Source of the DNA: Spirochaetota bacterium
GTDB taxonomy: Bacteria > Spirochaetota > B62-G9
Length of the DNA: 32,454 nucleotides
NCBI GenBank assembly: GCA_003645695.1
Contig: QNBN01000003.1
Span: 1-32,454, forward strand
Direction of reading: 5' to 3'
The stretch's first letter is position 1; each line of letters starts with the position of its first letter. Below are positions 1-32,454 of the stretch, piece by piece. The translations under genes were made by a program, and so were the position numbers. Under the pieces are notes generated by a model, which was not told the DNA's origin, did no database searches, and saw nothing but the letters and a program-made list of their open reading frames with translations.

Positions 1-38
1 AGATCTTAATAAACTATAATTGTAAACTATCCAAAAAA

Positions 39-1073
39 ATGAAAATCAAACTTATAACTAACACAATTATCGCCTTATTTCTTTCTCTGATTTTAACAAG
101 CCCACTTGAGGGGGTAAGCTCCTCAAAACCTATTTCGGCATCTAAAATACCTTTAGATAACGATTCGACAAATGTTAATTTTGTAGATGGCAAAGATAAT
201 TATAAAGTTAATATTAAACTTCTAACAAGCACTCCTGTTTACGTCGGAGATCCAATAGACATTATTTTATCAATAGATACTAATAGGGATTTTAACATCG
301 ATTTCCCAAGAGATGACAGCAGCTTCTACCCCTTTCACCTAAACAACTACCAGGTAAAAGAGAAAAAAAGAAAAAAGCAAAAGTCAATTTTCATTTATTA
401 TACTCTAACACCGCTATACGCTGGCAAAGCCCTGGTACCGCCTCTTACTGTAAAAATCAACGGTAATTTAGTTAAAACTAGCCCAATTGATATATATGTT
501 AAATCCAATATTAAGAAGGATGATAAACGGGATATCAATGATATTGTAGGCCCTCTTGGAAATGGAAAATATATCTTCATCATAGTATTCTTTGCAATTA
601 TCATTTTTATAATCATCCTTTTTTACAGAAAAAAGTTCAACTTTTCATTAAGGAAAAAGAAGATAAATTTTAATAATATTGAAAGAAATATTACATATGA
701 CCCGATTCTAACATCGATTCTCTCCATCTATGCAATCAGGTATAACCACAAAATCTCAATTAAAGATAGATACTACAAACTTTCAAGCCTGCTTAAAAGA
801 TTGTTGGGGGAAATGCTGGATTTGAACCTCATGCCTCTAACTACAAATAGGATAAAAGATTTGCTGCATAAAAATCTTTCCTCAGAATTCTACGAATATC
901 TTTCAAAAAAATTAGATAAATACGATGAAATAAAATACTCAAAAAGGAGTCTTGAGACAGAATATAAATTTAATCTGGAAAAGGAGTTTCCCGAAGAAAC
1001 CGAAGAACTCCTCTTATTTCTCTATAGCTTATTAAAGGCTCATTACAGAAAGATGGTTGAGGTTAGGATATAA
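39..1073 (+). CDS. BatD-like membrane protein, first visible gene of the Bat operon
   Basis: The 344-residue product has an N-terminal signal peptide (about residues 1-26), one beta-rich extracytoplasmic domain (about 50-155) resembling a single BatD repeat (YVGDPIDI...TPLYAGKALVPPL), one membrane segment (about 177-197) and a basic cytoplasmic tail of about 145 residues. The tail has the pattern YYKLSSLLKR...LMPLTTNRIKDLL, like the helical C-terminal regions of BatD/DUF4381-type proteins. It ends two bases before batA, so it belongs to the Bat operon. Genes of this type often sit between a DUF58 protein and batA, and those upstream genes would be outside the window. Its role is inferred only from the operon: a small BatD-like partner of the von Willebrand factor A proteins. 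No strong ribosome site precedes the ATG; the sequence before it is just AT-rich. Confidence 0.75.
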   Translation: MKIKLITNTIIALFLSLILTSPLEGVSSSKPISASKIPLDNDSTNVNFVDGKDNYKVNIKLLTSTPVYVGDPIDIILSIDTNRDFNIDFPRDDSSFYPFHLNNYQVKEKKRKKQKSIFIYYTLTPLYAGKALVPPLTVKINGNLVKTSPIDIYVKSNIKKDDKRDINDIVGPLGNGKYIFIIVFFAIIIFIIILFYRKKFNFSLRKKKINFNNIERNITYDPILTSILSIYAIRYNHKISIKDRYYKLSSLLKRLLGEMLDLNLMPLTTNRIKDLLHKNLSSEFYEYLSKKLDKYDEIKYSKRSLETEYKFNLEKEFPEETEELLLFLYSLLKAHYRKMVEVRI

Positions 1074-1075
1074 TT

Positions 1076-2053
1076 ATGGTTTTAAAAAACTACTACCTCC
1101 TTGGATTATTAATTATAATACCTGCTCTCATTTATCTTTATAAACGTCAAATTTACAAAAACAGTCTGCATATCCCTCTGCCAGAACTCGGATTAAATCA
1201 TGTAAATAGGAAGAAGATATATCTATATCTAGAGAGATCTTTTATATTTATAGGCATCATATTTTTAATTGTTTCGCTTGCAAGACCACAGGCAGGCTAT
1301 ATGTACAAAAAAAGCGTAAAAGAAGGCATTGATATCATTCTTGCAATGGATACATCATCCAGTATGAAAGCGGAAGACTTCAAACCCAATCGGCTTGAAG
1401 CTGCAAAAAAGGTTGCCTTAAGTTTTATAGATAACAGGATTAACGATAGAATTGGCATTGTAATATTCAGCAAGGCTGCTATTACCCTATGCCCTCTCAC
1501 CTTTGATTACAGCGTTGTAAAAAACTTTATAGAATCCCTTGAATCGGGAATCATTGATGATGGGACAGCTATAGGAACTGCAATTGCTGAGGGAGCAACA
1601 AGACTATCAAAATCGAAGGCTAAAAGCAAAATTATTATTCTTCTTACGGATGGGATTAACAATAGCGGTAATATAGACCCCCTCACTGCAGCAAAAACAG
1701 CTGCCCTCATTGGAATCAGGGTGTACACTATTGGTGTAGGTAGTATTGGTAAGGTTCCTTATCCGGTTGATGACCCCATATTTGGAAAACGATATGTGAA
1801 TGTGGATATCTCTCTCGATGAGAAGGTACTAAAAAATATTGCAGAAATTACCGGTGGAAAATATTTTAAAGCTACCAATCAGAAAAAACTTGAAGATATA
1901 TACAGAGAAATAAATAAAATGGAAAAAACCACGATAGAAACAAGGGAGTTTTTAAAAAGAAAAGAGGTATTTTACTATTTTCTGATAGTTGGCATTCTCC
2001 TTATAATGATGCATATTTTTATTAATGACTGGTCACAAAAAGAGATACTTTAA
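1076..2053 (+). CDS. batA: BatA-type von Willebrand factor A membrane protein
   Basis: This 325-residue protein has membrane segments at about 5-22 and 54-70, then the Bat hallmark LARPQ (68-72), a von Willebrand factor A domain (about 85-280) and a C-terminal membrane segment (about 297-315). The metal-ion-dependent adhesion site looks complete: D92-x-S94-x-S96, T164 in DDGTAIG and D192 in LLTDG. This matches BatA, whose VWA domain is predicted to face the periplasm. Bat proteins are linked to aerotolerance and envelope stress in Bacteroides and Leptospira, but the biochemical role is unsettled. It starts two bases after the preceding gene and is followed 24 bases later by batB, consistent with a protein complex made from one operon. 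Confidence 0.92.
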   Translation: MVLKNYYLLGLLIIIPALIYLYKRQIYKNSLHIPLPELGLNHVNRKKIYLYLERSFIFIGIIFLIVSLARPQAGYMYKKSVKEGIDIILAMDTSSSMKAEDFKPNRLEAAKKVALSFIDNRINDRIGIVIFSKAAITLCPLTFDYSVVKNFIESLESGIIDDGTAIGTAIAEGATRLSKSKAKSKIIILLTDGINNSGNIDPLTAAKTAALIGIRVYTIGVGSIGKVPYPVDDPIFGKRYVNVDISLDEKVLKNIAEITGGKYFKATNQKKLEDIYREINKMEKTTIETREFLKRKEVFYYFLIVGILLIMMHIFINDWSQKEIL

Positions 2054-2077
2054 AAAATATGATAAAGAAAGTGAGCC

Positions 2078-3121
2078 ATGAGATTCGAATACAGTTATTT
2101 TCTATTTCTTGAAGTTTTACCCCTATTGGTGTTTGTGATCTCTATGATTTTATTTAAAAAAAGGGTAAATGCCTTATCCGAAAAGTTTGACATTAAACTT
2201 ATTGAAAAATACAGGGAAACAAATATAAAAAAACAATACCTCTATAGAAATCTATTTATCTCTATCGCATTATTTTTCTTAATTTTATCCCTCGCGAGGC
2301 CCCAGATCGGGACAAAAAAGGTAACTATAAGTCAACCGCTTAAGAATATCTATTTTGCAATTGATCTTTCCTCAAGCATGAGTGCAAAGGATGTAAACCC
2401 AAGCAGAATAGAGCGAGCAAAATTGGATGTACTTTCGGTTATCAACACACTCCAGAACGAAAAGGTCGGATTGATATTCTTCTCTAACAATGCTTTTCTG
2501 CAAAGTCCTGCTACAACCGATTATGATATAATTATAAATATTTTACAAGCAATTTCCGATGAAATAACAATAAACACCAAAACAAATATCATCAGCCCTA
2601 TATTGCTTACAAAAACCCTCCTGAAAGAAAAAACCAGGGTCACAAAACCAGGCGAAAACGATGCTAATTCTACACTCCTTGTTATATTGACCGATGGTGA
2701 AGATAATTATGAGAGATTTAATAAAAGATTAAAACGATTAAAAGGAATGCCCTTCAAACTGTTTTTTGTCGTAATAGGAACTCCTTTTGGATCCCCAATC
2801 CCAATAAAAACCGAAGATGGAAGCATACACTATTTGAAAAACAGTTCAGGGAACTTAATCCTAACAAAACTAAATACTGAAAAAATCAGGCAGATAATTA
2901 AAAAAACAGGCGGTGGTTATATCGTGTCCAAGAACCCACTTTATGATACAAAAAAAATAAAAAATAGCTATAAGAACTTAAAATCAAAGATTGTCAAAAA
3001 GGAATTTATCATCAGAAAGGAGCTATACCAGATTCCCCTTGTTCTCTCCCTTATTTTTATAATCCTATATCTGTCTATTGTATTTAAAAATAAGGAGTTT
3101 TTCGGAGAAGCAAAAGAATGA
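2078..3121 (+). CDS. batB: BatB-type von Willebrand factor A membrane protein
   Basis: The 347-residue product is a paralogue of the preceding BatA. It has membrane segments near 8-26 and 57-72, the LARPQ motif (72-76), a VWA domain (about 90-290) and a C-terminal membrane segment (about 315-335). The adhesion-site residues are D96-x-S98-x-S100, a threonine in TINTKTN (about 167-169) and D206 in LTDGED. The middle threonine region is less canonical than the GTAIG of BatA. Its stop overlaps the batC start by four bases (ATGA type), indicating translational coupling. The domain order and the position between batA and a TPR gene make BatB the best name. Confidence 0.9.
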   Translation: MRFEYSYFLFLEVLPLLVFVISMILFKKRVNALSEKFDIKLIEKYRETNIKKQYLYRNLFISIALFFLILSLARPQIGTKKVTISQPLKNIYFAIDLSSSMSAKDVNPSRIERAKLDVLSVINTLQNEKVGLIFFSNNAFLQSPATTDYDIIINILQAISDEITINTKTNIISPILLTKTLLKEKTRVTKPGENDANSTLLVILTDGEDNYERFNKRLKRLKGMPFKLFFVVIGTPFGSPIPIKTEDGSIHYLKNSSGNLILTKLNTEKIRQIIKKTGGGYIVSKNPLYDTKKIKNSYKNLKSKIVKKEFIIRKELYQIPLVLSLIFIILYLSIVFKNKEFFGEAKE

Positions 3122-3834
3122 AAAAACAGTTATCGAAAACCATCATATTTTTGATTATTATTTTGATTGGGACTACCATTTTACCATTTTCAAAATGCAA
3201 TGCGGGTCTCTTCAAACTTTTAAAAGGTAACCATGCATACAAAGAAGGCTATTATGCTGATGCTCTTAACATATATAAATCTGAAATTACCAGGAATACT
3301 GACAACAATAAAGCCATATTTAATGCAGCTAACAGTTTATACAAACTTGAGAATTATACAAAAGCTATAGATTATTACAGAAGAGCCCTTCTAAACTCAA
3401 AAAATAAAAAAATAAGAACAATGATCTATTATAATATGGGTAATTCATTCTTTAAACTTGGCAATTATGAAGAGGCTATGAAAGACTACCTCAAAGCGCT
3501 TGAGTTAGAACCATACAATGTAAAAATAAAACAAAATCTGGAGATTACTGCAGAAAAATTAAAAAAAGCAAAAAATAAAGGTGAACCCCCCTCTCCTTCA
3601 CAACATGGAAAGAACACCAATGATAAGATGGAAAAATCCCAAATGAAGGAGCAGAAAAAAAGTAAGAATGAAACCCCAACCACAAAACCTGAAAATCAGA
3701 AAACAGGCAAAGCATTAACCGAAGAGGAAGCTAAGAAGATTCTCAGATCCCTTGAGGAGAAGGATCAATATCAACTACAGAGGATAATTAAGAATAGATT
3801 GGAAAAGGAAACGAATAATGAAAATGGATGGTAA
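3118..3834 (+). CDS. batC: BatC-type TPR protein
   Basis: The 238-residue protein has a signal-peptide-like N-terminus (about 1-29; the sequence before Cys27 is not a convincing lipobox). Tetratricopeptide repeats follow (about 35-145), for example AYKEGYYADALNIYKSE, ANSLYKLENYTKAIDYYRRA and GNSFFKLGNYEEAMKDYLKA. After them comes a low-complexity, charged Pro/Lys/Gln-rich linker (150-200) and a short helical tail. This matches BatC, a periplasmic TPR protein that is fused to BatB in some species and separate in others. It overlaps batB at its start and batD at its end, so the three are probably made together. TPRs usually mediate protein-protein contacts; a scaffold role between the VWA proteins and BatD is an inference. 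Confidence 0.85.
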   Translation: MKKQLSKTIIFLIIILIGTTILPFSKCNAGLFKLLKGNHAYKEGYYADALNIYKSEITRNTDNNKAIFNAANSLYKLENYTKAIDYYRRALLNSKNKKIRTMIYYNMGNSFFKLGNYEEAMKDYLKALELEPYNVKIKQNLEITAEKLKKAKNKGEPPSPSQHGKNTNDKMEKSQMKEQKKSKNETPTTKPENQKTGKALTEEEAKKILRSLEEKDQYQLQRIIKNRLEKETNNENGW

Positions 3835-5620
3835 ACCAAAACTATTTTTAATAGCTTTTTTTGTTGTATTTATTCTTTCGGTTCTTATTGCAGCACCATC
3901 GATTAGCTCTGCTGAAAAGGTTGTTAAAATTTATTCTTCTGTTGATGAAAATCAAATAGGGATTAACCAAACACTCACCCTTTCAGTAACCATAGAGACC
4001 AAAAACATCTCAAAGGTCTTAGAACCATCCATTCCTGATATCTCGCCCTTTAAAGTTGTAAGCAAGAATAGCAGCACATCGACAGAGATATCCTTTATAA
4101 ATGGTAAAACTTCAAGGGTAAAAAAATATCGGTATAAGTACACTTTAAAACCGGGTAAAATCGGAAAGTTCTTAATAAGCCCAATCTCTGTTACCTATAA
4201 GGGTAAGGAGTATAAAACTGACCCAATAGTAATAACCGTTACAGAAAAAAACATTGAAAGAGAATACATAACTGATGAAGGGCTTAAAATAGACCCTATA
4301 CAGCTAAAAAAGGAGATATTTGTAAAAGCCAAAATAAATAAACAAACAGCATATGTTGGCGAGCAGTTGAGTCTTCGTTACGAGATATTTTCCACTCACG
4401 AGATCGAACAAATATCGATTATAAGCATGCCAAAAATGGAGGGCTTTTACAGGATTGATATAGAAAATCCATCCAGGTTAAAGTACAATAATCTATATTC
4501 AAAAGGAAAAAATTACAAACATTCTGTTATAAAAAAACTAGTTCTATATCCACTCTACCCTGGGAATTTTAATATTTCCCCAATTGAAACAAAGGTAACA
4601 GCTCTCATAAGAAACAGGGAGTTTCCGAACCTTTTTGCTCTTCCTTACACCCTTATTTTGAAGACTCCGGAATTAGCTGTGAAGGTGATTCCCCTTCCTG
4701 AATACAATGGAAAATACAGTTTTACCGGTATAGTCGGTAAACTTCAGGTAGATGTAGCGCAGCATTCAAAATCAATTTACCAGGGGGAATCTTCAAGGTT
4801 TTATATAACGGTTAAAAGCAACGGAAATCTCAATAATATAAAAGATATACATTTTTCTCATCCAGAAAATTGTAAAATAATCCTTTCAGATATCTATAAT
4901 GATAAAAAACTTTTAAACGGTACCTACTACTTTTCAAAGAAGTTTGAATATACCATCATTCCTGAGAAAAATGGAAAGCTAGTAGTAAAGGCTGAAAAAC
5001 TTCTGTATTTTGATACAGACAAAAAAAGTTATGTTTCTCTTAACATAAAACCGCTATACTTCGATGTTAATCCAGTACCCACATCAGAAAACATAAACAC
5101 AGAAACAGAAAAAACTACAGTCGAGGACAAAGATATAAAATCAAAATATAAAAATCTACTTTTTATTGTTATTTCATCCTTCTCTATTCTTACAGCCATT
5201 CTTGTATACCTCCTTTTTAAAACAAAGAAATCCAATTTTAGAAATCATGAGATTAATAAAAATAAAAGTGAAACTAATGAAAATTTAAGAAATATAAGGC
5301 TACTAATGGCAGAAGCTGAAAGTAAGCTCTTAAATGATAATGTTGCTGAAGCATCGAGTTTAATTAAAAGAGCTATAACCTATGCCTTAAGCGCCAGGTT
5401 AGGAATATCCAGCGGGAAGGTAACTATAAAGAATATAGAAAAAAGCAATTTAGATGAAGCTTTAAAGGAAGAATTAAAGAATTCCCTAAGTATACTGAAT
5501 AAGATTATTTACTCTCCTGAAAAAGAGGATTTAATCAAAAACAAGGGGCTGCTTAGCGTAAACATTGAAAAATTTGAAAGTTTAATCAAAAGATTAGAAG
5601 ACGATAGCTTCAGCCAATAG
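3818..5620 (+). CDS. batD: BatD family protein
   Basis: This is a 600-residue BatD/oxygen-tolerance family protein. After a signal peptide (about 1-32) come several beta-sandwich repeats with typical BatD phrases: IGINQTLTLSVTIE, KYTLKPGKIGKFLISPISVTYKGKEY, AYVGEQLSLRYEI and LYPLYPGNFNISP. One membrane segment lies at about 447-467, followed by a Lys/Asn-rich linker and a helical cytoplasmic tail (about 490-598). The start ATG lies 17 bases inside batC, and a second ATG two codons later is an alternative. Its 3' end overlaps the convergent DUF434 gene by 11 bases. The family is associated with survival in oxygen, but its molecular function is not established. Confidence 0.88.
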   Translation: MKMDGKPKLFLIAFFVVFILSVLIAAPSISSAEKVVKIYSSVDENQIGINQTLTLSVTIETKNISKVLEPSIPDISPFKVVSKNSSTSTEISFINGKTSRVKKYRYKYTLKPGKIGKFLISPISVTYKGKEYKTDPIVITVTEKNIEREYITDEGLKIDPIQLKKEIFVKAKINKQTAYVGEQLSLRYEIFSTHEIEQISIISMPKMEGFYRIDIENPSRLKYNNLYSKGKNYKHSVIKKLVLYPLYPGNFNISPIETKVTALIRNREFPNLFALPYTLILKTPELAVKVIPLPEYNGKYSFTGIVGKLQVDVAQHSKSIYQGESSRFYITVKSNGNLNNIKDIHFSHPENCKIILSDIYNDKKLLNGTYYFSKKFEYTIIPEKNGKLVVKAEKLLYFDTDKKSYVSLNIKPLYFDVNPVPTSENINTETEKTTVEDKDIKSKYKNLLFIVISSFSILTAILVYLLFKTKKSNFRNHEINKNKSETNENLRNIRLLMAEAESKLLNDNVAEASSLIKRAITYALSARLGISSGKVTIKNIEKSNLDEALKEELKNSLSILNKIIYSPEKEDLIKNKGLLSVNIEKFESLIKRLEDDSFSQ

Positions 5621-6329
5621 ATTTGAGTCCTGAAATGTCTTTTATATCTAGGATATCCTTTTTCATTAAACCAACTATAGCAAGATAAGGTATATCAATT
5701 AACCAGTTAACCTTATCAATAATAACTGTATCTGAGGTGGCGACAAGATTTGTCGCTCCTGCTCTTTTGGCTTCTTCCACAACAAGATAATCGCAGTTTC
5801 TATCAACAGTTACTTCCCCATTTATCTCTAAATCAGAAAAAACAGATCGCATATACATTGCAAAATCACCAATTTTTGATACCCTGTAATCCAAAAAAAG
5901 ATATACAGCAATCTGTTTTTCTGTAATTTTTAGAATTGAAGTTAATACTCCTATCAAAAGATCAAAAGCTTTCTTTGTCCTATCCTCATATGTGAAATTT
6001 CCATATACACCAGAAATATCTCTTACAAAACCATCAAGTGATTTAAATACAATCTTTCCCAGAAGATAACTATGTATTGATATAAGAACATTAAGCCCAT
6101 CAATTATTATTGCATTGATAATCCTATCAAATGATTTCACTATTTTTTTTCTTCTTATTTTGCAGGTCTCTCTGTCAAAAACTCCTCTCAGCAGTATTTG
6201 CCTTTCATTTTTCCCTAACATATACCTATTTCCCACAAGCTCAATAGAAGGTCTCTTAGGGTATCCCCGATCAAGCAACCATACAAGGTCATTTATTGCT
6301 TGTTTAAAATTTCTATTTAACTCTACCAT
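5610..6329 (-). CDS. DUF434 domain protein, possible PIN/NYN-like nuclease
   Basis: The 239-residue product begins with a DUF434-type segment (about 5-58; WLLDRGYPKRPSIELVGNRY...RQILLRGVF), a motif set I associate with archaeal and some bacterial proteins of unknown function. The rest (about 70-235) looks alpha/beta. It contains IIIDGLNVLISI (D77, N80), a middle FLDYRVSK and a late CDYLVVEEAKRAGATNLVATSD. This spacing of acidic residues resembles the PIN/NYN nuclease fold, but that is my reading of the pattern and not an established assignment. No ribosome site precedes the ATG. A perfect TATAAT lies five bases upstream, so the message may be leaderless. It is divergent from the solute-binding protein gene and overlaps batD tail to tail. 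Confidence 0.7.
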   Translation of the reverse strand: MVELNRNFKQAINDLVWLLDRGYPKRPSIELVGNRYMLGKNERQILLRGVFDRETCKIRRKKIVKSFDRIINAIIIDGLNVLISIHSYLLGKIVFKSLDGFVRDISGVYGNFTYEDRTKKAFDLLIGVLTSILKITEKQIAVYLFLDYRVSKIGDFAMYMRSVFSDLEINGEVTVDRNCDYLVVEEAKRAGATNLVATSDTVIIDKVNWLIDIPYLAIVGLMKKDILDIKDISGLKSIG

Positions 6330-6334
6330 ATTTA

Positions 6335-6340
6335 ATTATA
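6335..6340 (-). promoter_or_regulatory. -10 element of a probable leaderless mRNA
   Basis: On the minus strand TATAAT ends only five bases before the ATG of the DUF434 gene at 6329. Transcription would then start at or next to the start codon. No convincing -35 element is seen 17 bases upstream, and no Shine-Dalgarno sequence exists. Confidence 0.5.
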
Positions 6341-6379
6341 TTATTGTAAAATATACTAAAAGAGAAATCAAAATCTTAT

Positions 6380-6408
6380 TTGTTTTAAAAAAATCCATTT
6401 TTTATTAT
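6380..6408 (+). promoter_or_regulatory. Sigma-70-type promoter for the solute-binding protein gene
   Basis: TTGTTT (6380-6385) and TATTAT (6403-6408) are separated by 17 bases. The predicted start near 6415 leaves a short leader that contains AAGGAG (6421-6426) before the TTG start at 6432. Confidence 0.55.
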
Positions 6409-6431
6409 ACAAGTTTTTAAAAGGAGTTCAA

Positions 6432-7706
6432 TTGAGTCTTAAAATTACTAAACTCTTCATCATTCTAATTTTTATATTGACAGCTATCTTAACCATAGGT
6501 CATAAACAGGGTCTGCTGGCATCTAAAGGAAAGGATAGTAGTTCGGAAGAAAAGAATAAAAATAAAGAGCTCATTGTCTGGCATACCCTCAGTAGCTATA
6601 ATAAAGAAGTTTTAAAAAACCTGACAAAGGATTACAACACACATAACCCTTCAATATCCGTTAGAACAGTCTTCTACAGCAACGATAAGGATATGGTTAT
6701 TAATCTAATGAAGAAGGATTCACTTCCTGATATAGTGCTGATATCAACTCAATATATAGAAGACCTTGCAAAAAAGAATATTCTGGTTGATCTTTCAAAA
6801 TTAATCCCAAAAAAAGAGTATCAAGATATAGATAAAAGATTCTGGAAACCGGTAGAGCTGTCGGGTGGCGTATATGGTTTTCCTTTTATGTATGATGTTT
6901 TTATGCTCTTTGTAAATCAAAATAGTCTGTGGGATATCGGTTTAAGAGATTACAGGGAACCTACAAACTGGGAAGAAATAGAGAAAATAGCATCCAAAAT
7001 ACACTATCTTGATACAAGAAAATGGGGGATATTTATACCTCTTGAAAATATTGAAGAATTCTCGAGCTATATTAAAAGTTATACTGGTGAAGATATAGTA
7101 AAGGAAGATAGCATTACTGTTAATGGTAAAAGCACAATAAGGGCTATGCAGTTTCTTCAAAACCTTATATATCAAAGAAAAATTATGCCACCAAAAACAA
7201 CCCTAAACGAGGCTCAATCTATTTTTTTAAGCGGTAAACTCAGCGTTATGATGTCTTTAAGCTCCAATCTGGTTTATACTACCTCTAACTTTCCTTATAA
7301 CCTTGATGTTTGGAAAATGCCTGCAAAAGAAGGAGGAACATATATAAAAAGTAGCTGTCTTGCTATAATTAAAAAGAACAATTCTAAAAATGAAAAAGAT
7401 GCATTTGACCTTATTGAGTTTCTTGTGAACAAAGAAAACAGTATAAAATGGTTTACCCATACAGGAGTTCCTCCATTAAAAAAGAGTATAAAGGATTCCC
7501 TGGTGCTTTTGCTTTTCTATGAAAACAATCCCAACTATTCCATTTCTATGTTTGAATTAGATAGAGGTAGGGTCTTTCCAAAAATTAAACATTACTATGA
7601 AATAAATGAAATTATTAAAAATGCAGTAGAAGAGATAATGATTAATGGTGAAAGCCCAGGTGAAAGTTTGGATAAGGCTCAGAACAGAATAGAATCCTTG
7701 AAATAA
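6432..7706 (+). CDS. Family 1 extracellular solute-binding protein (orphan)
   Basis: The 424-residue protein has a hydrophobic signal segment (about 8-24) and then the fold pattern of ABC sugar-binding proteins: LIVWHTLSSYNKE, LPDIVLISTQYIEDLAKKNILVDLS, GVYGFPFMYDVFMLFVNQ and NWEEIEKIASKI. The start is TTG, chosen because AAGGAG lies six bases upstream and the signal peptide follows at once. There is no lipobox cysteine, so it is probably secreted or anchored by an uncleaved signal rather than a lipoprotein. No ABC permease or ATPase gene is adjacent. The next gene is nth, 29 bases on. The substrate cannot be read from sequence; the family points to an oligosaccharide or polyol. Confidence 0.8.
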   Translation: MSLKITKLFIILIFILTAILTIGHKQGLLASKGKDSSSEEKNKNKELIVWHTLSSYNKEVLKNLTKDYNTHNPSISVRTVFYSNDKDMVINLMKKDSLPDIVLISTQYIEDLAKKNILVDLSKLIPKKEYQDIDKRFWKPVELSGGVYGFPFMYDVFMLFVNQNSLWDIGLRDYREPTNWEEIEKIASKIHYLDTRKWGIFIPLENIEEFSSYIKSYTGEDIVKEDSITVNGKSTIRAMQFLQNLIYQRKIMPPKTTLNEAQSIFLSGKLSVMMSLSSNLVYTTSNFPYNLDVWKMPAKEGGTYIKSSCLAIIKKNNSKNEKDAFDLIEFLVNKENSIKWFTHTGVPPLKKSIKDSLVLLLFYENNPNYSISMFELDRGRVFPKIKHYYEINEIIKNAVEEIMINGESPGESLDKAQNRIESLK

Positions 7707-7735
7707 TTTATATACTGCTTTTTGGAGGAGTAGAA

Positions 7736-8401
7736 ATGCAAGATGTAAATATAGATGAATCAATAATAGAAAAATCACAAAGGGCATATGAGATCTTTAA
7801 CATACTTAAAAAGGAATATCCAGATGCAAGGATTCTTCTAATCTATTCGAACCCATTTGAGCTACTTATTGCTACCATCCTTTCTGCACAATGTACTGAT
7901 GAAAGGGTAAATCAGATTACACCAAAGCTATTCGAAAGGTTTCCCAATCCTGAAAAGCTTGCAAATGCTGACAGAAAAGAAGTTGAAGAGATTATAAGAC
8001 CTACAGGTTTTTTCAGCAATAAGGCAAAAAATATTATTGGTGTATCTAAAGCAATTATAGAAAAGTTCAATGGAAAGGTTCCCGAGAATATTGATGACTT
8101 AACATCCCTTCCTGGAGTAGGAAGAAAAACTGCCAATGTAGTTTTAAGTAACTGTTTCAACAAACCTGCTATAATAGTTGATACTCATCTAAGGCGAGTT
8201 AGTCAGAGGCTTGGTTTAACCGAAAACAAAGATCCTGATAAAATAGAGCAGGACTTAAATGAATTAATAGAGGAGAAGGATAGAACAAAGTTTTCACATG
8301 TTATTGGATTTCATGGGAGGTTTACATGCAAAGCAAAAAAACCGGATTGTGGAATCTGCAAGGTCCATCATCTATGCCCGTCAGCGGAAAAAATATCATA
8401 A
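7736..8401 (+). CDS. nth: Endonuclease III (DNA glycosylase/AP lyase)
   Basis: This 221-residue protein removes oxidised pyrimidines in base excision repair. It has the helix-hairpin-helix LPGVGRKTANVV (125-136) with catalytic Lys131, the catalytic aspartate D149 in VDTHLRRVSQRLGL, and a C-terminal iron-sulfur loop with Cys198, Cys205, Cys208 and Cys214 in the canonical C-x6-C-x2-C-x5-C spacing. The length matches the family. GGAGGAG precedes the ATG at the right distance. The gap of 29 bases from the solute-binding gene suggests readthrough from the same promoter. It converges on the glycosidase gene with seven bases between the stops. Confidence 0.96.
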   Translation: MQDVNIDESIIEKSQRAYEIFNILKKEYPDARILLIYSNPFELLIATILSAQCTDERVNQITPKLFERFPNPEKLANADRKEVEEIIRPTGFFSNKAKNIIGVSKAIIEKFNGKVPENIDDLTSLPGVGRKTANVVLSNCFNKPAIIVDTHLRRVSQRLGLTENKDPDKIEQDLNELIEEKDRTKFSHVIGFHGRFTCKAKKPDCGICKVHHLCPSAEKIS

Positions 8402-8408
8402 GAAACCC

Positions 8409-10124
8409 TTAATTCGCAGGTAACCAATTATAAAACTTATATGGGAACACTCCAGTAAATTCCCCTACTTCAAATACCCTTCTAAACATAGCATCTACTG
8501 AGGTCAAAAATGAACCGTATGATGTTACAGCAATTTTTGCATTATTAATAACCTTAAAAGCTAAAAGAGGATGATCTACTATAAACAAGGCATAGGGCAC
8601 CTTACATTTATCGAGAATTTTCAACCATAAAAGGTGTTTTTCATTTGAAAATCCAACGATGGCAAACTTATACCCCTTTATTTTATTCGTAAGATATCTA
8701 ATCCGTTTTTTGTTCTTTCTATTTCTATACAAATACCAGGCATCTATAACTTTCCAATCAGGAAGGTACTTAGATGACAGGGATGTAAAGGTACCTGAAG
8801 GAGAAATTATAATTCCTTTAACACTATTATTTCTCATTTCCCTAAAAAATTCATTGGTTGATTTACCTGTTTTATTTAAAAGCAGGGTAATCCCCTTCCC
8901 GATTCTATCTCTTACCTGTTTCTCTGTAGTATTCACCAAAAGTTCATTTGCACCTCTACCTTCTTTAATTTCATAAAACTTTTTTAGATATTTCTTCTTT
9001 AGATATAAGACTCTTCTTACTTTCTCATTGAGTATCTTTTCATTTAATACGCCTGATGTAAAAAGAACTGGAACTTCGTCTACCAATTTTTTATGTACTT
9101 CCTTTGAGTGAGCAAACAGTAAAATATCACATCCAGCGTTAAAAGATAAAATGAAAGCATTTATTGGATCAGTTGCTACACCTTCAGCTCCTTTCATTTC
9201 AAGGTCATCCGTTACTACAATCCCTCTAAAACCTAAATAATCCCTTAGCAAACCATTAATAACAGGAGTAGAAAGAGAAGCTGGATATTTTTCATCTATC
9301 GAACTATAAATTATATTGGAAACCATTAAAGCATCAAGAGTTCCATCTCCCTGAGCATCGAGATAAGGAAGAATATGAATTTTTAGTATTTTTTCAAGAT
9401 CAATATCGACGATCCCAACTGTGGTATGGCTGTCAAAATTACTCATACCATGCCCCGGAAAATGCTTCGGTACTGTAATGATACCCAGCTTTCTATGTTC
9501 ATCAATAAAAATACTGGCTATTCTATACACCACTTCAGGATCGGAACTGTATGACCTTGTATCTATCACCCGGTTCTCGGGGTTTGTAAGAACGTCAAAG
9601 CATGGAGCTAAGTTCATATTTATACCAACACTTAACAGATTGTTGGCAATCAATTTTGCCGCTAATCTGGCAAGCTTATAATCTCCTGAGGCTGAAACGA
9701 GGGCTGCCGATGGAGCAAGTGGAATCCCATCGTATCTAATATGATTCACCATCCCACCTTCCAGATCAGTAGCTATAAAAGGAGGTATTCTCAACCTCGT
9801 ATTGTCATTATATATTAAAATATCTGTAACAAGAGTGGAAAGCTGTGTTTTTGACCTCACATTACGAAGAAATATCTTGATATTTCCTAACTCACCGCTG
9901 GAAATCCACTTTCTATAATCATCATCAATATCGTATCCTTTAAAACCAAACATCAGAATCTGGCCTATCTTTTCTTTTAAACTCATATTTTCAAGGATAT
10001 CATCTATATCTGCTTCAAAGAAATCTCCATAGAGCTCTTTTTTTGTGGAGGAATACAGAGCTGTGGGATAAAACAGGAAAAGTATAAATAGGACACAAAT
10101 TGTTATAGGTATCAAATATTTCAT
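8409..10124 (-). CDS. Secreted glycoside hydrolase family 3 (NagZ-like beta-N-acetylglucosaminidase)
   Basis: The 571-residue product starts with a clear signal peptide (MKYLIPITIC..., about 1-26). The family 3 TIM barrel follows: IATDLEGG (118-124), VPKHFPGHG (218-226), the Asp-His dyad D231-S-H233 that marks the NagZ-type branch, and VVTDDLEM with likely nucleophile D306. A C-terminal alpha/beta domain (about 400-571) completes it. NagZ-type enzymes remove N-acetylglucosamine from peptidoglycan fragments; this one would act outside the cytoplasm. I chose the ATG at 10124 because the signal peptide begins there. An in-frame ATG at 10193 adds 23 polar residues and would be read across a terminator hairpin. 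No ribosome site is seen at either start. Confidence 0.87.
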   Translation of the reverse strand: MKYLIPITICVLFILFLFYPTALYSSTKKELYGDFFEADIDDILENMSLKEKIGQILMFGFKGYDIDDDYRKWISSGELGNIKIFLRNVRSKTQLSTLVTDILIYNDNTRLRIPPFIATDLEGGMVNHIRYDGIPLAPSAALVSASGDYKLARLAAKLIANNLLSVGINMNLAPCFDVLTNPENRVIDTRSYSSDPEVVYRIASIFIDEHRKLGIITVPKHFPGHGMSNFDSHTTVGIVDIDLEKILKIHILPYLDAQGDGTLDALMVSNIIYSSIDEKYPASLSTPVINGLLRDYLGFRGIVVTDDLEMKGAEGVATDPINAFILSFNAGCDILLFAHSKEVHKKLVDEVPVLFTSGVLNEKILNEKVRRVLYLKKKYLKKFYEIKEGRGANELLVNTTEKQVRDRIGKGITLLLNKTGKSTNEFFREMRNNSVKGIIISPSGTFTSLSSKYLPDWKVIDAWYLYRNRKNKKRIRYLTNKIKGYKFAIVGFSNEKHLLWLKILDKCKVPYALFIVDHPLLAFKVINNAKIAVTSYGSFLTSVDAMFRRVFEVGEFTGVFPYKFYNWLPAN

Positions 10125-10130
10125 ATTATT

Positions 10131-10176
10131 AAAAAAAGGATTACCCCAACAGTTTATCTGGATATTGGAGTAATCC
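10131..10176 (-). terminator. Rho-independent terminator of the secreted-protein gene
   Basis: On the minus strand a 12-bp stem (arms 10165-10176 and 10138-10149, loop 15 bases) is followed by seven T (10137-10131). The one imperfect pair is G-U in the minus-strand RNA but C-A in the plus-strand RNA, so the hairpin works in the minus direction. It sits between the secreted-protein gene and the glycosidase, ending six bases before the glycosidase ATG. Confidence 0.8.
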
Positions 10177-10225
10177 CAACTTTCAAGTTTCAAGTTTCAT
10201 ATTAACCCAATTACTTAGTTTCCAT

Positions 10226-10942
10226 TTAATATACCTCTGTGATCTTAAGATTGTCAATGCTTACAGAAACGCTGTTTGTTCTGAAGCTGAAATAATCACC
10301 AGATCTTATTGGAGCCCCAAGGTCAAATGAAAAATAATACTTATCAGGATTTGCAGGGTCATAAAATTTTCCTTTCCCTGTTTTGGTATCAATCAGGATT
10401 TTTACGGGTATCGTATAATTTAAATAATCCGGGTTTAGATATTCATCTCTTATAGGATACATATCACCAGCTACGAGTGGACTTGGATTGGGGAATAATC
10501 CGGGGAATAGAACCATATCGGTTGAGCTGTCGCTCTTATAAACCTGAACAAATAATCCTGGATAACCGTAATGTTTCGGATCCCAGGTAATCCATCCCAA
10601 AACAGACTTTCCGTTACCCCAACTTCTCTTTTTGCTCGGATTATTTACACAGATATGAATGCCAAAACCTGCATAGTCATCCTCAGCCCCTTTAACATAC
10701 TTAAAATCAAATTGATAGAGAATTTTCCCAGATTGGTGAACCGGAATTGTAATCATCGCCATTTTTTCATTGACATCAGTCTGGACAAGCCTTCCGTTAA
10801 TTATCTGCCAGTTTCCACTAACCTTCATCCAACCAGGTAGAGAGGGGTTATCGAAGGTATCATACACCTGTACTGAATCAGCAAATATTACTACCGGAAC
10901 TACCAAAAATAACAATGAAATGATAACAGATAATAGTTTCAT
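10226..10942 (-). CDS. Secreted protein of unknown function, concanavalin-like fold suspected
   Basis: The 238-residue product has a signal peptide (about 1-21, ending VVIFADS). The mature part begins VYDTFDNPSLPGWMKVSGNWQIINGRL and ends SFRTNSVSVSIDNLKITEVY. The opening (F-D-x-L-x-GW...G-x-W) and the closing (V-S-I-D-N-L-K-I) resemble beta-sandwich, lectin/glucanase-like domains such as LamG or DUF1080 proteins. I see no catalytic motif and do not assign a function. The gene has its own near-consensus promoter, a strong AAAGGAGGT ribosome site and a good terminator, so it is probably an abundant, independently expressed extracellular or periplasmic protein. Confidence 0.72.
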   Translation of the reverse strand: MKLLSVIISLLFLVVPVVIFADSVQVYDTFDNPSLPGWMKVSGNWQIINGRLVQTDVNEKMAMITIPVHQSGKILYQFDFKYVKGAEDDYAGFGIHICVNNPSKKRSWGNGKSVLGWITWDPKHYGYPGLFVQVYKSDSSTDMVLFPGLFPNPSPLVAGDMYPIRDEYLNPDYLNYTIPVKILIDTKTGKGKFYDPANPDKYYFSFDLGAPIRSGDYFSFRTNSVSVSIDNLKITEVY

Positions 10943-10982
10943 TTTGAAACCTCCTTTGTTGTATTGATTTGCTTATATTACC

Positions 10983-11011
10983 ATTATGCAGAGTTGAGGT
11001 CACCATGTCAA
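10983..11011 (-). promoter_or_regulatory. Strong sigma-70-type promoter
   Basis: On the minus strand a perfect TTGACA (11011-11006) and CATAAT (10988-10983) are separated by 17 bases, upstream of the secreted-protein gene at 10942. This is one of the best promoter matches in the window. Confidence 0.75.
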
Positions 11012-11053
11012 GAGTTTTAATGTTTGTAATAAAAGAAATAAGAGGTATTTTAA

Positions 11054-11785
11054 CTAAAATACGGTAAGAAGTATTCCACTTGCCAGTAAAATTATACCAA
11101 CAATTATTCGGAAAAAAACTTCTGAGAACTTAAGGTAAACCAGCCTTCCTGTAATCATACCGACAAAAGCAGCCGGCAGCAAAATAGCACATATCTTTAA
11201 TTGTTCTTTCCCAATCATACCAGCATAAAGATATGGAACGATCCGAATTATATCTACCATATAGAAATAAAAAGTTAGAGTTGCCCTGAGATTGATCTTT
11301 GACTCCATCTGGTTTTCAAGTAAGATTGTCACGGGTGGGCCAGCAGTGCCATATAAACCACCCAGTAAACCAGCCAGTGCTCCTGCAATATATGTAATTG
11401 ATTGAGGCCATCTTTTTCTGCTGTGACCAAAACTTTTTATATTTATGATGAATATCCTTACTGCAAAAAATACAACAAAAACTCCGAAAATTCTCTTTAA
11501 AAGATCTGCTTTTATATTAATTAGAAAAAATGCACCTACAACAATTCCGATTACACTTATAGGCAATAGTGATTTTATGTATCTCCTGTCAACATCTTTA
11601 AATACCTCTACTGTGAAATATGCGGTACTTATAATTTCCAGAATAGCGACAACCGATACAACAGTTCTCAGGTCATAGAAGAAAAGCAATAGCGGAGTTA
11701 TTACAAGAGCAGAACCAAATCCACTTATTCCCCTTATAAAAAACCCAACAACTGGTATTAAAGAAGGAATGACATATTTGTACAT
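11054..11785 (-). CDS. TauE/SafE family (sulfite exporter type) permease
   Basis: This 243-residue integral membrane protein has about seven or eight hydrophobic segments and the two related family signatures: RGISGFGSALVITPLLLFF near the N-terminus and GGLYGTAGPPVTILL in the middle. The family exports or imports small anions such as sulfite, sulfoacetate or other organic acids; the substrate here cannot be predicted. The start ATG overlaps the stop of the HD-domain gene (TAATG), so its translation is probably coupled, and no separate ribosome site is evident. It is the last gene of a minus-strand cluster. Confidence 0.88.
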   Translation of the reverse strand: MYKYVIPSLIPVVGFFIRGISGFGSALVITPLLLFFYDLRTVVSVVAILEIISTAYFTVEVFKDVDRRYIKSLLPISVIGIVVGAFFLINIKADLLKRIFGVFVVFFAVRIFIINIKSFGHSRKRWPQSITYIAGALAGLLGGLYGTAGPPVTILLENQMESKINLRATLTFYFYMVDIIRIVPYLYAGMIGKEQLKICAILLPAAFVGMITGRLVYLKFSEVFFRIIVGIILLASGILLTVF

Positions 11786-12330
11786 TAAAGGCCTAATTCC
11801 TGTGCTATTGCTTTCATAGCCTCAAGAACATTTTTAATATGTTCTTCCAGTGATACATTAAGCTCATCAGCCCCTTTAACAATATCCTTTCTATTTACAG
11901 CAGCAGCAAAAGCCTTATCCTTCATCTTTTTTTTAACAGATTTTACTGCAACATCCTCTATCTTCTTTGATGGTCTAACTAAAGCTACTGCTACAATAAA
12001 TCCCGTAAGTTCATCAACGGCAAATAATGTTTTTGCAAGAAGGGTTTTTCTTTCTACTCCCGTATAATCCGCATGGCCAAGAATAGCCTCGAGCCATTCT
12101 TCAGGAAGACCCTTCTCTTTTAGTATCTCTACTCCCTTATAAGGATGATTATCCGGAAATTTTTCATAATCAAAATCATGAAGCAAACCAACAATCCCCC
12201 ATTCTTCCGGGTCCTCACCAAAAATTTCAGCATACCTTCTCATCGCCGCTTCTACCGCTAGGGCATGCTTTATAAGGTTCTCTTTTTTTGTATACTCTGT
12301 CAAAAGTGCAAAAGCTTCGTCTCTTGTCAT
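11785..12330 (-). CDS. HD-domain phosphohydrolase-like protein
   Basis: The 181-residue product has the metal-binding pattern of the HD superfamily: H22 in IKHALAVEAAM, H51-D52 in GLLHDFDYEKFPD, H62 in NHPYKG and H86 in ILGHADYTG. These proteins hydrolyse phosphate esters, often of nucleotides. This compact form (HDIG-like, COG2316 type) has no settled substrate. The C-terminal third is Lys/Glu-rich and helical. It lies 22 bases after acpS and overlaps the TauE-type gene. The link to either neighbour is positional only. Confidence 0.83.
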   Translation of the reverse strand: MTRDEAFALLTEYTKKENLIKHALAVEAAMRRYAEIFGEDPEEWGIVGLLHDFDYEKFPDNHPYKGVEILKEKGLPEEWLEAILGHADYTGVERKTLLAKTLFAVDELTGFIVAVALVRPSKKIEDVAVKSVKKKMKDKAFAAAVNRKDIVKGADELNVSLEEHIKNVLEAMKAIAQELGL

Positions 12331-12352
12331 TGTAACCCCTCTAAACTATATT

Positions 12353-12730
12353 TTAATCTTCAAATATTACGCTTCCCACCACTATATCCTTTAGATGGGA
12401 CATACTTACCACTACATTTTTAACACCCAGTTTAACTGCATGTTTCTTTGACCAGTTGTAAAGTTTGAGGTATGGTTTTCCTGATTTTTCATGAAGGATC
12501 TCTATATCTTTAAAATACACTCCCATCCTATTACCCGTACCAAGGGCCTTCATAGTAGCTTCTTTAACCGCCCAGTAGGAAGCATAGACTTCATATTGAT
12601 TTTTTCTTCTGGAAACCAGCTCTATCTCCCTACTGGTATAGATCTTTTTAATAAACCTATTGCCAAACCTATCTATCGCTTTCTTTATTCTTTCAGTGCT
12701 CATTATATCAATACCAAATCCTACTATCAT
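12353..12730 (-). CDS. acpS: Holo-[acyl-carrier-protein] synthase
   Basis: This 125-residue enzyme transfers 4'-phosphopantetheine from coenzyme A to acyl carrier protein, activating fatty-acid synthesis in the cytoplasm. The two magnesium-binding signatures are present: GFGIDIMSTERI with D8, and YWAVKEATMKALGTG with E57. The length is typical of the AcpS group. GAGAGG precedes the ATG. It lies 96 bases after the kinase gene and 22 bases before the HD gene, so it probably shares their transcript. Confidence 0.95.
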   Translation of the reverse strand: MIVGFGIDIMSTERIKKAIDRFGNRFIKKIYTSREIELVSRRKNQYEVYASYWAVKEATMKALGTGNRMGVYFKDIEILHEKSGKPYLKLYNWSKKHAVKLGVKNVVVSMSHLKDIVVGSVIFED

Positions 12731-12826
12731 TTTCCTCTCTCACTAATAATCTATAATTAATTTTTATGTTTATCATCATCAAGCAAACATTTTTTCCAAT
12801 ATTGTTTTTAATAATTTTCTAAAATT

Positions 12827-13858
12827 CTAGCGCTGGATTCTACCCGATCCCGCACTTCTCATAAGATTAATAACTTCTTCAAGGTAAAGCAAAGGTAAAT
12901 CGCCAGGTATGGAATGCTTCAGGCATGAAGCAGCCGTTGCAAACTCAAGGGCTTCATTATCCCTTTTAAAATTATTCAATCCATATATTAAACCGGCAGC
13001 AAAAGCATCCCCAGCTCCAACCCTATCGATGATATCTCTAATATTATATCTTTTTGAGATAAAGAACTCTTTTCGATTATTTAAAACCGAAGACCAACCA
13101 CTGTAGTCCGCTGAGAAACTCTCTCTAATAGTTATTGCGATCTTTTTAATATTTCTATATTCATCTAATACTATATCAGTTAACTTTCTGTACCTATCCT
13201 TTTCTATTCTTTCACCTTCGATATCAATTCCATTAACATCAATACCCAGAGTCATCTGAACATCCTCTTCATTTGCAATCACATAATCTATTTTGCTAAC
13301 AATTTTACTCATCACTTCAACAGAAGAGACACCATAATCCCACAATTTTTTCCTGTAGTTTAAATCGCAGGATATTATCGCCCCTTTCTCCCTTGCTATA
13401 TCAATGGCCCTTATTGTTTCATCAGCCAGTTTTCTGGAAATTGCAGGGGTGATCCCGGAAATATGAAACCAGGTATCATTATCAAATATTTTCCCCCAAT
13501 CTATATCACCATTTTCAATGTTATAAAATGACGAATATTTCCTATCGTAAATAACCTTTGACGACCTTTGATTTGCTCCTGTCTCAAGGAAATATATTCC
13601 AATCCTCCCTTCCTTTCTTTTTATAAGTGAAATGTCAACACCATACCTTCTTAATTCACCAATTGCAGCATCACCAATATCGTTATCAGGCAAAATGGAA
13701 ACAAAATAGCTCTTTAAGCCAAATCTTGCAAGTCCAACAGCCACGTTCGCTTCACTACCGCCAAAGGTAGCCTCTAATGTTGGACTCTGAAAGAACTTTT
13801 CATGATCAGGAGGTCTTAAACGAAGCATCAATTCACCGAATGTTACAATTTTTTTCAT
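12827..13858 (-). CDS. kdgK: PfkB-family sugar kinase, probable 2-keto-3-deoxygluconate kinase
   Basis: The 343-residue ribokinase-fold enzyme has the N-terminal FGELMLRLRPP and FGGSEANVAVGLARFG (about 7-47), the KDG-kinase-type CDLNYRKKLW (164-173), and the PfkB signature DRVGAGDAFAAGL with catalytic D284. The first two and the NYRKKLW motif favour 2-keto-3-deoxygluconate or a similar sugar acid over fructose or ribose, but specificity is an inference. No aldolase or dehydratase of that pathway is adjacent. GGGGG lies eight bases before the ATG. It is divergent from the chorismate mutase gene. Confidence 0.82.
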   Translation of the reverse strand: MKKIVTFGELMLRLRPPDHEKFFQSPTLEATFGGSEANVAVGLARFGLKSYFVSILPDNDIGDAAIGELRRYGVDISLIKRKEGRIGIYFLETGANQRSSKVIYDRKYSSFYNIENGDIDWGKIFDNDTWFHISGITPAISRKLADETIRAIDIAREKGAIISCDLNYRKKLWDYGVSSVEVMSKIVSKIDYVIANEEDVQMTLGIDVNGIDIEGERIEKDRYRKLTDIVLDEYRNIKKIAITIRESFSADYSGWSSVLNNRKEFFISKRYNIRDIIDRVGAGDAFAAGLIYGLNNFKRDNEALEFATAASCLKHSIPGDLPLLYLEEVINLMRSAGSGRIQR

Positions 13859-14084
13859 CCATTACCCCCAGGCCGATTTTCTAACATTCGATTTACCTTC
13901 ATAGGTCTAAATTTTTACTTAAGGTTTTATTCTTGATAACAAATTAGATAATTAATTCTTATAATCACTCTATGAAATGCATAGAAAAGAGAATTACAAA
14001 TAACTTCTTCTCTATTATATTTTCTACAATTTTTAGATATACATAAGCAGAAATTCCAATAAATACTATGGATTAATTCCCAAT

Positions 14085-14112
14085 TTGCATTTCCTTCATT
14101 ATACATTATATT
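14085..14112 (+). promoter_or_regulatory. Sigma-70-type promoter for the aromatic pathway genes
   Basis: TTGCAT (14085-14090) and TATATT (14107-14112) with a 16-base spacer lie just upstream of the chorismate mutase gene. The rest of the 286-base gap between the kinase and this gene is AT-rich, and I see nothing else supportable in it. Confidence 0.5.
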
Positions 14113-14144
14113 CAAACAAAGGTTTCAATAATTACAGGGGATCT

Positions 14145-14453
14145 ATGGACAATAGTAATAAAAAAAAATCTGACATTATCATTACAACAAAAAATATAAA
14201 TCAGATCCGAAAAAAAATTGATTCAATCGATCGTAAAATAATAATGCTTCTTTCAAAAAGATTTAAACTTGTTAAAAAGATAGGTCATTTTAAAAACTTA
14301 GCAGATTTACCTTTAGATAATGAACAGAGAGAGAATGAAATACTCGAAACGATAGGGAATATAATTGATAATCCAAATGTCGAGGACAAAATCAAAACTA
14401 TATACAAAATTATTTTTAAACTTTCTAAAGAAATTGAAAAAGAGGTGAAATAA
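14145..14453 (+). CDS. AroQ-type chorismate mutase
   Basis: This 102-residue protein converts chorismate to prephenate, the branch to phenylalanine and tyrosine. The active-site residues fall at the same spacing as in the E. coli enzyme: R22, R39 and K50 correspond to R11, R28 and K39, and E63 to E52 (motif DNEQRENEIL). The N-terminal 15 residues are a Lys-rich extension. I chose the ATG at 14145 because AGGGG precedes it; an upstream in-frame ATG at 14085 lies on the -35 element. It is followed five bases later by aroA, which acts two steps earlier in the same pathway. Confidence 0.87.
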   Translation: MDNSNKKKSDIIITTKNINQIRKKIDSIDRKIIMLLSKRFKLVKKIGHFKNLADLPLDNEQRENEILETIGNIIDNPNVEDKIKTIYKIIFKLSKEIEKEVK

Positions 14454-14458
14454 ATCGC

Positions 14459-15787
14459 ATGGATAAAATAATATATGGTGGCTCACCCATAAGAGGAATT
14501 GTATCCGTCCCCGGGGATAAATCTATATCACACAGAGCGTTAATATTTGGTGCTCTGTCATCGGGGCAAAGCAACTTCACCGGATTATCCACTGCAAAGG
14601 ATGTAGAAACTACAAAAAACATACTTAAAGAACTTGGCATACAGTTCAATAATAGTAATGATGAAGATGATAAAAAGAGTCTCACCATTGATGGTATTGG
14701 CATTGGTGGTTTTGAAAAGCTAAGAAAATCAAGTGATAAAGAGATATACAAACTTTACTGTGGTAACTCGGGTACAACCGCCAGGCTTATTATGGGGCTA
14801 CTCGGCGGGGCTGGAATTAAAGCAGAGATTACGGGAGACAACTCGCTCAGTCAGAGGCCAATGGATAGGGTCGTTGAACCATTAAAAAGGATAGGAGTAG
14901 AAATAGAATCAACCCAGGGGCATCTTCCAGTAAGGATAATTGGAGGTAAGGCAGTACCTTTTAACTATACCCTTCAGGTTGCAAGTGCCCAGGTTAAATC
15001 TGCCATGATCCTTGCTGCCCTGTTTATAAATGGGACATCAACAATAATTGAGCCCCAGGAGACACGGGATCATACTGAAAGAATGCTCCTACTAATGGAT
15101 GGAGATATAATGATCAAAAGGCTCCTGAATGGTAAGAACATAATTATTAATGGCAGAAAGGAGCTTACACCTTTAAGTTTTAAAATTCCAGGAGACATTT
15201 CTTCGGCAATTTTCTTTATTGCTGCAGCTCTCATAATACCTGGTTCGGAGATAACCATTGATCATGTGCTTTTAAATCCAACCAGAGCACATATATTAGA
15301 AGTCTTAAAACGTATGGGTGCAAAAATAGATATTGAGCAAACTGAAGAGTTTCCGGAACCTGTTGGAAATATAAAAGTTACATACTCCAGGTTAAATGGT
15401 ACCAGAATAAGCAGTTTGGAAATCCCATTAATTATAGATGAAATACCTGCTCTTGCTGCTATTGCTTTTTATGCACGTGGCGAGACTATTGTAACGGGAG
15501 CATCAGAATTAAGAGTAAAGGAGAGCGACCGTATAAAATCCATCACAACTATGATAAAATCCTTTGGTGGAAGTATAGAGGAAAAAGATGATGGTTTTAT
15601 CATAAAGGGCAGAAAAAGGGCGCATCCATCTCAGGTTGAGAGCTTCGGAGACCACCGGATTGCAATGGCTGGTTCAGTACTGGCTATGACTGTAAAAGGA
15701 AAAAACGTGATTAAAAACTCGGAGTGCGTTGAAATATCCTTTCCAGAGTTCTTTCAAATTCTCGAATCCCTAAAGACAGAAGCTTAA
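14459..15787 (+). CDS. aroA: 3-phosphoshikimate 1-carboxyvinyltransferase (EPSP synthase, class II)
   Basis: The 442-residue enzyme joins phosphoenolpyruvate to shikimate 3-phosphate in the shikimate pathway. Motifs in order: PGDKSISHRALIFGAL (about 18-33), YCGNSGTTARL (about 97-107), SQRPMDRVVEPL, ASAQVKSAM, ETRDHTERML, NPTRAH, DEIPALAA with the catalytic Asp, LRVKESDRI and GDHRIAMAG. The four short motifs used to define class II enzymes (GDKx, SAQxK, RxHxE and NxTR) are all present. It follows the chorismate mutase gene by five bases. The gene ends in a convergent arrangement with the SRP RNA gene. Confidence 0.97.
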   Translation: MDKIIYGGSPIRGIVSVPGDKSISHRALIFGALSSGQSNFTGLSTAKDVETTKNILKELGIQFNNSNDEDDKKSLTIDGIGIGGFEKLRKSSDKEIYKLYCGNSGTTARLIMGLLGGAGIKAEITGDNSLSQRPMDRVVEPLKRIGVEIESTQGHLPVRIIGGKAVPFNYTLQVASAQVKSAMILAALFINGTSTIIEPQETRDHTERMLLLMDGDIMIKRLLNGKNIIINGRKELTPLSFKIPGDISSAIFFIAAALIIPGSEITIDHVLLNPTRAHILEVLKRMGAKIDIEQTEEFPEPVGNIKVTYSRLNGTRISSLEIPLIIDEIPALAAIAFYARGETIVTGASELRVKESDRIKSITTMIKSFGGSIEEKDDGFIIKGRKRAHPSQVESFGDHRIAMAGSVLAMTVKGKNVIKNSECVEISFPEFFQILESLKTEA

Positions 15788-15805
15788 AAAGCAGATTGAT
15801 AAAAA

Positions 15806-15956
15806 GAAGCCTATTTTAAAGTGCCTGCTCCAACCGAGCTAACAGTCTCACAGACCCAGTACACTTACCGTTGCTCCCTTCCGGGCCTGGCGGGGTTGGG
15901 TGCCTGAGCCTTGAGCTGCGCCCGATTATCATCACAGGCACTTTAAAATAGGCCTC
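15806..15956 (-). ncRNA. ffs: Signal recognition particle RNA (small bacterial, 4.5S type)
   Basis: The minus strand carries the conserved SRP apical hairpin: CCAGGCCCGGAAGGGAGCAACGG, of which the core is the GGAA tetraloop (15882-15879) flanked by GGCCC and the asymmetric loop with AGCA and AAC, the Ffh-binding site. The helix continues to a very long closing stem: 15935-15956 pairs with 15806-15827 over about 22 bp with one G-U pair. Five T follow on the minus strand (15805-15801), so the closing stem probably also ends transcription. The mature RNA is likely trimmed to about 130 bases. No promoter fits into the 35 bases between it and the upstream tRNA, so both are probably cut from one transcript. 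Confidence 0.93.
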
Positions 15957-15991
15957 AATTATTCACTAAACCGGCAAACTTACCAGATTTT

Positions 15992-16079
15992 CGGAGAGAG
16001 AGGGATTCGAACCCTCGGTACCCGGTTAGGGTACACACGCTTTCCAAGCGTGCTCCTTCGGCCTCTCGGACATCTCTCC
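15992..16079 (-). tRNA. tRNA-Ser (anticodon GGA)
   Basis: The 88-base gene folds as a class II tRNA. The acceptor arms GGAGAGA and TCTCTCC pair fully, the anticodon stem CACGC/GCGTG encloses loop TTGGAAA (anticodon GGA), the long variable arm pairs GTACCC with GGGTAC, and the T arm contains GGTTCGAATCC. The discriminator is G as expected for serine. The 3' CCA is not encoded: the genomic bases after G are AAA. Confidence 0.96.
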
Positions 16080-16099
16080 TTATTTTTTCAGCAGTATGT

Positions 16100-16128
16100 A
16101 ATATATATTTAAGCAAAGTAAAAATCAA
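16100..16128 (-). promoter_or_regulatory. Promoter of the tRNA-Ser/SRP RNA unit
   Basis: On the minus strand TTGATT (16128-16123), a 17-base spacer and TATATT (16105-16100) lie 20 bases upstream of the tRNA 5' end. They would give a leader of about a dozen bases. Confidence 0.6.
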
Positions 16129-16213
16129 TTCAAAATTAAGAGTCCAATACTTATCTTGATTCCTTTTAAGCGTAAAATTAATAATGATCCTATACTAGTG
16201 TGGTCTACAAACA

Positions 16214-17758
16214 CTATTTTCGAAGTGTTTTATTTTGTTTATCTATCGTATTTCTACCTTCCAAAGATTCTCTCCTAACAAGTCTGCCCTTCGCAATCTT
16301 GAAATAACTCTCTTTATTATCGAAGATTTTTACATCATAGTATTCTCCAGTTGAAAGAGAGCATCCTGGAGATATTATAAATATATTCACCTTCTTGTAC
16401 ATGGACTTGATACTATTAAATCGCCTCTTTTTCAAAACAAGGGTAACATCCCTTTTTGCAGGGATCTCAAACAGATAGTTGTAATCAATCTTTTTAAACT
16501 TAACGTCGTATATCCCATAATACGTATCGGGCTTATCAAACCCAACCTTTCTTCCCTCTCTGTCAACTACATAGGCAGTTTCTGTTTTCTCAATCATGAG
16601 GATATTAACATTTTTCTCAATAATATATTTCTCATATCTATCTATCAAAGATCGAAACTCATCTTTTTTTAGTATATACTTCGCTCTTGGCTCAATTCCA
16701 AATAGGATATCCGGATATCTGTATCTATTATAGGTCAGATCATGCCAAATAATCCGGTGAGTATTGCCTTTCATGGTTACCACAATATTTTCTGCATCTT
16801 CACTATAAATATTATTATTCTGATTACGTTCCCAGTTGTTTGCCGTTAAAAGAGTTGTTTTATTACGATAAAGATTCCTCCAATATCCATACACTACCAT
16901 CGAATGATGCATTTTTCTGCTTACATAACCAAGTATAATAGGCACATTACCTTTAATTGTACTTTCGATTAACCTTAACTGTCTTTTAAGATCTACATTA
17001 TTCTGTCTTTTATCAATCACTATTCTTTTATTAACAAAGTTGGTAAACACAATGTCATTTTGAACAAAATCCATATCCCTGATTATTCTTGGATCAATTT
17101 CTGGAATTTCAAAAGCATAATTGTACGGCCAGGGTAATAAATCGGGGTTTTTAATATACAATAATTCACCACCTGAAAAACCATAGCATCTTCCTATACT
17201 TCCTTTATAAAGAGAATACATAATATAGAGCAGAATCAGCCTTTCCCTGTTATTTAAATCTCCGAATCGATCCTTACCCCAATCGAGTATTGTTCTTGAA
17301 ACAAAACTTATCTTATCTTCAAACTCACCGTCGTTGGCAAAATTAAAATTGTTTTTCCCCCAGGTGAATTTTGTAAAAGCTAGTTCATACTTTCTTAGGT
17401 ATATGTTGTTTTCTGTATGAATAAATGCAGTAAAATGGTATAGTCCCGGTTTTCTAAATGGGACACCTCTAAAGACTACTACATTCTTAGGGTATCTTTT
17501 AGTTAGTTCCAGTTCGGCAAGGCCATCATCATCAAAATCAAAATCTATTTTTCTTACCACATCCTTTGGATCTTTTAAAACGAATTCCAACACAGGGGGT
17601 GTTCCACTGTGGCATTCAATACCAAGTTCAATGCTTTTGTTTATCTTGTCACTATCATTTGAGGATATTATTTCTGCCGTTAAGTACCCGATGGGAATGA
17701 ACAAACATATTAGAATTATTACTGCCGCCCTAAGGGATAAAACATATATCCAGCGCAT
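16214..17758 (-). CDS. Predicted exported papain-like cysteine peptidase with N-terminal PKD-like domain
   Basis: The 514-residue product is not one I recognise by name. It has an N-terminal membrane or signal segment (about 8-28), then a beta-rich region (about 45-130) with a calcium-type loop in VRKIDFDFDDDGLAELEL that looks like a PKD/Ig-like domain. The centre (about 150-315) has the order Cys-His-Asn of papain-like peptidases: C191 in SIGRCYGFSGGELLY, H284/H285 in RKMHHSMVVYGYW, and N307/N308 in LLTANNWE. The C-terminal 180 residues are beta-rich and unassigned. The catalytic call rests on motif order and context alone. Its ATG overlaps the stop of the small membrane-protein gene, so the two are translationally coupled. 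Confidence 0.7.
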   Translation of the reverse strand: MRWIYVLSLRAAVIILICLFIPIGYLTAEIISSNDSDKINKSIELGIECHSGTPPVLEFVLKDPKDVVRKIDFDFDDDGLAELELTKRYPKNVVVFRGVPFRKPGLYHFTAFIHTENNIYLRKYELAFTKFTWGKNNFNFANDGEFEDKISFVSRTILDWGKDRFGDLNNRERLILLYIMYSLYKGSIGRCYGFSGGELLYIKNPDLLPWPYNYAFEIPEIDPRIIRDMDFVQNDIVFTNFVNKRIVIDKRQNNVDLKRQLRLIESTIKGNVPIILGYVSRKMHHSMVVYGYWRNLYRNKTTLLTANNWERNQNNNIYSEDAENIVVTMKGNTHRIIWHDLTYNRYRYPDILFGIEPRAKYILKKDEFRSLIDRYEKYIIEKNVNILMIEKTETAYVVDREGRKVGFDKPDTYYGIYDVKFKKIDYNYLFEIPAKRDVTLVLKKRRFNSIKSMYKKVNIFIISPGCSLSTGEYYDVKIFDNKESYFKIAKGRLVRRESLEGRNTIDKQNKTLRK

Positions 17759-18177
17759 TATTCTGAGCTTTTGTCTTCTCCTTCTTCATTTTCTACTTCA
17801 GTACTCTGCTGCGCATCTTCTTTTTTTAATTTTTTCTTCTCTTCCCTCTTCCGTACAAACTTATCAAGCAGATCCAGGGCATATGACCTTCTAACAACTG
17901 ATAATTTCCCATCTTCATACAGCATAAAACCATAGACCTGCCTGAAGAGAGCTTTTTCACACACGGAATCATCATCCGCATAAAATGCTTCAACAACAAA
18001 TCCCGTACCGTAGGCGTTTTTATATGATGCTATCCATACGCTCCTACCTGTAATTTCGTCAATATACTTAGAAAGATGTTTCCCCCTTAAATACTCGGGC
18101 GTGTTGGAAATTTTGTTCCTTCTAACCATAACAATTATAAAACCAGCTACAATTATCGCAATAATTATTGGTACCAT
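17758..18177 (-). CDS. Small single-pass membrane protein of unknown function
   Basis: The 139-residue product has one N-terminal membrane segment (about 2-19) followed by basic residues (RRNK), a soluble region (about 30-115) with WIASYKNAYGTGFVVEAFYADD, and a very charged Lys/Glu tail. I do not recognise the family. It starts immediately after the membrane segment-coding ATG with no clear ribosome site. The stop shares a base with the start of the predicted peptidase (TAATG), so the pair may function together at the membrane. Confidence 0.7.
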   Translation of the reverse strand: MVPIIIAIIVAGFIIVMVRRNKISNTPEYLRGKHLSKYIDEITGRSVWIASYKNAYGTGFVVEAFYADDDSVCEKALFRQVYGFMLYEDGKLSVVRRSYALDLLDKFVRKREEKKKLKKEDAQQSTEVENEEGEDKSSE

Positions 18178-18185
18178 ATTTTCAC

Positions 18186-18289
18186 CTTAAATAATAGGAA
18201 TGTAGACTCTGTGTAATAATCGGCCTTCATTAAAAGTCAAGTAAATCTTTTAACTTAAAATAATAGGAAATTATACTTTTGGTAATAAT
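18186..18289 (-). repeat. Duplicated ~36-bp segment upstream of the membrane-protein gene
   Basis: Segments 18186-18220 and 18254-18289 are direct repeats of about 36 bases, roughly 78% identical with one gap. Both begin CTTAAA(A)TAATAGGAA and end GTAATAAT on the plus strand. They lie in the 131-base gap between valS and the small membrane-protein gene, in the region that must hold that gene's promoter. Confidence 0.55.
18213..18240 (-). promoter_or_regulatory. Possible promoter for the membrane protein/peptidase pair
   Basis: On the minus strand TTGACT (18240-18235), a 16-base spacer and TATTAC (18218-18213) precede the ATG at 18177. The -35 is good and the -10 is weak. Confidence 0.4.
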
Positions 18290-18308
18290 AAAAAAACATG
18301 TTTTCCCA

Positions 18309-20942
18309 TTAATCAAGCCCTTTCAAAATTTCTTTTACTCTCTCCAATTTTCCGCTGTTTGAATTATACTTTTCCTTCTCCTTATTTATAACTTCAGCAG
18401 GAGCCCTCTCTATAAAGTTTTTATTTTTAAGTTTTTGACTGCTTTTTTCTATTTCAGCTTCAAGCTTTTGTATCTCCTTTTTCAGCCTGGCTTTTTCCAT
18501 ATCAATATTAATTAACCCCTTCAAAGGTATGTATATTTCAAACCCGCTCCCAACAGCTGATGCACTCCCTTCGGGTTTATAAACCCCATCGCCAATGGTT
18601 ATGCCTTTTACTCCTGCGAGAAACTTAACAATCTCTTCATTCTGGTTAATAATATTATAAACATCACTCTGCGCTATCTTTACAAGAATATCAGCTTTAA
18701 TTTCGGGCGGAATATGCATTTCACCCCTGATATTTCGTATATTGTATATAAGATCCTTTAAAACTTCCAATTGATTCTCGCTTTTCTTATCGATTTTTCT
18801 CTTATCATACTCCGGATAATCGGATATCATTATGCTCTCTTTGTTTTTTTTAATCGGAAGTTTCTGCCATATTTCTTCGGTAATAAAGGGCATTATAGGA
18901 TGCAGCAACCTTAAAGAACCATCGAGAATATGGCTAAGCATACTTGCCACCCTAACTTTATCCTCTTCTCTTCCTCTGTACAGGCTAACTTTAGAAATTT
19001 CTATGTACCAATCACAAAAATCATGCCAGAAGAACTCATAGATTAGAGAAGAAGCGTCCATCAATCTATATTTCTCAAGATAATCATTCATCTTTTTTAC
19101 AGTTCTGTGATACCTGCTCAAAATCCATCTATCAGCAAGATCAAGCTCAACATCGTTTATATCTTTAATGTCGATGCCTTCAATATTGGATAGTATATAT
19201 CTGGAAGCATTCCAAATTTTGTTGGCAAATCTAGCACCAATTTCGAACTTATCCATTGAAAGAAGGAGATTTTGTCCTAATGGGGTTATATTTATAATTG
19301 TGTATCTCAACGCATCTGCTCCGTATTTTTCTACGACTTCGATTGGATCTATACCATTTCCAAGAGACTTACTCATCTTTCTACCCTGGACATCCATCAC
19401 TACACCATGAATGAAAACATCCTTGAAAGGTATTTCATTCATAAACTTCATACCGCTCATTATCATTCTGGCAACCCAGAAAAATAGGATTCCAGGGTCC
19501 GTTACCAGCACATCAGTAGGATAGTAGTATTTTAATTCTTCGGTTTGTTCGGGCCACCCAAGAGTAGAAAATGGCCATAGTTGGGAAGAAAACCAGGTAT
19601 CCAGTACATCCTCGTCCTGACGCAAACTATTGCCACTGCACTTTGGGCATTTTTCAGGGGTTTCAGTTGAAGCGAAACTGTAACCACAATCGTTGCAGTA
19701 ATAAACGGGTATTCTATGGCCCCACCAGATCTGTCTGCTAATACACCAATCCCTGATGTTGTTCATCCAGTTCATATAAACCTTTTTCCAGCGTCCCGGA
19801 TAAAACTTTATCTTCCCCTTTTCAACCACTTTAATTGCTGGTTCAGCAAGTGGCTTCATCTTGACAAACCACTGCTCAGACAACCACGGTTCTATTACAG
19901 TATGACATCTATAGCAATGTCCTACTTCATGTTCATGGGGTACTGTTTTAACCAGGAAATCTTTTTTCTTTAGCTCTTCAATGATTACTTCTCTACACTC
20001 GTATCGGTCCATTCCAATGCATTCAGGAATTCCGTTTTCATTTATTGATGCATCTATATTAAAAATATTTACCTGTTCAAGATTGTGTCTTTTTCCGACT
20101 TCAAAGTCATTTGGATCATGAGCGGGGGTGATTTTTACCACGCCTGTACCAAACTCAGGATCAACATAATCATCTGCAATAACGGGAAGCTCTCGTCCAA
20201 CCAGTGGGAGTATACAAACCTTCCCAACGTACTTTTTATATCGTTTATCATCTGGATTTACAGCAAGTGCCGTATCTCCAAGCATTGTTTCCGGCCTGGT
20301 GGTTGCAACGATAAGTTCGCCGGTTTCATCCTTAAAAGGATACTTAATGTAGTAGAGGTATCCCTTTTCTGATTCATGCTCTACCTCTTCATCCGCAAGG
20401 GCTGTTTGACATCGCGGACACCAGTTAATGATGTATTTACCTCTGTATATAAGTCCTTCATTATACAATCTTACAAAAACCTCTCTGACAGCCCTTGAAA
20501 GCCCTTCGTCCATTGTGAATCTTTCACGCTGCCAATCACAACTAGCCCCAAGCTTCTTTAGCTGATTTATAATTGTAGAACCATATTTCTTCTTCCACTC
20601 CCATACAAGTTCTATAAACTCTTCTCTACCCACATCATGGCGAGTCTTACCCTCTTTTGCAAGCTGTCGTTCAACAACATTCTGGGTAGCAATACCGGCA
20701 TGGTCAGTTCCTGGTACCCATAATGTGTTATATCCCTGCATCCTTCTCCATCTTATTAATATATCCTGTATTGTATTATTCAAACCGTGTCCCATATGAA
20801 GTACCCCAGTAACATTAGGAGGTGGAATAACAATTGTGAAAGGTTTTCTATCCGGATCGACTTCTGAATGAAAAAAACCGCTCTTTTCCCAGTATTTATA
20901 CCACTTATCTTCTATTTCTCTTGGATTATACGTTTTCGCCAT
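18309..20942 (-). CDS. valS: Valyl-tRNA synthetase
   Basis: This class I synthetase charges tRNA-Val. It opens with MAKTYNPREIEDKWYKYWE, like other bacterial ValRS. It carries the HIGH motif as HMGH (49-52) in PPNVTGVLHMGHGLN, zinc-ribbon-like Cys pairs (WCPRCQTAL, CNDCGYSF...CPKC), an editing domain, KMSKS (522-526) and the C-terminal coiled coil (about 810-877) typical of ValRS. Counted from this start it has 877 residues. ATGs at 20948, 20963 and 20972 are in frame. GGAAAG lies just upstream of 20948, so that start, two residues longer, is also plausible. No strong terminator follows, only a short A/T palindrome with T-run near 18290-18303. Confidence 0.97.
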   Translation of the reverse strand: MAKTYNPREIEDKWYKYWEKSGFFHSEVDPDRKPFTIVIPPPNVTGVLHMGHGLNNTIQDILIRWRRMQGYNTLWVPGTDHAGIATQNVVERQLAKEGKTRHDVGREEFIELVWEWKKKYGSTIINQLKKLGASCDWQRERFTMDEGLSRAVREVFVRLYNEGLIYRGKYIINWCPRCQTALADEEVEHESEKGYLYYIKYPFKDETGELIVATTRPETMLGDTALAVNPDDKRYKKYVGKVCILPLVGRELPVIADDYVDPEFGTGVVKITPAHDPNDFEVGKRHNLEQVNIFNIDASINENGIPECIGMDRYECREVIIEELKKKDFLVKTVPHEHEVGHCYRCHTVIEPWLSEQWFVKMKPLAEPAIKVVEKGKIKFYPGRWKKVYMNWMNNIRDWCISRQIWWGHRIPVYYCNDCGYSFASTETPEKCPKCSGNSLRQDEDVLDTWFSSQLWPFSTLGWPEQTEELKYYYPTDVLVTDPGILFFWVARMIMSGMKFMNEIPFKDVFIHGVVMDVQGRKMSKSLGNGIDPIEVVEKYGADALRYTIINITPLGQNLLLSMDKFEIGARFANKIWNASRYILSNIEGIDIKDINDVELDLADRWILSRYHRTVKKMNDYLEKYRLMDASSLIYEFFWHDFCDWYIEISKVSLYRGREEDKVRVASMLSHILDGSLRLLHPIMPFITEEIWQKLPIKKNKESIMISDYPEYDKRKIDKKSENQLEVLKDLIYNIRNIRGEMHIPPEIKADILVKIAQSDVYNIINQNEEIVKFLAGVKGITIGDGVYKPEGSASAVGSGFEIYIPLKGLINIDMEKARLKKEIQKLEAEIEKSSQKLKNKNFIERAPAEVINKEKEKYNSNSGKLERVKEILKGLD

Positions 20943-20993
20943 TTTCATATTACTTTCCACCATGTTTATCATCTATAGATTAAAATTTTAAAA

Positions 20994-21022
20994 AACATAA
21001 TTAACTATACTTTTTATGTCAA
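20994..21022 (-). promoter_or_regulatory. Promoter of valS
   Basis: On the minus strand a perfect TTGACA (21022-21017), a 17-base spacer and TATGTT (20999-20994) lie upstream of valS. The 353-base gap between valS and corA is otherwise very AT-rich. I see no T-box leader (no tRNA-binding consensus), so valS is probably not T-box controlled. Confidence 0.65.
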
Positions 21023-21222
21023 ATTTAATTAAAGAGGGGTTATTTTATTAATCGGTGAGCTTACTATAAAAAATCAAGGTTACACCCAAAAAATATCTCA
21101 CATTTACATGAAAAACCAGTGCTTTATTTTTAGATAAGAATAATATATAAAAAACTATTTAAATTTATCATAATTATTATATATTTAAATCAACTTTAAT
21201 TACAAAAAAATAACGAAATATA

Positions 21223-21253
21223 TTGATACATAAATTACTTTAAATGCTATAAT
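21223..21253 (+). promoter_or_regulatory. Extended -10 promoter of corA
   Basis: TGCTATAAT is an extended -10 element with TATAAT at 21248-21253. A TTGATA at 21223-21228 stands 19 bases upstream, longer than ideal, which the TG extension can offset. GAAAGGTGG follows as the ribosome site before the ATG at 21296. Confidence 0.5.
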
Positions 21254-21295
21254 ATTTATTTAATCAAGTTTATTTCAAAAGAAAGGTGGTTCTAA

Positions 21296-22231
21296 ATGAT
21301 AAACGTCTATTTTAAAGAATTGAATAAGGATATTGAGAAAATCGAAGAATACAAACCAGGTTCATGGATAAACCTCATAAATCCTACAAAGGATGAGATT
21401 AAAGAAATTAGCGAAGTAACCTCAATTCCTGAGGATTTTTTAAATTACCCATTGGATATAGATGAAAGGGCAAGGGTCGAAATAGAGGATGATGTTACAA
21501 TGACCATACTTCGTATCCCATACTACGATATGAATAATGATGAAACCCCCTATATTACGATCCCCCTTGGTATTCTTTTTATTAAAGATTTTGTAGTAAC
21601 AGTATGCGTAAAAAAAGCAAAAATATTCGTCGACTTTATAAATAATAAAATCAAGCGGTTTCAAACCAGTAATAAAAATCATTTTTTACTCCTGGTATTT
21701 TTAAAAACAGCTTCCTTATACCTGCATTATCTCAGAAAGATTGATAAAATCACCGACATTATAGAAAATGAACTTCATAAATCAATGAAAAATGAAGAGT
21801 TGATAAAGTTACTTAACATTGAAAAAAGTCTTGTATATTTTACAACCTCACTAAGATCCAACGAGTTCATGATGGAACGGCTTCAAAAATCCAATCAACT
21901 GAAAATGAACGAGGAAGACCAGGACCTTCTGGATGATGTAATTATTGAAAACAAACAGGCTATTGAAATGGCGAATATTTACAGCAACATCCTAAGTGGT
22001 ATGATGGACGCTTTTGCTTCTGTAATTTCCAATAACCTTAATGTTGTAATGAAATTTTTAACATCAATAACAATTATCCTTATGATACCAACACTTATAG
22101 CAAGTATATACGGTATGAATGTGAAACTACCTTTTCAAAATTCACCTCATGCATTTTTAATCACTATAGGTATGTCTCTAATTCTCACTGTTTTTGGAAT
22201 TATCTTTTTTATCAAACGGAAGTGGCTATAG
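21296..22231 (+). CDS. corA: CorA-type magnesium/divalent cation channel
   Basis: The 311-residue protein has the CorA layout: an N-terminal alpha/beta cytoplasmic domain (about 1-165), a long helical stalk (about 170-245), and two C-terminal membrane segments (about 249-270 and 283-305). The pore signature GMN (273-275) is in SIYGMNVKLPF. CorA forms a pentameric inner-membrane channel for magnesium, and in some species cobalt or zinc. AAAGGTGG precedes the ATG. It is transcribed alone, divergent from valS. Confidence 0.94.
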   Translation: MINVYFKELNKDIEKIEEYKPGSWINLINPTKDEIKEISEVTSIPEDFLNYPLDIDERARVEIEDDVTMTILRIPYYDMNNDETPYITIPLGILFIKDFVVTVCVKKAKIFVDFINNKIKRFQTSNKNHFLLLVFLKTASLYLHYLRKIDKITDIIENELHKSMKNEELIKLLNIEKSLVYFTTSLRSNEFMMERLQKSNQLKMNEEDQDLLDDVIIENKQAIEMANIYSNILSGMMDAFASVISNNLNVVMKFLTSITIILMIPTLIASIYGMNVKLPFQNSPHAFLITIGMSLILTVFGIIFFIKRKWL

Positions 22232-22314
22232 TAGACAATTATAGCATTAAAACATTGAATATTTTTTAATTTTATACTATTATTATAATTAGAACTTAAT
22301 ATGAGTTTTTAGTT

Positions 22315-23193
22315 ATGGGAAACGATTCACAAAAGGTTGTTTTAATAACTGGCGCATCTTCCGGAATAGGGAAAGCCACAGCAAAGCTTCTATCAAAAAA
22401 CGGCTACAGGGTGTATGGCACATCTAGAAAAGATATTAAATCCGATTTTTTTGAGATGGTCCAAATGGATGTAACTGATGACACGTCAGTTTCAAATGCT
22501 ATTGATTACATAGTAAAAAAAGAGGGTAAAATTGATATTTTAATCAACAATGCGGGAGTAGGTGTAGCCGGTCCAATAGAAGATACCTATATTGACGAGG
22601 TGCGACATCAATTTGAAATAAACTTTATTGGAGTAGTCAAAACCTGTCAGAAGGTTCTCCCAGTAATGAGGGAAAAAGGTGGTGGTCTTATTATAAATAT
22701 TGCTTCCATGGCAGGTCAAATTGGACTACCCTTCCAGGGGTTTTACAGTGCAAGTAAGTTTGCAGTAGAAGGATTTTCAGAGGCTTTGAGGCTGGAGGTA
22801 ATGCAATTTGGGGTAGATATAGTTATTGTTGAACCGGGAGATATAGCTACTCCCTTCACCAGTAACAGATGGATCATCCATAGGCATAGAAAAAAGGAAA
22901 AAACCCCTTATTTAAACAGCTTCAGGAAAACAATAGAAATAATAGAAAAAGATGAGGAAAGTGGGTTACCGGCTGAAGTTGTGGCAAAAAAAATTCTGAA
23001 AATTATAAGATCAAAACATAGAAGATTCAGATATATGCCTGGTAGTCTCTCTCAGAGAATAGTATTTATTCTTAAACGATTTTTGCCCTACAAATTGTAC
23101 TCAAATATACTTATATCCCATTATAAAGTTCCGAAATTTTCTAAAAAGAATAAGGAAAATAGATATATTACATCCTTCAAATTATCTATCTAA
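22315..23193 (+). CDS. Short-chain dehydrogenase/reductase
   Basis: This 292-residue SDR has the cofactor-binding TGASSGIG (12-19), NNAG (78-81), and the catalytic set S131, Y144 and K148 in YSASKFAVEGFSEALRLE. The dinucleotide end (SRKDIKSD after beta-2) does not settle NAD versus NADP, although the Arg suggests NADP. The C-terminal 100 residues carry a long basic segment, resembling SDRs that act on hydrophobic or retinol-like substrates. The substrate is unknown. The ATG has only a weak ribosome site; a TATAAT at 22284-22289 may be its -10 element. It is monocistronic between corA and a decayed fragment. Confidence 0.85.
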   Translation: MGNDSQKVVLITGASSGIGKATAKLLSKNGYRVYGTSRKDIKSDFFEMVQMDVTDDTSVSNAIDYIVKKEGKIDILINNAGVGVAGPIEDTYIDEVRHQFEINFIGVVKTCQKVLPVMREKGGGLIINIASMAGQIGLPFQGFYSASKFAVEGFSEALRLEVMQFGVDIVIVEPGDIATPFTSNRWIIHRHRKKEKTPYLNSFRKTIEIIEKDEESGLPAEVVAKKILKIIRSKHRRFRYMPGSLSQRIVFILKRFLPYKLYSNILISHYKVPKFSKKNKENRYITSFKLSI

Positions 23194-23213
23194 AGAATTT
23201 TTAACCCAGAAAC

Positions 23214-23447
23214 CTAATTATCGTTTAAAACTTCTAATAAAGCTTTTTTTAGTTCCTCGATTTTAAAAGTCTTTATTATGCAATCTCCAAACCCATAATT
23301 TTTAGAATTTGCAATCAAAGTATCCATTGAATAACCCCTCGATACCAACACCTTAGAATCGGGGTCAATTTCAAGCAATAGATAAATGGCTTTTTTGCCA
23401 CCGACACCTCCATAAATCACAAAACCAGTTATAACTTTATTACTACA
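23214..23447 (-). pseudogene. Remnant of a response-regulator receiver domain
   Basis: The open frame (GTG at 23420, 68 residues, extendable in frame to 23447) reads as the second half of a receiver domain of the hybrid histidine-kinase type: GGVGGKKAIYLLLEIDP, KVLVSRGYSMDTLIANSKNYGFGDCIIKTFKIEELKKALLEVL. Known relatives read VILDL-x-x-PGGMGGKEA here. In this copy the segment is VITGFVIYGGVGGKKA, so the phospho-accepting Asp is Gly. The conserved Lys-Pro becomes Lys-Thr. An in-frame stop cuts off the first half, no ribosome site is present, and nothing upstream encodes the missing part. It is almost certainly non-functional as a phosphoreceiver. Confidence 0.7.
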
Positions 23448-23513
23448 TTACACATTTTTTATTTAAAAGCATATCTGGGATATTTGCCAGGAAGGATAAC
23501 TTTGAATTATAAT

Positions 23514-23548
23514 AAAAAAGGAGAAGGGCAAAACCCTCTCCTTTTTTT
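23514..23548. terminator. Bidirectional rho-independent terminator
   Basis: GGAG-A-AGGG, loop CAAAA, CCCT-CTCC form an 8-bp stem with one bulged A. It is preceded by six A (23514-23519) and followed by seven T (23542-23548), so it can end transcripts in both directions. On the minus strand it serves the aldolase gene (stop at 23579). On the plus strand it would stop readthrough from the SDR gene. Confidence 0.85.
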
Positions 23549-23578
23549 AAACTTTAAACCTAATTTTTGTTACTCTCT

Positions 23579-24622
23579 TTAAGCAATTGTTATGTCCTTG
23601 TTTAAATAAACATCCTGAATGGCGTTTAAAAGCTCAACTCCTTCCTTCATGGGTTTCTGGAAAGCTTTTCTTCCAGATATAAGGCCCATACCACCTGCCC
23701 TCTTATTAATTACAGCGGTTCTCACAGCCTGCGCAAGATCATTTTTGCCTGATGCACCACCTGAGTTAATCAATCCTGCTCTACCCATGTAGCAGTTAAT
23801 TACCTGATACCTTGTAAGGTCTATTGGATGATCCGAGGTCAGTTCAGAATATACCTTTTCATGGGTTTTCCCAAAATTAAGGGCAAGGTATCCACCGTTG
23901 TTCTCTGCCTGTTTTTGCTTGATTATATCAGCCTGTATAGTTACACCCAGATGATTTGCCTGTCCTGTTAAATCAGCAGAAAGATGGTAGTCCTTGTCCT
24001 TCTTAAAAGCGCTGTTTCTCAAATAAGCCCATAGTACAGTAAACATACCAAGACTATGAGCATACTCAAATGCTTTACTTATCTCTTGTATCTGCCTGCT
24101 TGATTCCTGTGAACCAAAGTATACAGTGGCCCCAACTGCTACAGCGCCCATCTTAAAAGCTTGATCAACGCTGGCAAAAAGAATTTGATCGTATTTATTG
24201 GGATAAGTCAACAGCTCATTATGGTTTATCTTGAGAATAAACGGAATTTTGTGGGCATATTTTCTAGCTACTGCACCAAGAACGCCAAGGGTCGAAGTTA
24301 CCGCATTGCAACCACCCTCGATAGCAAGCTTTACAATATTTTCAGGATCAAAATAGATAGGGTTCGGGGCAAAAGCTGATCCTGCAGAATGCTCAATCCC
24401 CTGATCTACGGGCAGTATTGAAAGATAACCAGTTCCTGCAAGCCTTCCATGATTATAAACCATCTGCATATTTCTTAGTACTGCAGGTGACCTATCAGAA
24501 TGACTGACCACTCTATCTACAAAATCGGGACCTGGAAGATGAAGTTGTTCCTTCGGGAACTTTGCTTTGTACCCAAGCAAATCTTTAGCTTCATCACCCA
24601 GAAGCTTTTCTACATCAATCAT
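23579..24622 (-). CDS. fbaB: Class I fructose-bisphosphate aldolase (DhnA/archaeal type)
   Basis: The 347-residue enzyme interconverts fructose 1,6-bisphosphate with two triose phosphates through a lysine Schiff base. Supporting segments are [18 protein letters not shown] (about 67-84), [12 protein letters not shown] (127-138), [13 protein letters not shown] and [12 protein letters not shown], in which K235 is the likely Schiff-base lysine by comparison with the family. The length agrees with E. coli FbaB. I chose the ATG at 24622 because AAGGAGG lies just upstream; an earlier in-frame ATG at 24643 would overlap that site. It is a single-gene unit ended by a strong terminator. Confidence 0.93.
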
Positions 24623-24702
24623 TTGTTCCTCCTTATAATTCATTTATTTTTATAGTATTATTTGTACACAATATAATTAAATATTATACTTTTATAAAGA
24701 AA

Positions 24703-24721
24703 AAAACTTTTCTAAAGTTTT
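24703..24721 (-). terminator. Weak A/T-rich terminator-like hairpin after murG
   Basis: On the minus strand AAAACTTT, loop AGA and AAAGTTTT form an 8-bp stem followed by further T, ten bases past the murG stop. The stem has only one G-C pair, so its strength is doubtful. Confidence 0.35.
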
Positions 24722-24730
24722 ATAAAAGTT

Positions 24731-25819
24731 CTATTTAATAAAACTAACAATTTCATCAGCTATTCTTTTTTCTGCATCCTCAATTATAAGGGATTTAAAA
24801 TTATAAGCCATTTTATTCATCAAACCAGGATTTGAAAGAAGATTTTTTATCATCTTATACAATACATCTCCGTTTAGTTTTTCATCATCAAGAACTTCAG
24901 CAGCATTCATTTTTTTAAGATAATAAGCATTTTTTATCTGCTCACCCCGGCTCCCCGATAATGGAAGGGGGATAAAAATCGCGGGCTTTTCCGCATACCC
25001 TATCTCATAAATCGCTCCTGCCCCTGCTCTCGAAACAATTAAATTCGATGCATTTAAAACATCCCCCATTTCTTCTTCAATAAACTCAATCTGAAGATAC
25101 TTTTTCCTATTAGTATTAGAGATATTATTATTCATATTTCCGGACCCACACTGATGAATAAGGTAAAAATCCAGCTCATGTTTGTTCACCATATCCCAAA
25201 TGGCCTTGTTAATAGATTTTGCACCAAGGCTTCCTCCCAAAACAAGTATCAGAGGGAGTTTTTCATCTAAATCCAGAAAAGAACTCAGAAACCTTTTTCC
25301 CTTATCGGCATTTCCATTTCTGATAATGCTTCTTATTGGATTACCGGTCAGAGAGGTTCTACAGTTTTTGAAGTATCTTTTTGTCTCCTCAAAGGATAAA
25401 AATATTATTTTTGAGAATTTCGAATTGATTCTGTTTGCCAACCCGGGTGTGATATCGCTCTCGTGAGTTGCTACCGGTATACCATAAATCCTTGCAGCTA
25501 TTACAGGAGGCACCGAAACAAATCCACCTTTTGAAAATAGGATGTCAATGTTGTACCTCCTTAGAATCAAGAGAGATTTGATAAACCCCGCAAAAATTTT
25601 AAATAAATCCAGGAAATTTTTTAATGAAAAATATCTTCTTAGCTTTCCTGAAGGAATACCTTTAAAGGAAACTCCAATTCTTTTAGCCCAACCCTCTTCC
25701 TTTCCACCTTTCTGCCCTATCCAGATAAAATCGTTGAATCCTCTCTCCCTAAGTTCCTGAACAACCGCAACAATTGGAAAAATATGCCCTCCTGTCCCTC
25801 CCCCTGTAATTGCAATCAT
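24731..25819 (-). CDS. murG: UDP-GlcNAc:undecaprenyl-PP-MurNAc-pentapeptide GlcNAc transferase
   Basis: This 362-residue peripheral inner-membrane glycosyltransferase makes lipid II from lipid I in peptidoglycan synthesis. Diagnostic segments are ITGGGTGGHIFP (4-15), SKGGFVSVPPV...ATHESDITPGLANR, LVLGGSLGAKSIN and the UDP-GlcNAc site SRAGAGAIYEIGYAEKPAIFIPLP. I chose the ATG at 25819 because GAGGGG precedes it with correct spacing; the in-frame ATG at 25831 lies before that site. The gene stands alone rather than in a division and cell-wall cluster. Confidence 0.95.
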   Translation of the reverse strand: MIAITGGGTGGHIFPIVAVVQELRERGFNDFIWIGQKGGKEEGWAKRIGVSFKGIPSGKLRRYFSLKNFLDLFKIFAGFIKSLLILRRYNIDILFSKGGFVSVPPVIAARIYGIPVATHESDITPGLANRINSKFSKIIFLSFEETKRYFKNCRTSLTGNPIRSIIRNGNADKGKRFLSSFLDLDEKLPLILVLGGSLGAKSINKAIWDMVNKHELDFYLIHQCGSGNMNNNISNTNRKKYLQIEFIEEEMGDVLNASNLIVSRAGAGAIYEIGYAEKPAIFIPLPLSGSRGEQIKNAYYLKKMNAAEVLDDEKLNGDVLYKMIKNLLSNPGLMNKMAYNFKSLIIEDAEKRIADEIVSFIK

Positions 25820-25870
25820 TTTTCCCCTCAAAATAGATAAAATATTTTTAAGATTGATATATTAATATAT

Positions 25871-26036
25871 GGTTTTATTCATTAAAATTATGGTTTTTTG
25901 TACCAGAATTTATGATTAATTATAATACCAAAATATTCATGGGTATTAAAATGATATTTAAATCTAATTTTTTATTGATATAAAATGAATAGGCAAACCT
26001 AGTCATTTATCATGATTGAAAGTGTACTTGCCTATT
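25871..26036 (+). repeat. 166-bp promoter/leader repeat, copy 1
   Basis: This segment matches 27558-27723 without gaps over 166 bases with 13 mismatches by my count (about 92%). It begins GGTTTTATTCATTAAAATTA, contains a promoter, and ends in an inverted repeat: AAATGAATAGGCAA (25983-25996) against TTGCCTATTCATTT (26028-26041). It fills most of the murG to adenosine-kinase gap and points toward the kinase gene at 26160. It lacks transposase genes, and I see no target duplications. Confidence 0.9.
25898..25926 (+). promoter_or_regulatory. Promoter in repeat copy 1
   Basis: TTGTAC (25898-25903), a 17-base spacer and a perfect TATAAT (25921-25926). TACCA occurs at the -35 edge and again just after the -10 box, which could be an operator. 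AATACC (25924-25929) and GGTATT (25942-25947) can also pair at the start of the transcript. Confidence 0.7.
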
Positions 26037-26159
26037 CATTTGTAATATATTATTAACAAGATAAAGAAGAATAGACAATTTATCATTACATAGTATTTGA
26101 ATGTAGAATCATGAGTTTTCCCACTACTATTTGCAAAATTTTCATGGGAGGTGGCTGTT

Positions 26160-26642
26160 ATGGAAATTATAAACATTAAAATTGATGTTCCTGAAGGAAC
26201 AAATGTAATCATTGGACAAACTCACTTCATTAAATCAGTTGAGGACTTGTATGAGGCAGTTGTTAACAGCTCACCAACAATAAAATTTGGGATTGCTTTT
26301 AACGAAGCTTCTGGACCATGTCTTATAAGAAAGGATGGAAATGACCAGGAGTTAATTGACCTTGCCTGCCGTACAGCTGACAAAATTTCAGCAGGTCACA
26401 TATTTGTAATCTATATCAAAGATGGGTTTCCGATAAATATTCTACCATCCATAAAAGATGTAAGAGAGGTAGTAGGAATATACTGTGCGACAGCGAATCC
26501 AGTTGAAGTAATCGTGGCAGAAACCGAACAGGGAAGAGGAGTATTGGGTATTGTAGACGGGTTTTCTCCCAAAGGAATTGAAAACGATAAGGATGTTAAT
26601 GAAAGAATCGAACTATTGAAAAAATTCGGATATAAACGTTAA
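26160..26642 (+). CDS. Adenosine-specific kinase family protein (PF04008 type)
   Basis: The 160-residue product matches the small family described as adenosine-specific kinase from an archaeal protein-ligand structure. Recognisable segments are [69 protein letters not shown] and [32 protein letters not shown]. The true catalytic role of the family is thinly supported. I chose the ATG at 26160 because GGAGG lies eight bases before it; the GTG at 26151 overlaps that site. It sits 123 bases after repeat copy 1, whose promoter drives it with a leader of about 225 bases. Confidence 0.87.
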
Positions 26643-26740
26643 TACAGTAACATTTACCTTAAATCATTAACTTATAGCTCATAAAAAACTTCAGAATATT
26701 GACCAGGAGCTAAAACAAAATATGGTAAGGGTCGCCATGT

Positions 26741-27469
26741 TCAAAGTGGATCGATGGTCTGGGATAGAGCCATTAAATCAACGCTCCATACATTGTAGTA
26801 CTTAGGCAGAGTAATTAAAAATTCAATTATATGGGCAATATCCTCAGGTTCTATCATCTTACCGCTGGTAAAAGGTTTTTCTATTCCTGCTTTCTTAGCC
26901 CACTCTGTGTTTATCATAGCCGGAGCAATAATGCTTACCTTTATCCCGTATTCTTTAACCTCATTCCATAAAGCTCTTGAAAACCCTTCAACTGCATGTT
27001 TGCCAGCTGTATAAACAGCAAGTCCTGACCTTGACCTTTTCCCGAGAATTGAACTAACATTTATTATGTACCCTTCACGCTGCTTTTTCATTACTGGTAT
27101 TGCTGCCTTACATCCATATAATACGGATATAAGATTAATTCTAATACCATCATCAATCTCATTAATAGTGAGATTTTCAAACTTAGTATACCGGATACCT
27201 GCTCCTACATTATTGACAACTACATCTAATCTACCAAATTTTTTCACCGTATTATCAAAAAATCTCTCGACTTCATTCCATGATGTAATATCCACAGTTT
27301 CACTGTAAGCTATACCCCCTTCAGAATTTATCTTGCGCACAATTTCATCTATTAAGTTCTTTCTTCTTGCACATATAGATACCCTATACCCCTTTTCTGC
27401 CAGGTAGAGTGCAGTAGCTCTGCCTGTTCCAGAGGATGCCCCTGCTACCAAAACTACCTTCCCAGACAT
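26741..27469 (-). CDS. Short-chain dehydrogenase/reductase
   Basis: This 242-residue classical SDR has AGASSGTG (9-16; Thr replaces the usual Ile), NNVG (86-89), a serine at 139/140, and Y153 and K157 in YTAGKHAVEGFSRALWNE. The Arg pair in SICARRKN (about 35-36) favours NADP. Length and motifs resemble 3-oxoacyl-ACP reductase-like or sugar-alcohol SDRs; the substrate is not predictable. It runs opposite to its neighbours, between two copies of the promoter repeat. AAAGGAG precedes the ATG. It is not an orthologue of the longer SDR at 22315. Confidence 0.86.
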   Translation of the reverse strand: MSGKVVLVAGASSGTGRATALYLAEKGYRVSICARRKNLIDEIVRKINSEGGIAYSETVDITSWNEVERFFDNTVKKFGRLDVVVNNVGAGIRYTKFENLTINEIDDGIRINLISVLYGCKAAIPVMKKQREGYIINVSSILGKRSRSGLAVYTAGKHAVEGFSRALWNEVKEYGIKVSIIAPAMINTEWAKKAGIEKPFTSGKMIEPEDIAHIIEFLITLPKYYNVWSVDLMALSQTIDPL

Positions 27470-27557
27470 AATTTTCTCCTTTATGTTTTCGCCTTTTATT
27501 TATATTTTAATATAACCAGTATCAATTTCAATTTATATTTTTGCTTCTGGTAATTAT

Positions 27558-27723
27558 GGTTTTATTCATTAAAATTACAGTTTTTTGTACCAGAATTTGT
27601 GATTAATTAGAATAACAAAATATTCATGGGTATTTAAATGATATTTAAACCTAATTTTTTATAGGTATAAAACGAATAGGCAAACCTAGCCTTTTATTAT
27701 GATTGAAAGTGTACTTGCCTATT
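27558..27723 (+). repeat. 166-bp promoter/leader repeat, copy 2
   Basis: This is the direct-orientation partner of 25871-26036. The terminal hairpin arms are shorter here: AATAGGCAA (27675-27683) with TTGCCTATT (27715-27723). The copy lies between the SDR gene and the DUF39 gene, ending 41 bases before the latter's ATG. The match to copy 1 stops sharply at CCTATT, and the sequences on each side are unrelated. Confidence 0.9.
27585..27613 (+). promoter_or_regulatory. Promoter in repeat copy 2
   Basis: TTGTAC (27585-27590), a 17-base spacer and TAGAAT (27608-27613). The -10 box has one change from copy 1, and the following TACCA is TAACA here, so this copy may be weaker or differently controlled. 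Confidence 0.6.
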
Positions 27724-27764
27724 TACAGTTTTGGTATTTTTCTAAAATTAAAGAGGGCTCACCT

Positions 27765-28970
27765 ATGCAAAGAAGTATTGAAGAGATAAATGAAAAAATA
27801 AAAAAGAATAAAGCGATTGTTTTTACTGCAGAAGAAATTATACCCTATGTTGAAGAAGTCGGTTATAAAAAGGCAGCCGAGAGAGTTGATGTAGTCACTA
27901 CAGGGACATTCGGGCCTATGTGTTCATCGGGTGCATTCTTAAATTTGGGGCATACTACCCCGAGGATGAAAATACAAAGGGCATGGCTTAATGGTGTTTT
28001 AGCATATGGGGGATTAGCGGCAGTAGACCTGTTTATAGGTGCCACTGAAATACCAGATGATGACCCTGCTAACAGGATACATCCCGGTTTATTTAAATAT
28101 GGGGGAGGACATGTAATTGAGGATCTGATCTCGGGTAAGGATATATTTCTGAAAGCTGTCTCATACGGAACAGACTGCTACCCCAGGAAAGAACTTGAAA
28201 CCTATATAAATATACGGGATTTAAACCAGGCTTATATTTATAATCCAAGAAATTGCTATCAGAACTATAATGTAGCAGTAAACCTTTCCAAAAAGGTTAT
28301 ATATACATACCTTGGAGTTTTGCAACCAAACCTTGGGAATGCAAACTTCTCCTCTGCAGGACAACTGAGCCCGCTCTTGAATGATCCATATTACAGAACC
28401 ATAGGAATTGGAACAAAAATTTTCTTAGGAGGTGCACAGGGTTTTGTTTCATGGGAGGGAACTCAGCACAACCCAACCGCGCCGAGAGGTGAAAATGGAG
28501 TTCCAAAAGAAGGTGCTGGCACAATAGCAGTTACAGGTGATATGAAAAAGATGAATGCAAGGTACATTCGCGGTGTCTCTGTTATGGGATATGGTGCAAG
28601 CATGGCTGTAGGAATCGGTATACCAATACCTATTATCGATGAAGATATGATTCGTTTTGTTACGGTAAAAGATGAAGATATTCTCGCTCCAGTTGTAGAT
28701 TACTCAATGGCATATCCAAGCAATAAGATAAAAGTATTGAGCTATGTAAATTACAGAGATCTACGTAGCGGTGAGGTAGAGATAAAGGGGAAAAAGGTTC
28801 CGACTGCTTCTCTTTCAAGCTACCCGATAGCGAGAGAAATTGCAAACACATTAAAAACCTGGATCCTTAAAGGCGAGTTCTTGCTAACTGAAAAAGTTGC
28901 ATCATTGCCAGGAGTTGAATCCGGTCAGGGTTTTTATCCTTTAAAAATAAGATCTGAAAGGATAAAGTGA
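27765..28970 (+). CDS. DUF39/HcyBio homocysteine biosynthesis protein
   Basis: The 401-residue product belongs to the DUF39 family (COG1900), which together with a NIL-ferredoxin is required in methanogens to make homocysteine from aspartate semialdehyde and a sulfur source. Family segments include VDVVTTGTFGPMCSSGAFLNLGH with the conserved Cys53, LFIGATEIPDDDP, NPRNCYQNYNVAVN, FLGGAQGFVSWEGTQHNP and MGYGASMAVGIGIPIPI. Cys53 is the likely sulfur carrier by family comparison. The ATG at 27765 has AGAGGG before it. An in-frame ATG at 27699 lies inside the repeat hairpin and has no ribosome site. The partner gene begins one base after its stop. Confidence 0.9.
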   Translation: MQRSIEEINEKIKKNKAIVFTAEEIIPYVEEVGYKKAAERVDVVTTGTFGPMCSSGAFLNLGHTTPRMKIQRAWLNGVLAYGGLAAVDLFIGATEIPDDDPANRIHPGLFKYGGGHVIEDLISGKDIFLKAVSYGTDCYPRKELETYINIRDLNQAYIYNPRNCYQNYNVAVNLSKKVIYTYLGVLQPNLGNANFSSAGQLSPLLNDPYYRTIGIGTKIFLGGAQGFVSWEGTQHNPTAPRGENGVPKEGAGTIAVTGDMKKMNARYIRGVSVMGYGASMAVGIGIPIPIIDEDMIRFVTVKDEDILAPVVDYSMAYPSNKIKVLSYVNYRDLRSGEVEIKGKKVPTASLSSYPIAREIANTLKTWILKGEFLLTEKVASLPGVESGQGFYPLKIRSERIK

Positions 28971-28971
28971 T

Positions 28972-29391
28972 ATGACAAAAACTCAATCAAGAAATATACT
29001 GCTTCATTACCCTAAAAATCTTACAGACAAACCAATAATCTCAAATCTTATTAAGAATTATGATCTCACAGTGAACATCTCAAAAGCGAGAATTGATCAG
29101 GATGAAGAAGGGACAATGATAATTGAAATATCGGGAACATCAGAAAACATTAACGATGGGCTAAAGTATCTCAGGGAAATTGGTGTTACCTACAAACCAA
29201 TATCCAAGGTTGTTAATTGGAATCAAGATAAATGTACCCATTGTAGCGCATGTACTGTTGTATGTCCCGTTGGAGCGCTTTATATTCCTGATAGAAACAA
29301 CATGTTGATAACCTTTGACGAGAAAAAATGTATAGCCTGTGGATTATGCGTACCGGCTTGTCCTTATAGAGCAATAACCATATCCGAATAG
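28972..29391 (+). CDS. NIL-domain ferredoxin, partner of the DUF39 protein
   Basis: The 139-residue product has an N-terminal NIL domain (about 5-78; LHYPKNLTDKPIISNLIK...ISGTSENINDGLKYLREIGV) and two 4Fe-4S motifs: C88-x2-C91-x2-C94-x3-C98-P and C120-x2-C123-x2-C126-x3-C130-P. NIL domains otherwise occur at the C-terminus of methionine ABC transporter ATPases. In methanogens this protein works with the DUF39 protein in homocysteine synthesis, presumably as electron donor. It is immediately downstream of that gene and clearly in the same operon. Confidence 0.93.
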   Translation: MTKTQSRNILLHYPKNLTDKPIISNLIKNYDLTVNISKARIDQDEEGTMIIEISGTSENINDGLKYLREIGVTYKPISKVVNWNQDKCTHCSACTVVCPVGALYIPDRNNMLITFDEKKCIACGLCVPACPYRAITISE

Positions 29392-29404
29392 ATATTGATA
29401 AAAT

Positions 29405-29590
29405 TTATTCTATCGATTGATTCTGAAAATCCAGTGCCATGTGTAATTCTTCTTGAGTAACAATACTGAGATTAACAAGAATTTCCCCAAGCTTTTGACC
29501 AGTTGATTTTTGAATCTCAAGTGCCTCATTTATATCATCAATATCGATAAGGCCAGCTTCAATTAGAACTTCCCCCAGCTTTTTCCCCAA
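29405..29590 (-). CDS. Stand-alone MshEN (type II secretion ATPase N-terminal) domain protein
   Basis: The 61-residue product consists of one MshEN/T2SSE-N domain. It has two 24-residue motifs of the form K-L-G-x2-L-x3-[GS]...L-x2-Q (KLGEVLIEAG...EIQ and KLGEILVNLS...DFQ) separated by the canonical five-residue spacer KSTGQ. In MshE this unit binds cyclic di-GMP. Here the leading Arg of each motif is Lys, and the Gly of the second motif is Ser, so binding is uncertain. No ATPase domain follows. I prefer the TTG at 29590, ten bases after AGGAGG; a TTG at 29599 is too close to it. It lies downstream of repeat copy 3. Confidence 0.75.
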   Translation of the reverse strand: MGKKLGEVLIEAGLIDIDDINEALEIQKSTGQKLGEILVNLSIVTQEELHMALDFQNQSIE

Positions 29591-29650
29591 TAAAATCAAA
29601 CCTCCTTTTACATTAATCTCTAAATAGTTTTATTCATTAAAACAATCTTC

Positions 29651-29790
29651 CAATCAAAATAAAGAACTATATTTGTCTATTCGTTTTATGCCTATAAAAA
29701 AGTTATATACAAGAATTGCCCAATATTTTGGCCTTCTAATTAAAACTTTACATGCTGGTATTATACATATCAAAGAAAGCTGGTACAAAA
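29651..29790 (-). repeat. Diverged inverted copy 3 of the promoter/leader repeat
   Basis: On the minus strand the blocks of copies 1 and 2 recur in order: TTTTGTACCAG (29790-29780), TATAATACCA, CCAAAATATT, TTTTTTATAGGCATAAAACG, AATAGACAAA and GATTGGAAG. An insertion of about 25 bases follows the -10 box. A GTTTTATTCATTAAAA stretch resembling the left end of copies 1 and 2 lies at 29628-29642, on the other side. The repeat points toward the MshEN gene. Confidence 0.7.
29760..29788 (-). promoter_or_regulatory. Promoter in repeat copy 3
   Basis: On the minus strand TTGTAC (29788-29783), exactly 17 bases, and TATAAT (29765-29760) followed by ACCA. The spacer sequence has drifted but both boxes, their spacing and the TACCA pair are retained. 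Confidence 0.65.
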
Positions 29791-29864
29791 GAAAAAGATA
29801 TAGCTCCGCCAGATGTAATATCAATATTAATAAATAAAACTATAAACCACTTTTTTTGTATTTG

Positions 29865-31454
29865 CTATATATTGACATTCTCTATATTCTCTATATTTAA
29901 CATCTTCATTATTTTGTTTTTTGCCTCCAGATAGCTTATAAAAGCAATAATCTCGCTGGGAGTTTTACATTTTAAAAGCCATTCAAAATGCTCCATTCTG
30001 GAAAAACTTCTGGTTAATGAATCAATCATTTTGTTGTATATTTCACCAAGATATTCAGGTGCTAAAAAAGCAAATATTATATGAACAGGCCTTGGATCAT
30101 CCGGCTTGATCTCTACACCCTCTGGCTTAAGCCCCAACATCGGCACGATATCATCAACAAAATCGCCAAAGGCACTGAAGAAGGCAATATTTTTTCCAAT
30201 AGGTGTTGTTACTATTTCTCCACTTTCCATAAGTTTCTTTTTAGCATTTTCTATATCTGTCACCCTCTCATGTGCAGCAGCTATCAACTCTTCTACTACT
30301 TCTTCTTTATTTTCTCCCTTTAACCTGGGAACAACGAGGTCTTTATGAAACATAAGGGAAGCAGTATATGGCAAGGGTTTGAGAAAATCCCATCCAAAAG
30401 CTTTTTCCCCCTCCATTTTTATTCCTCTTTTTTCTCTATACTCAGGGATAGTTATCATTGGAGGTCGCTCTATCCCCCATACTTTCATCTTTTCTATAGA
30501 GTACTCATTTTTTACACCGGTAAGCACCTGAAGGGAGTCAGATATATCCTGAAAAATCTCTATGCGACCCATATCATCTGCCCTCTGTAGAAGTATTTTG
30601 AGGATTCTATATGCCATAGACCTCAGGGCTTCAATATTCTGATTTCGATGGATTCTAACATCAAGATCGCACTGCCCAATAACATCAAGGCCATATATAC
30701 GTAGAATATCAATTAAATGACCGGTTTCTACACCATACCCTGTAAAAAATGGAAGATGTTCGAGAAGTTCCCTCCTACCTGCGTATTCTCCTGAAAGAGG
30801 TTGAGCAATCCCGGTAAGCTCAGGAAATAGTAGATTAAAGAATGGTCTGACAACAAGCTCTGTAACCCTACCCCCTCCTGTATAATGTAGCTCTCCTTTT
30901 ATTCTGATAGGCCTTTTGTAGAATGCTTTAACATATTTAAGATGATTAAACTCAAGGAGAGGTCCAATCAAACCCAGGGCAAATCTTGGATGTATATTGG
31001 TTATATCCGCATCAATCCAGCAAATTATATCACCCTTTAATACATAGAGGCTTTTCCAGAGATTTTCTCCTTTACCTCTGTAAGAACGATACTGAGGTAG
31101 TATATCTGAAGAGTAGTAAAAATCCGCCCCAGCCTCTCGTGCAACCTTTTCGGTGTTATCGGTTGAGCCTGAATCTATGACAACAATCTCATCGAGTAGC
31201 GGATACTTTTTCATTAAATATCGATTCATTACAGTTATTTCTTTTCCAACTGTTTTTTCTTCATTGAGGGTAGGAAAACATAGACTTATCGTAACCCCTT
31301 CCTCTTTTTTCATTCTTAAAAGTTTTTTAACATCAGCGTACCTCGAGTGATGGAATGTATTTCTTTCTATCCATTTCTTAATGTATGATGGTTGTTCAAT
31401 TCCATACTGTAACATCTCCTTATCTTTCTTCTCCACATCATACAATGTTGCCAT
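29865..31454 (-). CDS. gpgS: Glucosyl-3-phosphoglycerate synthase (GT81) fused to an EIIA-like domain
   Basis: The 529-residue protein has a GT-A glycosyltransferase domain (about 50-330): LCFPTLNEEKTVGKEI, VVIDSGSTDNTEKVA (D94), the metal-binding D148-A-D150, RIKGELHYTGGGRVTEL, PLSGEYAGRRELLEHLPFFTGYGVETGHLIDI and DVRIHRNQ. This is the GpgS family, which joins a nucleotide-activated glucose (or mannose) to 3-phosphoglycerate, the first step to the osmolyte glucosylglycerate. The extra C-terminal part (about 376-510) follows the PTS EIIA (fructose/PtsN type) pattern: NKEEVVEELIAAA, the block matching GIAIPHAR read as NIAFFSAF, then PVHIIFAFLAP and CKTPSEIIAFI. The active His is replaced by S427. 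The start at 31454 follows GGAGG. Confidence 0.88.
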   Translation of the reverse strand: MATLYDVEKKDKEMLQYGIEQPSYIKKWIERNTFHHSRYADVKKLLRMKKEEGVTISLCFPTLNEEKTVGKEITVMNRYLMKKYPLLDEIVVIDSGSTDNTEKVAREAGADFYYSSDILPQYRSYRGKGENLWKSLYVLKGDIICWIDADITNIHPRFALGLIGPLLEFNHLKYVKAFYKRPIRIKGELHYTGGGRVTELVVRPFFNLLFPELTGIAQPLSGEYAGRRELLEHLPFFTGYGVETGHLIDILRIYGLDVIGQCDLDVRIHRNQNIEALRSMAYRILKILLQRADDMGRIEIFQDISDSLQVLTGVKNEYSIEKMKVWGIERPPMITIPEYREKRGIKMEGEKAFGWDFLKPLPYTASLMFHKDLVVPRLKGENKEEVVEELIAAAHERVTDIENAKKKLMESGEIVTTPIGKNIAFFSAFGDFVDDIVPMLGLKPEGVEIKPDDPRPVHIIFAFLAPEYLGEIYNKMIDSLTRSFSRMEHFEWLLKCKTPSEIIAFISYLEAKNKIMKMLNIENIENVNI

Positions 31455-31553
31455 ATTTTTCCTCCTGCATCTATTATATAGGATAAACCAAATCCAAAAT
31501 TTTCGCAAGATAATTGTAATATTTTCCGATTGGATATTTACCTAAAACTTTAC

Positions 31554-31583
31554 TTGTAAAATTGATACAAACTGTACTATGAT
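31554..31583 (+). promoter_or_regulatory. Probable promoter of the GH13_18 gene
   Basis: TTGTAA (31554-31559), an 18-base spacer and TATGAT (31578-31583) lie in the divergent gap between gpgS and the phosphorylase gene. AAGGAG follows before the ATG at 31624. Confidence 0.45.
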
Positions 31584-31623
31584 TTAAGTAATAGGCTTAA
31601 TTATCCTTTTGAAGGAGTAAATA

Positions 31624-32454
31624 ATGAAAGATAGTGATAAAATGAAACAGAAACTTCAATACCTGTATGGAAAATCCATAGGTATAAAAGTATACGACAA
31701 ATTGTTAAAACTACTAGAAAAATACAAAAAATTTATCCCTTTGAAAAGCTTTATTCTATCTCAGAAAGATTCAGTTCTCATTACCTATGGCGATAGTTTT
31801 AGAGAGAAAGGGGAAAAACCATTAATTACTCTCAGGAAATTTCTAGAAGTATTTTTGAAGGATAAGATATCAACAATTCATATTCTCCCCTTCTTCCCAT
31901 ACTCATCGGATGATGGTTTTTCAGTAATAAACTATAAGGAGGTTAATCCAGAGTTTGGCTCATGGGAAGATATTAGAGAAGTTGAAAAAGATTTTAATTT
32001 GATGTTTGATGCTGTCATTAATCATATATCAGCTAAAAGCAGGGAATTCAAAGCTTTTTTGGAAGATATTCCACCCTATAAAGATTTTTTTATCGTAGTA
32101 GATGAGGATTATGATATTTCAAAGGTATTTAGACCAAGGGCTTTGCCTCTGCTTACAGAGTTTAAAACAGAAAGCGGAACAAAAAAGGTTTGGACCACTT
32201 TCAGCGAAGACCAGATTGATCTAAACTATAAAAATCCGGAAGTCTTACTATACATAACTGATGTTCTATTATTTTATGTAACTATGGGTGCCTCTATTAT
32301 TAGACTGGATGCTATTGCATATCTATGGAAAGAATCAGGAACAACTTGTATTCATCTCCCTCAGACGCACGAAGTTGTAAAACTCTTTAGATTAATTTTT
32401 GATGCAGTAGCACCCCATGTAAAGATAATAACAGAGACCAATGTTCCTCATAAA
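31624..32454 (+). CDS. GH13_18 phosphorylase (sucrose- or glucosylglycerate-phosphorylase type), 3' end missing
   Basis: The first 277 residues are present and the frame stays open to the window edge. The (beta/alpha)8 barrel of GH13 subfamily 18 is clear: VLITYGDSFRE, TIHILPFFPYSSDDGFSVINY, LMFDAVINHIS, the nucleophile D229 in IIRLDAIAYLWKESGTTCIHLPQTHEVV and the acid/base E271 in ITETNVPHK. Members phosphorolyse sucrose, sucrose 6-phosphate or glucosylglycerate. Divergence from a GpgS gene makes glucosylglycerate phosphorylase the most likely activity, but the specificity loops near the C-terminus are not visible. AAGGAG precedes the ATG by six bases. Confidence 0.9.
   Translation, partial: MKDSDKMKQKLQYLYGKSIGIKVYDKLLKLLEKYKKFIPLKSFILSQKDSVLITYGDSFREKGEKPLITLRKFLEVFLKDKISTIHILPFFPYSSDDGFSVINYKEVNPEFGSWEDIREVEKDFNLMFDAVINHISAKSREFKAFLEDIPPYKDFFIVVDEDYDISKVFRPRALPLLTEFKTESGTKKVWTTFSEDQIDLNYKNPEVLLYITDVLLFYVTMGASIIRLDAIAYLWKESGTTCIHLPQTHEVVKLFRLIFDAVAPHVKIITETNVPHK

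Follow-up and report, generated by a model that had tools for sequence, protein, structure and literature searches.

A free-standing MshEN_N protein from a Spirochaetota bacterium, a candidate small receiver of cyclic di-GMP

Most accounts of MshEN treat it as a sensing domain joined to a pilus or secretion motor or to some other signalling domain, and it has many partner domains besides the secretion and pilus ATPases (Wang et al. 2016, PMC5013675). In Vibrio cholerae MshE (PDB 5HTL; NF053729), the MshEN_N half has two 24-residue motifs with a 5-residue spacer between them, forms a four-helix bundle and is joined to MshEN_C and to a pilus ATPase. Each guanine of c-di-GMP is held by the backbone amides of Gly11 and Gly40, by Leu triangles and by stacking of the first-position Arg, and Gln32 and Gln61 contact the ribose and phosphate (PMC5013675). 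The isolated MshEN_N (residues 1-62), without any fused domain, binds c-di-GMP with a KD of 0.35 uM (PMC5013675). The GSPII-B domain of Thermus thermophilus PilF (PDB 8PDK, 8PFA), which has Lys and Leu at position 1, binds it with a KD of 6 nM; the consensus start has been widened to (R/K/L)LG, and K or L can raise the affinity (PMC11731258). Binding was lost in XpsE of Xcc (PMC5013675).

The protein described here lies in a window of 32,454 nucleotides, the whole stretch of DNA that was analysed. It resembles the MshEN_N of MshE in its two motifs and spacer, its predicted four-helix bundle and its Gly, Gln and Leu contacts. Unlike MshE, it is complete at 61 aa; each of its motifs begins with Lys, and Ser replaces the second turn Gly. 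As in GSPII-B, which is among its closest folds in the PDB, the first Arg is replaced (K/L there, K/K here). GSPII-B, however, is part of a three-domain N-terminus of an ATPase, and the C-terminal subdomain that helps binding there is absent here.

The gene, its domain and its surroundings

The features of the locus are as follows.

27699..28970, plus strand: HcyBio (homocysteine biosynthesis) protein (PF01837, 521 bits)
28972..29391, plus strand: NIL-domain ferredoxin, convergent neighbour (PF09383, Fer4)
29405..29590, minus strand: free MshEN_N coding sequence, 61 aa, TTG start (ORF list, NF053729, orthologues and selection, fold)
29423..29494, minus strand: c-di-GMP-binding motif 2, residues 33-56, KLGEILVNLSIVTQEELHMALDFQ (read off the sequence; NF053729 match)
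29495..29509, minus strand: five-residue spacer KSTGQ (read off the sequence; seven relatives all share its K, S and Q)
29510..29581, minus strand: c-di-GMP-binding motif 1, residues 4-27, KLGEVLIEAGLIDIDDINEALEIQ (read off the sequence, in agreement with the NF053729 match at 29423-29581)
29601..29609, minus strand: Shine-Dalgarno AAAAGGAGG, 10 nt 5' of the TTG start (sequence)
29642..29760 (about), minus strand: diverged third copy of a repeat, between the GpgS-EIIA and MshEN_N genes (local alignment score 100, shuffled maximum 61)
29865..31508, minus strand: glucosyl-3-phosphoglycerate synthase with a C-terminal PTS EIIA-type domain, GpgS-EIIA (PRK13915 at 373.6 bits in NCBIfam, PF00359, synteny)

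The initial annotation had described a 61-residue protein made up of two 24-residue motifs and a five-residue spacer, and the open reading frame on the minus strand bears this out. It has 61 codons and a stop within a stop-to-stop frame of 74 aa, and only three N-terminal and five C-terminal residues lie outside the motifs and spacer. AAAGGAGG ends 10 nt upstream of the TTG start. The 61-aa protein has neither an MshEN_C subdomain nor an ATPase domain and therefore does not qualify as an assembly ATPase of the MshE, PilB or GspE kind.

The protein matched NCBIfam NF053729 ('c-di-GMP_motif, MshE-related') over 53 of 53 positions with 66.9 bits (cut-off 38, E = 9.8e-19); with this score and a full-length match, the resemblance of the motifs is not due to chance. 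The 53 residues that characterize MshEN_N, two motifs of 24 and a spacer of five, are all present. Pfam PF05157, which bears the name MshEN, gave no match above its curated cut-off for the 61-aa protein. In the GspE of the same genome the PF05157 match starts just past motif 2, in the half that is missing from the 61-aa protein, and the silence of PF05157 is therefore no evidence against an MshEN_N identity. A Pfam match to FumaraseC_C (E 5e-4), under its cut-off, was put down to helix-turn similarity. The second-best NCBIfam match was of the NfrB/PRK15489 type. In those glycosyltransferases MshEN lies within the enzyme in a cis fusion, whereas here it is separate, beside a GT2-type enzyme, the predicted glucosyl-3-phosphoglycerate synthase.

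An AlphaFold model of the protein, calculated from an alignment of seven relatives, has four helices and a mean pLDDT of 90.9, in keeping with the four-helix bundle of MshEN_N. When the PDB was searched with this model using Foldseek, the top 16 matches were all MshEN, GSPII or PilB N-domains. The c-di-GMP-bound PilF-GSPIIB and MshE chains gave TM-scores to the query of 0.76-0.89, a best rmsd of 0.9-1.0 Å and a Foldseek probability of 1.00; the shortness of the query kept all Foldseek E-values above 0.001. A sequence profile search found PilF at 1.4e-15 and MshE at 2.1e-7. Judged by its residues and modelled fold, the window protein is an MshEN_N half-domain, and every feature tested fits except the second turn Gly and the change of Leu25 to Ile.

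A shared regulatory repeat had been proposed upstream of the gene. A repeat does exist there, and two other copies, at 25868-26036 and 27553-27723 (both on the plus strand), are 92% identical. The repeat of about 170 nt is, however, dispersed: 47 matched pieces occur at about 40 places in the genome, mostly intergenic and several at contig ends. Among the complete cases examined, about half have the same orientation as the downstream gene and some copies lie between convergent genes. A promoter scan of the region was at chance level (4 found, 3.5 expected), and Rfam at the gathering threshold gave no RNA element near the gene. In other genomes of the order the repeat had no match in G001-G004 and only end pieces in G005-G007; the end pieces are multicopy in G005. 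The repeat looks MITE-like, a mobile or amplified intergenic element and not the signal of a regulon, though single copies might contain a promoter. The listed start of the HcyBio reading frame (27699-27723) is inside the repeat, and its true start is probably a later ATG (MQRSIEE...).

Ligand contacts and predicted binding

The replacement of Arg by Lys in both motifs and of one conserved Gly by Ser, as originally noted, was confirmed in the sequence; the Ser is at the turn Gly of motif 2 (Gly47 in V. cholerae numbering), and the other turn glycine, Gly18, is retained. A further change had been overlooked: motif 1 has Ile in place of the first Leu (Leu25) of its LxxxLxxQ. The rest of the V. 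cholerae contact set (Gly11/Gly40, Gln32/Gln61 and Leu10/29/39/54/58) is retained. Gly6/Gly35 and Gln27/Gln56, which correspond to G11/G40 and Q32/Q61, are invariant in seven relatives, and so are both Leu of LxxxLxxQ in motif 2. Lys at position 1 of both motifs fits the extended R/K/L consensus and not the original Arg form. In 60 aligned free copies both contact Gly are present in all 60 and Gln32 in 59, and Arg opens motif 1 in 10 of them and motif 2 in one; Lys is therefore normal for free MshEN proteins. The description of these ligand residues as altered thus does not hold as a sign of damage for the most part, because K at position 1 is allowed (PMC11731258) and none of the Gly and Gln contacts has been lost.

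The turn Gly of motif 2 is retained in 55 of the 60 free copies, and four of the five exceptions belong to the window subfamily, where four of six aligned members have a residue other than Gly and the position is G, D, E or S. According to the legend of Fig. 3 in PMC5013675, replacing this Gly of V. cholerae MshE with Leu or Ile weakens binding, so a lower affinity of the window protein is possible. Within the subfamily, position 1 of motif 1 is unconstrained (K, L, Q, P, A, T), and affinity may therefore differ among its members. From the conserved contact residues and the published work on the isolated domain, we infer that the window protein binds c-di-GMP.

The window protein is probably an intact single-domain MshEN_N protein that serves as a small, diffusible c-di-GMP receiver and docks on a partner. 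A diffusible receiver was one of three options offered by the initial annotation, and it is the best and most likely of them, supported by the motif, the family, the predicted fold and the signature of selection. The four-helix bundle would take one c-di-GMP between the two 24-residue motifs, and gain or loss of the ligand would alter how its surface docks on the partner protein. Single-domain PilZ adaptors such as MapZ, which are likewise small and free, receive c-di-GMP and act in trans on their partners. Signalling by the window protein may also be in trans, and not in cis to a fused ATPase; the analogy is conceptual only, since fold and binding motif are unrelated.

Alternatively, the protein might be an interaction module that keeps the fold and for which c-di-GMP binding is lost or irrelevant. 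The Ser, Asp or Glu at the turn Gly and the free position 1 in the window subfamily would agree with this, and XpsE is a precedent (PMC5013675). However, XpsE lost G11, G40, several Leu and Gln61, all retained in the window protein, and both Gln contacts are invariant in the window subfamily. We consider a ligand-independent role unlikely.

Free MshEN_N genes in Spirochaetota

Free MshEN_N genes are common in Spirochaetota. The NF053729 cut-off was exceeded in 91 of 149 genomes of the phylum, and among the best 150 matches 59 came from reading frames no longer than 125 aa and 50 from frames the size of an ATPase (430-620 aa). It had been stated that MshEN is normally fused to secretion or pilus ATPases; the domain does occur there but is not confined to them, as the partners reported by Wang et al. 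and the free copies in this phylum indicate.

The neighbours of 59 small MshEN genes were surveyed at the loci examined. In 20 genomes, glpK was directly upstream and on the same strand of a free MshEN_N gene of about 65 residues. Three genomes picked by GlpK sequence alone (G169, G185 and G200) had the same pair, giving 23 genomes in total (L114, L115, L116, L118, L119, L121, L187, L188, L191, L193, L196, L197, L205-L208, L210, L212, L215, L219 and L229-L231); the GlpK identity of L116 was confirmed by TIGR01311. This subfamily has Leu at both first positions, and its Gly and Gln contacts are invariant in 20 aligned members. In close pairs pN/pS is 0.02, with diverged synonymous sites and a nearly unchanged protein. 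Three free genes of the glpK type (L190, L194 and L221) have no adjoining glpK, so that the association, though strong, has exceptions. In more distant families of the phylum, the GlpK loci that were examined had no small MshEN gene.

A second subfamily lies 5' of a 138-aa PaaI-type thioesterase-like gene in nine genomes (identity judged by eye; no NCBIfam match at 1e-10) and adjoins a divergent cytochrome-like gene in eleven (loci of the subfamily: L111, L124, L201, L202, L209, L214, L217, L220 and L223). Its members end in an acidic tail (DEWLDQDE in those displayed), and the final Gln is Tyr or Phe.

In Borrelia burgdorferi the glp operon depends on c-di-GMP, and glpK is followed by bb0242, a small hypothetical gene (PMC3128128). 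This gene was considered as a free MshEN and the link rejected: no MshEN match was found 3' of glpK in five presumed Borreliaceae genomes, which are small and have glpK some 245-254 kb into the main contig. Our literature search found no paper joining MshEN with glycerol kinase and, by title and abstract, none on stand-alone, single-domain or small MshEN proteins; the supplementary tables of PMC5013675, outside this search, may list free copies. Apart from such supplements, the literature searched seems to say little about a free MshEN_N architecture linked to metabolic genes.

These gene neighbourhoods bear on whether the window protein is instead a sink or decoy, a small and abundant protein that would buffer the free c-di-GMP pool and compete with other receptors, with no dedicated partner. 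Its full motif and small size would suit such a role, and motif starts with K or L can mean very tight binding (PMC11731258). However, the conserved genomic addresses of several free subfamilies and the invariant KS..Q spacer suggest a specific partner, and buffering needs neither. Since free subfamilies are tied to particular genes, a receiver with a dedicated partner is favoured, by analogy only since the window gene is from another subfamily, and a sink is rather improbable.

Conservation of the locus and possible partners

The window is contig C3 of a genome of 2.72 Mb in 261 contigs that is 88% complete. Contamination by this contig is unlikely, because its glycosyltransferase is 86% identical to the counterpart at the same locus in the same-family genome G001. 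GGDEF was matched three times in the genome, once strongly, and PilZ six times, and a c-di-GMP network is therefore likely. The free protein is the best match to the c-di-GMP motif found in this incomplete genome (65.8 bits, versus 54.9 for GspE), and GspE (C150, L179 3839-5614) is the only other protein above the NF053729 cut-off.

The N-domain of GspE has Ser in place of Gln32 and Asn in place of Gly47, and the N-terminus of PilB (C248, L180 2357-4111) shows no MshEN motif. The free protein, with the best motif, might thus act in trans on these T2SS and T4P assembly ATPases and supply the c-di-GMP site that they lack. Its gene is, however, not near either ATPase operon and no relative sits there, which makes this role very improbable.

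In four further genera of the order, a free orthologue occupies this same locus (L105, L107, L109 and L106 in G001, G002, G004 and G006). These orthologues have similar lengths, and all four have GGAG or GGAGG upstream; the free relatives have nearly identical ends and 51-65% identity to the window protein. Among the orthologues pN/pS is 0.25-0.28, and synonymous differences have reached or nearly reached saturation. The matching ends, Shine-Dalgarno sites and pN/pS of these syntenic orthologues exclude a gene truncated only in this strain. A degraded leftover, that is, a truncated and non-functional N-terminal domain of a secretion or pilus ATPase as had once been suggested, would agree with the usual position of MshEN_N at the N-terminus of such ATPases and with its absence from the locus in three of eight genomes, but is scarcely credible given syntenic orthologues under purifying selection in five genera, an identity of 42% to the GspE N-domain of its own genome versus 51-65% to its free relatives, and no ATPase remnant beside the gene among the reading frames and Pfam matches of the window.

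The shared neighbourhood comprises an adenosine-specific kinase, HcyBio, the NIL-ferredoxin, the mini-MshEN and GpgS-EIIA, in varying orientation. The ferredoxin also adjoins in L105, L107 and L109 (in L109 inferred from an alternative reading frame); the G006 locus lacks HcyBio and the ferredoxin, and the L105 contig ends after the ferredoxin. GpgS-EIIA was matched in all eight genomes of the order, and in three of them (G003, G005 and G007) no mini-MshEN adjoins it. With these three genomes and the flipped orientations, the free MshEN_N gene is accessory. Further related free copies occur at unrelated loci (L108 4904-5107 in G002 and L110 1985-2200 in G004), the L110 copy without a clear start codon or Shine-Dalgarno at the aligned position.

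For a diffusible receiver that docks on a partner, GpgS-EIIA may be conjectured as that partner, since it is the most consistent neighbour, immediately adjacent in all five genomes with the mini-MshEN at the locus. Against this, the relative orientation of the two genes changes between families, and the three genomes named above have GpgS-EIIA without the mini-MshEN. By eye, the usual active-site His of GpgS-EIIA (IAIPH) is His in five of eight sequences, Ser in the window, Asn in L105 and Asp in L176.

Our analysis has two consequences for annotation. The 'altered' first-position residues of MshEN motifs should not count as decay, and a scan with Pfam PF05157 misses free MshEN_N proteins. A wider and tentative possibility, which we hold to be doubtful, is that free MshEN_N proteins are exchangeable c-di-GMP-sensing subunits of Spirochaetota metabolic enzymes (glycerol kinase, the thioesterase-like protein and GpgS-EIIA) and set central-metabolic activity directly. 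The glpK pair makes the subunit idea directly testable with two purified proteins. The free copies, which are conserved, intact and linked to particular metabolic genes, suggest that separate small subunits may carry the c-di-GMP signal to enzymes of glycerol, glycerate and acyl metabolism.
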